From Desertimonas flava (lineage in GTDB: Bacteria; Actinomycetota; Acidimicrobiia; Acidimicrobiales; Ilumatobacteraceae): a DNA stretch of 64,000 nt. Below are positions 1-64,000 of this stretch, piece by piece. Below the pieces are notes generated by a model, which worked only from the letters and a program-made list of their open reading frames with translations, had not been told where the DNA came from and ran no database searches. The first letter of the stretch is position 1. Every line of letters begins with the position of its first letter. A program made the position numbers and the translations under genes. The stretch is from positions 1 to 64,000 of the forward strand of contig NZ_QKYK01000018.1 in assembly GCF_003426815.1 (NCBI RefSeq), read 5' to 3'.

Positions 1-1
1 C

Positions 2-112
2 CAAGCCGACCTCGACGAGATCGCAGCGCTGCTCAACGGCCGCCCACGCAAGACCCTCGCGTGGGATACTCCAGCAGAACGGTTCAACCACTTTGTCGCG
101 ACCGCCGCTTGA
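2..112 (+). mobile_element. IS30-family transposase, C-terminal fragment (cut by window edge)
   Basis: An open frame enters from the left edge and stops at 110-112. The last 36 residues carry the run [19 protein letters not shown], the usual C-terminal signature of IS30-type DDE transposases, which cleave and join the ends of their own insertion sequence. Only the tail is visible, so intactness of the gene cannot be judged. It runs toward the convergent clpC. Parts of the flank just downstream (118-154 and 173-190) recur near 47 kb, which suggests that this element, or its flank, was once present there too. Confidence 0.75.
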
Positions 113-207
113 ATCCGCGGTTTTCGTCACGATCCAGCCCTAGATCACCGAATGCCGGGTTCGCCTCTGCGAGCGCGCTGGGTCGGCACTAGCGCCCGAA
201 ACGCGAC

Positions 208-240
208 GAGCCGGACCCGCATCGGGGGCGGGTCCGGCTC
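208..240 (-). terminator. clpC terminator hairpin
   Basis: Perfect 13-bp inverted repeat (208-220 and 228-240, arm GAGCCGGACCCGC) with a 7-base loop. It lies 27 bp beyond the clpC stop codon on the minus strand. The T-run after it is weak, as is common in GC-rich actinobacteria. Confidence 0.75.
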
Positions 241-266
241 ATCAGTGCGGTTCGACCGCAGTCGCC

Positions 267-2885
<2,619 letters not shown>

Positions 2886-3069
2886 CTGCGCCCTTTCTCT
2901 GGGCCACCCTGAGTACGTCACGAGCGGGATCGTCCGCACCGTCACGCCCGGTTGGGGGGTCGGATCACCAGTGTACCGGCGATCCCCGGACGGACGGAGG
3001 AGATGGTGCGGTCGGACACGGTGGTACTTCTCGGTCGGCCTCGGCGGTCGCGGGACTAGCCTGGCGTCG

Positions 3070-4089
3070 ATGCCGGACCCCTCCCGCCGCCGCCCCGGGC
3101 CCGAGGGCGACAACTCGCCGTTGCTCGCGCTGCCCTCGGCTGCCGCGGACCGGGACCGCATCGAACAGGCCATCCACGACGCGGTGCAGACGCCCGACCC
3201 GTACCTCACCGAGTTGGCGTCGCATCTCGTGGTCGCCGGCGGCAAGCGGCTGCGCCCGCTCGTCACCGTCGTGGCCGCCCAGGTCGGTGGTGCCGAGGCC
3301 AGTGACGACGTCGTCCGCGGCGGCGTCGCGTGCGAATTGGTCCACCTCGGCTCGCTGTACCACGACGACGTCATCGACGAGTCCGACCAGCGGCGCGGGG
3401 TCGAGACCGTCAACGCCAAGTGGGGCAACCTGCAGGCCATTCTCGCTGGCGACTTCCTCCTCTCGAAGGCGTCCGAGCTCGCCGCCGCCCTCGGCACCGA
3501 GGTCGCCGCCCTCCTCGCCAGGACGATCGGCTGGTTGTGTCAGGGCGAGATCGAGCAGCTCCGCCACACCTACGACACGAGGCGCCCGGAAGAGAGCTAC
3601 TTCTCGTCGATCAACAACAAGACGGCCGTGCTCTACGGCACGGCCGCGCGCATCGGCGCCCTCGTCGCCGGCCACGACCGGGCGATGGTCGACGCCCTCA
3701 CCGAGTGGGGCAGCGCCTACGGCATGGTGTTCCAGATCGTCGACGACATCTTGGACATCGTCAACACGAGCGAGCAGCTGGGCAAGCCGGCCGGCCACGA
3801 CATGGAGGAGGGCGTGTACACGCTGCCCGTCCTCCGGACGCTCGAACTCGACCACGGGGTGGGCGACGAGTTGCGGTCGCTGCTCGGCAAGCCCCTCGAC
3901 GCCACCGAACGGGACAAGGCGCTGGCCATCGTGCGGGCGAACGAGGGCGTGGAGAGTGCGCGGGCCACGGCCCGGCGGTTCGTCGCCGACGCCGAGACGG
4001 TGTGCGACCGCCTGCCCGCCGGCGACGCCACCGACGCCCTCCGGGCGGCGCCGGGCGTGCTGCTCGAGTCCGTCGGCATCCCCGCCTGA
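3070..4089 (+). CDS. Polyprenyl diphosphate synthase (trans-isoprenyl type)
   Basis: Condenses isopentenyl diphosphate onto allylic diphosphates to make a long polyprenyl chain, probably the menaquinone side chain. The 339-residue protein has GGKRLRP near the N-terminus, the first aspartate-rich motif in HDDVIDE, the Q-type FQIVDDILD second motif, and KTA in between. The start at ATG 3070 removes an unsupported 160-residue extension that would overlap clpC and leaves a short pre-domain tail. A hairpin follows 24 bases after the stop. Chain length cannot be read from the sequence; heptaprenyl to nonaprenyl are all possible. Confidence 0.93.
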   Translation: MPDPSRRRPGPEGDNSPLLALPSAAADRDRIEQAIHDAVQTPDPYLTELASHLVVAGGKRLRPLVTVVAAQVGGAEASDDVVRGGVACELVHLGSLYHDDVIDESDQRRGVETVNAKWGNLQAILAGDFLLSKASELAAALGTEVAALLARTIGWLCQGEIEQLRHTYDTRRPEESYFSSINNKTAVLYGTAARIGALVAGHDRAMVDALTEWGSAYGMVFQIVDDILDIVNTSEQLGKPAGHDMEEGVYTLPVLRTLELDHGVGDELRSLLGKPLDATERDKALAIVRANEGVESARATARRFVADAETVCDRLPAGDATDALRAAPGVLLESVGIPA

Positions 4090-4112
4090 GCGCTGCGCCG
4101 GCCCGGCAGAGC

Positions 4113-4140
4113 GGTGAACCGGATCACCGAACGGTTCACC
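4113..4140 (+). terminator. Terminator after polyprenyl synthase
   Basis: Inverted repeat GGTGAACCG / CGGTTCACC with a 10-base loop, 24 bases after the synthase stop codon and before the promoter region of the surface protein gene. Confidence 0.6.
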
Positions 4141-4267
4141 TGAATTTCCCGCGCGATGGTGGAAGTGTCGTCTGTCGTGCTATCTTGCCGGCAGCTTCGA
4201 AAGGGGCGGAAAAACGACTCTTGCGGACGAGTCGACCTTTCCGGAGCAATCGAAAAGGCGGACACTC

Positions 4268-5149
4268 ATGTCTCTCAGCACGTCGGCGCGCATTGCGGGC
4301 GCGTCGATGCTCATCGCCGTCGGCGGCGCGGTCATCGCGCTGCCCCAGACGGCGTCGGCTCACTACAACAACGCGTCGGCGTCGTGCGACGGCCTCTTGG
4401 TCGAGGCGCGCTACTACGAACCAGGCGCCGGCAGCACGATGACGGTCACCGTCAACGGTGTCACCACGTCGTGGACGTTCGAGGAGGAGACCTCCCGATG
4501 GTTCCCGTTCGTGTCGACTCAGCCGAACACCTGGACCTATCAGATCGACGCGCCGGGCACGGAGTACGACGACTACGACTCGGGCACGGTGGACGGATGC
4601 GACATGTCGACCACCACCACGGAGGCGCCGACCACGACCGCGGCTCCGACCACGACTGAGGCGCCGACGACGACTGCGGCTCCGACGACGACTGCGGCTC
4701 CGACCACGACTGCGGCGCCGACCACGACTGCGGCTCCGACCACGACGAGCCCGTCGCCCACCACGCAGCCGACGACGCCGGAGGCCCCGACGACGGCGCC
4801 GCCAGCAACGACGCGGCCCGCCCTCCCCACGCTGCCGCCCGCGACCACACCCCCGACGTCGAGCAGCAGCACCACCACCGAACCGTTCGAAGCCACGTCC
4901 AGCATCTCGGCCTGCGCTCCGGCGGCCGTCGTCGATTCGACCGAAACGACCGTTGCCGGCATCGACCAGGACGGACTGGTCAACCCCGACGTCAACGACG
5001 AGGCGGCCGACCCAGATCTGCGGTGCGAGGGTCGTCCCCTCGCCGACACGGGAGCTGGCCCGGCCGCGACCAGTGCTCTTGGTGCTTCACTCATCGGACT
5101 GGGCGGACTCGCCCTGTTCGCCGGTCGTCGCAAGCACGCTTCGGCCTGA
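4268..5149 (+). CDS. Secreted Thr/Pro-rich protein with LAXTG sortase signal
   Basis: 293 residues. A signal peptide ends at ...LPQTASA. A small N-terminal domain of about 80 residues follows, then seven TTT(E/A)AP hexapeptides and more Thr/Pro-rich stalk, a short cysteine-containing segment (CAPAAVV... and DLRCEGRP), and a C-terminal LADTGAGP motif with hydrophobic helix and RRK tail. LAXTG is the motif used by class E sortases of high-GC actinobacteria, so the protein is probably covalently anchored to peptidoglycan with the stalk displaying the N-terminal domain. No sortase gene lies in the window. The N-terminal domain is not recognised. Start ATG 4268 is preceded by AAAGGCGG. Confidence 0.88.
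   Translation: MSLSTSARIAGASMLIAVGGAVIALPQTASAHYNNASASCDGLLVEARYYEPGAGSTMTVTVNGVTTSWTFEEETSRWFPFVSTQPNTWTYQIDAPGTEYDDYDSGTVDGCDMSTTTTEAPTTTAAPTTTEAPTTTAAPTTTAAPTTTAAPTTTAAPTTTSPSPTTQPTTPEAPTTAPPATTRPALPTLPPATTPPTSSSSTTTEPFEATSSISACAPAAVVDSTETTVAGIDQDGLVNPDVNDEAADPDLRCEGRPLADTGAGPAATSALGASLIGLGGLALFAGRRKHASA
4610..4747 (+). repeat. In-gene 18-bp tandem repeat encoding TTT(E/A)AP
   Basis: Seven near-identical 18-bp units of the type ACGACTGCGGCTCCGACC inside the surface protein gene. They encode the stalk and are a likely site of copy-number change by slippage. Confidence 0.85.
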
Positions 5150-5863
5150 TCAAGATCGCTGAGTGCGACGCTCGTCATGCGAGTGTTGCGCCGGCGTCGA
5201 GGCGGGCGGTGCGCCCACCACCACACCCTCGCACCGCCCGCCTCGCTTCAGACCGGCATCGGTAGGAACCATCCCATCGCACGCCGGCCACTCGACGGTG
5301 AGGACGGCGCCGGGAACGAGCAGCTCGCGCCACGAGCCGCTCACCACCTCGAGCGCCATCACGTACGGGACCTCCGAGTGGTACCGCTCGCAGGACCCGG
5401 GTGATTCGTCGAGACACGGGGCCATCTCCGCCCCGTCGACCAGCCGCCCGTCGGCGTCGAAGAACGAGACCGACAGTGGCAGCGGGGTCTGCCACATGTA
5501 GAAGGCGGCCGTCGTCGGTCCGTCGAACACGAACAACATGCCATCAGCGCCACCGAGATCGGTGACGCCCATCAAGCCTCGCTGCTGGAGGGCCGGAGTG
5601 TCGGCCAACCAGAAGCACAGACCGACCGCCTCCTCGGCACCGCCGGTGAGACGCCCTGGGATCATCAAAAATCCCTCGGGCGCCGCCGCAGGGATTGAGT
5701 CCGGCGGCGGCAAGGTTGCGGCGATCCGGGATGTCCGCCCTGGATCGCCGCAGCCGAGTTCTTCCCCCGGCCCCGATGACGACCATGGGCCCGTGACCGC
5801 TAGAGCGACGGCGAAGGAACCGGCGAGCAGCCGGCGCCGCTCGGCGCTCGGCCGGTGCGTCAC
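5150..5863 (-). CDS. DUF192 family secreted protein
   Basis: 237 residues. The N-terminus is hydrophobic and looks like a signal peptide. The core RGLMGVTDLGGADGMLFVF, followed by a TPLPLSVSFFDADGRLVD-like segment, a PC pair and ALEV, is characteristic of DUF192, whose function is unknown. GTG start at 5863 overlaps the stop of the mutase upstream by 4 bases (GTGA), so translation is coupled. The final 30 or so codons run through a 16-bp hairpin (5198-5245) and are rich in charged residues; this tail is unlike the family and may not be functionally important. Convergent with the surface protein gene with no gap. Confidence 0.85.
   Translation of the reverse strand: MTHRPSAERRRLLAGSFAVALAVTGPWSSSGPGEELGCGDPGRTSRIAATLPPPDSIPAAAPEGFLMIPGRLTGGAEEAVGLCFWLADTPALQQRGLMGVTDLGGADGMLFVFDGPTTAAFYMWQTPLPLSVSFFDADGRLVDGAEMAPCLDESPGSCERYHSEVPYVMALEVVSGSWRELLVPGAVLTVEWPACDGMVPTDAGLKRGGRCEGVVVGAPPASTPAQHSHDERRTQRS
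5198..5245. terminator. Strong hairpin, probable bidirectional terminator
   Basis: Perfect 16-bp inverted repeat (5198-5213 and 5230-5245, arm CGAGGCGGGCGGTGCG) between two convergent genes. It lies 48 bases past the surface protein stop and overlaps the last codons of the DUF192 gene. Confidence 0.65.
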
Positions 5864-7848
5864 TCCTGCCCGCTGCGGCGTTTCACCGCCAACCCGGCGA
5901 TCTCCCGCATGATGCGGGCCAGGTCGAAGTCCTTCGGCGTGTACACCGCAGCCACCCCGGCGTCGACGAGCCGGGGGCGGTCGTCCTCGGGGATGATCCC
6001 GCCGACGATGACCGGGGCGTCGACTCCGTGGCGGGCCAGTTCGGCGAGGACGTCGGGCACCACGTCGAGGTGGGCGCCCGACAGGATGGACAGCCCGATC
6101 ACGTCGGGGTCCTCGTCGCGGGCCGAGGCGGCGATCTGTTCGCTGGTCACCCGGATGCCAGAGTAGACGACCTCCATCCCGGCGTCGCGGGCGGCGACGG
6201 CGATCTGCTCGGCGCCGTTGGAGTGGCCGTCGAGACCCGGCTTCGCCACGAGCAGCTTGGGCGGACCGCCGTCGATCGTCCGAACCCAGTCGGCCACCTG
6301 CTCCAACGTCTCACCGCCATCGTGCCGACCGGTGGCCCCCGCCCCGGTCGCCCCGGCCACGCCGGTCGGACCGCGGTACTCGCCGAAGACCTCGCGCATC
6401 ACAGCGCCCCACTCGCCGGTGGTGCCGCCCGCCTTGGCGAGGACGATGGACGCGGGCATGACGTTGTCGCCCTCGGCGGCGGCCCGACGGAGATCGGCGA
6501 GGGCGGCATCGACCGCGGCCTGATCGCGGTTCGCCCGCCAGGCGGCGATCGACGCGACCGCTTCGGCCTCCACCGTCGGATCGACCCGCAGGATCGCTCC
6601 CTCGCCGCCCAGCGGCGACGGTTCCGACTCGGTGAAGCGGTTGACGCCGACGACCACCTGCTCGCCCGACTCGATCCGGCGGGTGCGACGCGCCATCGAG
6701 GCGACCAGTCCGGCCTTCAGGCTGTCGACCTCGGCGAAGGCCCCGCCCCGGGCGATGATGTCGTCGAGCTCGGCCTGGGCGGCATCGACGAGATCGGCGG
6801 TGCGGCCCTCGACGACGTGTGAGCCGTCGAAGATGTCGTCGTACTCGAGCAGGTCGCTCTCGTAGGCCAGCACCTGCTGCATGCGCAGTGACCACTGCTG
6901 GTCCCACGGCCGGGGCAGACCGAGCGCCTCGTTCCATGCCGGCAGCTGGATGCTGCGCGCCCGCGCCGACTTCGACAGCGTGACGGCGAGCATCTCGAGC
7001 ACGATGCGCTGCACGTTGTTCTCCGGCTGCGCCTCGGTGAGCCCGAGGCTGTTCACCTGCACCCCGTACCGGAACCGCAGCGCCTTGGGGTCCGAAACCC
7101 CGTAACGATCGCGTCCGATGCGCTCCCACAGCACGCCGAAGGCACGCAGCTTGCAGATCTCCTCGATGAACCGGATGCCGGCGTTGACGAAGAACGAGAT
7201 CGACCCGAAGACCTGGTCGAACCGCTCGGGCGCCACCTGGCCGGAGTCGCGGACGGCGTCGAGAACGCCCACCGCCGTCGCCAGCGAGTAGGCCAGCTCC
7301 TGCACCGGGGTCGCACCGGCCTCCTGCAGGTGGTATGAGCACACGTTCATCGGGTTCCACAGCGGGGCGTGCTCGCTGCACCACGAGATCATGTCGACGA
7401 TCAGGCGGCGCGACGGTTCGGGCGGGAAGATGTACGTGCCCCGCGACAGGTATTCCTTGACGATGTCGTTCTGCGTCGTCCCGCGCAGCTCGCGCGACTC
7501 CACCCCCTGCTCCTCGGCATTGGCCACGTAGAGGGCCAGCAGCCAGGCGGCGGGAGCGTTGATCGTCATCGACGTGTTCATCCGTCCCGGCGGGATGCCA
7601 TCGAGCAGTGTGCGCATGTCGCCGAGGTGGCTGATCGGCACCCCGACCTTGCCGACCTCGCCCTTGGCCATCGGCGAGTCAGGGTCGTAGCCGGTCTGCG
7701 TGGGCAGGTCGAAGGCAATCGACAAGCCGGTCTGACCCTTGGCGAGGTTCGTGCGGTACAGCTCGTTCGACGCCTTCGCCGTCGAATGACCGGAGTACGT
7801 CCGCATGATCCATGGGGCGGCCGGTGGGCGCTGAGGAGTGTCCGTCAT
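5860..7848 (-). CDS. ecm: Ethylmalonyl-CoA mutase (MeaA/Ecm type), B12-dependent
   Basis: 662 residues. Adenosylcobalamin-dependent carbon-skeleton mutase. The N-terminal catalytic barrel begins with YSGHSTAKASNELYRTN and contains FDLPTQTGYDPDSP, MNTSMTINA and NVCSYHLQEAGATP; the B12-binding domain sits at the C-terminus with DGHSNG matching the DxHxxG cobalamin motif. Wording of these blocks matches ethylmalonyl-CoA mutase more closely than methylmalonyl-CoA mutase (established family knowledge). Ecm converts ethylmalonyl-CoA to methylsuccinyl-CoA in the ethylmalonyl-CoA pathway. It sits in a minus-strand cluster with 3-hydroxybutyryl-CoA dehydrogenase; crotonyl-CoA carboxylase/reductase is not in the window. 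ATG 7848 overlaps the aat stop (ATGA). Confidence 0.92.
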   Translation of the reverse strand: MTDTPQRPPAAPWIMRTYSGHSTAKASNELYRTNLAKGQTGLSIAFDLPTQTGYDPDSPMAKGEVGKVGVPISHLGDMRTLLDGIPPGRMNTSMTINAPAAWLLALYVANAEEQGVESRELRGTTQNDIVKEYLSRGTYIFPPEPSRRLIVDMISWCSEHAPLWNPMNVCSYHLQEAGATPVQELAYSLATAVGVLDAVRDSGQVAPERFDQVFGSISFFVNAGIRFIEEICKLRAFGVLWERIGRDRYGVSDPKALRFRYGVQVNSLGLTEAQPENNVQRIVLEMLAVTLSKSARARSIQLPAWNEALGLPRPWDQQWSLRMQQVLAYESDLLEYDDIFDGSHVVEGRTADLVDAAQAELDDIIARGGAFAEVDSLKAGLVASMARRTRRIESGEQVVVGVNRFTESEPSPLGGEGAILRVDPTVEAEAVASIAAWRANRDQAAVDAALADLRRAAAEGDNVMPASIVLAKAGGTTGEWGAVMREVFGEYRGPTGVAGATGAGATGRHDGGETLEQVADWVRTIDGGPPKLLVAKPGLDGHSNGAEQIAVAARDAGMEVVYSGIRVTSEQIAASARDEDPDVIGLSILSGAHLDVVPDVLAELARHGVDAPVIVGGIIPEDDRPRLVDAGVAAVYTPKDFDLARIMREIAGLAVKRRSGQE

Positions 7849-8510
7849 GGCGATATCGCTTCCGTGAGCAGTGAGAGATAGGAGGTACGGGGCACGGCGA
7901 CGGCCCCGAGCGATGACAAGTGTGGCGTGAGCCATTGCACGTCGAGTAGCCGACCGCCGGTGGAGTTCAGCCAGTCGACGAGGGCGACGAGGGCGACCTT
8001 CGACGCGTCGGTGGCGCTGTGGAACATCGACTCGCCGGCGAACAGGCCGCCGATGCGCACGCCGTAGAGCCCGCCGACGAGTTGTCCCTGGTCGTCGCGA
8101 CACTCGAACGAATGGGCCCAACCGAGGTGATGGAGCCGGGTGTAGGCGTCGAGGAAGGCGGGCGTGATCCAGCCGCCGGGTCGGCGCGGGTCGCCGCAGC
8201 GCGCCATCACCTCGGCGAAGGCGGTGTCGCGGGTGACCGTGTAGCGCCGGATGCTGCGCCGCAGCGACCGGCTGACGACGAGGCCGTCGAGCGGGATGAT
8301 CGCCCGGGGGTCCGGCGAGAACCAGATGATGCGACGGCGCCCGTACGGCATCGGGAACAGGCCCGACCGGTACGCGGCCAGCAGTGTGCCGGGCTCGAGG
8401 TCGCCGCCCACTCCGACCACACCGTCGCGGTCGGCCCGCGACGGGTCGGGCAACCGCCACCGTGTCGGCGGTGGTTCGTACGGCTTCGGCGATCCCGACA
8501 CGGCGTCCAT
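7845..8510 (-). CDS. aat: Leucyl/phenylalanyl-tRNA-protein transferase
   Basis: 221 residues. Transfers Leu or Phe from tRNA to N-terminal Arg or Lys of proteins, making N-degrons for Clp proteolysis. Signature blocks VGVGGDLEPGTLLAAYRSG, FPMPYGRRRIIWFSPDPR and GGLYGVRIGGLFAGESMF are all present. Start ATG 8510 lies 22 bases after the stop of the dehydrogenase; an upstream extension would overlap it. The gene ends with an ATGA overlap onto the mutase, so it is embedded in a metabolic operon, an unusual location that may simply be read-through. Functionally it fits with clpC in the same window. Confidence 0.95.
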   Translation of the reverse strand: MDAVSGSPKPYEPPPTRWRLPDPSRADRDGVVGVGGDLEPGTLLAAYRSGLFPMPYGRRRIIWFSPDPRAIIPLDGLVVSRSLRRSIRRYTVTRDTAFAEVMARCGDPRRPGGWITPAFLDAYTRLHHLGWAHSFECRDDQGQLVGGLYGVRIGGLFAGESMFHSATDASKVALVALVDWLNSTGGRLLDVQWLTPHLSSLGAVAVPRTSYLSLLTEAISP

Positions 8511-8532
8511 GATGTCGGCCGGGACCGGGAAT

Positions 8533-9384
8533 TCAGTACGCGTAGAACCCCCGGCCCGACTTGCGCCCGAGCTGGCCGGCGGCCACCTTGCGCCGCAGCG
8601 TCGGCACGGCTGCATAGTTGGGATCGCGGAACTCGGCGTAGAGCGCGTCGAGGATGGCGAGCGACGTGTCGAGCCCGACGAGATCGAGCAGCGCGAACGG
8701 GCCCATCGGAAAGTTGCACCCGCCCTTCATGGCCGTGTCGATGTCCTCGATCGTGGCCGTGCCGTTCTCGTACATCCGCACGGCGTTGTTGAGGTAGGGG
8801 AACAGCAGGGCGTTCACCACGAAGCCGGCGCGGTCGACCACCTCGACGGCGTCCTTGCCGCAGGTCGTGGCGAAGGCCATCGCCGTCTTGATGGTGTCGT
8901 CGCTGGCCGTGATGGGACGGATCACCTCGACGAGCGACATCGCCGGCGCCGGATTGAAGAAGTGGATCCCGCACACCTGGTCGGGTCGCTGCGTGGCCAT
9001 CGCCATCTCCACGACCGGCAGGGTGGAGGTGTTGGTGGCGAGAATGCCCGACGGCTTGACGATCTGTTCCAGCTCGGCGAACAGCTCGCGCTTCACGTCG
9101 AGATCCTCGACGACGCTCTCGATGACGAGATCGCAGTCGGCCAGCCGTCCGAGATGATCGGTGGCGCACACGCGACCCAGCACGTCGTCACGTTCGGCCT
9201 GGGAGATCTTCTTCCTGGCGACCTGACGGTCGAGACTCGTCGTGAGCCCGGCGACGACTGCATCGGCACCGGCTCTCGTGCGGGAGCGGACGATGACGTG
9301 GTACCCCGACTTGGCCGCCACTTCGGCCAACCCCGACCCCATGATCCCCGAACCGACGACACCAACCGTCTGGATGTCACTCAT
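8533..9384 (-). CDS. hbd: 3-hydroxybutyryl-CoA dehydrogenase
   Basis: 283 residues. NAD(P)-dependent interconversion of acetoacetyl-CoA and 3-hydroxybutyryl-CoA. The Rossmann motif GVVGSGIMGSG is at residues 8-18, followed by ATNTSTLPV, CGIHFFNPAPAMSLVEVI with the catalytic histidine, and the C-terminal GGCNFPMGPFALLDLVGLD and GRKSGRGFYAY. Length fits the single-domain HBDH family. First gene of a minus-strand cluster (hbd, aat, ecm, DUF192). A perfect palindrome 12 bases upstream of the start (9396-9417) is a likely operator controlling the cluster. Confidence 0.93.
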   Translation of the reverse strand: MSDIQTVGVVGSGIMGSGLAEVAAKSGYHVIVRSRTRAGADAVVAGLTTSLDRQVARKKISQAERDDVLGRVCATDHLGRLADCDLVIESVVEDLDVKRELFAELEQIVKPSGILATNTSTLPVVEMAMATQRPDQVCGIHFFNPAPAMSLVEVIRPITASDDTIKTAMAFATTCGKDAVEVVDRAGFVVNALLFPYLNNAVRMYENGTATIEDIDTAMKGGCNFPMGPFALLDLVGLDTSLAILDALYAEFRDPNYAAVPTLRRKVAAGQLGRKSGRGFYAY

Positions 9385-9395
9385 GGCGAGACAGC

Positions 9396-9417
9396 CTAGT
9401 TACCGGTGGGTAACTAG
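9396..9417. promoter_or_regulatory. Palindromic operator upstream of hbd
   Basis: CTAGTTACC-GGTG-GGTAACTAG, a perfect 9-bp inverted repeat with a 4-base centre, in the 77-bp gap between divergent hbd and the S51-like gene. Size and symmetry are typical of TetR-family operators. No TetR gene is in the window, so the regulator is unknown. Confidence 0.7.
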
Positions 9418-9461
9418 TCGAAGTCGGATGAGACCCTGCGAACTCCGTACGCTCGGGCGTC

Positions 9462-10103
9462 ATGGCATCTCTCCAGGGTGGCGGCACGTTGGCCTTCTTC
9501 GGCGGCGGACCGTTCGCGGCGAACGACGACACCGACCGCAGACTGATCGCCGCCGCGGGCGCCGATCGAGTCGTGGTCCTGCCCACGGCCGACGCCTTCG
9601 AGGAACCGGCCGCCCTGGTGGCCGCATCGATGTCGTGGGCCGAGCGGCTCGGCCTGGACGTGGAAGCCCTGATGGTGCTGCAGCGTCACGATGCCGACGA
9701 CCTCGGCGCGGCCGGCGTCATCGACACGGCTGCGGCGGTGTACCTCGTCGGCGACTCGTCGATGCACCTGCGCAGCGTGCTCAAGGACACGCCGGTCCTC
9801 CGATCGATCGAGGGCGTGCTCGAGCGGGGCGGGCTGGTCGCCGCCGTCGGGCCGTCTGCGGCCGCGCTGTGCGATCCGATGCTCGATCAGCGAGGCGGCG
9901 CGTTCACGCTCGGCCTCGGGCTGGTGTCGGGCATGGCGGTGATCCCCGCCACCGAGGAGTGGAGCGAAGAGCGCCTGCACCGCACGAGGGCGCTGGCCAA
10001 CACTCCGCTGGTCGAGCTCCCCACCGGGTCGGCGGCCATCCTTACCGCCGCCGGCTGGGAGCTCACGGGCGACGCCGTCGCCCACGGCGAACTGCCGACC
10101 TGA
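9462..10103 (+). CDS. Peptidase S51 / cyanophycinase-like protein
   Basis: 213 residues. The fold resembles the S51 dipeptidase E and cyanophycinase family: an N-terminal LAFFGGGPF strand-loop, VYLVGDSSMHLRSVL (the GGNQ..L position of relatives) and AAVGPSAAAL, where the serine occupies the nucleophile elbow (GxSAGA in the family). The protein is shorter than cyanophycinase and the glycine after SA is alanine. Activity is therefore uncertain; a peptidase or a related amidotransferase-like role is possible. Cytoplasmic, no signal peptide. Single gene, divergent from hbd and possibly sharing its operator. Confidence 0.7.
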   Translation: MASLQGGGTLAFFGGGPFAANDDTDRRLIAAAGADRVVVLPTADAFEEPAALVAASMSWAERLGLDVEALMVLQRHDADDLGAAGVIDTAAAVYLVGDSSMHLRSVLKDTPVLRSIEGVLERGGLVAAVGPSAAALCDPMLDQRGGAFTLGLGLVSGMAVIPATEEWSEERLHRTRALANTPLVELPTGSAAILTAAGWELTGDAVAHGELPT

Positions 10104-10131
10104 CGGTTGGTGCCTCGCACCAACCGTCAGG
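10099..10131. terminator. Bidirectional terminator hairpin
   Basis: Perfect 14-bp inverted repeat (10099-10112 and 10118-10131, arm CCTGACGGTTGGTG) with a 5-base loop between the convergent S51-like and cyclophilin genes. Confidence 0.8.
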
Positions 10132-10149
10132 TGGATGCAGCGGGCGGCG

Positions 10150-10836
10150 TCAGGATTGGGTGATGGTGACGGTCTCGAGCGTGATGTCGCGCGACGGCGT
10201 GCCGCCGGGGGTGCCGAGGGCGGTGATCGCCTGGGCGACGTCGAGGCCCTCGGTGACGTGCCCGAACACGACGTACGTGCCGTACTGCTTGAGGTAGTCG
10301 GCCAGCGGCCCGGTGGTGATGAAGAATTGGCCGCCGGCGGAGTTGGGAGCGCTCGTGCGTGCCATCGCCAGCGTGCCGGGCTCGTACGTGTAGCCGGTGC
10401 CCTCGTCGGGGATGGTGTAGCCCGGTGACGCGGTGTTGTTCTCGCCGCCGGCCTGCCACAGATCGATCGTGGGGTCGGACCGGAAGATCGGCGTGTCGTC
10501 GTAATAGTGGTAGCGGGCCAGGACGACGAAGTTGTTGACCGTCAACGGGGCGGTGTCGGTGGCCAGTTCGACGACCACATCGCCCTCGCTGGTGACGAAC
10601 GTGGCCGTGTACGTCGCGTCGGGGTCGATGCACAGCCCAGGTGCGTCGTCGAAGTCGCGGACCGGTTCGTCGACGTCGTCGGGTGGGCAGGCGCCGGTGC
10701 CATAGCCGAGCCCGCCCGCGATCTCGGCGGCCGCCGGGGCGGTCCCGGTGCCGTCCGCGTCGTCATCGTCGCCGCCGCAGGACGCCAGAACGAGCGCGGC
10801 CACGGCCGCCACGGCGAGCAGGTGACGGGGGCGCAT
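10150..10836 (-). CDS. Cyclophilin-type peptidyl-prolyl isomerase lipoprotein
   Basis: 228 residues. A lipoprotein signal ends at the lipobox LASC, so the protein is probably anchored outside the membrane. An acidic linker (DDDDAD) follows and then a cyclophilin domain with FRSDPTIDLWQAG, the conserved PGTLAMAR (AMAR block), NSAGGQFFIT and YVVFGHVTEG. It catalyses cis-trans isomerisation of Xaa-Pro bonds in secreted proteins. It is preceded, with a 1-base overlap, by a small membrane protein; together they likely form a two-gene unit. Confidence 0.9.
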   Translation of the reverse strand: MRPRHLLAVAAVAALVLASCGGDDDDADGTGTAPAAAEIAGGLGYGTGACPPDDVDEPVRDFDDAPGLCIDPDATYTATFVTSEGDVVVELATDTAPLTVNNFVVLARYHYYDDTPIFRSDPTIDLWQAGGENNTASPGYTIPDEGTGYTYEPGTLAMARTSAPNSAGGQFFITTGPLADYLKQYGTYVVFGHVTEGLDVAQAITALGTPGGTPSRDITLETVTITQS

Positions 10837-11195
10837 CAGCTGGTGGACGCCGGTCCGGTGTCGTCGGCCCTGGTGGACGCCGGTTCGGTGTCGCCGGCCG
10901 ACCCGGCGGTGTCGTCCGCCGTCGTGTCGTCGGCGGCCGTGTCGGTCGTCGTGTCACCCGCCGCCGCGGCATCGGTGGACTCGGCCACAGCGACCGTCGT
11001 GGTGGTGGTCGGCGTGTCGTCGTCGTCGTCGCCGGCAGCGAGGGCGATGACGAGGATCAGCACGAACAGCGCGGCGACGATCGCCCCGCCGATGACGATC
11101 CGCTTGGTGAGTCCCCGCCGACGCTCGACCTTGGCCTCTTCGACCTGCTTGAGGGTTCGATTCGCCTTCTGACGTTGCCGCTTCTCCGTAGCCAC
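10836..11195 (-). CDS. Small single-pass membrane protein with acidic Thr/Asp tail
   Basis: 119 residues. A basic N-terminus (about 30 residues rich in K and R), one transmembrane helix (IVIGGAIVAALFVLILVIAL), then DDDDD and a low-complexity Thr/Asp/Ala tail that should face outside. No recognised domain. It overlaps the cyclophilin lipoprotein start by one base (TGATG), and such small membrane proteins often precede actinobacterial cyclophilins; a shared role at the membrane is inference. Confidence 0.75.
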   Translation of the reverse strand: MATEKRQRQKANRTLKQVEEAKVERRRGLTKRIVIGGAIVAALFVLILVIALAAGDDDDDTPTTTTTVAVAESTDAAAAGDTTTDTAADDTTADDTAGSAGDTEPASTRADDTGPASTS

Positions 11196-11207
11196 GAGGT
11201 CGAGAGG

Positions 11208-11837
11208 CTACAGGCGCTGGACCCCGGCGTCGGAAGCGCCCGCCGGTGCCGTCGCGAACCGGCCCGTGGCGGTCACCACTGGCGACGTTCCGTCGCTGCT
11301 CGGCGTGACGTCGAACCAGCACCCTCCCAGGTTGGGGACGGGGCCGTCATGGCCGGGGTGGAGCGACAGGAGCGAGCGGATGATGCCGGCGTGGGCCACG
11401 ACGAGGGCCCGCTCGGACGATGCCGCGGCGATGTCGCCGAGAGCGGCGATGGCGCGAGCGACGACCGACGTCGTGGGCTCGAACCCATCCGGCCAACGCC
11501 CCGCCTGCCGGTGACCGGGCCAGCGGGCGTCGATCTCCCGGTTGGTGAGCCCCATCCACTCGCCGACGCTCCGCTCGGCGAGTCGCTCCTCGATCGCCAC
11601 ACGAAGGCCGAGCCGCTCGGCGATGATGGCGGCGGTGTCGCGGGCCCGCTGCAGGGGTGAGCTCCACACGACGCCGTCGATCGACGGCACGAGTTCGGCG
11701 AGCGATCCCGCCAACTCGTCCGCGGTGCTCCGGCCGGCGTCGGACAGGGGTGGATCGGCGATGCCCTGCCACCGGCCGAGGGCGTTCCACTCCGACTGGC
11801 CGTGCCGGACGAGCAGAACGGGGCGTGGTGTCGACAC
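11208..11837 (-). CDS. Histidine phosphatase family protein
   Basis: 209 residues. Phosphoglycerate-mutase-like histidine phosphatase. The catalytic LVRHGQSEWN is at residues 9-18, followed by SSPLQRARDTA, the acid loop ERSVGEWMGL and the second histidine in LVVAHAGIIRSL. Substrate cannot be told from sequence. It lies 12 bases upstream of the small membrane protein gene on the same strand. Confidence 0.9.
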   Translation of the reverse strand: MSTPRPVLLVRHGQSEWNALGRWQGIADPPLSDAGRSTADELAGSLAELVPSIDGVVWSSPLQRARDTAAIIAERLGLRVAIEERLAERSVGEWMGLTNREIDARWPGHRQAGRWPDGFEPTTSVVARAIAALGDIAAASSERALVVAHAGIIRSLLSLHPGHDGPVPNLGGCWFDVTPSSDGTSPVVTATGRFATAPAGASDAGVQRL

Positions 11838-11983
11838 GACCGCCGAGCCTAGGGTCCCCGCCCCGATCGTGGGCGATGAAGTTTGGGTCGTCCTGCACCG
11901 CAGGCCGTGCCGTGAGCCCGGCGACGTGGGGCGTCGCCGGGCGCACCCCGGCGCCGAGGGTTGGCGCCGGTACGCTTCGCGCT

Positions 11984-12691
11984 GTGGCTGTAGTGCGCAT
12001 GTTCGCGGCGGCTCGCGCCGCAGCGGGGCGAGGGAGTGACGAGCTGCCGGGCGCCACGGTCGCCGACGTGCTCGCCGAGGCCCGACGTCGCTACGGGGCG
12101 GCGTTCGCCGACGTGCTCGCCAACAGCCGGGTGTGGGTCAACGGGGAACCGGCCACCGACGCGATGATCGTCACGTCTGACGACGAGGTCGCCGTGCTCC
12201 CGCCGGTGTCGGGCGGCGCCGACCTGCGGCCCTTGCCCGAACTGCGGGCTCGTCGGGACGAGCTCCAGGCCATCGACGACGCCGTCTCGTACGTGCGCCG
12301 CGTCGCCCAGGGTCGCGCCGACCTCGCCCGCGACGCGATGCATCGCTACAGCGACGACGGCGACCCGACTCCGGTCTACATCCGTCCCGACCTCGAGTCC
12401 GGCCTGCGCGACGTGTTGTCGGACCGTCTGCTCGGGGGTGGGGACCGGCCACCCCGACCCGCCGAGGACTTCAGCGATCACCCGCTCAGCGCCGAGCTCG
12501 ATGCACTGTGCGCCGAGCACGGCTTCAGCCGGCTCGACGTGCTCGACTACGACGAGCTCGAGACGCTCGTGGCCCGGCTCGACGCGTTCGAGCAGCACGT
12601 CTCGGCGCAGCGGCGCGAGGTGTTCGCCGAGCTCGACTCCGTCACCGACGAGATCGCCGAGCACTACCGCACCGGCGGAGCTTCGGCATGA
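11984..12691 (+). CDS. MoaD/ThiS-like domain fused to RsiG-like c-di-GMP-binding coiled coil
   Basis: 235 residues from GTG 11984, chosen because it restores the first MoaD strand (VVRMFAAARAAAG). Residues 1-78 are a MoaD/ThiS beta-grasp ending in LPPVSGG, but the usual terminal Gly-Gly (77-78) is internal. Residues 86-235 resemble RsiG, the anti-sigma factor that binds c-di-GMP: helix 1 carries D98-x3-S102-x2-R105-x3-Q109-x3-D113 (family E-x3-S-x2-R-x3-Q-x3-D) and helix 2 carries E203-x3-S207-x2-R210-x3-F214-x3-D218. An ATGA overlap couples it to an XRE regulator. RsiG holds WhiG-type sigma factors in Streptomyces (established); the partner here is unknown, and I know of no described fusion of this type. 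Confidence 0.8.
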   Translation: MAVVRMFAAARAAAGRGSDELPGATVADVLAEARRRYGAAFADVLANSRVWVNGEPATDAMIVTSDDEVAVLPPVSGGADLRPLPELRARRDELQAIDDAVSYVRRVAQGRADLARDAMHRYSDDGDPTPVYIRPDLESGLRDVLSDRLLGGGDRPPRPAEDFSDHPLSAELDALCAEHGFSRLDVLDYDELETLVARLDAFEQHVSAQRREVFAELDSVTDEIAEHYRTGGASA

Positions 12692-13071
12692 ACGTGACGC
12701 CTCCGTCGCCGACGGAGATCCGGCAGGAGTTCGAGCACCGGTTGTCGGACCTCGGCGACTTCATCCGCAACCAGCGCGAGATCGCCCGGATGTCGGTGCG
12801 ACGGCTCGCCGATCTGGCCGGGGTGTCGAACCCCTACCTGTCTCAGATCGAGCGAGGCCTGCGCCGGCCGTCGGCCGAGATCCTCCAGCAGTTGGCCGCG
12901 GCGCTCAAGATCAGCGTCGAGACGCTCTATGTCCGGGCCGGTCTGCTGAGCGACGACTCGGCGTCCGAGGCGCCGAGCGTGCCCGAGGCGATCGGCCGGG
13001 ACCCGGTGCTGACGCCCGAGCAGAAGCAGGCGCTGCTCAACGTCTACGAGAGCTTCGTCGCCCACCGCTGA
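12688..13071 (+). CDS. XRE-family helix-turn-helix transcriptional regulator
   Basis: 127 residues. A Cro/C1-type HTH occupies roughly residues 23-80 (FIRNQREIARMSVRRLADLA, then GVSNPYLSQIERGLRRPS). A short C-terminal segment DPVLTPEQKQALLNVYESFV follows. The family is conserved in actinobacteria, often near mshA-type loci. The start ATG overlaps the stop of the MoaD-RsiG fusion by 4 bases, so the two proteins are probably made together and may act in one pathway. Target sites unknown. Confidence 0.92.
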   Translation: MNVTPPSPTEIRQEFEHRLSDLGDFIRNQREIARMSVRRLADLAGVSNPYLSQIERGLRRPSAEILQQLAAALKISVETLYVRAGLLSDDSASEAPSVPEAIGRDPVLTPEQKQALLNVYESFVAHR

Positions 13072-13130
13072 CCGGCCACGTGACCGGCCATCCGCACATT
13101 CTCGACAGGATCGGTAGGATTTGACGTCTC

Positions 13131-14366
13131 GTGACTCGCGCGGCCGTCATCTCGTTCCACACCTCGCCGCTGATCCAGCCGGGGTCGGGTGACAGCGGGG
13201 GCATGAACGTGTACGTGCGCGAGGTCGCCTCGGCCCTCGCCCAGGCGGGGGTGGCGTGCACCACATACACCCGCGCCGATCGTCCCGGACTCCGCCGAGA
13301 GGTCCTCGTCGAGCCGGGTCATCGCGTCGTGCACATCCACGCCGGCCCGTACGACCTGGCCAAGGAGGCCCTGCCCGACTACATCGACGAGTTCACGGCC
13401 GGTGTGCGCGACCACATCGATGCGACCGGCGGGATCGACATCGTCCACGGCAACTACTGGCTGAGCGGGGTGGTGGGTCATCGGCTCAAGCACGACCTCG
13501 ACGTGCCGCTGGTCTCCACATTCCACACGCTGGCGCGAGTGAAGGCCGAGGGCGGCGACCTCGAGCCGGAGTGGCGTGATCGGGCCGAGGCCGACATCAT
13601 CGCCTGCAGTGACGCAGTCTGTGTGAGTTGCCCGGAGGAGGAGCGCCAGTTCCGCCGCCTGTACGGCGACGCCGACGGGCGGGTCAACGGAGCGGTCGAG
13701 ATCGTGCCGCCGGCGGTCGAGCACGCGTTCTTCGCACCCGGCGACGTCGCCGGTGCGCGCCGCGCCGCCGGCCTACCGGTCGACCGGCCGGTCATCGTCT
13801 TCGTCGGGCGCATCCAGCCGTTGAAGGGCCCCGACGTGGCCATCGGCGCCTTCGCCGCCCTGCGCCACGACGACGCCGTGCTCGTGCTGGTGGGCGGGGC
13901 CAGCGGCGTCGACGGTGACGCCGAGGCAGCGCGGGCCCGCCGGCTGGTCGCCGAGCTCGGGCTCACCGATCGCGTCCGGTTCGTCGATCCGCAGCCTCAC
14001 CACCTGCTGTCGAGCTACTACCGAGCGGCCGACGTGGTCGTGGTGCCGAGCCGCAGCGAGAGCTTCGGCCTCGTCGCCCTCGAGGCCGCAGCGAGCGGGG
14101 TGCCGGTCGTCGCCAGCGCCGTGGGCGGTCTGCTCAACGTGGTCGACCACGACGTCACCGGGGTGCTCGTCGAAGGACGGGATCCCGAGCGCTTCGCCGC
14201 CGCGATCGATGATCTTCTCGACGATCACGAACGTCGTGGCGCGCTCGGCACGGCTGCCACCGCCAAGGCGGCGCGGTTCACCTGGAGCCTCACCGCGGCC
14301 CGGCTCCGCCGGCTCTACGCCGACCTCGTCGACGCCCGCCTGCCACTCGTCACGGCCTGCCGCTGA
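13131..14366 (+). CDS. mshA: D-inositol-3-phosphate glycosyltransferase (mycothiol synthesis)
   Basis: 411 residues. GT4 glycosyltransferase that joins GlcNAc from UDP-GlcNAc to 1D-myo-inositol 3-phosphate, the first committed step of mycothiol. Landmarks: ISFHTSPLIQPGSGDSGGMN at the N-terminus, FVGRIQPLKGPDVAI, and the C-terminal EX7E region SRSESFGLVALEAAASG. GTG start at 13131. Followed by a YbjN-like gene as in mycobacteria. Mycothiol links functionally to the SigR/RsrA thiol-redox pair at 32 kb. Confidence 0.95.
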   Translation: MTRAAVISFHTSPLIQPGSGDSGGMNVYVREVASALAQAGVACTTYTRADRPGLRREVLVEPGHRVVHIHAGPYDLAKEALPDYIDEFTAGVRDHIDATGGIDIVHGNYWLSGVVGHRLKHDLDVPLVSTFHTLARVKAEGGDLEPEWRDRAEADIIACSDAVCVSCPEEERQFRRLYGDADGRVNGAVEIVPPAVEHAFFAPGDVAGARRAAGLPVDRPVIVFVGRIQPLKGPDVAIGAFAALRHDDAVLVLVGGASGVDGDAEAARARRLVAELGLTDRVRFVDPQPHHLLSSYYRAADVVVVPSRSESFGLVALEAAASGVPVVASAVGGLLNVVDHDVTGVLVEGRDPERFAAAIDDLLDDHERRGALGTAATAKAARFTWSLTAARLRRLYADLVDARLPLVTACR

Positions 14367-14406
14367 GGCGGGCTGCCGCCGCGCCGGTGCGGGTACGGTC
14401 GTCGCC

Positions 14407-14877
14407 GTGAGCGACCTCTTCGACGACGACGCCGTGGCCGATCTCGCCGTGCGCATCGACGGCTGGCTGGCGTCGTTCGCCGAGTCCACACCCGTCGTGC
14501 TGGCCGTCGACAAGGCGACCGACCACGGCGGCGAGGAGGGGCGGTGGTACGTGCGGATGGCCGGCGAGGAGAAGGACTTCACCACCGTCTGGATCACGCT
14601 CGGACAGCGGACGTTGCGGTACGAGACCTACGTGATGCCGGCGCCGGAAGAGAACGCCGAGGCGCTGTACGAGCATCTCCTGCGACGCAACGACCGCCTC
14701 GTCGGCGCGCACTTCTCCATCGGCCTCGAGGACGCCGTGTTCCTGCGGGGCGAACTGCCCTTGGCGGTGCTCGACGAATCCGAGCTCGACCGGGCCATCG
14801 GCACCCTCTACGCCACCGTGGAGCAGTGCTTCAAGGGCTTGCTGCGGATCGGCTTCGCCTCCCGATTCAGCGGCTGA
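14407..14877 (+). CDS. YbjN-domain protein
   Basis: 156 residues from GTG 14407. YbjN-type fold related to type III secretion chaperones: WYVRMAGEEKDFTTVWITLG, TLRYETYVMPAPEENAEALY, LLRRNDRLVGAHFSIG and EDAVFLRGELPL. Molecular function unknown. Its position directly downstream of mshA, 40 bases away, is conserved in mycobacteria, which supports a joint transcript. Confidence 0.88.
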   Translation: MSDLFDDDAVADLAVRIDGWLASFAESTPVVLAVDKATDHGGEEGRWYVRMAGEEKDFTTVWITLGQRTLRYETYVMPAPEENAEALYEHLLRRNDRLVGAHFSIGLEDAVFLRGELPLAVLDESELDRAIGTLYATVEQCFKGLLRIGFASRFSG

Positions 14878-14923
14878 ACGCCGCCGACCGATCGGCGCCG
14901 GCCGACCGGTCACTGGCCATCGG

Positions 14924-15727
14924 TCACTGCTGAGCGAGCTGGCGGCTGCGCTCGGCGGCGGCGGCCACCGCCGCCACGAACGCGTCGGCGACGCCCCGCT
15001 CATCGAGCACGGCCAGACCGGCCGCCGTGGTGCCGCCGGGTGACGTGACGGCCACGCGCAGCGCTCCGGGATCGCCGCGCTCGGCGAGCAGCTTCGCCGA
15101 GCCGACGAGGAGTTGGGACGTCAGCGCAGCGGCCAGGTCGGGGGAGAGGCCGGCACGCGTGCCGGCGTCGATCAGCGCCTCGGCCACGTAGAAGAGGTAC
15201 GCCGGGCCCGACCCGCTGAGCGCCGTGACGGCGTCGAGCTGGTCCTCGGTCACCTGCACGACAAGGCCGACCGACCCGAGTATCGACGCCGCCCACGCGA
15301 GGTCGTCGTCACCGGCGGCGGCGCCCCCGGCGATGGCCGACGCTCCCTCGCCGACGAGGGCCGGGGTGTTCGGCATCGCCCGCACGACGGCGACCGGCTC
15401 GTCGGTCGCCGTCGCCGCCGCCGCTTCGATCGACGCCGTCGTGACGCCGGCGGCGATCGACAGCAATCGCCGGGCGCCGGCCCCGACGGCCGCGGTGGCG
15501 GCACCGGCGACGTCGCCGGGTTTGACGGCGAGCAGGGCGGCCTCGGCCCCTTCGATCTCGGACGTCACGGCGACGCCGGGGAACATCGCGGCGAGTTCCT
15601 CGCGCCGGGCCGGCAACGTCTCGACGACGCCGACGGCCTCCGGCTCGACGGTGCCCGAGGCGAGCAGCCCGCCGAGCAGCGCGGCGCCCATGTTGCCGCC
15701 GCCGACGATGACGAGTTCGCGGTTCAT
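14924..15727 (-). CDS. proC: Pyrroline-5-carboxylate reductase
   Basis: 267 residues. Last step of proline synthesis, NAD(P)H-dependent. The N-terminal VIVGGGNMGAALLGGLLASG is the dinucleotide site. VVRAMPNTPALVGEGASAIAG and the C-terminal TALSGSGPAYLFYVAEALIDAG plus VTSPGGTTAAGLAVLDERGV are ProC signatures. Length matches the family. Convergent with the YbjN-like gene; single transcription unit. Confidence 0.96.
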   Translation of the reverse strand: MNRELVIVGGGNMGAALLGGLLASGTVEPEAVGVVETLPARREELAAMFPGVAVTSEIEGAEAALLAVKPGDVAGAATAAVGAGARRLLSIAAGVTTASIEAAAATATDEPVAVVRAMPNTPALVGEGASAIAGGAAAGDDDLAWAASILGSVGLVVQVTEDQLDAVTALSGSGPAYLFYVAEALIDAGTRAGLSPDLAAALTSQLLVGSAKLLAERGDPGALRVAVTSPGGTTAAGLAVLDERGVADAFVAAVAAAAERSRQLAQQ

Positions 15728-16144
15728 GGGCCCGGATTCTCGCGCCCCGCCGGTCGCCCACGAATTCCTGCGGTCGTCGGCACTGAGAAGTCTTTTCCGT
15801 TTCTCGGTTCCCGTGACGCTCTGGGAGGGTGTCCGGGCCGGAGCACATCGGGGATGTCGGTTTCCACGCGCCGGCCCGGACGGCCGCTCCGGGAACAGGT
15901 CGGCCTTGGTTTATGAATTACGTCACTGTTTTTCGAACGTGACACTTTTCGCACGACCTTTTCCGACGTAGGATCTCCATCCGTTGAGACGCGCCGGCCG
16001 TCATTCATGACAGCGGGCAGCGCCGACGGGGCTGGTGCCATCGGGGGGTTGGCATCAGCCCTCGTCGCGTCCATGGGTCGATCCCTGGACGGCCGGGTTC
16101 GCTGCGGCAGCCCGACGAGCGGCGGCCGCCGTAGCCTGCGGGCG
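15728..16144. other. Intergenic region, 417 bp
   Basis: No convincing gene. It holds an 11-bp perfect inverted repeat GTCCGGGCCGG (15831-15841) / CCGGCCCGGAC (15871-15881) with a 29-base loop, and an AT-richer stretch at about 15905-15975 with a GTCAC / GTGAC pair that may contain a promoter. I could not match the structure to a known riboswitch. Confidence 0.5.
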
Positions 16145-17029
16145 ATGGGACGTCGCTACGAGACCGTGTCGCTGCTCACCGACTACGGCGTCGCCGACGA
16201 GTTCGTCGGGGTCGTCAAGTCGGTGATCCGTGACCTCGCGCCGCACGCCACCCTGCTCGACCTGACCCACGGCATCCGGCCCTACGACGTCCGCGCCGGT
16301 TCGCTGGCGCTCGCCCGGGCCATCCCGTACGTCCCCGAGGGGATCGTCGTCGCCGTCGTCGACCCCGGGGTCGGCACGGCGCGGCGCGCCGTCGCGGTCG
16401 AGGTGGCCGACGGTGCCGGCGTGCTCGTCGGTCCGGACAACGGCCTGCTGGCGCCGGCGGTGGCGATCACCGGCGGGGCGACCCGGGCGGTCGAGCTGAC
16501 GAACCTGGAGTACCAGCTCGAGGCGCCGGGCGCCACCTTTGCCGGCCGGGACGTGTTCGCCCCCGCGGCCGCCCATCTCTGCAACGGTGTCGACCTCGCC
16601 GAGCTGGGGCCGGCGGTCGATCCGACCTTGCTGATGCCGGGCATGGTCCCCCTCCCGCGCATGGAGAGCGACGGCATCCACGCCGAAGTGCTCTGGGTCG
16701 ATCGCTTCGGCAACTGCCAGCTCAACATCGGCCCGGACGAACTGGACGAGGGCATCGCGGGCCCGCGGCCCGACACGGTGGCGGTCCGCATCGGCGATCA
16801 GCAGCGAGCGGCCCGGCTGGCGACGGCGTTCGCCGAGCTGCCGTCGGGGATGCTCGGTCTCGTCCTCGACAGCCATGGCATGTTGGCCCTCGCCCTCGAC
16901 CAGCGGTCGGCGGCGGCCGAGCTGTCGCTGGCCCAAGGTGACCCGGTCATCGTCGCGGGCCTCGACGAGCAGGAGACGGGCGCCGCCCTCGGTGGTGTGA
17001 CCAGTCCGGTCGAGCTGCGCCGGCCGTGA
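16145..17029 (+). CDS. SAM hydroxide adenosyltransferase (DUF62, fluorinase-like fold)
   Basis: 294 residues. The family cleaves S-adenosylmethionine to adenosine and methionine using hydroxide. Conserved segments seen: LLTDYGVADEFVGVVKSVI, DLTHGIRPYDVRAGSLALA, VAVVDPGVGTARRAVAVE, LVGPDNGLL, FAGRDVFAPAAAHL and DRFGNCQLNI. These fit SAM hydrolases rather than the halogen-using fluorinases and chlorinases. ATG 16145 was chosen because it places the first strand at the family start; an upstream in-frame ATG adds low-complexity sequence. Physiological role unresolved. Confidence 0.9.
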   Translation: MGRRYETVSLLTDYGVADEFVGVVKSVIRDLAPHATLLDLTHGIRPYDVRAGSLALARAIPYVPEGIVVAVVDPGVGTARRAVAVEVADGAGVLVGPDNGLLAPAVAITGGATRAVELTNLEYQLEAPGATFAGRDVFAPAAAHLCNGVDLAELGPAVDPTLLMPGMVPLPRMESDGIHAEVLWVDRFGNCQLNIGPDELDEGIAGPRPDTVAVRIGDQQRAARLATAFAELPSGMLGLVLDSHGMLALALDQRSAAAELSLAQGDPVIVAGLDEQETGAALGGVTSPVELRRP

Positions 17030-17056
17030 CGCGAGTCCCCAGATAACGTCGACACC

Positions 17057-17140
17057 GTGCGTCCCGCGACCTCGCTCACCATCGTCCTGCTCCTCGCGGT
17101 GATCCTGGTTGCCGGCATCATCTCGTTGATGACGATGTAG
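17057..17140 (+). CDS. Possible 27-residue membrane peptide
   Basis: A GTG-initiated frame encodes a short Arg/Pro-containing N-terminus and one hydrophobic helix (LTIVLLLAVILVAGIISLMT). It sits 27 bases after the SAM hydrolase stop and before the acyl-CoA ligase. Composition is unusually hydrophobic for chance in this GC-rich context. No homolog can be asserted by eye. Confidence 0.4.
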   Translation: MRPATSLTIVLLLAVILVAGIISLMTM

Positions 17141-17264
17141 GGCCCGGCGGGCGGGGTTGCCCGTCCCGAGCCGAAACGGACCGCGTGTACAGTGACCCGC
17201 CGATGCGGAGGGGTCATCTCGAATCGGGTCTCGATCCACGGCGGCCGCACGCGGGCGGTGTTCG

Positions 17265-18755
<1,491 letters not shown>

Positions 18756-18756
18756 T

Positions 18757-18901
18757 TTCGTCCTCGGCGGCATCGCTTCGCTCGCCGCCTGCGGCGAGTT
18801 TGATCGAGCTCGCTTCGCTCGCACGAAGAGTTGAAAGAGGCGGCGGCGCAGCAAGCTGCGCTGATCGCCGCATCGAGGGGGAATCCCCCTCGAGCACCCC
18901 C
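18757..18901 (+). repeat. Dispersed roughly 145-bp structured repeat, copy A
   Basis: Nearly identical, in opposite orientation, to 28682-28829; only about five to seven positions differ. It contains several inverted repeats, including GCGCAGC-AA-GCTGCGC and a terminal CGAGGGGGAATCCCCCTCG hairpin. In copy B this hairpin is one base pair longer on each arm with complementarity kept. Not coding in any convincing frame. It lies immediately after the acyl-CoA ligase and could also end its transcript. Confidence 0.85.
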
Positions 18902-18996
18902 GACGGAGTCGGATCGTGGAACGGGGACCGACCGGGTCCGGCCACCGCCCGGCGATGAGCGGCGCCCTGAGGGCGAGGACGAACGATGGGCCGGCT

Positions 18997-19012
18997 TGTG
19001 AACGCATGCACG
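18997..19012 (+). promoter_or_regulatory. Rex operator (ROP) upstream of rex
   Basis: TGTGAACGCATGCACG matches 13 of 16 bases of the Streptomyces ROP consensus TGTGAACGCGTTCACA (established knowledge). It lies 22 bases before the rex start codon, implying autoregulation of the rex-hem cluster by the NADH/NAD+ ratio. Confidence 0.7.
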
Positions 19013-19034
19013 AGCGGAATAGCGTGAGGCTCTG

Positions 19035-19718
19035 ATGGCTATGTCGAGCGGACGCCGGATCCCCGAAGCGACCGTCGCCCGGCTACCCGAGTATCTGCGG
19101 TTACTGACCGAGACGCTCGACGCGGGCATCTCCAACGTGTCGTCCGACGAGCTGGCCGACATGGCCGGCGTCAACGCCGCCAAGGTGCGCAAGGACCTCA
19201 GCTATCTCGGCACCTACGGAGTGCGCGGCGTCGGCTATGAGGTCGAGTACCTCATCTACCAGGTACGGCGTGAACTGGGCCTCGACCACGACTGGCCCGT
19301 CGTCATCGTCGGCGCGGGCAATCTCGGCCAGGCGTTGGCCGGCTACGGCGGCTTCCGGTCCCGCGGCTACCCCGTCGCCGGCATCGTCGACATCGATCCG
19401 GCCAAGGTGGGCACGATGCTCGGCGACATCGAGGTGCGCAGCGTCGACGAGCTCGGCGACATCGTGGCGTCGGGGGCGGTGTCGATCGGCGTGGTCGCCA
19501 CGTCGGCGATCTCGGCACAGGATGCCGCCGACAAGCTGGTGGCGGCCGGGGTGACGAGCATCTTGAACTTCGCGCCCGTGCTGCTCAACGTCCCGCCCAC
19601 CGTGACGGTGCGCAAGGTCGACCTCGCCGTCGAGCTGCAGATCCTCAGCTACTACGAGCAGCGGCGCGCCGAGCCGCCCGCATCCCATCACGCCCGGCGC
19701 AGCGGAACCGCCTCGTGA
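19035..19718 (+). CDS. rex: Redox-sensing transcriptional repressor Rex
   Basis: 227 residues. Winged-helix N-terminus (IPEATVARLPEYLRLLTETL, DELADMAGVNAAKVRKDLSY) followed by a Rossmann domain with VGAGNLGQALAGY that senses NADH/NAD+. When NADH is low Rex binds operators and represses respiratory and other genes. It heads a cluster with hemA, hemC and hemD, the same order as the autoregulated rex-hemACD operon of Streptomyces coelicolor, and has its own operator upstream. A dispersed repeat occupies much of the preceding gap. Confidence 0.96.
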   Translation: MAMSSGRRIPEATVARLPEYLRLLTETLDAGISNVSSDELADMAGVNAAKVRKDLSYLGTYGVRGVGYEVEYLIYQVRRELGLDHDWPVVIVGAGNLGQALAGYGGFRSRGYPVAGIVDIDPAKVGTMLGDIEVRSVDELGDIVASGAVSIGVVATSAISAQDAADKLVAAGVTSILNFAPVLLNVPPTVTVRKVDLAVELQILSYYEQRRAEPPASHHARRSGTAS

Positions 19719-19801
19719 CCGGGTCGTCCGGCGTTCGCAGCCGCCGCGCCGGGCTCCGGGCTATGAGCCACCAGCACCCCCGCTTGTAGGCTAGTCGCCG
19801 C

Positions 19802-21058
19802 ATGTCCATCATCGTCGTTGGCGTCAATCATCGGAGTGCGCCCCTCGCCGTGCTCGAGCGGTTGGCCATCGCGCCCGACGAGCAGGCCAAGGCCGTCACC
19901 GGACTGGTCCAGCGCGACAACATCCGCGAGGTGGCGCTGCTGTCCACGTGCGGCCGGACAGAGATCTATCTCGTCGCCGAGCGCTTTCATGGCGCCTACG
20001 CCGATGCCACCGAGTTCCTCGCCGACATCGGCTCGCTGGCGGTCGACGATCTCAGCCCCTACCTGTTCACCCAGCACGAGGACGGTGCGGCGACTCACCT
20101 GTTCGAGGTTGCAGCCGGCCTCGACTCGGCGGTCATCGGCGAGAGCGAGATCCTCGGGCAGGTTCGATCGGCCTGGAAGGTCGCCCAGGGCAACGGGGGG
20201 GTGCGGTCGACGCTCGACCTGCTGTTCCGCCGGGCCCTGCGGGTGGGCAAGCGGGCGCGGACCGAGACGGCGATCGGACGCGGCACGGCGTCGATCAGCC
20301 ATGCCGCCGTCGAGATGGCCACCGAGCGCTTGGGGTCGCTCGACGGTCGACGCGTGCTCGTCGTCGGCGCCGGAGAGATGGGACGCGGCGTCGCCACCGC
20401 CCTGCACCACGCCGGTGCCGGCAGCATCGTCGTCGCCAACCGCACACCGTCGCGCGGGGCCGCCCTCGCCGAGCGTGTCGGGGGGACCCTGATCGGCTTC
20501 GACGGGCTGGACGATGCCTTCGCGTCGGCCGACGTCGCCGTCACGTGCGCCTCCGGCGACACCATCGTCACCCCCGAGCTTCTCGCCCGGCGGACGGACG
20601 CGCCCGCACGACCGTTGCTCGTCGTCGACATCGCCGTGCCCCGCAACGTCGACCACGCGGTGTCGACGCTCGATGGCGTCACCCTCCTCGATCTCGACGA
20701 TCTGCGGGACTGGGCGCAGCGGGGCCTCCAGACACGGGCAGCCGACGCCGACCGTGTGCGTGGGATCGTGGCCGACGAGCTCGAGCAGTTCCTCGTCGAG
20801 TCCACGGCGCGGCTCGCCGCCCCGCTCGTCGCTCGGCTTCACGAGCGGGCCGAGCAGATCCGCGAAGCCGAGTTGCGGCGCTACGCCAATCGTCTCGGCG
20901 ACCTCGACGAGGCCGGCCGGGCTGCGGTCGACGCGCTCACCAAGGCCATCGTCGCCAAGCTGCTGCACTCGCCGTCGGTGCGACTCCGCAACGACGCCGG
21001 TACCCCGCAGGGCCAACGCAACGCGGCAGCCGTCAGCGACCTGTTCGAACTGGAGTGA
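19802..21058 (+). CDS. hemA: Glutamyl-tRNA reductase
   Basis: 418 residues. Reduces glutamyl-tRNA to glutamate-1-semialdehyde with NADPH, the entry step of the C5 tetrapyrrole pathway. GVNHRSAPLAVLERLAI and the catalytic cysteine in LLSTCGRTEIYLV lie in the N-terminal domain; GESEILGQVRSAWK and the NADPH site VLVVGAGEMGRGVA follow, then a C-terminal dimerisation helix. Downstream hemC starts within its stop codon (GTGA), and hemL at 24 kb encodes the next enzyme. Confidence 0.97.
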   Translation: MSIIVVGVNHRSAPLAVLERLAIAPDEQAKAVTGLVQRDNIREVALLSTCGRTEIYLVAERFHGAYADATEFLADIGSLAVDDLSPYLFTQHEDGAATHLFEVAAGLDSAVIGESEILGQVRSAWKVAQGNGGVRSTLDLLFRRALRVGKRARTETAIGRGTASISHAAVEMATERLGSLDGRRVLVVGAGEMGRGVATALHHAGAGSIVVANRTPSRGAALAERVGGTLIGFDGLDDAFASADVAVTCASGDTIVTPELLARRTDAPARPLLVVDIAVPRNVDHAVSTLDGVTLLDLDDLRDWAQRGLQTRAADADRVRGIVADELEQFLVESTARLAAPLVARLHERAEQIREAELRRYANRLGDLDEAGRAAVDALTKAIVAKLLHSPSVRLRNDAGTPQGQRNAAAVSDLFELE

Positions 21059-21957
21059 GCGGCGCACCGCTGCGGCTGGCCACCCGAGGCAGCCCGCAGG
21101 CGTCCACCCAAGCCGCGGCTGTCGCCGACGCGATCACTGCGGCCACCGGCCGGCCGGTCGAGCTGGTCATCGTCGAGACGACCGGTGACCGGCGCTCGAC
21201 CGTCCCGCTGCACACGATCGGCGGGCAGGGTGTGTTCACCAAGGAGATCCAGCTCGCCGTGCTCGAGGGACGAGCCGATGCTGCGGTGCACTCGGCCAAG
21301 GACCTGCCCACGACGACGCCCGACGCCCTGACCGTCGGCGCGTTCTGCGCGCGCCGCGATCCGTCCGACGCGCTCATCGGCAACCGCTTCGACGAGCTGC
21401 CGGCGGGCGCGACCGTCGCCACAGGTTCCGTTCGCCGGCGCGCCCAATTGGCGTCGGCACGCCCGGACCTCGGCTTCGTCGAGCTGCGCGGCAACATCGC
21501 CCGCCGGCTCGAGCAGATCCCCGACGGTGGGGCCATCGTCATGGCCGTCGCCGCCCTCGAAGTGCTCGGCATGACCGACCGGATCGCCGAGCGGCTGCCG
21601 ATCGATCGGTTCGTGCCGGCCGTCGGCCAGGGCTGCGTGGCCGTCGAATGCCGGGCCGACGACGATGCCGCGCTCGCCGCCCTCGGCGTGGTGGACGACG
21701 TGACGACCCGGCACGCCGTCGAGGTCGAGCGGGCCTACCTCGCCGAGCTCGGATCCGGGTGCTCGTTGCCGGTGGCGGCCCACGTGACCGACGTTGGCCT
21801 GCACGTCTTCCTCGCCGCCACCGACATCATCACCCCCGGCGAGACGCCGGTGGTGTTCCGCGAGACCCTCACCATGAGCGGCGTCGTCGACGACGACCTC
21901 GAGCTCGCCCGGACGGCGGCCGACCGCGCCCGGCAGGCGGTCGGCTGGTCGGGGTGA
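21055..21957 (+). CDS. hemC: Porphobilinogen deaminase (hydroxymethylbilane synthase)
   Basis: 300 residues from GTG 21055, which overlaps the hemA stop by 4 bases. Polymerises four porphobilinogens to hydroxymethylbilane. LRLATRGSPQA at the start, VHSAKDLPTTTPD, GSVRRRAQL, ELRGNIARRL and the dipyrromethane-cofactor cysteine in GSGCSLPVAAH identify it. The longer in-frame extension upstream overlaps hemA in another frame and is rejected. Confidence 0.97.
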   Translation: MSGAPLRLATRGSPQASTQAAAVADAITAATGRPVELVIVETTGDRRSTVPLHTIGGQGVFTKEIQLAVLEGRADAAVHSAKDLPTTTPDALTVGAFCARRDPSDALIGNRFDELPAGATVATGSVRRRAQLASARPDLGFVELRGNIARRLEQIPDGGAIVMAVAALEVLGMTDRIAERLPIDRFVPAVGQGCVAVECRADDDAALAALGVVDDVTTRHAVEVERAYLAELGSGCSLPVAAHVTDVGLHVFLAATDIITPGETPVVFRETLTMSGVVDDDLELARTAADRARQAVGWSG

Positions 21958-21970
21958 TCGGGCGACGGCG

Positions 21971-22666
21971 ATGAGGATCGCCGTGACCAGCGCGGAGCGG
22001 GGCGCCGTGTTCGACCGACTCGTCGCCCTCGGCCACGACGTCATCCACGTCCCGCTGATCGCCATCGGCCCTCCCGCCGACGACGGCGCCGCCCTCCGGG
22101 GCGCGCTCGGCCGGCTCGGCGAGTTCCGGTGGCTCGTCGTCACCTCGACCAACGGCGCGCGGGCCGTCGGGGCGGCCGCGCTCCAGCACGGCCGCCTTCG
22201 CCTGGCCGCCGTCGGCGCCCGGACCGCTCAGGTGTTGGCGGACGTCGCCGGTCGTCCGGTCGATCTGGTGCCGGAGGTCGAGCGGGCCGAGGGGTTGCTC
22301 GCAGCCTGGCCGGCCGATGAGCGCGGGCCGGCGCTCCTCGCGCTCGCCGACCGAGCCGCCCCGACGCTCGCCGACGGATTGCGGTCCAGGGGCGTGACGG
22401 TGGAGGTGGTCGACGCGTACCGCACGACGCTTCGCACACCCGCCTCCGACGAGATCGAGGCGCTCGCCGCCTCCGACGCCGTCCTCCTCGCCAGCGGGTC
22501 GGCGGCCGAATCGCTGGCCGCGCTGCCGATCGCAGGCGGCGAACGGCGCATCGTGGTGATCGGCCCGTCGACGGCAGCCGCCGCCGAGCGCCTCGGCCTC
22601 GCCGTCGACGCGATCGCCGCGTCGCCCCACACCGACGACGTCGTCGCCGCCCTCGCCGCTGGATAG
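21971..22666 (+). CDS. hemD: Uroporphyrinogen-III synthase
   Basis: 231 residues. Cyclises hydroxymethylbilane with inversion of ring D. The family is weakly conserved; support comes from IAVTSAERGAVFDRLVALGH at the N-terminus, LVVTSTNGARAV, AVGARTAQVL, VEVVDAYRTT, LLASGSAAESLAAL and VVIGPSTAAAAERLG, in the expected order, plus position 13 bases after hemC. Single-domain version without a methyltransferase fusion. Confidence 0.92.
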   Translation: MRIAVTSAERGAVFDRLVALGHDVIHVPLIAIGPPADDGAALRGALGRLGEFRWLVVTSTNGARAVGAAALQHGRLRLAAVGARTAQVLADVAGRPVDLVPEVERAEGLLAAWPADERGPALLALADRAAPTLADGLRSRGVTVEVVDAYRTTLRTPASDEIEALAASDAVLLASGSAAESLAALPIAGGERRIVVIGPSTAAAAERLGLAVDAIAASPHTDDVVAALAAG

Positions 22667-22776
22667 GGCCCCGCACTCTCCCGCGAGTCTGACGGGATGT
22701 GCCAGGGGGTCTGCGGAGAGGGCATCTCGTTGTCGGTGAGGCGGTGGGTGACGTGGGGACACCTCAGGTGCGGACG

Positions 22777-22816
22777 GGAGGGTACATACCCCACCGAAGC
22801 GTGGTATTTACCCTCC
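22777..22816 (+). promoter_or_regulatory. Imperfect hairpin or operator upstream of hemB
   Basis: GGAGGGTACATACC... pairs with ...GGTATTTACCCTCC: about 16 bp of pairing with one mismatch and a 2-base bulge, in the 259-bp gap between hemD and hemB. It may be a hemD terminator, though no T-run follows, or a protein-binding site controlling hemB. The rest of the gap shows no gene. Confidence 0.5.
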
Positions 22817-22925
22817 GGTTGGGACGGCGACCAGCGGACGGCCCTGCGCCTCGTACGCCCTTTCCGCTGGAGAGTGCCCAGGCACGTCCCGTCAGGTCGG
22901 CGCGGAGTCCGTAGCCTGGCTGGCG

Positions 22926-23912
22926 ATGAGCTATCCGATCACCCGGCTGCGGCGGCTGCGCCGCACGCCTGCCCTGCGGGACCTCGTCGCCGAGACGTCG
23001 GTGCGCCCCGCCGATCTCGTCGCCCCGCTCTTCGTGCGCGAGGGCATCAGCGACCCGCTCCCGATCGAGTCGCTGCCCGGCGTGGTGCAGCACACCCGCG
23101 ACAGCCTCCGTGCCGAGGTCGCCGAGCTGGCCGAGCTCGGCGTGCGCAGCGTGATCCTCTTCGGCGTCCCCGCCCACAAGGACGCCGTGGGAAGCGGCGC
23201 GTTCGATCCCAAGGGGATCGTGCAGCTGGCGCTCACCGACCTGCGCTCCGACGTCGGCGACGACGTCGTGGTGATGGCCGACCTGTGCGTGGACGAGTAC
23301 ACCGACCACGGGCACTGCGGTGTGCTCGACGAGTCGGGCACCGTCGACAACGACGCCACGCTCGAGATTTACGGCAAGGCCGCCGTGGCCCAGGCCGACG
23401 CCGGCGCCCAGATCGTGGCGCCGAGCGGGATGATGGACGGCCAGGTGGCCCACATCAGAGGTCAGCTCGACGACGCCGGATTCACCGACGTGGCGATCAT
23501 GGCCTACGCAGCCAAGTACGCGAGCGGCCTCTACGGCCCGTTCCGCGACGCCGTGGACGTGACGATCGCTGGAGGCGGCGACCGCAAGGGCTACCAGCAG
23601 GACTTCCGCAACGGCCGTGAGGCCCTCGCCGAGATCGAGGCCGACCTCGCCGAAGGCGCCGACATCGTGATGATCAAGCCGGCCGTGACCTACCTCGACC
23701 TGATCCACGCCACGCGGGCCCGGGTCAACGTGCCGCTGGCCGCCTATCACGTGAGCGGGGAGTATGCGATGATCAAGGCGGCGGCGGCCAACGGCTGGAT
23801 CGATCACGACACCGTGACGCTCGAGCAGCTGACGGCCGTGAAGCGCGCCGGGGCCGACATCATCCTCACCTACTTCGCCCGCTGGTTCGGTGAACTGGCC
23901 CGGTCGGCGTGA
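22926..23912 (+). CDS. hemB: Delta-aminolevulinic acid dehydratase (porphobilinogen synthase)
   Basis: 328 residues. Condenses two 5-aminolevulinates to porphobilinogen. The Schiff-base lysines are in MAYAAKYASGLYGPFR and MIKPAVTYLD. The metal loop reads ADLCVDEYTDHGHCG: zinc enzymes have three cysteines (DxCxCx...HCG) and magnesium types have Asp/Ala at these places; here C121 and C131 are kept but the middle cysteine is D123, a mixed site. The stop codon overlaps the hemL start (GTGA). A hairpin lies upstream. Confidence 0.96.
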   Translation: MSYPITRLRRLRRTPALRDLVAETSVRPADLVAPLFVREGISDPLPIESLPGVVQHTRDSLRAEVAELAELGVRSVILFGVPAHKDAVGSGAFDPKGIVQLALTDLRSDVGDDVVVMADLCVDEYTDHGHCGVLDESGTVDNDATLEIYGKAAVAQADAGAQIVAPSGMMDGQVAHIRGQLDDAGFTDVAIMAYAAKYASGLYGPFRDAVDVTIAGGGDRKGYQQDFRNGREALAEIEADLAEGADIVMIKPAVTYLDLIHATRARVNVPLAAYHVSGEYAMIKAAAANGWIDHDTVTLEQLTAVKRAGADIILTYFARWFGELARSA

Positions 23913-25258
23913 GCAGCATCTCGTTCTGCGACCCGGTGGCGTGCCCTGCCGCCGGTTGCGACCCCGTGGTGTGCACCGGCCGGGGCGTGCCGTCGAACAC
24001 CGAGCTGTTCCGGCGCTCCACCGACGTGATTCCCGGTGGGGTGAACTCGTCGATCCGTGCCTTCCGGGCCGTCGGCGGCGAACCGTACGTCGTCGCCCGG
24101 GCCGAAGGCCCCTACGTGTGGGACGTCGAGGGCCGCCGGTACATCGACCTCGTCCAGAGCTACGGCGCCGTCATCCTCGGGCATGCCCACCCGGCCATCA
24201 CGGCGGCGATCACAGCGGCGGCGGTCGACGGCACCTCGTACGGCGCTCCGACGCCGCGCGAGATGAAGCTGGCGACGACGATCTCGGAACGGGTGTCCAG
24301 CTGCGAGCAGGTGCGGCTGATGAACTCGGGCACCGAGGCCACGAGCACGGCGGTGCGGCTCGCCCGCGGCTTCACCGGTCGGGACCGCGTGGTGATCTTC
24401 CACGGCAACTTCCACGGTGCCACCGACGCCCTGCTCGCCGCGGGCGGCAGCGGCGTGGCGACGCTCGGCCTTCCGGGCACCGCCGGGGTCCCGTCGGGCG
24501 CCGTCGCCGAGACGATGGTCGTGCCGTACAACCAGGTGCCCACGCTCGACGAGTCGGTCGCGGCAGTCATCGTCGAGCCCATCGCTGCCAACATGGGCGT
24601 CGTCGCCCCGGCGGCCGGGTTCCTCGACGGGCTGCGGGCCGAGTGCGACCGCGTCGGTGCGCTGCTCGTCTTCGACGAGGTGATCACCGGGTTCCGCGTC
24701 GACACCGGCGGGGCGCAGGCCAAGTACGACGTCACCCCGGACCTCACGACGTTCGGCAAGGTGATCGGCGGCGGGCTGCCGATCGGCGCCGTCGGTGGAC
24801 GGCGAGAGGTGATGCAGACGCTGTCGCCGCTCGGACCCGTCTTCCACGCCGGCACGTTGGCCGGCAACCCGATCGCCACCGCCGCCGGACTCGCCGCGCT
24901 GGGCGAGCTCACCCCCGACGTCTACATGGAACTGTTGGCCCGCTCGCACCGTCTCGCCGCGCTGCTGCGGGACGCCTGCGCGGCGGCCGGCTTTCCGGCC
25001 CGCTTCCCGGTCGTCGGCACGCTCGTCGGCATCGTGTGCGGCGACGGGCCCGACCCGGTCGACTTCGAGAGCGCCAAGCGCACCGACGAGGCGGCGTACG
25101 GCGCGTTCTTCCGGGCGATGCTGGCCGAAGGGGTGGCGCTGGCGCCCGGTGCCTACGAGGCGGTGTTCGTCGGCCTCGGGCACACCGACGAGGTCCTCGC
25201 CGACATCGCCGCGGCCGCCGAGCGCGCCGCTCACCGCGCCGTCACAGAGCTCGCCTGA
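23909..25258 (+). CDS. hemL: Glutamate-1-semialdehyde 2,1-aminomutase
   Basis: 449 residues from GTG 23909, which overlaps hemB by 4 bases. PLP enzyme making 5-aminolevulinate from the hemA product. STDVIPGGVNSSIRAFRAVG, MNSGTEATSTAVRLARG, FDEVITGFR and the PLP lysine in TTFGKVIGGGLPIGAVGG are typical. The first 26 residues are odd, with four cysteines (FCDPVACPAAGCDPVVCTG); relatives start close to the second in-frame GTG at 23987 (423 residues), so the true start is uncertain. Confidence 0.95.
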   Translation: MSSISFCDPVACPAAGCDPVVCTGRGVPSNTELFRRSTDVIPGGVNSSIRAFRAVGGEPYVVARAEGPYVWDVEGRRYIDLVQSYGAVILGHAHPAITAAITAAAVDGTSYGAPTPREMKLATTISERVSSCEQVRLMNSGTEATSTAVRLARGFTGRDRVVIFHGNFHGATDALLAAGGSGVATLGLPGTAGVPSGAVAETMVVPYNQVPTLDESVAAVIVEPIAANMGVVAPAAGFLDGLRAECDRVGALLVFDEVITGFRVDTGGAQAKYDVTPDLTTFGKVIGGGLPIGAVGGRREVMQTLSPLGPVFHAGTLAGNPIATAAGLAALGELTPDVYMELLARSHRLAALLRDACAAAGFPARFPVVGTLVGIVCGDGPDPVDFESAKRTDEAAYGAFFRAMLAEGVALAPGAYEAVFVGLGHTDEVLADIAAAAERAAHRAVTELA

Positions 25259-25348
25259 GCTCCGAGCGATCCGCGGGTCGCCGGTCGCGACGTCGGCCGG
25301 CGGGCCTGCCCCCGCCGGCCGGGGTGCGGCCAGTACGCTCGAACAGCG

Positions 25349-25996
25349 ATGCGGCAGCTTCTCTCGTGGCGGTTCCTCGCGGCCGTCGTCGCCGTCGGGG
25401 TCCTCGCCCTGGGCGCGGTGCTCCTGCAGTCCGGGCAGTCGGGATTCTCCGGACTGGACGGTCAGGAAGGCGTCGAGACCCGCCGCATCGACACCGTCTC
25501 GCTCGTCACGGCGTTCCAGCAGGAGAACTTCGCAATGACCGAGCACGGGAGAGTGAGCGGTCGCCTCGGGCTCAACATCCTCGTCGACGGTGAACCCCGA
25601 CTGGTCGAGGTCTTCCCCGGCACCCCGGGCGTCGTCGAGTGCGAGCAGCTCGTCGAGTACGGGTGCGCGGTCCTCGTCCAGGCCCTCGGTGACACCATCG
25701 TCTGGTTCGCCCTGGTCCCGATCGATCCGTTGGAACCCAACCGCTTCCAACTCCCGGCGATCGTCGACCTGCAGGGCGGCTACGCCCACCTCGACAACGG
25801 CTGGGAACTGCCCTACGCCAGGGCGATCGACCGGTCCTGCGATCCCGGCGTCGCCAGCTTCACCGAGTTCCTCGACAAGCACGAGGGCGACTTCCGGTCC
25901 GTGTACGACCTGCGCGAGCAGGCGATCGTGGCGGTCACCGACTGCGGCGATCGCACGGGCTCGGTGCCGGTCGACACCACCGGCGCCACGTCCTGA
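25349..25996 (+). CDS. Membrane-anchored or secreted hypothetical protein
   Basis: 215 residues. One N-terminal hydrophobic segment (FLAAVVAVGVLALGAVLLQSG) acts as signal anchor. The rest is an extracytoplasmic domain with four cysteines (CEQLVEYGC, then SCDPG and DCGD) that could form two disulfides. No family recognised. It lies about 90 bases after hemL on the same strand. Confidence 0.75.
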   Translation: MRQLLSWRFLAAVVAVGVLALGAVLLQSGQSGFSGLDGQEGVETRRIDTVSLVTAFQQENFAMTEHGRVSGRLGLNILVDGEPRLVEVFPGTPGVVECEQLVEYGCAVLVQALGDTIVWFALVPIDPLEPNRFQLPAIVDLQGGYAHLDNGWELPYARAIDRSCDPGVASFTEFLDKHEGDFRSVYDLREQAIVAVTDCGDRTGSVPVDTTGATS

Positions 25997-26014
25997 CGCC
26001 GACGGCTCCGGTCG

Positions 26015-26872
26015 TCAGCCCGCGGCAGCGGCAGCGGGCTCGGCGTCGACGAGCGTGGACCGGTAGGCCGTCTCGGCGCGCGACAAGAAGTCGCCCAGCA
26101 CGCGGTTGAAGGTGGACGCGTGCTCGATCATCAGCCCGTGCGCGGCGCCGCTGATGACGACGAGTTCGGCGGTGGGAATGCGCTCCACCAGCTCCTCGCT
26201 GTCACCGCGCGGCGTGAGGATGTCCTGGTTGCCGACGATGACCAGCGTCGGCGCCGTGATCTTCCCGAGGTGCTCGACGAGCGAGTCGTCGGCCGCGTTG
26301 ATCGCCGCGACCTGCGCGGCGAAGGCGTGGCTCGGCCGGCCGAGACCGAGGGGCCCGAGCCAACCGAGCAGCGGGACGACCCGCCGGAACGAGCGCGGCC
26401 CGATCATCCAGCGGGCGGCCTGACCGGCCATGCGGCCGAGACCCTCCCGTTGCGCCTGATCGGCCCAGTCGCCGAGCAGTTCGGTGCGCCACGGCTGATT
26501 GCGACATGCCGTGCAGGCCAGGGTGAGCGACCGGATCCGGTGCGGGTGGAGCACGGCGAGCACCTGCGTGATCGCACCGCCCATCGAGGCGCCGACGACG
26601 TGGGCCTGCTCGACACCGACGTCGTCGAGCACGGCGATGGCATCGCTCGCCATCTGCTCGAGGCGGTACTCACCGTGGGGCTTGTCGCTGCGGCCGGCGC
26701 CGCGGTTGTCGAGAGCGATGACGCAGTAGCGCCTCGAGAGCGCCAGCCGCTGCAGGTCCCACCCGTGCTTGTCCATGCCGAGGCCCTGGATCATCAGCAC
26801 CGGAGGCGCCGAGCGGCGCCCGGTCACCTCGTAGTGGATGCGGCATCCGTCCTCGGTTCTCACGAACGCCAT
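26015..26872 (-). CDS. Alpha/beta hydrolase
   Basis: 285 residues. Alpha/beta-hydrolase fold with the oxyanion region MIQGLGMDKHGWDLQ, DNRGAGRSDKPHGEY, the nucleophile elbow VGASMGGAITQVLA, the acid in VGNQDILTPRGDS and the histidine in GAAHGLMIEH. The triad is complete. Substrate not inferable; esterase, lactonase or haloperoxidase-like members share these motifs. 28 bases separate it from the upstream acyltransferase-like gene on the same strand. Confidence 0.9.
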   Translation of the reverse strand: MAFVRTEDGCRIHYEVTGRRSAPPVLMIQGLGMDKHGWDLQRLALSRRYCVIALDNRGAGRSDKPHGEYRLEQMASDAIAVLDDVGVEQAHVVGASMGGAITQVLAVLHPHRIRSLTLACTACRNQPWRTELLGDWADQAQREGLGRMAGQAARWMIGPRSFRRVVPLLGWLGPLGLGRPSHAFAAQVAAINAADDSLVEHLGKITAPTLVIVGNQDILTPRGDSEELVERIPTAELVVISGAAHGLMIEHASTFNRVLGDFLSRAETAYRSTLVDAEPAAAAAG

Positions 26873-26900
26873 GACGCCTCCCGCCAGTCGGTGGTGGGCA

Positions 26901-27602
26901 TCAGCGGCCCCCGCTCAGGCCGAGGGGAATCCAATCCAGCGGCGTTCCCGTGCGAGGCGCCGCTGACGAGTCGAGCAGCTCACCGAGGGCGGCCTCGAGG
27001 CGGTCGGCCAGCTCGAGCTCGGCGAACGGGCCGCGTCGGCGTCGAGGTGGTCTGACGGCGTCGGCCACCTCGATGCGGGCGCTGCGCCCGATGGGCGAGA
27101 CCGACACGGCCGCAGGGAACACGGGGGTGGACGTGCGCACGGCGGCGCCGATCACCCGGTGGTCGATCTCACCGACCTTGCCCGGATCGAAGACACCCGC
27201 AGCGCCCACCACCAGAAGCTGGCCGTCGCGGAGAGCGGAAGCCACCTCGTCGGGGCGGTCGAGGAGTCCGCCGAGACGTCGGGCCAGGGCTCCGACGGGG
27301 GCGGTGTCGGGCCGGCCGACGAAGCGCACGGGCCGGCCGACCTCGTGTCCGAGCGCCAGGGCGGCGATCCACGGCGTGAGCATGAAGTGGCGGGCGTTGA
27401 CCACGACGAGCCCCGGGCCCTCGGCCGGGAGGCGCTCCTGGCCGCCGACGGCGACGTTCCAGCGCAGGCGCAGCAGACCTCCGGCGATCCGCGCCAGGGT
27501 GGCGTCGCGTCCCCAGTCGTCCACGTCCCACGTGGTGACCGCCGTCGCGCTGGCCGCGGCCGACGCCACCTTCTGCACCGGCAGCGAGATCACCTGCGCC
27601 AT
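26901..27602 (-). CDS. Acyltransferase-like protein lacking the HX4D motif
   Basis: 233 residues. The overall pattern resembles PlsC-type lysophospholipid acyltransferases (GPGLVVVNARHFMLTPWIAAL, RPVRFVGRPD, LARRLGGLLDRPDEVASALRDG, FPAAVSVSPIG). The catalytic HX4D of the family would fall at residues 70-75, where A70 and L75 stand instead. It is coupled to the epimerase-like gene by a 1-base overlap; the same gene pair sits near the hem cluster in mycobacteria (annotated galE2 and an acyltransferase). It may be a non-catalytic partner or use a different residue. Confidence 0.7.
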   Translation of the reverse strand: MAQVISLPVQKVASAAASATAVTTWDVDDWGRDATLARIAGGLLRLRWNVAVGGQERLPAEGPGLVVVNARHFMLTPWIAALALGHEVGRPVRFVGRPDTAPVGALARRLGGLLDRPDEVASALRDGQLLVVGAAGVFDPGKVGEIDHRVIGAAVRTSTPVFPAAVSVSPIGRSARIEVADAVRPPRRRRGPFAELELADRLEAALGELLDSSAAPRTGTPLDWIPLGLSGGR

Positions 27603-28573
27603 CACGCCACCCGCTTCCGGGCGGGGATGCGGATGACCGACGGCCAGTGGTAGAGGTCGTCGATCACCTCGACCGTGGTGCGTTCCGAGGAGAAGCCGAG
27701 CAGTTCCCGCATCCGCCCGTTGTTGGCCAGCCGGCCCCGGTGGAGGATCTCGAGCACGTGATCGGGGATCGGCGCGCCGAGCAGCTCGCTCGCCCTCTTG
27801 GCGATGCTCCACTCGGGTCCGACGAGGGGGACGGGGAAGCGGCCGCCCCGGCGGAGGGCCTGGAGCGCCGTGATGGCGCCGTTGGCCGTCACGTTCACGG
27901 CCCCGTCGAGCTGGCGGCGGGCCGCGGCGACGAACGCCCGGGCGCTCTCGACGTCCTCGACGACGGAGAACGGCGGGTCGGCCAGCAGGCTGAACGGCAC
28001 CGCGGGCATGCGCAGGAGGCGACCCAGCGGGCTCGGCACATGGGGGCCGAGCACGTTCCCGAGCCGCACCAGGGCGACCGGCACGCCGATGCGACGCCCG
28101 ATGTCACGGGCGGTCTCCTCGACCCGGGCCAGCGTGTGACCGAACTCGCACGTCGGGTCGATCGGCGCCGACTCGTCGGGGCGGGTGGCGCTACCGCGGG
28201 CCCGGCCGTACACCTCGATGCCGCTGCGGACGACGATCGACTCGAGCGCCCGGCATTCGGCGACCGCTCCGAGCATCGAGATGCCCGCCTGGTCGGTGAG
28301 CTCACGGGCCGTGCGCGGCGCGACACGGCTGAACGGCTCCCAGACCGACAGATGGACGGCGACGTGCGGGTTGAAGGCGCTGATCAGCGACACGACGCGG
28401 TCGTGGTCGCGAGGCGAGGCGAGGTGGATCTGGGCCCGGTCGAGTCGGCGTCGGGGCGGGTCGGTGTCGATGCCGAGCAGCTCGTCGACCCACGGTTCGG
28501 CCTCGAGCACCTCCGCCACGCGCGAGCCGAGGTCGCCGCCCATCCCGCTGACGAGCACCCGCTTGCCGGACAT
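27602..28573 (-). CDS. NAD-dependent epimerase/dehydratase family protein
   Basis: 323 residues. Extended short-chain dehydrogenase fold. The nucleotide motif VSGMGGDLGSRV is at residues 8-19, IDTD closes strand 2, HLSVWEPF and VVRSGIEVYG follow. The catalytic YxxxK is not conserved: the matching segment reads FGHTLARVEE. It may bind NAD(P) without epimerase activity. Coupled to the acyltransferase-like gene downstream. A short direct repeat and a dispersed repeat lie upstream. Confidence 0.82.
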   Translation of the reverse strand: MSGKRVLVSGMGGDLGSRVAEVLEAEPWVDELLGIDTDPPRRRLDRAQIHLASPRDHDRVVSLISAFNPHVAVHLSVWEPFSRVAPRTARELTDQAGISMLGAVAECRALESIVVRSGIEVYGRARGSATRPDESAPIDPTCEFGHTLARVEETARDIGRRIGVPVALVRLGNVLGPHVPSPLGRLLRMPAVPFSLLADPPFSVVEDVESARAFVAAARRQLDGAVNVTANGAITALQALRRGGRFPVPLVGPEWSIAKRASELLGAPIPDHVLEILHRGRLANNGRMRELLGFSSERTTVEVIDDLYHWPSVIRIPARKRVA

Positions 28574-28626
28574 TCCTCAGACCGTACCCATTTCGCCCCG
28601 TTCACCCCGCTACTTTCCGTCGCCGC

Positions 28627-28673
28627 ACGATCAACGCGCGGATGGAATCGGTCGCGAGACGATCAACGCGCGG
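28627..28673. repeat. 15-bp direct repeat pair
   Basis: ACGATCAACGCGCGG occurs at 28627-28641 and 28659-28673, a 32-bp period, in the promoter region of the epimerase-like gene and next to repeat copy B. It could be a tandem binding site. Confidence 0.6.
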
Positions 28674-28681
28674 GTGCCGAA

Positions 28682-28829
28682 GGGGGATGCTCGAAGGGGG
28701 ATTCCCCCTTCGATGCGGCGATCAGCGCAGCTTGCTGCGCCGCCGCCTCTTTCAACTCTTCGTGCGAGCGAAGCGAGCTCAGCCAAACTCGCCGCAGGCG
28801 GCGAGCGAAGCGATGCCGCCGAGGACGAA
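28682..28829 (-). repeat. Dispersed roughly 145-bp structured repeat, copy B
   Basis: Reverse-orientation partner of 18757-18901. The terminal hairpin here is CGAAGGGGGAATCCCCCTTCG, longer by one complementary pair than in copy A. It sits 5 bases beyond the stop codon of the scramblase-like gene, just as copy A sits 2 bases after the acyl-CoA ligase stop, so both lie at 3' ends in the same relative orientation. Confidence 0.85.
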
Positions 28830-28834
28830 GGCGG

Positions 28835-29704
28835 TCAGCCGAAACCGCGGGCGTCTTGCTTGAGGGCGGTGTCGACGGAGAGGGCGGAGGCCACGATCAG
28901 CGTGTTGAGCGGTTCGGGCTGCTGCGAGTGCTTCTGCACGACGTAGTTGTCGGCCGTGGTGAAGGCGGTCTTCAGGACGCCCTCGAACGTCTTGGTGATG
29001 CGGGCCACCTCGGTGCCGGAGGCGTCTTCGATGCGGAAGTTCCACGCCCGCCAGTTCTCGCCGAAGATGCCGCCGAGGCGCTGGCCGTTGGACTCCAGCG
29101 AGAAGTTGATCTTGCCGATCATCTTCTCCTGCACGATGCGCCCGATCTCCCGATCGTTGGCGTCGGAGACCACGACGGTGGACTTGAAGACCTTGCGGGG
29201 CCGGGTGAGCTGCATGAGCACCTGCCCCGACGCGTCGGTCACCTGCAGCTTGTGCGTCATGAACTGGTCGAGGCTCGAGACCATGCGGAGGACCTTCTTG
29301 GCGGTGCTCTGGCCCACCTGGTTGACCGCGGCGATCTTGTTGCCCTGCTGGTCGAACACGGAGTATTGGTTGTTGAGCTCGATGAGCTTGGCCTTCTGGT
29401 TGACGACCAGCACCGGTTCGTCGAACACCGAGCCCGTTCCACCGCCGACGACACCTCGCAGACCGGCGCCGCGATAGCCGTCGGCCGTCAGCTGCTGGGC
29501 GATCTTCACGCGATTGCCTTCGTCGCCGACGGTGAGGAACGAGTCGACCTTGTCCATCGCGCCGGAGGGAGCGCTTCCGTTGAGCGGGTCGATCGACGGC
29601 TGGCCGTTGTCGCTCACGTGGTCGGTCCACGCGTTGCCGTCGTAGTAGCGGTGCTCGTGGCGCCCTTGAGGATCGGGGTACCAGTTCGCCGGGTGAGAAG
29701 TCAT
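28835..29704 (-). CDS. DUF2510 plus phospholipid scramblase-like domain protein
   Basis: 289 residues from ATG 29704. The N-terminal DUF2510 (WYPDPQGRHEHRYYDGNAWT) is typical of actinobacteria and often precedes membrane-associated domains. After a linker comes a scramblase/LURP-one-like region (FDEPVLVVNQKAKLIELNN, YSVFDQQGNKIAAV, FEGVLKTAFTTADNYVV). Lipid-scrambling activity is not shown; members may be structural. No transmembrane helix is obvious apart from a weak one near the C-terminus. Confidence 0.8.
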   Translation of the reverse strand: MTSHPANWYPDPQGRHEHRYYDGNAWTDHVSDNGQPSIDPLNGSAPSGAMDKVDSFLTVGDEGNRVKIAQQLTADGYRGAGLRGVVGGGTGSVFDEPVLVVNQKAKLIELNNQYSVFDQQGNKIAAVNQVGQSTAKKVLRMVSSLDQFMTHKLQVTDASGQVLMQLTRPRKVFKSTVVVSDANDREIGRIVQEKMIGKINFSLESNGQRLGGIFGENWRAWNFRIEDASGTEVARITKTFEGVLKTAFTTADNYVVQKHSQQPEPLNTLIVASALSVDTALKQDARGFG

Positions 29705-29786
29705 AAGGCGGTCACTGTAGGACGCATTTTGCTGCCGATTCACGCAGTTGTTCGACGGCGCGGAGCAACCGCCGGTTCGCCGATCC

Positions 29787-30293
29787 TCAGCGAAGTTTGG
29801 TGGCGTTGAGGATGACGTTGCGGGCGAACGGGTCGAGCTGCCGCCCGGCGAGCCGCTCAGTGACGGTGATCGCCTTGGTGTCGTCGTCGACGAGCCCCGC
29901 CCAGCGGATGTAGCCGCCCATGATGCCGACGATGCGGTCGCCGACCTCCTCGCCGTGCACCAGCACCTTGGTGCCGGACTTCAAGAGGTCGTTGAGCTCG
30001 CGGTAGAACGCCTTCAACCAGGGGTCGAGGTCCTCGCCGTTGAACGGGCGGTGCCGTGCGGTGACGCCGAGCTCGTCGTAGTTGTGGAGGTTGTGCGGTG
30101 CTTGGATGATCGACAGCACGCACCCGAACCCGTTCTCGCGGATCCAGATGATCTCTTCTTGACGGCGCACGCGGCGATGGTTGTCGCCGTAGCCTCCCGG
30201 GCGTTCGCAGATCGCCACCTTGTCCTTGAGGATCCAGGTGAAATGCCGCGGCTTGATACCCAGCGCCCAACGACCGCGCAGCCGGGTCGCCAT
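29787..30293 (-). CDS. Tyrosine/dual-specificity phosphatase-like pseudoenzyme
   Basis: 168 residues. The layout is that of a small dual-specificity phosphatase: KDKVAICERPGGYG at the N-terminus, CVLSIIQAPHNLHNYDELGV, helix and then the loop VLVHGEEVGDRIVGIMGGYI. The catalytic signature HC-x5-R appears as H113-G114-EEVGD-R120, so histidine, spacing and arginine are kept but the nucleophilic cysteine is glycine. It may bind phospho-ligands without hydrolysing them. Downstream of tilS by 37 bases. Confidence 0.7.
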   Translation of the reverse strand: MATRLRGRWALGIKPRHFTWILKDKVAICERPGGYGDNHRRVRRQEEIIWIRENGFGCVLSIIQAPHNLHNYDELGVTARHRPFNGEDLDPWLKAFYRELNDLLKSGTKVLVHGEEVGDRIVGIMGGYIRWAGLVDDDTKAITVTERLAGRQLDPFARNVILNATKLR

Positions 30294-30330
30294 CTAGAAG
30301 GTCCCCCCGTGGGAAGCTGCAGCGGAGCGG

Positions 30331-31248
30331 TCACACGTCGTCAACACCGTCCGAGGAGGCTAGTCCGGGTCGGTGCCGGATGCTCAGACGGCCCGAGGAT
30401 CGTTCCACTCGGATCCCGCCCGTCAGCTCACATGCCTTCACGGCGCCGATCGCCACCTCGTACACGCGATCGACAGCCGCCCGGTCGGGTGGATACCCGG
30501 TGCCGGTGAGCCAGCGGCGCAGCACGCGCCGGGCCAGCGCCGGGTCGGCGGCAGCGAGGGCCCTGGCGTCGGTGGGGTCGACCCCGGTCGCGTCGACCAG
30601 GCGGTCGAGCAGGGCGAGATCGGCACCCACCACGTCGGCGGTGCGGACGAGCAGTTCGGCGACGTCGCGCCCGGCGATGTCGTCGAGGAGCGGCAGGACG
30701 TCCGAGCGCACCCGGTTGCGGACGAAGCGAGGGTCGAGGTTGGACGGGTCGGTCACCGGCACGATCCCGAGGTCGGCGCAGAGCTGGCGGGTCTCGGATC
30801 GGCGGAGGGCGAGGATCGGGCGGGTGGGGTGAGGGCCGAGGGCGGTCAGGCCGTCACCGCCGGTCCCCCGCATCAGGTTGATCAGCAGCGTCTCGGCGCG
30901 GTCGTCGGCGGTGTGGCCGGTCAGGTGGCCGGCGGGCAGGACGGCCCGGCGGGCGTCCCGGGCCCTGGCCTCGAGGTTGGGACCGTCGTCGATGTCGACG
31001 GTGACGCATCGGAACTCCACAGCGAGCCGGTTGGCGATCGCTGCTGCTGCGGCGGCCTCGCCGGATGAGGAGGCCCGGAGCCCGTGGTCGACGTGCACGG
31101 CCATGACCACGCAACCGGCCGCAGCGGCGAGGGCGACGAGCGCGGTGGAGTCGGCGCCGCCCGAGAATGCGCACGTGACCGGCGTCTCGGCCGGCGGGAA
31201 CGAGCAGCGGCTCAGCAGGTCGTGCGTGGCCGTTCCTCGATCGTGCAC
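30331..31248 (-). CDS. tilS: tRNA(Ile)-lysidine synthetase
   Basis: 305 residues from GTG 31248. Converts C34 of tRNA-Ile(CAU) to lysidine with ATP and lysine. PP-loop SGGADSTALVAL at residues 29-40, VHVDHGLR, HTADDRAETLLINLMRGTG and DPSNLDPRFVRNRVRSDVLP are diagnostic. It is the short form without a clear C-terminal domain. In many actinobacteria tilS is followed by hpt and ftsH; here a phosphatase-like gene follows. Confidence 0.95.
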   Translation of the reverse strand: MHDRGTATHDLLSRCSFPPAETPVTCAFSGGADSTALVALAAAAGCVVMAVHVDHGLRASSSGEAAAAAAIANRLAVEFRCVTVDIDDGPNLEARARDARRAVLPAGHLTGHTADDRAETLLINLMRGTGGDGLTALGPHPTRPILALRRSETRQLCADLGIVPVTDPSNLDPRFVRNRVRSDVLPLLDDIAGRDVAELLVRTADVVGADLALLDRLVDATGVDPTDARALAAADPALARRVLRRWLTGTGYPPDRAAVDRVYEVAIGAVKACELTGGIRVERSSGRLSIRHRPGLASSDGVDDV

Positions 31249-31267
31249 ACGACGACGGCCGACCGTG

Positions 31268-31411
31268 TCAGTCGTCTTCTTGCTTGCGGCCCGGGTACTT
31301 GAGCGCCGTGACGTTCTTCAAGTAGCCGGCGATCAGGGCGATGACGGACAGGACGCCGACACCCGTGAGGATCACACCGATCCACCAGTACCAGATCTCC
31401 GCTGCGAGCAT
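31268..31411 (-). CDS. Small single-pass membrane protein
   Basis: 47 residues from ATG 31411: a hydrophobic helix (WWIGVILTGVGVLSVIALIAGYL) and a short cytoplasmic tail NVTALKYPGRKQEDD. An in-frame extension to 31504 is proline and arginine rich and less likely. It lies 20 bases upstream of tilS on the same strand. Function unknown. Confidence 0.6.
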   Translation of the reverse strand: MLAAEIWYWWIGVILTGVGVLSVIALIAGYLKNVTALKYPGRKQEDD

Positions 31412-31472
31412 GGCCGTCAGCGTACCGAACCACGCCGCTCGGCAGAAGTTCGCCGCTCCGGCGGGACCGGTG

Positions 31473-31769
31473 TCACTCCGTGGCGCCCTCGGCGGGTTCG
31501 TCATCCAGGCACTGGCGGATGCGGCCGATGAGGTCGCCCGGCATCGGGTCGTTGCGGCACTTGATGGCGATGATCTGCTTCAGCTCCGCATGGAAGTCGA
31601 ACGCCTGGTAGCACTCGAGGCATGCCTCGATGTGGGCGAGCACGTGTGCTCGCTCCCCCTCGGGCAGCTCCCCGTCGAGGAACAGCTGCAGCTCCTGCAG
31701 CGTCTCGCTGCAGTCGCCTGGGGCCTTCTCGGCGTCGCTGGATGCTGGTTGGTTCACGTCATCGCTCAC
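31473..31769 (-). CDS. rsrA: RsrA-like zinc-binding anti-sigma factor
   Basis: 98 residues from GTG 31769, overlapping the sigR stop by 4 bases (GTGA). ZAS-family anti-sigma: [12 protein letters not shown] gives the HX3CX2C zinc motif and an upstream cysteine ([11 protein letters not shown]) matches the N-terminal redox cysteine of RsrA. On thiol oxidation RsrA forms a disulfide, loses zinc and frees SigR (established in Streptomyces). One extra cysteine lies near residue 70 (IAIKCRND). Confidence 0.92.
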
Positions 31770-32365
31770 TGTTTGGCCGCGGCGTCACGGGCGCCGCCTG
31801 TGAAGCCGTGGGCCTCGGCATAGTCGTACAACGACTTTTGCATCGCCTTTCTTCCCCGATGGAGCCGCGACATCACGGTACCGATCGGGATGTCGAGCAT
31901 CTCGGCGATCTCCTTGTAGGCGAAGCCCTCGACGTCGGCCAGCAGCACGGGGAGGCGGAACGCCTCGGGGAGGTCCTCGAGCGCCTGCTTGACGTCGTCG
32001 TCGGCGATCGCGTCGATCAGCTGGTCCTCGGCGGACGCCGTGGCGGTCCGGTTGGCCACGGCGGCTTCGATCGTTCCGACGCGGCGGTACAGGTAGAGGT
32101 CGTCGACGTCCTCCAGCTCGGTCTCCTGGGGTCGCCGCTGCTTCGCCCGATAGCTGTTGATGTAAGTGTTGGTCAGGATGCGGTAGAGCCAGGCCCGGAG
32201 GTTGGTGCCCTCCTTGAACCCGGCGAACCCCCGGTAGGCCCGCAGGTACGTCTCCTGCACGAGATCGGCGGCGTCGGCCTCGTTGCGGGTCATCCGGAGC
32301 GCGGCCGAGTAGAGCTGCGGCGCGAACTCCATCGCCTCGTCGGCGAACTGGGTCTGGTCGGCCAC
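31766..32365 (-). CDS. sigR: ECF RNA polymerase sigma factor, SigR/SigH type
   Basis: 199 residues from GTG 32365. Region 2 reads [29 protein letters not shown] and [21 protein letters not shown]; region 4 reads [20 protein letters not shown] and [20 protein letters not shown]. These match the thiol-stress sigma factors SigR and SigH. It is coupled to its anti-sigma gene downstream and follows an aldolase-like gene by 3 bases, so it may also be expressed from that operon. Confidence 0.95.
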
Positions 32366-32368
32366 CGG

Positions 32369-33154
32369 CTAGCGGTTCCCAGGGAGCGCGTAGCCCGGCA
32401 GCTCGCGGTCGAGACGGCGACGCACGGCGGCCCACGTGATCGGGGCGTCGTCGCGCTCCTCTTCGAACTGCTCGGCGGCCCGGATGGCGACCGCCTCCGG
32501 CATGGGCGTCAGCCGCTGCCCGGTCGATGCGGCGAGCACCTGCACCATGGCGGCCCGCTCGAAGAAGTACAGGTCCCACCACGCCCTGGCCACGGTCTCG
32601 CCGATGACGAGCACGCCGTGGTTGGCGAGCAGGACCACGCGAACCCCGCTGGCCGCCAGCTCGACGATCGGTGCGCACTCGTCGGGCGTGAGGAAGCGGG
32701 CGCCATAGTCCCGGTAGAACGCGTACCGGCCTCCGTGGAACTTGGCCGCGTTCTGCGACAGGCGGGTGTCGAACCCGCCCTCGGTGAGGGCGAGGGCGGT
32801 GGCGTACGGCATGTGGGTGTGCACGACGCAATTGGCGTCGGGCCGTGCCGCGTGCACGGCGGCGTGCAACGAGAAGGCGGTCGTCTCGTAGCTGCTGACG
32901 CTGTCACCCACGACCGTCCCGTCGGGGGTCACCTCGAGCAGGTCCCCGGCACACAGCTCACTCCAGTGTGGGCCGTACGGATTGAGCAGGAAGCGGTCGG
33001 CGACACCAGGCACGGCCACGCTGCAATGGTTGTCGATGCCCTCGTGGAGGTCGTGGAGCGCGCACGCGCGGAACAGGGCGGCGAGGTCGACGCGCGCGTT
33101 CCAGGCGGCGTCGCCGCTGTCCGTCTGGCCCGAGACGTCGGTCGTGGCGGTCAT
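32369..33154 (-). CDS. Class II aldolase/adducin family protein
   Basis: 261 residues. Zinc-type class II aldolase head domain: GIDNHCSVAV, FLLNPYGPHWSELCAGDLLEV, VHTHMPYATALALTEGGF with the HxH metal pair, and VVLLANHGVLVIGETV with the third histidine. Substrate is unknown; fuculose-phosphate aldolase-like and decarboxylase-like proteins share this. It lies between a flavin/F420 oxidoreductase (1 base) and sigR (3 bases), a tight operon. Confidence 0.9.
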   Translation of the reverse strand: MTATTDVSGQTDSGDAAWNARVDLAALFRACALHDLHEGIDNHCSVAVPGVADRFLLNPYGPHWSELCAGDLLEVTPDGTVVGDSVSSYETTAFSLHAAVHAARPDANCVVHTHMPYATALALTEGGFDTRLSQNAAKFHGGRYAFYRDYGARFLTPDECAPIVELAASGVRVVLLANHGVLVIGETVARAWWDLYFFERAAMVQVLAASTGQRLTPMPEAVAIRAAEQFEEERDDAPITWAAVRRRLDRELPGYALPGNR

Positions 33155-33155
33155 C

Positions 33156-33614
33156 TCAGCCTCGGCGCGAGGCGCCTCCGGTACCGGGCTCGAAGGACTT
33201 GCGGAAGTCCCAGCTGGTGATCTTGCCGGGCGTGACCCGGAGCCAGCCGTGCCGGCCGTCGTTGATGAACGTGCCGCCCGTGTACTTCTCGGCGAAGAGA
33301 CGCTCGGGCTCGGTGAGCTCGGGATGCTCGGCGGCGTCGGTCGGGCGGGGGGCGTCACCCACCACGGTGACCGTACCGGCGATCTCCACTCCTCGAAGCT
33401 CGGCGTAGTCGGTTCCGGCGTCGACGATGACGGCGACACGCGGATCTCGTTGCAGGTCGGCCCACCTCTGGCTCTTGACGATCGACGTCAACCACAGGGA
33501 GTTGCCGTCCCAAGCGAACCACAGCGGTGTGTTGTGCGGACCGGCTGGTGAGATGGTGGCGACCCGGCACGTGCGCTCGGCGGCGAGGAACTCGTCGAGC
33601 TCGGCCTTGGTCAT
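33156..33614 (-). CDS. PPOX-class (pyridoxamine 5-phosphate oxidase-like) F420/FMN protein
   Basis: 152 residues from ATG 33614. Split-barrel fold: FLAAERTCRVATISPAGPHN, PLWFAWDGNSLWLTSIVKSQR, DPRVAVIVDAGTDYAELRGV and GKITSWDFRKSF. Members reduce substrates with F420H2 or flavin, or bind haem; which applies is not visible. First gene of the operon with aldolase, sigR and rsrA. The in-frame extension upstream to 33755 is low complexity and is rejected. No strong ribosome site is seen. Confidence 0.85.
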   Translation of the reverse strand: MTKAELDEFLAAERTCRVATISPAGPHNTPLWFAWDGNSLWLTSIVKSQRWADLQRDPRVAVIVDAGTDYAELRGVEIAGTVTVVGDAPRPTDAAEHPELTEPERLFAEKYTGGTFINDGRHGWLRVTPGKITSWDFRKSFEPGTGGASRRG

Positions 33615-33754
33615 CGAGATCGACCGGCCGCGCCGCTGGCTACGGGCGCCCGGTATGGCGGCCGTGGTTGCCGACGAGTCGGCGGCGACGGTGGTGGGTG
33701 CGTTGCTCGGAGAGTTGGTGTCTGCAGCGATGGTGGCGACTGTACGCGGCCGCA

Positions 33755-35269
33755 CTATGGGGCGTCGAGAGCGAAACCATCGTGGTCGGGGTCCGTCGAT
33801 CGGTCGCCGGGATGATCGGAGGACGACGCGGCGGGGAGGCTGACGGTGAACCGGGCGCCTCCCGAGGGCGAGGCGCCGGCGGCGACGCGTCCGCCGTGGG
33901 CCACGACGATCGACTGCACGATCGACAGTCCGAGGCCCGAGCCACCCGAGCCGGCGGTGCGGGAACGCGACCGCTCGGAGCGGTAGAAGCGGTCGAACAC
34001 GTGGGCGACGTCGGCGTCGTCGAGGCCCGGCCCACTGTCGTCCACGTGGACGATCACCGTGCGGGCACCGGTGTCGTCCACCCCGGCCGTGAGCGTGACG
34101 GCTACCCGCGTGCCCGGCGGAGTGTGCACCCGCGTGTTGGCGAGGAGGTTGTCGACCGCCTGGCGGATGGCGGCGGCATCGGCGTCGACGGTGTGGTCGC
34201 CCGGTGTGGTCGTGAGCGTCACCGGACGGGTGTCGTCGATCGTCGCCGCGTCGTCGACCGCGGCGGACACGATGTCGACGAGATCGACACGGATCCGTTC
34301 GAGGCCTCGCCCGTGGTCGAGCCGGGCGAGCGTCAGGAGCTCCTCGACCAGCAGGCGCATGCGCTCGCCTTCGCTGGCGATCCGCTCGATGGCGTGGTCC
34401 ACCTGCTCCGGCGTGCTGGCCATGCCCGTCTGGACGAGCTGGGCGTAGCCGAGCACGGCGGCGAGCGGGGTGCGCAGCTCGTGGGACGCGTCGGCGACGA
34501 AGCGGCGCAGCCTGCGCTCCGAGTCGGCCCGGTCGGCGAAGGCCGACTCGAGGCGGTCGAGCATCGAGTTGACCGCCGTGGCCAGGCGGGCGACGTCGTC
34601 GACGCCGTCGACGGGGATGCGCGTGTCGAGGGCGCCGGTGCCGACACGCTCGGCGGTGGCGATCATGCTGTTGATCGGACGGGTCACGTAGCCGGCGACG
34701 AACGACACGATCACCGACAGCACGACGGCGGCGATGATGGCGACGAGGAGGAAGACGCCGCTGACGGTCTCGAGCGCCCGGTCGAGCGGTTCGAGGGAGG
34801 CCGCGGCGACCAGCACCTTCCCGTCGGCCAGCTGGGCGGTCAGGATGCGGAAGTCGGCCAGGCCGTTCGACCCGTCGAGCGTGAACGGCTCCTCGGCCCG
34901 GCTCTGGAGCTGGCCGAGCCGCAATGACGAGATGTCGGGGAAGGTCCCCGGTTCGGCGGTGTCGATGTCGGGCAGCGAGAACTCGACGCCGTCGCTCGAC
35001 ACGATGAGCATCACCTCGTTGTCGTCGCCGAGCTGCTGCAGATCCTCGTTGTCACGGATCCGTTGCAACACCTCGAGGTCGAACTCGTCGACCGCCGCCA
35101 CCATGCCGCTGGTGGTATCTCGCAGGTCGCTGTCGATGTTGTCGACGAACCTCCGCTCGACCAGCTGCAGCGTGATGAGCCCGGCGACGGCGACCACGAC
35201 GATGACGATCGAGGTCACCCACAACGCCATCCGCCAACGGGTGGACAGGCGGTGGCGGCGCAGTCTCAT
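33755..35269 (-). CDS. Sensor histidine kinase
   Basis: 504 residues. Two transmembrane helices (near residues 15-35 and 165-190) bracket an extracytoplasmic sensor domain of about 130 residues. HAMP follows, then HisKA with FVADASHELRTPLAAVLGYA, the N box NLLANTRVHTPPG, and ATP motifs DDSGPGLDD and GSGLGLSIV. It phosphorylates the response regulator encoded 5 bases upstream. Signal unknown. A longer in-frame opening to 38281 is only a shadow of the MMPL gene. Confidence 0.95.
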   Translation of the reverse strand: MRLRRHRLSTRWRMALWVTSIVIVVVAVAGLITLQLVERRFVDNIDSDLRDTTSGMVAAVDEFDLEVLQRIRDNEDLQQLGDDNEVMLIVSSDGVEFSLPDIDTAEPGTFPDISSLRLGQLQSRAEEPFTLDGSNGLADFRILTAQLADGKVLVAAASLEPLDRALETVSGVFLLVAIIAAVVLSVIVSFVAGYVTRPINSMIATAERVGTGALDTRIPVDGVDDVARLATAVNSMLDRLESAFADRADSERRLRRFVADASHELRTPLAAVLGYAQLVQTGMASTPEQVDHAIERIASEGERMRLLVEELLTLARLDHGRGLERIRVDLVDIVSAAVDDAATIDDTRPVTLTTTPGDHTVDADAAAIRQAVDNLLANTRVHTPPGTRVAVTLTAGVDDTGARTVIVHVDDSGPGLDDADVAHVFDRFYRSERSRSRTAGSGGSGLGLSIVQSIVVAHGGRVAAGASPSGGARFTVSLPAASSSDHPGDRSTDPDHDGFALDAP

Positions 35270-35274
35270 CGCGG

Positions 35275-36000
35275 TCAGGCCTCGGAGCGCAGGACGTAGC
35301 CGACCCCGCGCACGGTCTGGATCAGCCGCGGCTCGCCCAGCTTGCGGCGCAGGTACGACATGTGGGTCTCGACGATGTTGGGGTCGCCGCCGAAGTCGTA
35401 CTGCCAGATGTGCTCGGCGATCTGCGTCTTCGACACGACGTGTTCGGCATTGAGCATCAGGTAGCGAAGCAGCTTGAACTCGGTGGGGGAGAGGGCGACG
35501 ACGTCGCCGTCGCGGCGGACCCGGTGGGCACGCTCGTCCATCTCGAGGCCGGCGAACGACAAGGTGTCGCTCGTCGAGCCCGGGGCGGGCGACGTGCGGC
35601 GGAGCACCGCCTCGATGCGAGCGATGAGCACTTGCAGGTCGAACGGCTTGGTCAGGTAGTCGTCGGCGCCGGCGCCGAACCCGCCGAGCATGTCGGTGGA
35701 CGTGTCCTTGGCGGTGAGCAGGATCACGGGTGTGTCGTCGCCGTCGGACCGGAGGCGCCGGCAGACCTCGATCCCGTCGATGCCGGGCATCATCACGTCG
35801 AGGACGATCAGGTCGGCGGCGAACTCGGGAGCCTTGGCGAGGGCGTCGAGCCCGTTGGCTGCCTCGCCAACGGTGAAGCCGACGAAGGACAGCGCCGTCT
35901 TCACGAGGTCGCGGATCGAGTCGTCGTCGTCGACGACGAGGATGCGGCGATCCGAGCGGGCGTGACCGGCGGTCTCGGTCCGTCTGGGCACGTTGTGCAT
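35275..36000 (-). CDS. OmpR-family response regulator
   Basis: 241 residues. Receiver domain ILVVDDDDSIRDLVKTALSF with phospho-aspartate in LIVLDVMMPG and lysine in YLTKPFD; C-terminal winged helix with LSPTEFKLLRYLMLNAEHVV and IVETHMSYLRRKLG. Start taken at ATG 36000; an in-frame GTG at 36027 is also possible. It is paired with the kinase downstream and is divergent from the MMPL transporter, which it may control. Confidence 0.95.
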   Translation of the reverse strand: MHNVPRRTETAGHARSDRRILVVDDDDSIRDLVKTALSFVGFTVGEAANGLDALAKAPEFAADLIVLDVMMPGIDGIEVCRRLRSDGDDTPVILLTAKDTSTDMLGGFGAGADDYLTKPFDLQVLIARIEAVLRRTSPAPGSTSDTLSFAGLEMDERAHRVRRDGDVVALSPTEFKLLRYLMLNAEHVVSKTQIAEHIWQYDFGGDPNIVETHMSYLRRKLGEPRLIQTVRGVGYVLRSEA

Positions 36001-36142
36001 CGTCGCAGCGGATCGCCGTGGTGTCACGCGTCACCGCCAACTTTGCGAGGCGATCAAGCCGATCTCCAGGCTTTCCCAAGGTTCGACTGCTTGCGTCGTC
36101 GAGCGACGGCGCAGGGCCGTCGTGGACGAGGAGCACCGGACG

Positions 36143-38389
36143 ATGTCGAAGATCCTGTACCGATTGGGCCACTGGGCGGTGCGCCGACGGCGGCGAGTAC
36201 TGCTCGGATGGTTGGCGGCCCTGGTCGTCGTCATCGGCGCGTCGGCGGCGTGGGGCGGGTCGACGAACGACGTGTTCGACATCCCCGGTGCCGAGTCGCA
36301 GCAGGCGATGGATCTGCTCGACGAGCGGTTCCCGGCGCAGGCCGGGTCGTCGTCGCGCGTCGTGTTCGCCACCGCCGACGGCAGCAGCCTGTCTGACGGG
36401 ACGAGCCGGGCGGCCATCGACGCGACGCTCGCCGAACTGCGCGAGTCCCCCGGCGTCGTCGGGGTGGTCAGTCCGTTCGATGCCGGGACGATCTCGCCCG
36501 ACGAAGACATCGCCTTCGCCGAGGTGCAGTTCGCGGTGCCCGCCGAACAGGTGCCGACCGAGGACGTCGAAGCGCTCGAGGAGGCCGTGACGCCGGCGCT
36601 CGACGCCGGCCTCCAGGTCGAGTTCGGCGGCGACGTCGGCGCCGAGGAGGAGATCGGCCACACGTCCGAGCTGATCGGCCTCGGCGTGGCGGTGATCGTG
36701 CTCTTGTTCTCGTTCGGCTCGATCGTGGCCATGGGCCTGCCGATCGTGTCGGCGCTGCTCGGCGTCGGCATCGGCCTCACAGGCATCACCCTGGCCGCCG
36801 GCTTCATGGACCTCAACTCGACGGCTCCGACGCTGGCCCTGATGATCGGTCTCGCCGTCGGCATCGACTACGCCCTGTTCATCGTCACCCGGCACCGGCA
36901 GAACCTGGCCGAGGGACACTCCGTCGAGGAGTCCGCCGCTCGGGCCAACGCCACGGCGGGCGGCGCGGTCGTGTTCGCCGGCATGACCGTCGTGATCGCG
37001 CTCGCCGGCCTCGCCGTGATCGGCATCCCGTTCCTCACCGTGATGGGACTCGCCGCAGCCGTCACCGTGCTGATGGCCGTGCTGATCGCCGTCACACTGC
37101 TGCCGGCGCTGCTCGGTTTCGCCGGCCACGGCATCGACAAGTGGCGGATCGGACGGGCTCGCACCGGCTCGGCCGCCGAGGCCCACGACACGCTGAGCGC
37201 CCGCTGGGCCCGCAGGGTGATCGGCCGGCCAGGCGTCGCCCTGCTCGGCGGCCTGGCGATCATGCTGGTGCTCGCCATCCCGGCGCTGTCGATGCGCCTC
37301 GGCATGCCCGACGCCGGGTCCCAGCCCGAGTCGACGACCGCCCGCCGGGCCTACGACCTGCTGGCCGACGGCTTCGGTCCCGGGTTCAACGGTCCGATGA
37401 TGATCGTGGTCGATGCCTCCGACGCCGCCGACCCCCAGGCGGCCGCCGACGCAGTGGCGGTCGCCGTGCGGTCCGACGCCGGTGTGCTCCACGCGGAGGA
37501 CCCGCTGTTCAACGAGGCCGGTGACACCGCGGTCATCTCGATGGTGCCCCGCACCTCGCCCGCCTCGCCGGACACCGAGGACCTCGTCCACCGGCTGCGT
37601 CACGACGTGCTCGACCCGGTCGAGGACTCGACGGGCGTGGAGGCGTCCGTCGCCGGTCAGACGGCGACGCTGATCGACATGTCCGACCGGATGACGTCGG
37701 CGCTGCCGTTGTTCATGGCGCTCGTCATCGGCCTCACGATGCTCCTCCTGCTGATGGTTTTTCGCTCGATCCTCGTGCCGATCAAGGCGGCGCTGGCCAT
37801 CCTGCTCAGCATCGCCAGCAGCTTCGGCGTGGTCGTCGCGGTCTTCCAGTGGGGCTGGCTGAAGGACGTCATCGGTCTCGAGGAGACGATCCCGATCATC
37901 AGCTTCCTGCCGATGCTCATGTTCGCCATCCTGTTCGGCCTGTCGATGGACTACGAGGTGTTCATCCTGTCGAGGGTCCGTGAGGACTACGTGCGCACCA
38001 AGCAGGCCCGCCACAGCGTGCTGACCGGCCTCACGTCGTCGGCCCGGGTGATCACGGCGGCGGCGCTGATCATGATCAGCGTGTTCGCCAGCTTCATCAT
38101 CGGCGACGATCCGACGATGAAGATGTTCGGCCTCGGGTTCTCGATCGCCGTCCTGCTCGACGCCACCGTGGTTCGCATGATGATCGTGCCTGCCGTGTTG
38201 GCCCTGTTCGGCGACAAGGCGTGGTGGTTGCCGCGCTGGCTCGACCGTGCGCTGCCCGACCTCGACGTCGAGGGCGAGCACCTCATCGAGGCCCTCGAGG
38301 CCGAAGAGGCGGAAGAAGCCGCCAGCGTCGACAGCGTCGAAGGGACCGCCCTCGGCGCCATTCCCGACGACCAGCCTGTGTCCGTCTGA
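36143..38389 (+). CDS. MMPL-family RND transporter
   Basis: 748 residues. Roughly twelve transmembrane helices in two halves, each with a periplasmic loop. LMIGLAVGIDYALFIVTRHR and FGLSMDYEVFILSRVREDYV are the paired proton-relay segments of the family. Such proteins export lipids or hydrophobic compounds by proton motive force; substrate here unknown. ATG 36143 has an AGGAG site about 10 bases upstream. It is divergent from a two-component system and ends at a hairpin. A second MMPL gene is at 55-58 kb. Confidence 0.93.
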   Translation: MSKILYRLGHWAVRRRRRVLLGWLAALVVVIGASAAWGGSTNDVFDIPGAESQQAMDLLDERFPAQAGSSSRVVFATADGSSLSDGTSRAAIDATLAELRESPGVVGVVSPFDAGTISPDEDIAFAEVQFAVPAEQVPTEDVEALEEAVTPALDAGLQVEFGGDVGAEEEIGHTSELIGLGVAVIVLLFSFGSIVAMGLPIVSALLGVGIGLTGITLAAGFMDLNSTAPTLALMIGLAVGIDYALFIVTRHRQNLAEGHSVEESAARANATAGGAVVFAGMTVVIALAGLAVIGIPFLTVMGLAAAVTVLMAVLIAVTLLPALLGFAGHGIDKWRIGRARTGSAAEAHDTLSARWARRVIGRPGVALLGGLAIMLVLAIPALSMRLGMPDAGSQPESTTARRAYDLLADGFGPGFNGPMMIVVDASDAADPQAAADAVAVAVRSDAGVLHAEDPLFNEAGDTAVISMVPRTSPASPDTEDLVHRLRHDVLDPVEDSTGVEASVAGQTATLIDMSDRMTSALPLFMALVIGLTMLLLLMVFRSILVPIKAALAILLSIASSFGVVVAVFQWGWLKDVIGLEETIPIISFLPMLMFAILFGLSMDYEVFILSRVREDYVRTKQARHSVLTGLTSSARVITAAALIMISVFASFIIGDDPTMKMFGLGFSIAVLLDATVVRMMIVPAVLALFGDKAWWLPRWLDRALPDLDVEGEHLIEALEAEEAEEAASVDSVEGTALGAIPDDQPVSV

Positions 38390-38396
38390 CCCACCG

Positions 38397-38434
38397 GAGT
38401 GTTGAACGTCCGGACGGGGGTGCGTTCAACACTC
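38397..38434 (+). terminator. Terminator after MMPL gene
   Basis: Perfect 12-bp inverted repeat GAGTGTTGAACG / CGTTCAACACTC with a 14-base loop, 8 bases past the MMPL stop and 17 bases before the next start codon. Confidence 0.65.
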
Positions 38435-38450
38435 GGATTGGTCGGGGTGC

Positions 38451-39431
38451 GTGGCTAGCGTGCCGGTGGTGAAGGCTGCGGTCTACGACGCGCCGGGCCC
38501 GCCCGGGGTGCTCCGCTACGACGACGTCCCCGATCCCGAGATCCGCCCCGGTGCCGTGCTGATCGACGTCGAAGCGATCAGCATCGAGGGCGGCGACACG
38601 CTCAATCGCCTCCGAGGAGCCGTCGAGCGGGCGCCGCACATCGTCGGATACCAGTGCGCCGGGACGATCGCCGAGGTCGGCGCGGGGGTGTCGGATCGAC
38701 ACGTCGGCCAGCGCGTCGTGGCGACCGTGCCCCACGGCTCGCACGCCGAGCGGTTGCTCGCACCCGCCGCGGCCACCTGGCTGGTGCCGGACGGTGCCGA
38801 CATCGTGAAGATCGCCTGCGTGCCCGTCGCGTGGGGGACGGCCGACGACTGCCTGTTCGAGTTCGGACGGCTCGTCGCGGGCGAGACCGTGCTCGTTCAG
38901 GCCGGCGCCAGTGGCGTCGGCCTGGCGGCGATCCAGCTCGCCAAGCGTGCCGGAGCCACGGTGCTGGCGACGGCCGGTGACGACGGCAAGCTCGCCCGGC
39001 TCGAGGCGTTCGGCCTCGATCACGGCATCAACTACCGGACCACGAACTTCGCCGACGCCGTGTTCGAGCTCACCAACGGCCGTGGTGTCGACCTCGTGGT
39101 CGAGTCCGTCGGCTCCACGCTCGCCGACTCGATGAGCTCACTGGCCTACCGGGGACGGATTGCTTACGTGGGCGACGCCGGGCGTGACGATCATCCCGTC
39201 GACCTCGGTCCCCTCAAGGCCGGCAACCGCTCGATCCACGGGATCTTCCTCGGGGCCGAGCTGGTGGCCGGGCCAAGAGCCCACGACAACATCGACCGGT
39301 TGATCGGCGAGGTGGCGGCCGGGGAGCTCCAAGTGGTCGTCGACCGGACGTTCCCACTCGCCGAGGCCGCGGCCGCTCACGAATACCTCGAGAGCCGCAA
39401 AGCCTTCGGACGCGTCGTCCTCATTCCCTGA
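38451..39431 (+). CDS. Zinc-independent alcohol dehydrogenase / quinone oxidoreductase (MDR)
   Basis: 326 residues from GTG 38451. Medium-chain dehydrogenase fold: N-terminal GroES-like part (AVYDAPGPPGVLRYDDVPDP), GYQCAGTIAEVGAGVSDRHV, and the nucleotide site VLVQAGASGVGLAAIQLAKR. Zinc ligands of alcohol dehydrogenases are absent, so it belongs with quinone or enoyl reductases using NADPH. Substrate unknown. Monocistronic. Confidence 0.9.
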   Translation: MASVPVVKAAVYDAPGPPGVLRYDDVPDPEIRPGAVLIDVEAISIEGGDTLNRLRGAVERAPHIVGYQCAGTIAEVGAGVSDRHVGQRVVATVPHGSHAERLLAPAAATWLVPDGADIVKIACVPVAWGTADDCLFEFGRLVAGETVLVQAGASGVGLAAIQLAKRAGATVLATAGDDGKLARLEAFGLDHGINYRTTNFADAVFELTNGRGVDLVVESVGSTLADSMSSLAYRGRIAYVGDAGRDDHPVDLGPLKAGNRSIHGIFLGAELVAGPRAHDNIDRLIGEVAAGELQVVVDRTFPLAEAAAAHEYLESRKAFGRVVLIP

Positions 39432-39474
39432 CGAACTTGCGTGACCGTCAGGGACCGGTGCCGCGTCCGGCCGG

Positions 39475-40284
39475 TCAGCCGCCGTTCTTGGCGTCGCGCC
39501 ACGCCAGCCAGGCCCGGACGGGCGCGAAGTCGTAGTCGGGACCATTGATCGCCACGGTGTAGAGGCGGGTGCCGATCGAGTAGTAGCGCTCGGCCTCGGC
39601 GCTGTCGGTCGCCACCGTCGACACCTCGGTGGAGCGCACGATGGCGCCGGGATCACGGCCGGCCTTGGCGCACCAGTCGTCGAGGACGGCGTGCTTGCGC
39701 TCGATGACGTCGGGTGCGCCGAAGCCGTGCCAGATGTCGGCGTGCTCGGCGACGATGCGCAGCGTCTTGGTCTCGCCGCCCCCGCCGATGAGCACCGGCG
39801 GGGTTCGCCGCGGAGCCGGGTTGCCGGCCGCGAGACGGGACGTGACGCGCGGGAGGTCGGCGGCGAGACGGTCGAGGCGGCCCCCTGCCGTGCCGAACTC
39901 GTAGCCGAACCGCTCGTAGTCCTTCTGGAACCAGCCCGCCCCGATGCCGAGCACGAGACGGCCGCCGCTGATGTGATCGACGGTGCGTGCCATGTCGCCG
40001 AGCAGGTCGGGGTTGCGGTAGCTGTTGCACGTGACGAGCGGGCCGAACTCGATGCGCTCGGTCTGCTCGGCCCAGGCGGCGAGCATCGTCCAGCACTCGA
40101 AGTGCTTGCCCTCGGGCTCCCCGTACAGCGGGTAGAAGTGGTCCCAGTTGAAGGCGATGTCGACGCCGATCTCCTCGGCGGTGTCGATCGCGCGGCGGAT
40201 GTCGTCGTAGTCGGCGTGCTGCGGCTCGATCTGCACGGCGACACGGACGGGGTGGCTTGCGTAGGGGCGTGGCGTGGAGCTCAT
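39475..40284 (-). CDS. LLM-class F420-dependent oxidoreductase
   Basis: 269 residues. Luciferase-like TIM barrel: VAVQIEPQHADYDDIRRAID, FNWDHFYPLYGEPEGKHFEC, LGPLVTCNSYRNP-like strand (FGPLVTCNSYRNPDLLGDMA), ISGGRLVLGIGAGWFQKDYERFG and PVLIGGGGETKTLRIVAEHA. These match F420-using actinobacterial enzymes. A second member is at 42 kb. It lies 34 bases downstream of the M20 peptidase gene on the same strand. Confidence 0.9.
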   Translation of the reverse strand: MSSTPRPYASHPVRVAVQIEPQHADYDDIRRAIDTAEEIGVDIAFNWDHFYPLYGEPEGKHFECWTMLAAWAEQTERIEFGPLVTCNSYRNPDLLGDMARTVDHISGGRLVLGIGAGWFQKDYERFGYEFGTAGGRLDRLAADLPRVTSRLAAGNPAPRRTPPVLIGGGGETKTLRIVAEHADIWHGFGAPDVIERKHAVLDDWCAKAGRDPGAIVRSTEVSTVATDSAEAERYYSIGTRLYTVAINGPDYDFAPVRAWLAWRDAKNGG

Positions 40285-40318
40285 CGGCGCTGCACCCTAC
40301 GGACGGCGGCGGCGACGG

Positions 40319-41506
40319 CTACCGACAGAAGGCCCGGACCGTGGCGCTGAGGGCCTCGGCACATGTCACAGTGCTGGCGATGCTCACCCACTCGTGGTCG
40401 GCATGGGCGCCGTCGCCGGCGGGGCCGAACACCACGCTCGGGATGCCTGCCGCGCTGAGGAACCCGGAGTCGGCCCAGTAGCTCATGCCGGCGAGCTGCG
40501 GCTCGCGGCCCGATGCCAGCGTCACGGCGTCGGCGAGCACGTTGGCGACGGGTGCGTCGATCGGCGTCTCCATCGGCTCGCGGGCGAGCGTCGTCGACGC
40601 CGTGACGACGAGCCGGGGATCGGCGGCGCGGCAGGCGTCGAGTACGGCTTCGACGTCAGCCTCGACATCGGCGACCGTCTCGCCCGGGAGCGTTCGTCGC
40701 TCGACGACGAGCGAGCAGTGTGCAGGGATCGTGGACTCCTCGGTGCCGCCGGACACGAGCGACGCGTGCAGGTTGCCCGGGCCGAGCAGGGGATGCCCGC
40801 GTTCGGCGAGCTGCCGGTCGAGGTCGCCGAGGGCCACGAGCACGGGCCCCATCTGCATCACGGCGTCGACGCCGAGGTGAGGTCGTGACCCGTGGGCGGC
40901 GACGCCGTCGATGTCGATACGGGTCCACACGAATCCCTTGTGGGCCACGCCGATGGCCAGTTCCGTCGGCTCGAGCACGATCGCTCCGGCGGCGCCGAGC
41001 TCGACGAGGCGCTCGCTGACGACCTGCACGCCGTCGCTGGCGAACTCCTCGTCGGCGACGGCGGCGACGATCACGGCGCCGGTGATCTCGTCCGCCGCGG
41101 CCAGCTGGGCCGCGGTCCGGCACGCCAGCAGAGCGGCGGCGAGGCCGGCCTTCATGTCGTAGGCCCCACGGCCGACGAGCCGGTCGCCGTCGATGCGCGG
41201 AACGAGGGGATCGGGCTGGTCGCCGAGCCCGACCGTGTCGAGATGGCCGCACAGCACCAGCACGGCGCCGTCGGGCGGCTCCCCGCGGAAGCTGGTGACG
41301 AGCAGCGACGGACGCTGGGGCGGCCCGAACCACTCGGTGGCGAGTCCGTGCCGGTGGGCCCAGTCGGCGACGAACCCGGCGATCGCCGCCTCGCCGGAGC
41401 CGCTGGGGGCGAGGCTGGGGTTGACCGACTCGATGCGCACGAGATCGGAGAGCAGGGAGATCACCTCGTAGTCGATCGCCCCAGCGGGGACAGGAGCTTC
41501 CGTCAC
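40319..41506 (-). CDS. M20-family metallopeptidase (ArgE/DapE/CPG2-like)
   Basis: 395 residues. Di-zinc amidohydrolase. Metal motifs: CGHLDTVGLGD, GRGAYDMKAGLAAALLA, VADEEFASDG and a C-terminal HADHEWVS. Dimerisation domain in the middle. Family members remove acyl or amino-acid groups (succinyl-DAP, N-acetylornithine, peptides); the exact substrate cannot be chosen. Cytoplasmic. No neighbour from lysine or arginine synthesis is present, which makes a biosynthetic role less likely. Confidence 0.9.
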   Translation of the reverse strand: MTEAPVPAGAIDYEVISLLSDLVRIESVNPSLAPSGSGEAAIAGFVADWAHRHGLATEWFGPPQRPSLLVTSFRGEPPDGAVLVLCGHLDTVGLGDQPDPLVPRIDGDRLVGRGAYDMKAGLAAALLACRTAAQLAAADEITGAVIVAAVADEEFASDGVQVVSERLVELGAAGAIVLEPTELAIGVAHKGFVWTRIDIDGVAAHGSRPHLGVDAVMQMGPVLVALGDLDRQLAERGHPLLGPGNLHASLVSGGTEESTIPAHCSLVVERRTLPGETVADVEADVEAVLDACRAADPRLVVTASTTLAREPMETPIDAPVANVLADAVTLASGREPQLAGMSYWADSGFLSAAGIPSVVFGPAGDGAHADHEWVSIASTVTCAEALSATVRAFCR

Positions 41507-41622
41507 GACATCAGCATGGCCGCGGCTGCCTCCCGCGCCGGCTTTCGATCGGCCATCGCGACCGGGCCGGGTGAATCACGCGAGTCGGATCGCCGGACGG
41601 ATCGCTACACTCGCGTGCCGCC

Positions 41623-41698
41623 GCCCAGATAGCTCAGTCGGCAGAGCATTTCACTCGTAATGAAAAGGTCGAGGGTTCGATTCCCTCTCTGGGCTCCA
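41623..41698 (+). tRNA. tRNA-Thr (anticodon CGU)
   Basis: 76-base cloverleaf with encoded CCA. Acceptor GCCCAGA pairs with TCTGGGC, D arm GCTC...GAGC, anticodon stem TTTCA/TGAAA with loop CTCGTAA giving CGU, and T arm GAGGG-TTCGATT-CCCTC. Reads ACG codons. A strong hairpin follows immediately. Useful as a candidate integration site, though no integrase is next to it. Confidence 0.96.
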
Positions 41699-41700
41699 TC

Positions 41701-41742
41701 AACCCCCGGTCACGGTCCTCTTCGGTCCGCTGACCGGGGGTT
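41701..41742 (+). terminator. tRNA-Thr terminator
   Basis: Perfect 12-bp stem AACCCCCGGTCA / TGACCGGGGGTT (41701-41712 and 41731-41742) followed by CTGTTGTTT, directly after the tRNA. The 41743-41970 remainder shows no gene. Confidence 0.85.
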
Positions 41743-41970
41743 CTGTTGTTTCCGGCCTCACGGAATGGATGGTCGACAGCGGGCTACCACTTGACGAAGG
41801 TCGCCTCTCGCTTCGGGCGGACGCCCGCTCTCAGGCGAGCCCGGTGAGCCGTTCGGTCAGCGCCACGGTCCGCAGTGGACCGCTCCGCGGACCGAATCGC
41901 ACCCAAACGACGATCCGGAGCGCGTGCCCCCCCGCCGTGGGCGTGCCGCGGTCATCACGTCCTCGCGGCC

Positions 41971-42852
41971 TCAGCGATCCGTTCGGTCGAGGCCGAGGGC
42001 ACCGGCGACCTCGGCGAGCACCTCGAGGTGGCGGTCCAGTGATCCGAGTCCGGCGTTCATCGTGCTGACCGAGAGGTGGGTGGCGCCGAGTTCCTTCCAA
42101 CGACCGGCGTGGTCGAGGAGCCGGTCGATCCCGCCGTCGGCAGACCAACCGACGCGGCCGTCCATGCCGATCGACGCCGGATCGCGGCCGGCCTCGACCG
42201 CGGCGTCGGCGATGATGGCCCGCGCCTCGTCGAGCTCGGGTCCGGGGACGAGCAGCGGGAACCAGCCGTCGGCGAGTCGACCGGCGCGCCGGTAGGCCTG
42301 GGGCGACCGGCCGCCGATCCAGATCGGGACCGGAGTCCGCGGGAGTGGGGCGATACCGGCGCCGGTGATCCGATCGAACTCCCCGTCGTGGGTCACGATC
42401 CGCTCGCTGAGCAGACGACGCAACAGCGGGATCTGCTCGGACAGGCGGCGTCCCCGCTGGTCGAAGCGTTGGCCCAGAGCCTCGTACTCGACGGCGTTCC
42501 AGCCGAGGCCCACCCCGAGGCGGAGCCGTCCCTCGGCCAGCAGGGCGACCTCGGCCGCCTGCTTGGCGACGAGCGCCGTCTGCCGCTGAGGCAGGATGAT
42601 GACGCCGGTGACCAGTTCGAGCGTGGTGAACGCAGCGAGGTGACCGAGGAACACGAACGGCTCGCGGAACGTGGTGTCGATGTCGTAGGGCCCGGTCCAC
42701 GGCGCGTGCACCTGCGGGTCGGCCCCGAGGACGTGGTCGTAGACGAGCAGGTGCCGGTAGCCCAGGCCCTCCACGGTCGTGGCGTAGCGCCGAAGGTCGG
42801 ACACGTGGGCGCTGCCGATCTCGGTTTGCGGGAAGACGACACCGATCTGCAT
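41971..42852 (-). CDS. LLM-class F420-dependent oxidoreductase
   Basis: 293 residues. Luciferase-like barrel: IGVVFPQTEIGS, YRHLLVYDHVLGADP, VTGVIILPQRQTALVAKQAAEV, GRLRLGVGLGWNAVEYEALG and PVPIWIGGRSPQAYRRAGRLADG. Typical of F420-dependent actinobacterial enzymes with unknown substrate. 50 bases upstream on the minus strand lies the stop codon of a secreted protein gene. Confidence 0.92.
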   Translation of the reverse strand: MQIGVVFPQTEIGSAHVSDLRRYATTVEGLGYRHLLVYDHVLGADPQVHAPWTGPYDIDTTFREPFVFLGHLAAFTTLELVTGVIILPQRQTALVAKQAAEVALLAEGRLRLGVGLGWNAVEYEALGQRFDQRGRRLSEQIPLLRRLLSERIVTHDGEFDRITGAGIAPLPRTPVPIWIGGRSPQAYRRAGRLADGWFPLLVPGPELDEARAIIADAAVEAGRDPASIGMDGRVGWSADGGIDRLLDHAGRWKELGATHLSVSTMNAGLGSLDRHLEVLAEVAGALGLDRTDR

Positions 42853-42902
42853 GGGCCCGTTCTACCGGTCCCACCCACAGCGGTCGTCAGCGGGGCGGCG
42901 CG

Positions 42903-44078
42903 TCAGCCGGCGAGCCCCAGCGACTCGACGAAGTCGGCGGCGACCGCATCGTGGTCGCCGCCCCGGTCGGCGTACGTGACGGCGACGAGCCGTGACCCGG
43001 TGTCGACCACCACGGCGGTGACGGTGGCGCCGCCGGCGTCGAACGTCGACGCCACGGCCGGAGATCCGTCGACGTCGATCTGCTCGCCGTCGGCCGTCAC
43101 CGCGGGAAAGCCCGGCACGGTGGCGCCGTCCCAGCGGAAGCCGGCCGGGATCACCAGCGCCCGGACGGCGAGGACGTCGCCGTCGATCTCCGCCCGGTAC
43201 TCGCTGTAGGCGAAGCCGTTCTCGGTGGCGGCGGTGGCGACCACCTCGGCGTCCTCCGGGAACGTGACCCACCAGGCACCGTCGGGCGCGACGACCGAGC
43301 CGACCGGCGCAGGTGGCGGTGGCGGTGGCGGAGCGGCGAGGGTCGATCCCGGCCCGCTCGCGGCCGTGGCGACCGGATCCGAGGTGACAGTGGTCGTGGC
43401 CCCGCTGGTCGTGGGCGTCTGCTCGGAGCCCGGTGCCGCGGTGGCCGCCGGAAGCGTCGACGGCGGCGTCGTCGTGCTCGTCGTCGTCGGTGCGACCGGG
43501 ACGGGGGACGGCAGCAGCGACGTGAACGAGGACACGAACTGGCGGGCCCGGTCGGCGTCGTCGCCGCCGATGTCGGTGGCGAAGGCGTAGATCACCTCGC
43601 CGGCCCCGACGACCACGAGGCCGTACACCACGGCCGGTCGGCCGTCACCCAGGGTGAGCCGGGCGATGAAGTGGGCGGCCGGTGCGGCGCCCAGCCACGT
43701 GGCGGTGTTGGCGAGCCACTCGACGGACGAGCCCGACGCGGAGACGAAGAGCTCGGCGCGCGCCGTCGGACCGGCACCGGCGGCGGCGCCGAAGGCATCC
43801 AGCCCGAACCGGGCGATGTCCTGGCCGTCCTCGTCGGCATCGGCGTGAAGCCGTTCAGGCACCCCGTCGGCACTCGGCGCGTAGACCGGCGCGGTGGCGA
43901 AGGCTGCGGAGAACGAGCCGTCGGGAGAGATCGCCACGCCGTTCGCGTACGTGACGGTGGTCGGTGGCGGCTCCGGCGCGGTCGACGCCGCGACGATGGC
44001 GGCGGGTGCGACGACCGCGGTGAGTGCCGATGCCGCAACGAGCGCGCTGACACGGAGGGGAAGCTGGGATCGGCGCAC
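42903..44078 (-). CDS. Secreted protein with Pro/Thr linker and two similar beta domains
   Basis: 391 residues from GTG 44078 (a TTG at 44093 overlapping the permease stop is an alternative). A signal peptide (LRVSALVAASALTAVVAPAAIVAAS) is followed by a domain starting VAISPDGSFSAAFATAP, a Thr/Pro-rich linker including a run of seven prolines, and a second domain starting VVAPDGAWWVTFPEDAEV. Both domains end in a FVSSF / FVESL helix, so they look like diverged copies of one fold. No named family recognised. Coupled to the AI-2E permease upstream. Confidence 0.78.
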   Translation of the reverse strand: MRRSQLPLRVSALVAASALTAVVAPAAIVAASTAPEPPPTTVTYANGVAISPDGSFSAAFATAPVYAPSADGVPERLHADADEDGQDIARFGLDAFGAAAGAGPTARAELFVSASGSSVEWLANTATWLGAAPAAHFIARLTLGDGRPAVVYGLVVVGAGEVIYAFATDIGGDDADRARQFVSSFTSLLPSPVPVAPTTTSTTTPPSTLPAATAAPGSEQTPTTSGATTTVTSDPVATAASGPGSTLAAPPPPPPPAPVGSVVAPDGAWWVTFPEDAEVVATAATENGFAYSEYRAEIDGDVLAVRALVIPAGFRWDGATVPGFPAVTADGEQIDVDGSPAVASTFDAGGATVTAVVVDTGSRLVAVTYADRGGDHDAVAADFVESLGLAG

Positions 44079-44089
44079 GAGCCCCTCAG

Positions 44090-45250
44090 TCAAGCATCCG
44101 GCGAACGGCGCAGCCGGGACCACAACCGCCCGGCCAGGTCGCGGACCCGCTGCACGAGGCCGACCGGCGGCTCGTCGTCCTCGCCCAGTTGCCGCCGGCC
44201 GCGGGCCTCGAGGTACAGCTGTTTCGCCGCGCCGGCGAGCGGCGTGGCCACGAGGGCGCCTGGAATCCCGAAGACGGCGCCGCCCACGAACGCGGCCACC
44301 ATCGTGGTGGGCGGCGAGAGGTCGACCGACTTGCCCACGATGGCCGGCGAGATCACGTGGTTCTCCAGGTTCATGTAGACGACGAACAGCGCCGCGGCCG
44401 CGAGGGCGACGGGCACGCTCTCGGTGACGGCGAGGAGCACGAAGAACGACCCGCCGAGGAACCCGCCCACCTGCGGGATGAGGCTGGTGAGCATCGCCCA
44501 CACGGCGGCCAGCGGCGCGAGTGGCACCCCGAGGAGAAATCCGACGGTCAGGACGTAGAGGCCCATCATCATGGCGACGGTCAGCGAGCCGCCCACGTAG
44601 CGACCAAGCGTGCGGTAGACGACGCGGCCGACCTCGTCGGCCTGCTCGCGTCGCGCCGGGCTGAGCAGGCGGCGGAACCGGTTGACGAGGTTCTGCCCGT
44701 CGATCAGGACGGCGACGGCGACCACGGCGACGATGGCGACGGCGGCCACGCCGGACACGAGCGTTCGCGCCGTCTCGGTGATGCGCTCGTCGGTGAACTG
44801 CGAGGGCAGGTCCGCGACCCAGCGCTCGGCGCGGCCCCGCAGGTCTTCGTCGCGGATCCGGTCCCCCACGAGCGGGAGGTCCTCGAGCTGACCGACCGTC
44901 TCGGGGAACTGCTCGGAGAAGTCGCGGACCTCGCTCACCGCTCGAGGCCCGAGGACGCCGATCACGAGGGCGGCGACGCCCAACACGAGCGCAGCCAGCA
45001 CGGCGACGGCGATGCCGCGGCGGCCGCCGAGCCGGCGCTCGAGCCGATTGGCGAGCGGATCGAGGGCGAGGGCGATCAGCACCCCGACGGCGATCCGAGT
45101 GAGCATCGTGCTCGTACCGCTGATGATCGCCAGGGCGGCGAGGAACATCAGCACGGCGACGACGATGTACACGAACGATCGCCGATCGAGCCGCCACCGC
45201 ACGAGGGGCTGGGGCGCATCGTCCAACCTCAGCGGCGAGGGCTCGCTCAT
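44090..45250 (-). CDS. AI-2E family transporter (PerM-like)
   Basis: 386 residues. About eight transmembrane helices: a pair at the N-terminus, a long extracytoplasmic domain (VLGPRAVSEVRDFSEQFPET...), and a C-terminal bundle with LGVPLAPLAAVWAMLTSLIP and QVGGFLGG. The family exports autoinducer-2 or acts in Na+/H+ exchange; substrate unknown. The first two in-frame starts differ by one codon; ATG 45250 chosen. Divergent from a second family member 96 bases away. Confidence 0.9.
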   Translation of the reverse strand: MSEPSPLRLDDAPQPLVRWRLDRRSFVYIVVAVLMFLAALAIISGTSTMLTRIAVGVLIALALDPLANRLERRLGGRRGIAVAVLAALVLGVAALVIGVLGPRAVSEVRDFSEQFPETVGQLEDLPLVGDRIRDEDLRGRAERWVADLPSQFTDERITETARTLVSGVAAVAIVAVVAVAVLIDGQNLVNRFRRLLSPARREQADEVGRVVYRTLGRYVGGSLTVAMMMGLYVLTVGFLLGVPLAPLAAVWAMLTSLIPQVGGFLGGSFFVLLAVTESVPVALAAAALFVVYMNLENHVISPAIVGKSVDLSPPTTMVAAFVGGAVFGIPGALVATPLAGAAKQLYLEARGRRQLGEDDEPPVGLVQRVRDLAGRLWSRLRRSPDA

Positions 45251-45345
45251 CACCGCAGATGATGTCAGTGCGGCGCGTCCCGGCGGGGGATGTCGCCTCG
45301 ATCATCCTCGGCCACGATCCCGCCGCTCGGTACGGTTGGCCGCGG

Positions 45346-46473
45346 ATGTCTGACCGATCCACGGGCACGAGCACGACGCCGGGGGCGTACGCGGACCGGA
45401 CACGACTCGTCGGGATCACCCCGGCCTCGGCCGTGCTCGTGGTCGCGGCGGTCGTCGTGGCGTACCTCCTCCGGGATGCCTTCGTCGCCGCCCATCGCAC
45501 GGTGGGCTGGGTGGTCGCCTGCTCGATCGTCGCCCTGCTCATCGACCCGGTGATCGGAGTGCTCCAGCGGCTCCTGCCCCGGTGGCTCAGCGTGATCGCC
45601 GTCCTCGTCGGCGTCGTCGGTGTGGTCGGTGTGGTAGTGGCCGGGCTCGCCAACGAGATCCTCAACAGCATCGAAGATCTCCGTTCGGCTGCTCCGGACG
45701 CGGCGAGCCGGCTCGAGGAGCGGTATGACTGGGCCGCCGACGTCGGCGTCGCCGAGCGGGTGGAGCGCATGGTCGAGCAGCTCGAGACCGGGGTGCGAGA
45801 GTCGGCCGTCGATCAGGCCTTGGCCACCCTGCCCACCTACCTCGTCACCGGGATCTTGATGCTCTTCCTCCTGGCGTACGGCCGGCGCTACCTCAACGCC
45901 CTGCTCGATCAGTTCGACGACGTGGAGCGACGCCTGCGGTGGCGCGCCGTCGGGGAGCGGACCATCAGCCGCGGGCGCATCTACTTGCTGTGCACGATCG
46001 CCCACGCCGTCGTCAACGGGATCGTGTTCGGCCTGGTGTGCTGGTTCTTCGACCTCCCGGCGCCACTCAGTCTCGGCTTCGCCGTGGCCGCCCTCACTCC
46101 GATCCCGGTCGTTGGTGTCATCGTCGGCGGGATCCCGGCCCTCCTGCTGGCGTTCGGCGCAGAGTCGGGCGACGTCGGCGCCGCCACGCTCATCGTCATC
46201 GTCGCCCTGCAGGTCGGTGAGACGATCATCGTGCGGCCCCTCGTCGACCGCCGATCGGTGCGCCTGGGTCCCACCGTCCCCATCGTCGTCGGTCTCGCGG
46301 CGTTCGAGCTCTACGGGGTGGGCGCCGCGGTGTACGCGATCGCCCTGGCGGTACTCTCCTTGGCCGCGCTCGACGCAGTCGGGTGGGTCCAGGGTGACGA
46401 TCCTCACCCCGAGAACTTGAAGGAGAGTGGCATTGCGATCGACGAGTCTCCCGGCGGAGTCGCAACCGGCTGA
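45346..46473 (+). CDS. AI-2E family transporter, second copy
   Basis: 375 residues. Same topology as the divergent neighbour, with PAPLSLGFAVAALTPIPVVG and VGVIVGGIPALLLAFG in the C-terminal bundle and REDALGPT-like RRSVRLGPTVPIVVGLAAFE. Sequence differs markedly from the other copy, so this is not a recent duplication. Start at ATG 45346; an in-frame ATG at 45259 is less likely because it uses the divergent promoter space. Its 3' end overlaps the cupredoxin gene by about 40 bases. Confidence 0.9.
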   Translation: MSDRSTGTSTTPGAYADRTRLVGITPASAVLVVAAVVVAYLLRDAFVAAHRTVGWVVACSIVALLIDPVIGVLQRLLPRWLSVIAVLVGVVGVVGVVVAGLANEILNSIEDLRSAAPDAASRLEERYDWAADVGVAERVERMVEQLETGVRESAVDQALATLPTYLVTGILMLFLLAYGRRYLNALLDQFDDVERRLRWRAVGERTISRGRIYLLCTIAHAVVNGIVFGLVCWFFDLPAPLSLGFAVAALTPIPVVGVIVGGIPALLLAFGAESGDVGAATLIVIVALQVGETIIVRPLVDRRSVRLGPTVPIVVGLAAFELYGVGAAVYAIALAVLSLAALDAVGWVQGDDPHPENLKESGIAIDESPGGVATG

Positions 46474-46936
46474 CGGGCGCCAGGCCGTCAGCCGTCGGGC
46501 GATGTTCCGCACGGTGCTCAGGACGGCCGGCGTCGGTGCGGCCGCGGCGGTGGTCCTCGCCGCGTGTGGCAACGACTCGCCGCCCGAAGCGCGTCCGGTC
46601 GTGGTGGGCGATCCGTGGGCGGCGATGACGCCGGAGGAGCTCGTCGCCGAGTACCCCGGTCCGCGTGTCGACATCATCTCGCGTGACAACACCTTCCAGC
46701 CCCAGGACGTCGAGGTGGCCGCCGGAACGCTCGTCGTGTGGACGAACCGTGGGCGCAACGAGCACGACATCCTCCCGGTCGAGGGCGATGCCTGGGGCGT
46801 CGAGCCGGAGGATTTCCCGCCCGGGGCCGTGTACGCCGTGCTGTTCGACGAGCCGGGAACCGTGCCGTACTTCTGCTCGATCCACGGCACCCACGACATC
46901 GGCATGGTCGGCTCGATCACCGTCACGCCGGCCTGA
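46433..46936 (+). CDS. Tat-exported lipoprotein cupredoxin (plastocyanin-like)
   Basis: 167 residues from TTG 46433, chosen because AAGGAG lies 7 bases upstream; a GTG at 46427 is too close to that site. SRRAMFRTVLRTAG is a twin-arginine signal and VLAAC a lipobox. The mature part is a single cupredoxin domain with copper ligands H in NEHDI, C in YFCSIHG, the next H, and M in IGMVGS. Probably a membrane-anchored electron carrier. It overlaps the permease end, so the two are co-transcribed. Confidence 0.88.
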   Translation: MRSTSLPAESQPADGRQAVSRRAMFRTVLRTAGVGAAAAVVLAACGNDSPPEARPVVVGDPWAAMTPEELVAEYPGPRVDIISRDNTFQPQDVEVAAGTLVVWTNRGRNEHDILPVEGDAWGVEPEDFPPGAVYAVLFDEPGTVPYFCSIHGTHDIGMVGSITVTPA

Positions 46937-47585
46937 AGCCTGATTCTCAGCCGTCTGTGGTCGCGAAACGGGCGCTCCTGTCGCGTTCGTGGGTTCTGAA
47001 CGGTGGAAGTGCCTACGGGGTGGGCCTGCTGTGGCGCGCTGGGTCGGCACTTCGGCGGGGCCGTCGCGCCTGTCTCGTCTTGTGCTGGCCGCAGGTTGGG
47101 CTGTGTCGCCGGCGACGGCTGCTGCTCCGAAGGAGAGGTGATCGACGTCAGCGGCCGGGTGGACGCTGGACACCGTCGAGGATCTGGGGCTCGATCGTGC
47201 CATTCGGTGATCGAGGGCTGGATCGTGACGAAAACCGTCACGAACCAGCCCTCGAAACATCCCCACGAGCCGCGCCGGCGTCGAGACCCGAGGTCGGTGA
47301 CGGAGATTGCGGCAACCGCAACCGGCGACCCAAACCGTCCCGTCGCACCGACAAGGTGCCGGCGTCCGACGACGGCACTCCAGCCTCACGAGCAGACCAT
47401 CGTGCCGCAGCACAGCGAACACACCTGTACCTGACCCACAGGTCCGACAGGAGCTCGCGAAAACGCGACGAGAGCGTTACAGGAATCGACGCGCCGGCAT
47501 CCATCGGTCGGCGGTCACCCGATCGATGGTGTCGTTACCAGCGGTACGACTAGGGTCACAGCCACATGTCCGGGGGAGGAGCTCC
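46937..47585. other. 649-bp non-coding stretch with mobile-element debris
   Basis: No convincing gene on either strand. Two blocks are shared with the flank of the IS30 transposase at the left edge: 47034-47051 equals 173-190 (18 of 18, same orientation) and 47201-47237 matches 118-154 in reverse (36 of 37). A 45-base hairpin is at 47211-47255. The final 60 bases should hold the promoter and ribosome site of the beta-helix gene. Confidence 0.6.
47211..47255. repeat. Long inverted repeat (20-bp arms)
   Basis: TCGAGGGCTGGATCGTGACG and CGTCACGAACCAGCCCTCGA, one mismatch, 5-base loop AAAAC. One arm plus the loop also occurs next to the IS30 transposase at 118-143, suggesting a sequence captured at an element end. 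Confidence 0.75.
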
Positions 47586-49034
47586 ATGAACAAGCGTTGG
47601 GTCCGTGGACTGGCGGCGGTCAGTCTGTTGGCGGTCGTCGGCGGCGCCCACCCGGGTGCGTCGGCCAGCACCGAAGTGCCCGAGGGCGGCGGGGCGGTGC
47701 TCGCCGTGCCGGCCGACTTCCCCACCATCCAGGAGGCGGTCGACGCCGCCCAGCCGGGCGACCTCGTGCTGATCTCGCCGGGGACCTATCACGAAGCGGT
47801 CAACGTGGTCACCCCCGAGATCACCATCCGCGGCCTCGATCGCAACGAGGTGATCCTCGACGGTCAGTTCGAGCTCGACAACGGCATTCGGGTGCTCGGT
47901 GCCCCCGGCGTCGCCGTCGAGAACATGACGGCGATGAACTACGCGTACAACGGGTTCTTCTGGACCGGTGTCGACGGCTACCGCGGCTCCTACCTCACGT
48001 CCTACCGCACGGGGGACTACGGCATCTACGCCTTCGATTCCACCCACGGCCAGCTCGAGCACTCCTACGCCGCCGGCAGTCCCGACGCCGGCGTGTACAT
48101 CGGTCAGTGCTATCCCTGCGACGCGGTGATCGACGACGTGATCGCCGAGCACAACGGCTTGGGCTACTCCGGCACGAACTCCGGCGGCAACCTGCTCATC
48201 GTCAACTCGCGGTTCAACAACAACCGCGCCGGCATCGTCCCCAACTCGGGCAGCTACGAGCTCTGCTACCCCGAACGCGAGACCACCATCGTCGGCAACC
48301 TCGTCTACTCCAACAACCAGCCCGACACGCCGGCCATCGACGTGGCCATCCTGGCGATGGGCAACGGCATCGTGATCGCCGGTGGCGTGGGCAACGTGGT
48401 CTCCAACAACCGGATCTGGGACCACGACAAGACGGGCATCGGTCTGGTGCCGTTCCTCGAGGAGGGCGCCGCCGACGACATCCCGTCGCCCGACGACGAC
48501 GATCGCCCGTGCGAGGACACGAAGAACGATCCGATCAACACCAGCCCGCCGACCGAACCGTTGATCTGGAACTCCCGCGACAACGTCGTGACCGACAACG
48601 TGCTCAGCGACAACCGCACCGCCGACATCGGCATCGGTGTGGCCGACGCGCCTGAGGCGGCAGCCGATCTCGACAACTGCTTCGCAGGCAACGAGCTCAC
48701 GGTGACTGCGCCGGCCGACCTGGAGACGCTCGCTCCGTGCGACGGTGAGGGCGACGGTGATTGGGCGGCCGAGCCGCTCGATGTCGTGTCGTGGTTGGTC
48801 GAGGCCGAGACCCGTCCACCGTCGGTGCCGTACGACGAGGCCGAGCTGCCCGAGTTGCCCGAGCTCGAGGGCATGCCCGACGCCGAGACCGCCCCGGCGG
48901 ATCCGGCCACCGACATGCCCCGCGCCGTCGATCTCGACGCGATCGAGACGCCGGCCGCGCCCGACGGTACCGCCGGCTCCGAGCCCGCCACATCCGAGGG
49001 CGCCGCGTCGGAGGCCCCGGCGACCACCGGATGA
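47586..49034 (+). CDS. Secreted right-handed beta-helix (NosD/pectate-lyase-like) protein
   Basis: 482 residues. A signal peptide ends near HPGASAS. PADFPTIQEAVDAAQPGDLVLISPGTYHEAVNV is the standard entry into parallel beta-helix proteins, followed by repeating coils (ITIRGLDRNEVILDG, VENMTAMNYAYNGFFWTGVD, LIVNSRFNNNRAGIVPNSGS, IVGNLVYSNNQ). A C-terminal low-complexity tail rich in E, P, A and D follows. No catalytic residues can be assigned. Its stop overlaps the DUF1996 start (ATGA), so both are made together and probably act outside the cell. Confidence 0.88.
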   Translation: MNKRWVRGLAAVSLLAVVGGAHPGASASTEVPEGGGAVLAVPADFPTIQEAVDAAQPGDLVLISPGTYHEAVNVVTPEITIRGLDRNEVILDGQFELDNGIRVLGAPGVAVENMTAMNYAYNGFFWTGVDGYRGSYLTSYRTGDYGIYAFDSTHGQLEHSYAAGSPDAGVYIGQCYPCDAVIDDVIAEHNGLGYSGTNSGGNLLIVNSRFNNNRAGIVPNSGSYELCYPERETTIVGNLVYSNNQPDTPAIDVAILAMGNGIVIAGGVGNVVSNNRIWDHDKTGIGLVPFLEEGAADDIPSPDDDDRPCEDTKNDPINTSPPTEPLIWNSRDNVVTDNVLSDNRTADIGIGVADAPEAAADLDNCFAGNELTVTAPADLETLAPCDGEGDGDWAAEPLDVVSWLVEAETRPPSVPYDEAELPELPELEGMPDAETAPADPATDMPRAVDLDAIETPAAPDGTAGSEPATSEGAASEAPATTG

Positions 49035-49978
49035 GGCGTCGGGCGGCACGGGCCGCCGCTGCGCTCGTCGTGGTCACCGTGACCGTCTGGTCCGCCCCGA
49101 GCGTGATCGCGGCCGGCTCGGGAACCTCCGATCCGCCGGACGCTGGCGCGCATTCGGGACACGGTGGCCACGACGAGGCGACTGCCGATCATCCCGACGC
49201 CGTCGTCACCGGACCGCAGGGTGCCGAGGGCCAGTTCGTCGTCGAGTGCGAGCTGTCGCACACCGCCAGCGACGACCCGATCGTGCACGCCGGCCATGCC
49301 GGCCTCAGCCACCTCCACGACTTCTTCGGCAACGAGGCGACGGCGGCGGGGTCGACGTACGGCGACCTCGTCGAGGCCGGCACGTCGTGCCAGAAGCGCA
49401 GCGACACCGCGGCCTACTGGGTGCCCGCGCTGCTCGACGGTGACGGCGAGGCGATCGCACCGGTGCGGTCGGTGGCGTACTACCGGGCCGGAGCCGGGGT
49501 CGATCCGGCCGCCGTGCAGGCCTACCCGCCCGATCTGATGATGATCGCCGGTGACGCCGACGCCACGGTCGAGCAGCCGACCAGCGTCGTCGCATGGACG
49601 TGCAACGCCGGAGGATCCCGTCTGGCGGCGCCTCCCGACTGCGGACCGACCGCCGGCCTCCGTCTGATCGTCACGTTCCCCGACTGTTGGGACGGCGAGC
49701 ACACCGACAGCGACGACCACCGCTCGCACATGTCGTACAGCCACGCCGGCCGGTGCGACGATGCGCACCCGGTGCCCGTTCCGCAGCTGCAGTTCGCCGT
49801 CGACTACCCGATCGTGGGCGACGAGTCGGCCCTCACGCTCGCCTCGGGGCCGGTGCACACCGCCCACGCCGACTTCTGGAACGTGTGGGACCAGGACGAC
49901 CTCGAGCGCGAGGTCGAGCTCTGCGTGGTCCAGCAGCACGTGTGCGGCGTGTCCCACCGTCGCGCCGCCCAACCCTGA
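49031..49978 (+). CDS. DUF1996-like secreted protein
   Basis: 315 residues. Signal peptide (RAARAAAALVVVTVTVWSAP), His-rich linker (HSGHGGHDEATADH), then VECELSHTASDDPIVHAGHA, LSHLHDFFGN and later SYSHAGRCDDAHPVPVPQL, the histidine and cysteine pattern of DUF1996. The fungal and bacterial family is secreted and of unknown function. The conserved H/D set could bind a metal. Translationally coupled to the beta-helix gene; ends at a long hairpin. Confidence 0.82.
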   Translation: MRRRAARAAAALVVVTVTVWSAPSVIAAGSGTSDPPDAGAHSGHGGHDEATADHPDAVVTGPQGAEGQFVVECELSHTASDDPIVHAGHAGLSHLHDFFGNEATAAGSTYGDLVEAGTSCQKRSDTAAYWVPALLDGDGEAIAPVRSVAYYRAGAGVDPAAVQAYPPDLMMIAGDADATVEQPTSVVAWTCNAGGSRLAAPPDCGPTAGLRLIVTFPDCWDGEHTDSDDHRSHMSYSHAGRCDDAHPVPVPQLQFAVDYPIVGDESALTLASGPVHTAHADFWNVWDQDDLEREVELCVVQQHVCGVSHRRAAQP

Positions 49979-49979
49979 C

Positions 49980-50029
49980 GTTCCTGTACCGGTTCTGACC
50001 CGCGTACGGGCCAGAAGCAGTACAAGAAC
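49980..50029. terminator. Two-tier terminator between convergent genes
   Basis: Inner stem TTCTGACCCG / CGGGCCAGAA with a CGTA loop, outer stem GTTCCTGTAC / GTACAAGAAC, between the DUF1996 gene and the convergent TIGR03086-like gene. Confidence 0.7.
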
Positions 50030-50620
50030 TCACGCGGGTGGCGCGGTCCAGGCCGGGTTGCGGCCGGTGCCGGCCACGAGCCGGTCGAGCGGTGTCGCGT
50101 CTGCCGCGGTCGGCTGGGCCGCTCCGAAAGCGTCACCGCGGTCGTCGTCGGTGAACATGGCGACGAAGGCGGCGGCGCCGGCGATCGATGCCTCGTCGAC
50201 GTCGAACGGCGCCCCGAGGGCGGCGGCGACGTCCCAGCCATGGACGACGATCTCGTCGAGGGCGACGAGGCCGGCGATCTCGCCGGGCATCTCCACCGGC
50301 CCGGCCATCGTCATGCCGGACCATGCCGCCGGGTCACGCCACGCCGCGGCGAGCTCGGCGAGGCGCGCCGGGATGCGATCGCGCCAGTCGTCGCCCAGGC
50401 GGGAAGCGTCGCCGGTCGGTGCCAGATCGCCGGCGCCGTCGGGTAGCTGTTTCGTCGCCGCCGACGTGAACGCCTGCGAGAGGCCGTCGATGTGGTCGAG
50501 CAGGTCACCGAGGGTGTAGTCGGGGCACGGCGTCGGCAGGCCGAGCTGATCGTCCCGCACACTGCGCACGAGGTCGCCGAGTTGTCGGGTCGACGGGCCG
50601 AGATCGAGAAGTTCGCTCAT
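50030..50620 (-). CDS. TIGR03086-like metal-binding protein (DinB / mycothiol S-transferase fold)
   Basis: 196 residues. Four-helix bundle of the maleylpyruvate isomerase/DinB kind: LPTPCPDYTLGDLLDHIDGLSQA carries the first histidine, DEIVVHGWDVAAALG the second. Members bind a divalent metal and some use mycothiol as cofactor, fitting mshA in this genome. Substrate unknown. Last gene of a minus-strand run after holB. Confidence 0.85.
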   Translation of the reverse strand: MSELLDLGPSTRQLGDLVRSVRDDQLGLPTPCPDYTLGDLLDHIDGLSQAFTSAATKQLPDGAGDLAPTGDASRLGDDWRDRIPARLAELAAAWRDPAAWSGMTMAGPVEMPGEIAGLVALDEIVVHGWDVAAALGAPFDVDEASIAGAAAFVAMFTDDDRGDAFGAAQPTAADATPLDRLVAGTGRNPAWTAPPA

Positions 50621-50673
50621 GCCTGTGTCGACGCCGTTCGCCGGCGCGACTCATCGCTCGCCGCCGGATCGAC

Positions 50674-51717
50674 TCAGCGGACGACGGGCATCGACCAGAA
50701 CAGCGACTGGAGCAGCAGCGTCTCGTTGGGGTTGTTGTCGAGCGCCTCGATGCTGTCGTGCAACCGGTGCACCGCGGCGATGACGCGTTCGGGATCGGCC
50801 GCGGTGCCGGCGACGAGGGCGTCGCGGTAGCGGCCCGCCATCACGGCCAGGCCGCTGCGCAACTCGTCGGTGCGGTGGCGGCGAATCTCCCGCTTGTGGC
50901 GGGCCTCGATGGCGGCGCGGCCGCTGCCGCGGCTTCCCAGCCGCTTCTCGCGCTCGTCGAGCCGGTCGATCTCGTCGGCGTGGCGGGCGCTGAGCGGCTC
51001 GGCCGCTGCCTCGATGCTGGCCAGCACCTCGGCCGCGGCGCCGACCACCGTGGACCCGGTGCCGTCGAGCCGCGCCGGCAGCTCGGCGAAGAGGCTGCGC
51101 CTGGCGGCGAACTCGGGATCGGCGGCCAACAGCCGGGCCCGATCGAGCCGGCCCGACGAAGATGCCGCGGCCTCGGCGGCCGCCGCAGGATCGTGACCTT
51201 CGGCGACGAGCCGGTCGGCGAGCACCGACGCTGGGATCGGCATGAACTCCACGCGCACGCAGCGAGAGGCGATGGTGATCAGGTCGATCGGGACGAAGTC
51301 GGCGAGTACCACGAAGTGGGTGGAGGCCGGCGGCTCCTCGATGGTCTTCAGCAGCTTGCCGGCCCCGTTGGCGTTGAGTAGGTGGAACTCGTGCAGGATG
51401 AGCACCTTGCGGTCGCCCTCGACGGGGGCGAGGGTCGCCTGGCGGACGATCTCGGACGCCTGCTCGGCCGAGATCGCCGGACCGACGCGCATCACCTCGC
51501 GGACGTCGGGATGTTCTCCGGCGAGGACGAGGCGGGAGTCGCGCTCCGTCGGATCGTCGCGTCCGGTGAGCAGGGCGGCGGCGAACGCCCGCGACGCCTC
51601 GTCCTTCGTCGAGCCTGGCGGGCCGACGAACAGGTAGGCGTGGACCGGATTGGTCGCAGCGCGCTGCAGGGAGGCCACGGCACCCGGCTGGCCGACGACG
51701 GCGTCCCAGATGCTCAT
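50674..51717 (-). CDS. holB: DNA polymerase III subunit delta-prime
   Basis: 347 residues. AAA+ clamp-loader subunit: MSIWDAVVGQPGAVASLQRA, Walker A FVGPPGSTKDEASRAFA, the sensor block VLILHEFHLLNANGAGKLLKTIEEPP, and a C-terminal helical domain. A role in loading the sliding clamp is established for the family. Start overlaps the tmk stop (ATGA), the common tmk-holB arrangement. Confidence 0.94.
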   Translation of the reverse strand: MSIWDAVVGQPGAVASLQRAATNPVHAYLFVGPPGSTKDEASRAFAAALLTGRDDPTERDSRLVLAGEHPDVREVMRVGPAISAEQASEIVRQATLAPVEGDRKVLILHEFHLLNANGAGKLLKTIEEPPASTHFVVLADFVPIDLITIASRCVRVEFMPIPASVLADRLVAEGHDPAAAAEAAASSSGRLDRARLLAADPEFAARRSLFAELPARLDGTGSTVVGAAAEVLASIEAAAEPLSARHADEIDRLDEREKRLGSRGSGRAAIEARHKREIRRHRTDELRSGLAVMAGRYRDALVAGTAADPERVIAAVHRLHDSIEALDNNPNETLLLQSLFWSMPVVR

Positions 51718-52352
51718 GGCCGCGCCGTCCAGCGGAGGCCGGGGAGATGGGCGTCGACGGCCTCGGCCACCGCTGCGGCCACATCGTCGATCGAGCCATG
51801 GGCGTCGATCACCACCCACCGGTCGGGATCGGCCGCCGCCATCTCGCGATAGCCGGCCAGCACACGCTGGTGGAAGTCGTCGCCGGCCAGCTCGAAGCGG
51901 TCGAGATCACGGCGGTTGAGGCGGTCGGCGACGACGTCGGCGGGTGCCTCGATGAACACGACGACGTCGGGCCACACGCCCCGCATCGCCCAGTCGTTGA
52001 TCCGCCGCAGCTCGTCGAGATCGAGCCGCCGGCCGTATCCCTGGTACGCCAGCGTGGAGTACACGCTGCGGTCGCTGACGACCGCCCGGCCGCCGGCGAG
52101 GGCGGGCAGCACCACCTGGGCGAGATGCTGGGCCCGGTCGGCCGCGGCGATCAGCGCCTCGGCGCGCGGGTCGAGGTCGACCACGTCGTTGTCGTGCAGC
52201 ACCTGGCGCAGTCGCTTGCCGACCTCGGTGCCGCCGGTCTCCTGTGTGAGCACGGCGCCCAGCGCGGCCGCCAGGCGCGCGGCCTGCGTGCTCTTGCCAC
52301 TTCCTTCGGCACCCTCGAGTGCGATGTACGGCGGTCGACCCACGGCCGACAC
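51714..52352 (-). CDS. tmk: Thymidylate kinase
   Basis: 212 residues from GTG 52352 (GTG at 52343 is an alternative). Phosphorylates dTMP. P-loop LEGAEGSGKSTQAARLA, VVSDRSVYSTLAYQGYGR (DRY-type motif), and a lid region EAPADVVADRLNRRDLDRFE. It is followed by holB with ATGA coupling and lies downstream of topA behind a pair of 51-bp repeats. Confidence 0.95.
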   Translation of the reverse strand: MSAVGRPPYIALEGAEGSGKSTQAARLAAALGAVLTQETGGTEVGKRLRQVLHDNDVVDLDPRAEALIAAADRAQHLAQVVLPALAGGRAVVSDRSVYSTLAYQGYGRRLDLDELRRINDWAMRGVWPDVVVFIEAPADVVADRLNRRDLDRFELAGDDFHQRVLAGYREMAAADPDRWVVIDAHGSIDDVAAAVAEAVDAHLPGLRWTARP

Positions 52353-52394
52353 GATACGCGAGGGGTGTCGCGTTGCCGCCGGCCCTACCCCGAG

Positions 52395-52506
52395 GTTCTG
52401 GTGGAGCAGAAAGGCCGTGGCCGGGCGTCATCCCTCCAGCAGAACGACGGCGGGTGTTCTGGTGGCGCGAAAAGGCCGTGGCTGGGCGTCGTGGCTCCAG
52501 CAGAAC
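52395..52506. repeat. Tandem pair of 51-bp repeats between topA and tmk
   Basis: Units at 52395-52445 and 52456-52506 match at 44 of 51 positions, separated by 10 bases. Each begins GTTCTGGTGG and ends CTCCAGCAGAAC, so each can fold back on itself through GTTCTG / CAGAAC ends. They fill most of the topA-tmk gap. Confidence 0.85.
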
Positions 52507-52517
52507 GTTCGGCGGTG

Positions 52518-55202
52518 TCAGCTGGTGGACTTCTTGGCGGCGGACTTCTTCGCCGCCGCCTTCTTCGCCGGCGCCTTCTTGGTCGGGCGCTTCGCCGCCG
52601 ACTTCTTCGCCGGACCGCCCTTGGCGGCCACCTGCTCACGGCGGATCGCCAGCAGCTCGTAGGCCCGCTCGGGCGTCATCGCCTCGATCCGGTCGCCGCG
52701 GCCGATCGACGCGTTCGTCTCGCCGTCGGTGACGTACACCCCGAAGCGCCCGTCCTTGGCGACCACGTCGCGCTGGCTCACCGGATCGGTGCCGAACTCG
52801 CGCAGCGGGCCCTTGGCCGCCATGTTCTGCCCGCCGCGCCGGAACACCTTCGGCTGCGCCAGCAGCGCGAGCGCCTCGTCGAGCGTGATGGTGAGCAACC
52901 GCTCCTCGTTGTCGATGGAGCGGTAGTCCTTGCCCTTCTGGACGTAGGGGCCGTAGCGACCGTTGTTGGCGAGGATCGGCTCGCCGTCGGCCGGATCGTG
53001 CCCGAGCGTGCGCGGCAGGCTCAGCAGGGCTTCGGCATCGGCTAGGGTGATGCGGTCGAGCGACATCGTCGCGAACAGGCTCGACATCTTCGGCTTGTCG
53101 AACCCCGGCGGTGGCGCGTCGGGCGTGCCCCACTGTACGTACGGTCCGAAGCGCCCGTTCTTGGCGAACACCGGCAGGCCGTCGAGTTCGCCGATCGGCT
53201 CGTCGCTCTTCGGAGCGGCGAGCAGCTTGAGGGCGACGTCGAGCGTGAGCTCGTCGGGCGCCATGTCCTCGGGGACACCTGCCGTGTCCTCGCCCCGCTT
53301 GACGTAGGGGCCGAACTTGCCCGGCTTGACGACCACCTCGTTGCCGTCGGAGTCCTGGCCGAGCGGGAACGTGTTGATGGCCGCGGCGTCGATGTGGTCG
53401 AGGTTCTCCTCCACCAGCCGCTTGAGCCCGGGCATCGCCCCGTCGTCGACGGCGGGCGTGAGACCGTCGGGCCCTCTCGTGCCGAAGTAGAACTCGCCGA
53501 GCCACTCGTCCTTCTTGCGCTGGCCGGCGGCGATGGCGTCGAGGTCGGTCTCGACTCGGGCGGTGAACTCGTAGTCGACGAGGTCGTCGAAGTGCTGCTC
53601 GAGCAGGCCGACCACGGCGAAGGCCGTCCACGTCGGCACCAGGGCCTGGCCCTTCTTCCACACGTAACCGCGGTCCTGCACCGTCTGGATGATCGACGCC
53701 CACGTGGACGGCCGACCGATTCCTAGCTCCTCGAGCCGCTTCACCAGCGACGCCTCCGTGTAGCGGGCGGGAGGCGACGTGGAGTGCCCCTCGGGTTCGA
53801 GGGAATCGACCGGGACGACGTCGCCGGTGGCCAGCGCGGGGAGCAGCGCCTCGCGCTCGGTGGCCGACGTGGCGTCGTCGCCCTCGTCGGAGATCTGGGG
53901 AGTCGCCATCGCCGCGTACACCTGGCGGTAGCCGGGGAACGTGATGGTGGTGCCGGACGCGGCGAACTCGCCGTCACGACCGTCGGTGGCGACCGCGCCC
54001 AAGCGGACGCTGACCGTGACGCCCGTGGCGTCGGCCATCTGGCTGGCCAGCGTGCGCTGCCAGATGAGCCGGTAGAGCGCCAGTTCCTGCGAGTTGAGCT
54101 CGCCGCGCACCTGCTGCGGGGAACGCAGCGGCGTCGTCGGGCGGATGGCCTCGTGGGCCTCCTGGGCGTTCTTGACCTTGGAGGCGTACACCCGCGGTTG
54201 GGGCGTGAGGAAATTGGCGCCGTACTCGGACGCGACGGCGGCCCGGACGGCGGTCATCGCCTCCTCCGACAACGAGTTGTTGTCGGTACGCATGTAGGTG
54301 ATGTAGCCGTTCTCGTAGAGGCCCTGCGCGACGCGCATCACCTGCGACGACGACAGGCGCAGGCGACGGCCGCCCTCCTGCTGCAGCGTCGACGTCATGA
54401 ACGGCGGGCGAGGCGACGAGCGGTAGGGCTTCTCCTCGACGCTGCGCACCGTGAACTCGGCCTGCTCGAGGCCGGTGGCCAGCGATCGCGCCGACGCCTC
54501 GTCGAGGGCGACCACGCCACCGGCGAGCCGGCCGTTGGCGTCGAAGTCGCGGCCGGTGGCGACGCGTGTGCCGTCGACGGCGACGAGCGTCGCCGCGAAC
54601 GACGGCGACGTCGACGTGGTCAGCTCGATGTCCCAGTAGTCGGCGGAGACGAAGGCGATGCGCTCCCGCTCACGCTGGACGATCAGCCGGACCGATGGGC
54701 TCTGCACCCGGCCGGCCGAGAGACCCCGGTTGACGCGGCGCCAGAGCACGGGCGACACCTCGTACCCGTACAGCCGGTCGAGGATGCGGCGGGTCTCAGC
54801 GGCATCGACGAGGCCGTAGTCGATGCCACGCGGGTTGTTGACGGCGTGGTCGATCGCCGCCGCGGTGATCTCGTGGAACACCATCCGCTTGACCGGCACC
54901 TTGGGCTTGAGGTTCTCGAGGAGATGCCACGAGATCGCCTCGCCCTCGCGGTCTTCATCGGTTGCGAGAAAGAGCTCGCTGGCGTCCTTGAGCGCGGCTT
55001 TCAGGTCCTTGACGACCTGGCGGCCTCGTTCGGTGAGCTCGTAGGTGGGTTTGAAGCCGTTCTCGACGTCCACGGCCAGGCCCTTGGACGGCAGGTCGGC
55101 GACATGGCCCACCGAGGCGCGCACGTCGAACGTACTGCCGAGGAACTTCGAGATCGTCTTGGCCTTTGCAGGGGACTCGACAACCACCAGGGGCTTCGCC
55201 AT
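52518..55202 (-). CDS. topA: DNA topoisomerase I
   Basis: 894 residues from ATG 55202 (MAKPLVVVESPAKAKTISKF); a GTG 3 codons upstream is possible. Type IA topoisomerase relaxing negative supercoils. TOPRIM acidic triad region FLATDEDREGEAISWHL; the catalytic tyrosine is near residue 303 in YITYMRTDNNSL. Four zinc-free C-terminal repeats with the G(R/K)(F/Y)GPYV signature (FGPYVKRG, FGPYVQWG, YGPYVQKG, FGVYVTDG) and a Lys/Ala-rich tail follow, the actinobacterial form. Confidence 0.97.
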   Translation of the reverse strand: MAKPLVVVESPAKAKTISKFLGSTFDVRASVGHVADLPSKGLAVDVENGFKPTYELTERGRQVVKDLKAALKDASELFLATDEDREGEAISWHLLENLKPKVPVKRMVFHEITAAAIDHAVNNPRGIDYGLVDAAETRRILDRLYGYEVSPVLWRRVNRGLSAGRVQSPSVRLIVQRERERIAFVSADYWDIELTTSTSPSFAATLVAVDGTRVATGRDFDANGRLAGGVVALDEASARSLATGLEQAEFTVRSVEEKPYRSSPRPPFMTSTLQQEGGRRLRLSSSQVMRVAQGLYENGYITYMRTDNNSLSEEAMTAVRAAVASEYGANFLTPQPRVYASKVKNAQEAHEAIRPTTPLRSPQQVRGELNSQELALYRLIWQRTLASQMADATGVTVSVRLGAVATDGRDGEFAASGTTITFPGYRQVYAAMATPQISDEGDDATSATEREALLPALATGDVVPVDSLEPEGHSTSPPARYTEASLVKRLEELGIGRPSTWASIIQTVQDRGYVWKKGQALVPTWTAFAVVGLLEQHFDDLVDYEFTARVETDLDAIAAGQRKKDEWLGEFYFGTRGPDGLTPAVDDGAMPGLKRLVEENLDHIDAAAINTFPLGQDSDGNEVVVKPGKFGPYVKRGEDTAGVPEDMAPDELTLDVALKLLAAPKSDEPIGELDGLPVFAKNGRFGPYVQWGTPDAPPPGFDKPKMSSLFATMSLDRITLADAEALLSLPRTLGHDPADGEPILANNGRYGPYVQKGKDYRSIDNEERLLTITLDEALALLAQPKVFRRGGQNMAAKGPLREFGTDPVSQRDVVAKDGRFGVYVTDGETNASIGRGDRIEAMTPERAYELLAIRREQVAAKGGPAKKSAAKRPTKKAPAKKAAAKKSAAKKSTS

Positions 55203-55237
55203 CGGGGCCACACACTAGACAGCTCGGCCGCGAACAC

Positions 55238-57700
55238 CTATGGCGCGACCGACGTGGGTTCCTCCGAGGTCTCTTCCGAGGGGGTCGGGGCGTCCTCGCG
55301 GTGGTGCCCCTCGACGTCGATCTTGGGCAGGATCCGGTCGAGCCACTTGGGGATCCACCAGTTGCGGTCGCCGAGCAGCTCCATCGTCGACGGCACCAGC
55401 ACCATGCGGACCACGGTGGCGTCGATGAGCACCGCCATCGCCAGGCCGAGGCCGAACATCTTCAGGGCCCGCTCGTCGCCGAGGACGAACGCCCCGAAGA
55501 CGCAGAACATGATGAGCGCCGCCGCGGTGATCACGCGGGCCGTGATGGCCAGGCCGTCGGCCACCGCCGTGCCGTTGTCCGGCTTGCCGCGCCGCACCGA
55601 CTTGTCGTACTCCTCCTTCATCCGCGACAGGAGGAAGACCTCGTAGTCCATCGACAGACCGAACACGATGGCGAACAGGAACATCGGGATCCAGGCCTCG
55701 ATCGGACCGTTGCGGTCGACTCCGATGATGCCCGACAACCATCCCCACTGGAAGACCGCAACGAGCACCCCGTACGCGGCCCCGACCGACAGCAGGTTCA
55801 TCACCACGGCCTTGAGGGGCACGAGCAGGCTGCGGAAGACCGCCATCAACAGGATGAAGCTGAGCAGCAGTACGACGCCGATGAGGATCGGCATGCGGCC
55901 GGCGAGGTAGTCGGCGAAGTCCGACGCCCCGGCCGTGGCCCCGCCGACCATGGCGTCCACTCCCGTCCCGGGGATGATGTCGTCGCGAAGGCGATTGACG
56001 AGGGAGGTCATCTCGGCGTCCTGCGGCGCGGCCGTCGGGATCACGATCACGAGGGCGACGTTCTCGTTGATGGGTCGCGGGCTGGCGAACTCGATGCCCC
56101 GCTCGTGGCCCTCGGCCTCGGCGATCTCGAGGTCGCGGGCGACGAGATCGTCGGCGAACGCCTGGAGGGCATCCGGGTCGGTCGCCGTCGGACCCTCGAC
56201 ACTCACGAAGATCGGTCCGTTGACACCGGGACCGAAGCCCTCGGCCATCAGGTCGTACGCGCGACGCACCGTCTGGCTCTCGGACTGGTTGCCGTAGTCG
56301 CCGAACCCGAGGCGGATGTCGAACATCGGCAGGGCGAGGGCGACGAGCACGGCGGCACCGATACCGAGGTTGAGCCACGGCCTGTGCTGGATGTTGCGGC
56401 TCCAGCGGTACCAGAACTGCTCCTCGCGAGGGCGCACCCTGCGATGGGGAACGAGCCTGCGCAGGGAGTCGCGGCCGATCCAGAAGCTGCCGACGAACAG
56501 CACGAGCGAGAGCACCAAGCCGACGAGGACGACACCCGCGGCGCTCGCCGTCACGCCGATGAACACGGCGACGACCATGATGCCGATGGCGATGAGCGCC
56601 ACCCTGGTGGTGTTCTCGATGCGCGTGCCGACCCAGCCGAGCAGGGCCGGTAGGAGGGTGAGCGAGGCGACGACCATCAGGAACACGCCGACGGCCGAGG
56701 CGACGGCGACGCCGGTGACGAAGGGCAGACCCATGATCGTCAGGCCGAGCAGGGCGATGACGACGGTCATGCCGGCGAAGATGACGGCGCGGCCGCTGGT
56801 GTCGATCGCCTCGACCACGCAGTCCTCCACGCCGAGGCCGGCGTGCAACGCCTCGCGATAGCGGGTGACGATGAACAAGGCGTAATCGATGCCCACACCG
56901 AGGCCGATCATCGCCACCATCGCAGTGGTGAAGTCGGGCATGCTCAGCGAGTTGCTCAGCACGGCGACGATCGCCGACGCACAGCCGAGGCCGAAGAGGG
57001 CGATGCCGATCGGCAGACCCATGGCGAGCACCGAGCCGAAGGCGATGATCAAGATGATGACGGCGGCGAGGATGCCGTAGATCTCGGCTTCGGGCAGTTC
57101 GAACTCGCCGAACAGGTCGCCGCCGTACTCGACGACCAGCCCGTCGATCGGATCGGCTTCGTTGAGCTCGTCGCCGTAGTCGCGGATGCGGTCGCCGATG
57201 TCGGCCAGATCCTCGAACGGGCGGTCGCTCACGTCGAGCTGGGCATAGGCGATCTGCCCGGCGGAGCCCTCGCGCTGGGAGATCTGATCGGGCGCGTCGT
57301 AGGGGCTGGTGACCTCGATCGTCTCGTCGTCGTTGAGCGCTGCCTCGCGCTCGGCCTCGCAGTCCTCGAGGTCGCCCGGGTCGTCGATGCCAGAACAATC
57401 GGGGGCGTCGGCCTCGGGCACGAACGCCATGAGGTCCTCGAGACGCTGCCTCACCGCGGGATCGTCGACGCCTTGTTCCGCCTGGATGACGATCGACGCC
57501 GAGAATCCGGCCCGTTCGGGGTTGTTCTCCTCGAGCAGGTCCTGCACGTCGCGGGCTTCGCCGCTGGGCAGGACGAAGTCGGTGCGCCAATCGGGCCCGA
57601 CGGAGCTGGCGATGCCGTTGATCACCACGATGATGGCGACCCAGACACCGATCACGATCCAGCGGTGGCGCACGCAGTTGCGGGCGAGACGTTGCAGCAT
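55238..57700 (-). CDS. MMPL-family RND transporter, second copy
   Basis: 820 residues from ATG 57700. Paired segments MIGLGVGIDYALFIVTRYRE and FGLSMDYEVFLLSRMKEEYD match the first MMPL gene, with about twelve transmembrane helices. A longer first periplasmic loop contains two cysteines (DAPDCSGIDDPGDLEDCEAE). Substrate unknown; lipid or drug export is likely. Downstream of it on the same strand, 35 bases away, is topA. Confidence 0.93.
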   Translation of the reverse strand: MLQRLARNCVRHRWIVIGVWVAIIVVINGIASSVGPDWRTDFVLPSGEARDVQDLLEENNPERAGFSASIVIQAEQGVDDPAVRQRLEDLMAFVPEADAPDCSGIDDPGDLEDCEAEREAALNDDETIEVTSPYDAPDQISQREGSAGQIAYAQLDVSDRPFEDLADIGDRIRDYGDELNEADPIDGLVVEYGGDLFGEFELPEAEIYGILAAVIILIIAFGSVLAMGLPIGIALFGLGCASAIVAVLSNSLSMPDFTTAMVAMIGLGVGIDYALFIVTRYREALHAGLGVEDCVVEAIDTSGRAVIFAGMTVVIALLGLTIMGLPFVTGVAVASAVGVFLMVVASLTLLPALLGWVGTRIENTTRVALIAIGIMVVAVFIGVTASAAGVVLVGLVLSLVLFVGSFWIGRDSLRRLVPHRRVRPREEQFWYRWSRNIQHRPWLNLGIGAAVLVALALPMFDIRLGFGDYGNQSESQTVRRAYDLMAEGFGPGVNGPIFVSVEGPTATDPDALQAFADDLVARDLEIAEAEGHERGIEFASPRPINENVALVIVIPTAAPQDAEMTSLVNRLRDDIIPGTGVDAMVGGATAGASDFADYLAGRMPILIGVVLLLSFILLMAVFRSLLVPLKAVVMNLLSVGAAYGVLVAVFQWGWLSGIIGVDRNGPIEAWIPMFLFAIVFGLSMDYEVFLLSRMKEEYDKSVRRGKPDNGTAVADGLAITARVITAAALIMFCVFGAFVLGDERALKMFGLGLAMAVLIDATVVRMVLVPSTMELLGDRNWWIPKWLDRILPKIDVEGHHREDAPTPSEETSEEPTSVAP

Positions 57701-57859
57701 GGTTTCCGACCTTACGACGATGGTGAGCGGCACATCGACGGGTTTCGAGACCAGAACTCATCGGTGGATTCGAGAATTTCTCCGGCGGTGATGCGCCGTG
57801 GCAAGCGGGACGTCGGGCGGTCACGCTCGGTCGCGTCGCTCGCTACCGTTGGCCGCCGG

Positions 57860-58951
57860 ATGATGGCAAGGGAGATCGCCGAGGCGCTGGGGTGGGGAGA
57901 GGACTTCGCCGACGTCTGGGCCGCTCTCGGCTGTCCCGGCGAGCCTGGTCGCGTCAGCCGGTTGGATCGCGGATGGAGCACGACGCTCGTGCCCGACGCC
58001 TCGGTCGTCGCCGCCGACGATCGTCGACGGGTCCGCACCGTGCGCGTCCGCAACCTCGGGCTCGACGTGGCCGTCGGCGACTGGGTGGTGGCATCGGCCG
58101 ACGACGAGCGCGTCGAGCACGTGCTGGAACGGCGGTCGGCGTTCGTCCGGCGGGCGTCGTTCGAGGGAGCGCGGGCGGTGTCTCACACCATCGCGGCGAA
58201 CATCGACACCGTCTTCCTCTGTCACTCGTTCGGCACGCCGCCCAACCAGCGCCGGCTGGAGCGTGAACTCGTGTTGGCGTTCGACAGCGGGGCCGATCCG
58301 GTCGTCGTGTTGACGAAGGCCGATCTCGTCGACGATCCCGAACCGGGCCGCCGGGAGCTCCAAGAGGTCGCCCTCGGCGTGCCGGTCATCGTCACCAGCG
58401 GCCGGGGCGCCGTCGGCATCGATCAACTCGCGGCGCTGGCCGGCCCAGGGCGCACGGTGGCCTTCCTCGGGGCCAGCGGCGTGGGCAAGTCCACGCTGGT
58501 CAACGCCATGGTCGGCGCCGACGTGCAGGCGACCACCGAGGTCCGCGGCGGCGACCACCGCGGCCGTCACACCACCGTGGCGTCGCAGCTGCTCGCCGTC
58601 CCCGCCGGAGGCTGGCTGATCGACACTCCTGGTGTGCGCGCGCTGTCGCTGTGGCTGTCGGGTCAGGGCATCGAGCGGGCGTTCGAGGACGTGTTCGATC
58701 TGATGGACCAGTGCCGGTTCCGTGACTGCAAGCACGATCAGGAGCCCGGCTGCGCGGTCCAGGAGGCGATCGCCGACGGACGTCTCGATCCCGATCGCTT
58801 CCGCAGCCTCGAGCGGCTCGTGGCCGAGGAGGCGGCGCTGGAGGACGAGCAGGCGGCGCGGGAGAAGGCGGCCGATCGCCGGCACCGACCCCGCCCGACG
58901 CGGAACCTCCAACCCGGCACCCGCCGCGCCCCCGACGACGACCCCGACTGA
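57860..58951 (+). CDS. rsgA: Ribosome small subunit-dependent GTPase A
   Basis: 363 residues. Circularly permuted GTPase aiding 30S maturation. N-terminal OB domain, then G motifs in permuted order: VVLTKADLVDD (G4), FLGASGVGKSTLVNAM (G1), GWLIDTPGVRAL (G3); zinc-binding tail CRFRDCKHDQEPGC. Two adjacent ATG codons (57860, 57863) can serve as start. Divergent from the MMPL gene by 159 bases, in which no other gene is evident. Confidence 0.95.
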   Translation: MMAREIAEALGWGEDFADVWAALGCPGEPGRVSRLDRGWSTTLVPDASVVAADDRRRVRTVRVRNLGLDVAVGDWVVASADDERVEHVLERRSAFVRRASFEGARAVSHTIAANIDTVFLCHSFGTPPNQRRLERELVLAFDSGADPVVVLTKADLVDDPEPGRRELQEVALGVPVIVTSGRGAVGIDQLAALAGPGRTVAFLGASGVGKSTLVNAMVGADVQATTEVRGGDHRGRHTTVASQLLAVPAGGWLIDTPGVRALSLWLSGQGIERAFEDVFDLMDQCRFRDCKHDQEPGCAVQEAIADGRLDPDRFRSLERLVAEEAALEDEQAAREKAADRRHRPRPTRNLQPGTRRAPDDDPD

Positions 58952-58966
58952 TCGGCCTCCCCTGAA

Positions 58967-59311
58967 TCAGGTTTCGGGCGTGTCGACGAGGGAGGCGAGG
59001 TTGGGGAGGATGGTGATCGCTCGGTCGAGGCGGGTGATCGAGAAACGGCGCAGCAGGGCGTCGCGGGTGCAGATCACGACGATGTCGCCGCCGCTGCCCC
59101 GGGCACGGCCGGCGGCCCCGACCAGCACGCCGAGACCGACGTCGTCGAGGCCCTCGAGCCCATCCAGGTCGACGGCGACGGTGGCGCCGATGTTCGAGCC
59201 GATGGCCCGCACCAGCGCGTTCTGCAGCGTCGGCAGCGTGGACAGGTCGAGCCGGCCCGCCAACTCCACCACCGCCGTCCCGGCCACCTCGCGCACGTCC
59301 GCCCGCAACAT
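58967..59311 (-). CDS. STAS-domain anti-sigma factor antagonist-like protein
   Basis: 114 residues. SpoIIAA-like STAS domain: VVELAGRLDLSTLPTLQNAL, VAVDLDGLEGLDDVGLGVL. In active antagonists the phosphorylated serine follows the aspartate in DSSGL; here the segment is D56-D57-V58-G59-L60, so an acidic residue replaces it. This could mimic the phosphorylated, inactive state or mean unphosphorylatable regulation. No partner kinase or sigma gene is adjacent. Confidence 0.88.
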   Translation of the reverse strand: MLRADVREVAGTAVVELAGRLDLSTLPTLQNALVRAIGSNIGATVAVDLDGLEGLDDVGLGVLVGAAGRARGSGGDIVVICTRDALLRRFSITRLDRAITILPNLASLVDTPET

Positions 59312-59405
59312 CGCCGCTCACCCTACGGGGCTAGCGCGCGTCGGCCATCGGAACGCGGCGGCTCCGTGAACGATCGGCGCCGCTCGAGCAGCCACACTGG
59401 CACGA

Positions 59406-60896
59406 ATGGGGATTCCTGAGGGCCGGTTCAGCCGGCGCGATCTCGCCCGGTGGAGCCTCTTCGGTGGGGTCTCGATCGGCGCGGTCCCGGCCTGCGGTCG
59501 CGGGGGATCGGTCGCCGCGGCCGGACGGTGGGCGGGCCTCCCGTCCACCACTCCCGCCGCCCCGTCGGGAGTTCCTTGGTGGCTCCGGGACAACTTCGCC
59601 CCGGTGTCCGACGAGGTCGACGCCGTCGACCTCGAGGTGCAGGGGGCGATCCCGCCGTCGCTGAGCGGCCACTACGTGCGTAACGGGTCAAATCCGGCGG
59701 CCGGCGACTCGCCGCACTGGTTCTTCGGCGACGGCATGGTGCACGGCTTGCGCCTCGAGGGCGGGCGGGCCACGGCGTACCGCAACCGCTACGTCCGCAC
59801 CGTCATGTACGAAGCGGCTGCCGGCTTCGGGGAGGGGCCGCCCGGCGGTGCGTCCAACCAGTCGAACGTGTCGAGCATCTGGCACGGCGGTCGGCTCCTG
59901 ACGAGCGGCGAGGTCGGTCTCCCGTACGTGCTGAGGCCCGACGATCTCAGCACGGTCGGCGCCCACGACTTCGCCGGGCTGCTCACCTCGTCGTTCACCG
60001 CCCACCCCAAGATCGACCCGGGGACCGGTCGCATGCACTCGTTCGGCTATGGCTTCCTGCCGCCGTACCTCACCTACCACGTGATTGAGCCCGACGGCAC
60101 GATGTCGCACACGTCCACCGTCGACATCCCGCTCAGCACGATGATGCACGACTTCGCCATCACCGAGACCGACGCCGTCTTCTGGGACCTCCCCGTGGTC
60201 TTCGACCTCGAGGCCGCCGTGCGCTTCATCGAGGACGCCGCCGACCCGGCCAACTTCCCGTATCGCTGGCAACCAGACGCCGGCGCCCGGGTCGGGGTGA
60301 TGCCGCTGGCGGGAGGCCCCGTCCAGTGGTTCGACATCGACCCGTGCTACGTCTTCCACGGTGTCAACGCCGCCCGGCACGGCACCGATGTCGTGCTCGA
60401 GGTGTGCGCGCTGTCGTCGATGTTCGAGGAGGGCCAGGTGCTCGGCGGGGTGCCGACGCTTCGTCGCTGGACCTTGGACACGAACACCGGGCGAGCGACC
60501 GAGGACGTCCTCGAAGCGGAGCGCGCCATCGACCTGCCGACGCGCGATCCCCGGCTGGTCGGGCGCCCCTACCGGTACGGCTACCTGGTGGAGAGTCGCC
60601 CGGCCAGCGACACGCTCGACCTCGGCGGCGTGGTCAAGTTCGACGTGACCACGGGCGCCAGCGACGTGTGGGATCCGGGTCCGACCGCCCACGGCGGCGA
60701 GTGGTTGTTCGTACCCGCCGATGACGACACGGCCGAGGATGCCGGCCACCTGCTCGGGTTCCTCCACGACGACGCCACGGGCGTCACCGACTTCGTGATC
60801 ATCGACGCCACCGACGTGACCGCCGGCCCGATCGCCCGCATCGCCCTGCCCCAGCGTGTGCCGTACGGGTTCCACGCCGCCTGGATCCCCGACTGA
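59406..60896 (+). CDS. Carotenoid oxygenase family protein with Tat signal
   Basis: 496 residues. Carotenoid or stilbene cleavage dioxygenase with an iron centre held by four histidines; candidates are in TAHPKIDPGTGR, MMHDFAITETD, YVFHGVNAARH and YGFHAAWIPD. HYVRNGSNPA and FFGDGMVHGLRLE are family blocks. The N-terminus FSRRDLARWSLFGGVSIGA is a twin-arginine type signal, so export to the cell surface is likely, which is unusual for the family. Substrate unknown. Confidence 0.88.
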   Translation: MGIPEGRFSRRDLARWSLFGGVSIGAVPACGRGGSVAAAGRWAGLPSTTPAAPSGVPWWLRDNFAPVSDEVDAVDLEVQGAIPPSLSGHYVRNGSNPAAGDSPHWFFGDGMVHGLRLEGGRATAYRNRYVRTVMYEAAAGFGEGPPGGASNQSNVSSIWHGGRLLTSGEVGLPYVLRPDDLSTVGAHDFAGLLTSSFTAHPKIDPGTGRMHSFGYGFLPPYLTYHVIEPDGTMSHTSTVDIPLSTMMHDFAITETDAVFWDLPVVFDLEAAVRFIEDAADPANFPYRWQPDAGARVGVMPLAGGPVQWFDIDPCYVFHGVNAARHGTDVVLEVCALSSMFEEGQVLGGVPTLRRWTLDTNTGRATEDVLEAERAIDLPTRDPRLVGRPYRYGYLVESRPASDTLDLGGVVKFDVTTGASDVWDPGPTAHGGEWLFVPADDDTAEDAGHLLGFLHDDATGVTDFVIIDATDVTAGPIARIALPQRVPYGFHAAWIPD

Positions 60897-60930
60897 CCCG
60901 GTTCCGGGCTCGCCGGCGCGGGTCGCGAGG

Positions 60931-60954
60931 CGAGAAACTTCTGCTGATTTCTCG
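60931..60954 (+). promoter_or_regulatory. Inverted repeat upstream of whiB gene
   Basis: CGAGAAA / TTTCTCG with a 10-base spacer in the 101-bp gap between the carotenoid oxygenase and the whiB gene. It may be the terminator of the former or an operator for the latter. Confidence 0.4.
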
Positions 60955-60997
60955 TCGAAAAGGGCAAGCACGGGCGTGGCGCCGACTCTGGACGGGC

Positions 60998-61330
60998 ATG
61001 AGCAACACCGCCACCACGGCCGGGTCCGTCGCCGGCGTCCGATCGATCGCCCGCTGTTCCGACGGCGAGGGCACGTTCGCCCCATTGTTCTTCTCGGAGG
61101 ACGACTTCGACCTCGCCCGGGCCAAGGCGATCTGCAGGAAGTGCAGCCTGCGGCACTCCTGCCTCGAAGGCGCCCTCGAACGTGGCGAGGCGTACGGCGT
61201 CTGGGGAGGTGAACTGTTGACCGACGGCGTCATCGTCGAGACCGTTCGCCGGCGCGGCCGCCCGCCGAAGATCGGCCTACGCGACCTCGTGGTGGACGAG
61301 GTGCCGGCGCCACCCCACCGCGTGGCCTGA
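60998..61330 (+). CDS. WhiB-family Fe-S regulator with AT-hook
   Basis: 110 residues. Four conserved cysteines C20, C46, C49, C55 for a [4Fe-4S] cluster, then GVWGG at 67-71. Residues 84-91 read RRRGRPPK, an AT-hook like that of WhiB7. WhiB proteins bind the primary sigma factor region 4 and steer transcription in response to redox or nitric oxide; AT-hook members prefer AT-rich sites upstream of -35 (established for WhiB7). Whether it controls antibiotic resistance here is not visible. Confidence 0.9.
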   Translation: MSNTATTAGSVAGVRSIARCSDGEGTFAPLFFSEDDFDLARAKAICRKCSLRHSCLEGALERGEAYGVWGGELLTDGVIVETVRRRGRPPKIGLRDLVVDEVPAPPHRVA

Positions 61331-61356
61331 TCGGCACGCCAGTGCTGCGCAGGCGG

Positions 61357-61797
61357 TCACGGCGCCGCGTCACGTCCGCGTCCGCGTGTGCCGGTCGCGC
61401 CCACGACGGCGCGACAACCGGCGGTGAGCACGACGAAGACGACTGCTGAGAATGCCAGCGCGACGACGAGTCTGAGGGCGGGCGGGCCCGGATCCAGGCC
61501 GACCGCCCGGCGCAGATGGTTGGCACCGACGATGAACAGGAGTGTCAGCCACCCCGGAGCCCACGCGATCCGCGCTGCAGGCCGCCCCGCGCCGGTCGGG
61601 TCGCGACCGCGGCCGTCAGACGGGGCGGATCGACGGGTGCGGTCGTCGGATCGGTCGAGCCGGGTGGTGCCGGGTGCTGGCACCGGAGCGATCGGTTCGC
61701 CGCCTGCCCTCACCGTAGCGACGGCGGAGCGGCCAGACCGGGTCGAGGCTCTTCGTCGGACCCGGTGGGGCACCCCGTCGCTGCTGAATCGCGGCAA
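61357..61797 (-). CDS. Possible small membrane protein
   Basis: 146 residues if the first start is used. The first 75 residues are Arg/Ser rich and poorly convincing; the C-terminal half has two hydrophobic segments (WLTLLFIVGANHLRRAVGL and LRLVVALAFSAVVFVVLTAG) separated by DPGPPA, and a basic end. A shorter start is likely. No family recognised. Confidence 0.45.
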   Translation of the reverse strand: MPRFSSDGVPHRVRRRASTRSGRSAVATVRAGGEPIAPVPAPGTTRLDRSDDRTRRSAPSDGRGRDPTGAGRPAARIAWAPGWLTLLFIVGANHLRRAVGLDPGPPALRLVVALAFSAVVFVVLTAGCRAVVGATGTRGRGRDAAP

Positions 61798-62103
61798 CAG
61801 CGTTGACGACGGCGATCACGATGAAGGCGTTGGCTAGCCAACAGGTGAACCCGATCCCTGCGGGATGTCCGCTGACGTAGCGATCAGCCGAACCGCCTCG
61901 ATCCCGAGCTGGCGCGATCGATCGTCCTCGCCCACTTCGGTGAACTCTCCTCGGCGGCGTGTGGCACAGCCTCTTGCCGGGGTTGGCGTCGTGAGTGTTG
62001 GCAGGAACCGCAATCACGCTGCGGCCGAATGCTATCTCTAGGGTTTTCTAAGTCTTTATAGCGGTTTCTCCTATAAAGAGCTAGAAGCTGCTAGAATCCT
62101 GCC
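61798..62103. promoter_or_regulatory. AT-richer gap with inverted repeat upstream of the AAA gene
   Basis: No confident gene; a minus-strand frame at 61616-62017 with one hydrophobic stretch (CWLANAFIVIAVVNAVAAIQ) is possible. Base composition shifts toward A+T near 62035-62100. CTTTATAG (62054-62061) and CTATAAAG (62071-62078) form an 8-bp inverted repeat, and TAGAAGCTGCTAGAA adds a direct repeat, just before the GTG start at 62104. Likely promoter and operator. Confidence 0.5.
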
Positions 62104-63285
62104 GTGGACCCGCGTCGAAACCCGTACAGCCCTGGGGCCGGACTACCGCCGGCGGTGCTGTCGGGTCGCGATCGGGATCTCGCGCAGTTCGAGATTCTGG
62201 TCGACAGGGCGCAGCGCGGTCTCACATCGAGGAGCATCGTCTTCACCGGTCTACGGGGGGTCGGCAAGACTGTCCTCCTCAACGAGCTTGCCGCGACTGC
62301 GAGAGCTCGCGGTTGGATCGTCGCACAGGTTGAGGTCGAGCACACGAGCGTCGATGAGTTCGCGCGAAGCATCTCCCGTCAGTTCACGCAGGCGGCGCGC
62401 CGTCGACGGGGTTGGCTCGACAAGACCAAGTCGCACGCAATCGATGCGCTCCGGACGCTCGCCGCCTTCAACGTCACGGTGCAACCTGACGGAGCGTTCA
62501 CATTCGGCTTGAACGTGGAGCCTGGCAGGGCCGACTCTGGTGCACTTCAAGGCGATCTGCCCGACCTCGCCGAGGCGCTGGCCGAGGCGGCCAACGAAGA
62601 TGGGGTGGGCGTCGTGCTGTTCATCGATGAGATGCAGGAGCTCGACGAAATCCAAATGTCGGCCGTGTGCCGCGCTTGCCACCGGGCCGGCCAGCAGCAG
62701 CTGCCGTTCTACGTCGTGGGCGCCGGACTACCGAACCTCGCCGCCGCGTTGGCCGACGCTGAGTCCTACGCCGAGCGGCTCTTCGAGTACAGAGAGATCG
62801 ACCGGCTCTCCGACCCCGCGGCCAGGGAAGCGCTCGTCACGCCAGCTGCTCAAGCTGGTGCGACGATCGACGGCGATGCCGCCACATTCATTCTCGACGA
62901 GTCGCGGGGCTATCCGTACTTCATCCAGCAGTTCGGCAAGTCGACGTGGGATGCCGCGGTCAATGACGACACGATCACCTTCGATGACGCCGTGCTAGGT
63001 GTCGCCGAAGGCCAAGCGCTCCTCGACGTCGGCCTCTACCGCTCTCGCTGGGAGCGTGCGACTCCGACTGAGCGAGCGATGCTCGGAGCGATCGCCGTCG
63101 ACGGTGAAGGCCCCGCCGCTATCGGTGAAGTCGCCAGCCGCCTCGGAAAATCGACGACCGCAATCTCACCCGCCCGCGCTCAGCTGATCTCGAAGGGCAT
63201 CATCTATGCGCCGGAGCGAGGCCAGATCGCATTCACTGTGCCAGGGATGGCCGACTACGTGCGTCGCCTCGACAACGACGCTTGA
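62104..63285 (+). CDS. Orc1/Cdc6-like AAA+ ATPase with winged-helix C-terminus
   Basis: 393 residues from GTG 62104. AAA+ domain with Walker A VFTGLRGVGKTVLLNEL and Walker B GVVLFIDEMQELDEI, an arginine-finger-like YVVGAGLPNLAAAL region, and a C-terminal helix-turn-helix (AAIGEVASRLGKSTTAISPA). The layout is that of prokaryotic ORC/CDC6-like or STAND-type ATPases, common as orphans in actinobacteria. Codon use is somewhat less GC-biased than its neighbours and the upstream gap is AT-rich, so horizontal transfer is plausible. Role unknown; possibly plasmid or phage-related replication or defence. Confidence 0.85.
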   Translation: MDPRRNPYSPGAGLPPAVLSGRDRDLAQFEILVDRAQRGLTSRSIVFTGLRGVGKTVLLNELAATARARGWIVAQVEVEHTSVDEFARSISRQFTQAARRRRGWLDKTKSHAIDALRTLAAFNVTVQPDGAFTFGLNVEPGRADSGALQGDLPDLAEALAEAANEDGVGVVLFIDEMQELDEIQMSAVCRACHRAGQQQLPFYVVGAGLPNLAAALADAESYAERLFEYREIDRLSDPAAREALVTPAAQAGATIDGDAATFILDESRGYPYFIQQFGKSTWDAAVNDDTITFDDAVLGVAEGQALLDVGLYRSRWERATPTERAMLGAIAVDGEGPAAIGEVASRLGKSTTAISPARAQLISKGIIYAPERGQIAFTVPGMADYVRRLDNDA

Positions 63286-63476
63286 TGGGCCGCTTCGAAC
63301 CCTCCGACTCAACACGTGCGCTTCGTGCATCGGCCAGCTGCGGACCGTTCTGGCTCTGATCGCGACGCTGAGCGCGGCGGCATGAGCGGTGACGGCGCGC
63401 CGGGTGGTCGTGCGAGGACTACGAATGACATCACCCAGCACAGCTGATCAACGGCAGTAGCGCTGCGCGGAGGCGT

Positions 63477-64000
63477 TCACGGCGAGGGCGGATCGAACGC
63501 CATGGTCGCCGTGGCGTCCAGCGTGACGTCGCCGATCGCCGCGCCGACGATGGCGACATCGGTGGGGTTGGTGTAGCTCACGCGCACCCGCACGACGTCG
63601 CCGGCGACCGACACGGAGACGTCGAGCGGCCCGAGCTCGGTGACGCGGCTCGCCGCTGCGGTCGCTGCGCCGGCGGGATCGGCCGACACGCTCGCCGCCC
63701 GCGCCGCCTCCCGAGCGGCGAGCTCGACGGCCAGTTGGTCGCGGGCGACGAGGGCCACCTGGAGCACCCCGAGCACGAAGACCACGACGAGCGGCATCGC
63801 CATGGCCAGCTCGACCGCCGCCTGGCCGCGATCGTCGCGGACCGACCTCGCCTCGCTCGTACCGTGTTGATGGGTGTTCGCTGCGCTCACACCGTGTCGA
63901 GCGGTGCTCGCTGCGCTCACACCGGTTCGATGCGTGTTCGCTGCGCTCACACCGTATTGATGGGTGCTCGCTGCGCTCACACCGTATTGATGGGTGCTCG
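63477..64000 (-). CDS. TadE-like pilus assembly/secretion protein (runs off right edge)
   Basis: The frame is open to the right edge. RGQAAVELAMAMPLVVVFVLGVLQVALVARDQL is the TadE-type N-terminal helix with the conserved glutamate, followed by a compact beta domain ending in AFDPPSP. TadE pseudopilins work with Tad secretion systems. The in-frame segment before it is built from GVSAA(S/N)THxx decapeptides encoded by a 30-bp tandem repeat, which is unlikely to be native; the real start is probably close to the RDDRGQ part, but no obvious ATG or GTG lies there. About 190 bp between it and the ATPase gene show no gene. Confidence 0.7.
   Translation of the reverse strand, partial: STHQYGVSAASTHQYGVSAANTHRTGVSAASTARHGVSAANTHQHGTSEARSVRDDRGQAAVELAMAMPLVVVFVLGVLQVALVARDQLAVELAAREAARAASVSADPAGAATAAASRVTELGPLDVSVSVAGDVVRVRVSYTNPTDVAIVGAAIGDVTLDATATMAFDPPSP
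63861..64000. repeat. 30-bp tandem repeat at right edge
   Basis: Four complete units (63861-63890, 63891-63920, 63921-63950, 63951-63980) and 20 bases of a fifth. Each contains the core TCGCTGCGCTCACACCG. A decayed unit precedes at 63841-63860. The unit length is a multiple of three, so the minus frame stays open. The array may continue beyond the window. Confidence 0.92.

Follow-up and report, generated by a model that had tools for sequence, protein, structure and literature searches.

The locus described here lies in a window of 64,000 nucleotides, by which the whole analysed stretch of DNA is meant. A gene encoding a MoaD-like domain followed by an RsiG-like domain is preceded by a divergently oriented histidine phosphatase gene and followed by genes for an XRE regulator and an MshA-like glycosyltransferase (Table 1). 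The coupling to the XRE gene reported in the original prediction was found, with the stop codon of the fusion gene overlapping the XRE start codon.

Table 1. Features of the moaD-rsiG locus in window coordinates
Feature	Position	Strand	Evidence and remarks
moaD-rsiG fusion gene	11984..12691	+	GTG start, 235 aa plus stop, single open frame
MoaD domain, residues 1-78, ending in LPPVSGG	11984..12217	+	ThiS PF02597; 6jbz and 1fm0 by fold
Gly77-Gly78 codons (GGC GGC)	12212..12217	+	proposed cleavage directly 3', before Ala79
RsiG part, residues 79-235	12218..12688	+	RsiG PF22802; RsiG chains 6pfv/6pfj by fold
c-di-GMP motif 1, residues 98-113, D-x3-S-x2-R-x3-Q-x3-D	12275..12322	+	alignment A1
c-di-GMP motif 2, residues 203-218, E-x3-S-x2-R-x3-F-x3-D	12590..12637	+	alignment A1
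XRE-family HTH regulator	12688..13071	+	HTH_3; ATGA overlap with fusion gene; conserved neighbour
MshA-like glycosyltransferase	13131..14366	+	TIGR03449 E 6.8e-119, 397.4 bits, below curated cut-off of 462.5; conserved neighbour
Histidine phosphatase	11208..11837	-	PF00300; divergent upstream neighbour

The original prediction described a complete MoaD/ThiS-like domain with an internal Gly-Gly, followed by an RsiG module, and profile searches of both halves agree with this description. The Pfam ThiS model PF02597 matches residues 4-78 (E 2.6e-10, 41.1 bits against a curated cut-off of 22.5), and the RsiG model PF22802 matches in two stretches (E 1.6e-14, 53.7 bits against a curated cut-off of 27). 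Among the PDB sequences, the closest solved chains are the MoaD-type chain 6jbz for residues 3-78 (E 1.2e-5) and the RsiG/AmfC chain 6pfj for residues 83-233 (E 3.9e-8). The NCBIfam MoaD models remain below their cut-offs for the window's protein (TIGR01682 with 36.5 vs 66.15 bits, TIGR01687 with 39 vs 49.5 bits). The AlphaFold2 model of the fusion protein, computed from a 56-row alignment, reached a mean pLDDT of 89.9 and a pTM of 0.68, and consists of a beta-grasp domain, a coil at residues 73-83 and long helices at residues 84-124 and 189-229. Foldseek matched this model to the RsiG chain 6pfv (E 2.8e-5, TM 0.48 by query and 0.68 by target) and also to MoaD chains (6jbz, 1fm0), in line with the beta-grasp fold, and the RsiG half is predicted to form an antiparallel coiled coil as in RsiG. 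A chance or frame artefact as the origin of the open reading frame was ruled out by the Pfam, PDB sequence and fold matches. As translated, the open frame runs on into the RsiG half and Gly77-Gly78 is internal; a free C-terminus would arise only upon cleavage. In the literature, a search for MoaD together with RsiG led to a single paper, on a polymer, and a search with related terms only to a paper on the evolution of RsiG, which makes no mention of MoaD.

Both c-di-GMP motifs that had been proposed for the RsiG half, the full signature and a nearly complete second copy with F in place of Q, are present. In an alignment of 37 RsiG rows (A1; 8 fused and 29 split), all from the window's family, motif 1 begins with D in 19 rows and with E in 18, while its S, R, Q and D, like the E, S, R and D of motif 2, are the same in every row. 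The Q position of motif 2 is occupied by F in 35 rows and by Y in two, and the strict Q form occurs in none of the 37. Since an aromatic residue is found in every row and the other positions are kept, the second motif without Q reflects a family-wide aromatic substitution and not decay. According to the accessible part of PMC8325347, the motif glutamine stacks on guanine and His often stands in its place in motif 1, which makes it plausible that the aromatic residue of motif 2 takes the role of the glutamine in c-di-GMP binding. The C-terminus of the window's RsiG (positions 12640-12691) is shorter than in its relatives and misses the VDxLL end of their RsiG proteins; it is there that the XRE start overlaps the RsiG stop.

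Within the family sample, 97 of 101 genomes gave a match, and moaD and rsiG are adjacent separate genes in 81 of the 89 parsed family genomes. In the split family loci, MoaD stops at the Gly-Gly or a few residues beyond it, with up to 34 residues in one locus. Junctions were read in 144 loci, some from the same genome, and the rsiG start lies inside the MoaD stop (ATGA or GTGA) in 57 of the 116 loci with both halves, a count that covers family and class with some repeats. Outside the family but within the class, the two genes may lie 0.1-4 kb apart or on different contigs. A fused gene without a stop was found, among the parsed family genomes, in the window's genome and in all seven sampled genomes of another genus (g9). 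A contig search with the single window protein gave no match, and a profile search with the alignment gave 80 loci, 79 of them with a MoaD end. Twelve of these 80 loci are fused, namely the seven g9 loci and five further MAGs, which is not a frequency because the profile was built from fused proteins. Shared open frames had pointed to fusions in G131 and G144 as well, but stops lie between the halves and these two cases were ruled out.

The relationship between fused and split genes was examined with a quick tree of 89 MoaD plus RsiG rows from which the linker was removed. These rows represent 89 of the 97 matching family genomes; G010, G022, G023, G041, G049 and G056, with only one half in the stretch, G001, with an unparsed junction, and G007 were left out. 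On this tree, the distribution of the fused state requires a minimum of two changes, also when only well-supported branches are considered, and a single shared fusion event was set aside for this reason. Two fusions appear to be the simplest reading, with the window's gene (L001) on a long branch and SH-aLRT as the only branch support. The best explanation is that the fusion arose from the conserved, usually overlapping moaD-rsiG pair. It is highly improbable that the window's fusion results from a sequencing or assembly error in a junction that is normally split. The window's genus is represented by one genome only, which leaves this particular junction unreplicated, and its closest neighbour on the tree, G026, has split genes, but the stop, the rsiG start and the Shine-Dalgarno sequence (SD) are all gone in comparison with the relatives, and their joint loss makes a single base error unlikely. 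In addition, the same architecture is replicated in 12 other genomes, so the gene is a true fusion, as originally claimed.

In 66 of 76 distinct split junctions of the family, the stretch from -16 to -5 upstream of rsiG has an anti-SD pairing energy of -4 kcal/mol or lower, with a median of -8.8 kcal/mol. In some split loci (e.g. L002, L012, L022), the Gly-Gly codons GGA GGN double as the likely SD of rsiG. GGAGG at the Gly-Gly codons is absent in 12 of the 13 fused genes and kept in L009. Within the 20 codons that follow the Gly-Gly, the strongest in-frame start reaches -5.8 kcal/mol in one of the eight fused genes of the window and g9 (a TTG at codon 18 in L008), -3.3 in another (a TTG in L009) and -1.1 or weaker in six, and ranges from -4.0 (an ATG at codon 7 in L195) to -1.1 in the five further fused genes. 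The window's only in-frame start in this range is a TTG at +0.4 kcal/mol. It therefore seems that RsiG can no longer be initiated on its own in the window's gene, and that this is doubtful for most of the other fused genes. That RsiG is also or even mainly made from an internal start, with the long chain as a minor product, is very unlikely. Although an in-frame TTG, GTG or ATG follows the Gly-Gly within 20 codons in all 13 fused genes, with a moderate SD in L008 and L195, its position is not conserved, the GGAGG is mostly missing and the window offers only the weak TTG described above. Furthermore, even if RsiG were made separately, MoaD would have no stop of its own.

The region following the Gly-Gly was compared in 176 distinct MoaD genes, all of which were found by similarity to the window's protein or its relatives; duplicates were removed by comparing the initial 216 bases of each MoaD match. 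The motif PP[VIL][SA]GG is kept in every one of them, and residues follow it in 151. The genes stop at the Gly-Gly in 25 cases, continue for 1-3 residues in 105, for 4-60 in 12 and for 200 or more in 21, and run into RsiG in the remaining 13, where position +1 is Ala or Ser throughout. The 21 long tails, of 248-287 aa each, have a strongly hydrophobic composition, and BLAST sorts them into one group of 19 and another of 2; nine aligned long-tailed proteins have PPVSGG in common. Long-tailed MoaD genes were seen at loci L032/L081, L042, L044-L046, L048-L050, L053, L055, L151, L153, L156, L159, L165, L172-L174, L177, L179 and L235. For the one long-tailed protein that was modelled, the fold resembles CdsA (4q2e, E 3.2e-3, TM 0.50 by query). 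A Pfam search with six of the tails of about 250 aa gave nothing over cut-off, with one CTP_transf_1 and one ABC2_membrane match below it. The designation of this partner as CdsA-like is based on this one fold match together with the weak CTP_transf_1 match. Among the matches listed in a literature search, no title concerned MoaD with CdsA.

Tails of one or two residues past the Gly-Gly are also carried by CysO (10 of 20) and ThiS (6 of 15) in these genomes (L268-L302), and the CysO of G008 has a one-residue tail. This weakened the idea of MoaD-specific tails, and short tails could be tolerated and not trimmed. Because they are general in these genomes, the argument for cleavage is carried by the long tails and the fusions. 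Here, unrelated C-terminal partners, RsiG in 13 genes and hydrophobic domains of about 250 aa in 21, stand behind the same MoaD ending, which supports cleavage. In a search of 28 genomes, the long-tailed MoaD was the sole ThiS-family match in eight genomes of other families (G106, G119, G123, G129, G136, G139, G143, G162). MoaE was found in seven of them (not in G136), and a ThiF-family E1 and molybdoenzymes in all eight. MoaD must present a free Gly-Gly end to be adenylated. With the long-tailed MoaD as the sole match in eight genomes that all encode molybdoenzymes, the Gly-Gly is probably freed after translation, as in MoaX.

The partners of both halves were surveyed in 70 genomes of the class outside the family. 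Here, MoaD was counted as present if it matched the window's protein at E 0.001, and a diverged MoaD therefore counts as absent. MoaD and MoaE are both present in 43 genomes, MoaD only in one (G136), MoaE only in two (G112 and G160, both of which do have ThiS-family matches) and neither in 24. For RsiG and WhiG over cut-off, 57 genomes were scored, with both in 45, RsiG only in none, WhiG only in three and neither in nine, several of the RsiG matches being weak, down to 3.3e-4. Since genus g39 accounts for 16 of the 70 genomes, it was counted once, which gave Fisher p values of 8e-8 for MoaD and MoaE and 6e-7 for RsiG and WhiG, with kinship otherwise uncorrected. Of the genomes tested for molybdoenzymes (PF02738), all 17 with this MoaD encode them and none of the 11 without it does. 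Each half keeps its own partner: MoaD occurs with MoaE and molybdoenzymes, and RsiG with sigma-WhiG. The co-occurrence of MoaD and RsiG (both in 41 genomes, MoaD only in 3, RsiG only in 4, neither in 22) is as expected of linked genes. RsiG and WhiG were found without a MoaD match or MoaE in G107, G110, G151 and G170, and MoaD and MoaE without RsiG or over-cut-off WhiG in G120 and G166.

These distributions bear on whether the protein stays whole as a joint device in which access to the MoaD tail is governed by c-di-GMP bound to the RsiG part or by WhiG, or in which the state of MoaD controls RsiG. In support of it, moaD and rsiG lie side by side in the family and often not far apart in the class, and the fused state may be favoured, given the two or more changes that the tree requires. 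Nevertheless, such a device is unlikely, given that each half goes with a different partner and can be lost without the other, that the Gly-Gly end must be free for adenylation by the established chemistry of MoaD, and that MoaD is fused to unrelated domains of about 250 aa elsewhere with the same junction. The proposed switch joining sulfur transfer, c-di-GMP and transcription thus found no support, as the proteins are separate in most members of the family and each half tracks its own partner. The XRE neighbour had been suggested as part of this circuit. Among the 112 loci that extend 450 nt or more downstream, it adjoins RsiG in 65 (from one query, with some overlapping loci), and the phosphatase and MshA genes are present in many of the loci. 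Since this conserved XRE neighbour accompanies split genes as well as fused ones, its presence is not informative about the fusion in particular.

In all eight genomes with MoaD-RsiG from the window's genome and g9, MoaE, E1, Prok-JAB, molybdoenzymes and WhiG over cut-off were found, with the MoaE of G073 in two fragments. The WhiG of the window's genome (G000 C7) matches 6pfv with an E-value of 6.9e-67 and keeps the c-di-GMP-contacting K, G and R (K-x3-G-R). RsiG is kept in G002 (L086), where no WhiG over cut-off was found, possibly due to a contig gap or the use of another sigma factor; it is kept in G028 (L098) too. The other full-length ThiS-family carrier of the window's genome is CysO-like (PDB match 3dwg), and the seven g9 genomes encode a CysO-like carrier with 66-70% identity to it. 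The window's genome also encodes ThiS, and a fourth frame with weak similarity to ThiS/MoaD, which ends in SGG, was observed at G000:C3:32669-32893 (L070). It could be argued that the MoaD half no longer carries sulfur and is a folding tag or relic, with CysO or another carrier serving MoaE. The CysO-like paralogue in all eight MoaD-RsiG genomes would fit this, as would the mycobacterial MoeZR, which sulfurates both MoaD and CysO according to the accessible part of PMC3227635. However, PPxxGG is kept in every fused gene, and the eight genomes in which the long-tailed MoaD has no other ThiS-family match beside it still encode molybdoenzymes. A MoaD half without a carrier function is therefore rather improbable.

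We consider it fairly probable that the fusion gene encodes a polyprotein of two ordinary proteins that is cut after Gly78. One chain would be translated and then cut, and this would free the Gly-Gly carboxyl end for thiocarboxylation by an E1-like enzyme, allowing MoaD to serve MoaE. RsiG, released from Ala79, would hold sigma-WhiG at high c-di-GMP. The gene would have originated from a moaD-rsiG pair that lost its stop codon, rsiG start and Shine-Dalgarno sequence. A candidate protease is the one Prok-JAB (JAMM-type) of the window's genome, which preserves HSH-x7-S-x2-D, the core of the JAMM motif. A single Prok-JAB turned up in 29 of the 30 genomes examined. The candidate protease may also serve CysO, or serve CysO rather than MoaD, since in G008 it adjoins a gene that we take to encode a cysteine synthase. 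QbsE/QbsD and a thiosugar carrier are reportedly further precedents of trimmed tails. MoaX is cleaved between Gly82 and Ser83 by a protease that the accessible part of PMC4326299 does not identify. According to the accessible parts of the respective papers, the Deinococcus radiodurans MoaD-MoaE fusion is cut by DRJAMM (PMC8832034) and SAMP1-MoaE by HvJAMM1 (PMC4443979).

Several observations count against the polyprotein reading. These include the possible internal starts with a moderate SD in two of the 13 fusions (L008, L195), the GGAGG kept in L009, the genome G136, in which MoaE was not found, and the genomes G112 and G160, which have MoaE but nothing that matches this MoaD. The sole-carrier argument stems from the other fusion type, while the MoaD-RsiG genomes keep CysO, and this slightly lowers the trust placed in the polyprotein. 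An extension of the polyprotein reading would be that JAMM maturation of a ubiquitin-like MoaD precursor is the rule in Acidimicrobiia and that fused RsiG is freed only as MoaD is processed. In this case, molybdopterin or sulfur status, or the activity of the protease, would set the anti-sigma level for WhiG; we assign this extension a low probability.

Parts of this arrangement resemble known systems. Like the twin-motif RsiG of Streptomyces venezuelae (6pfj, 6pfv; accessible part of PMC8325347), the RsiG half has a predicted antiparallel coiled coil and two c-di-GMP motifs, and the window's genome encodes a WhiG with the equivalents of K57, G61 and R62. In contrast to the S. venezuelae protein, it has MoaD in front, D for E in motif 1 and F for Q in motif 2; it also lacks the VDxLL end of its relatives. 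RsiG was reported for three of four Acidimicrobiales species in the accessible part of PMC8325347. The MoaD half shares the beta-grasp, the Gly-Gly end of the domain and the presence of MoaE and E1 in the genome with the MoaD of mycobacterial molybdopterin synthases (6jbz, 6jc0), whereas its Gly-Gly is internal and followed by RsiG. As in MoaX of Mycobacterium tuberculosis and in the D. radiodurans MoaD-MoaE protein, MoaD is N-terminal in the fusion, and as in MoaX a small residue follows the Gly-Gly, Ser in MoaX and Ala in the window. The partner in those proteins is MoaE, while here it is the unrelated regulator RsiG and the cleavage is a proposed one. The accessible part of PMC1779556, on prokaryotic Ub-like fusions, describes MoaD/ThiS fused to other domains (MoaE, ThiG, sulfite reductase and aldehyde ferredoxin oxidoreductase) and links JAB peptidases to Ub-like proteins; no anti-sigma factor or CdsA-like partner of MoaD/ThiS was seen in that part. 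A dual-function enzyme is described as an anti-sigma antagonist in the accessible part of PMC13232838 (2026).

The proteins found behind MoaD, namely RsiG, the hydrophobic CdsA-like domain and tails of 1-44 residues, would, given cleavage, provide a natural substrate set for studying the recognition of MoaD by JAMM proteases, and would bear on the identity of the protease that cuts MoaX. In fusions of ubiquitin with ribosomal proteins, ubiquitin stands in front and is cut off after its Gly-Gly. If the cleavage is confirmed, a bacterial sulfur carrier would act like ubiquitin, as a conserved domain ahead of unrelated proteins that is removed after Gly-Gly, and an anti-sigma factor would be made in a fixed 1:1 ratio with a metabolic enzyme subunit.
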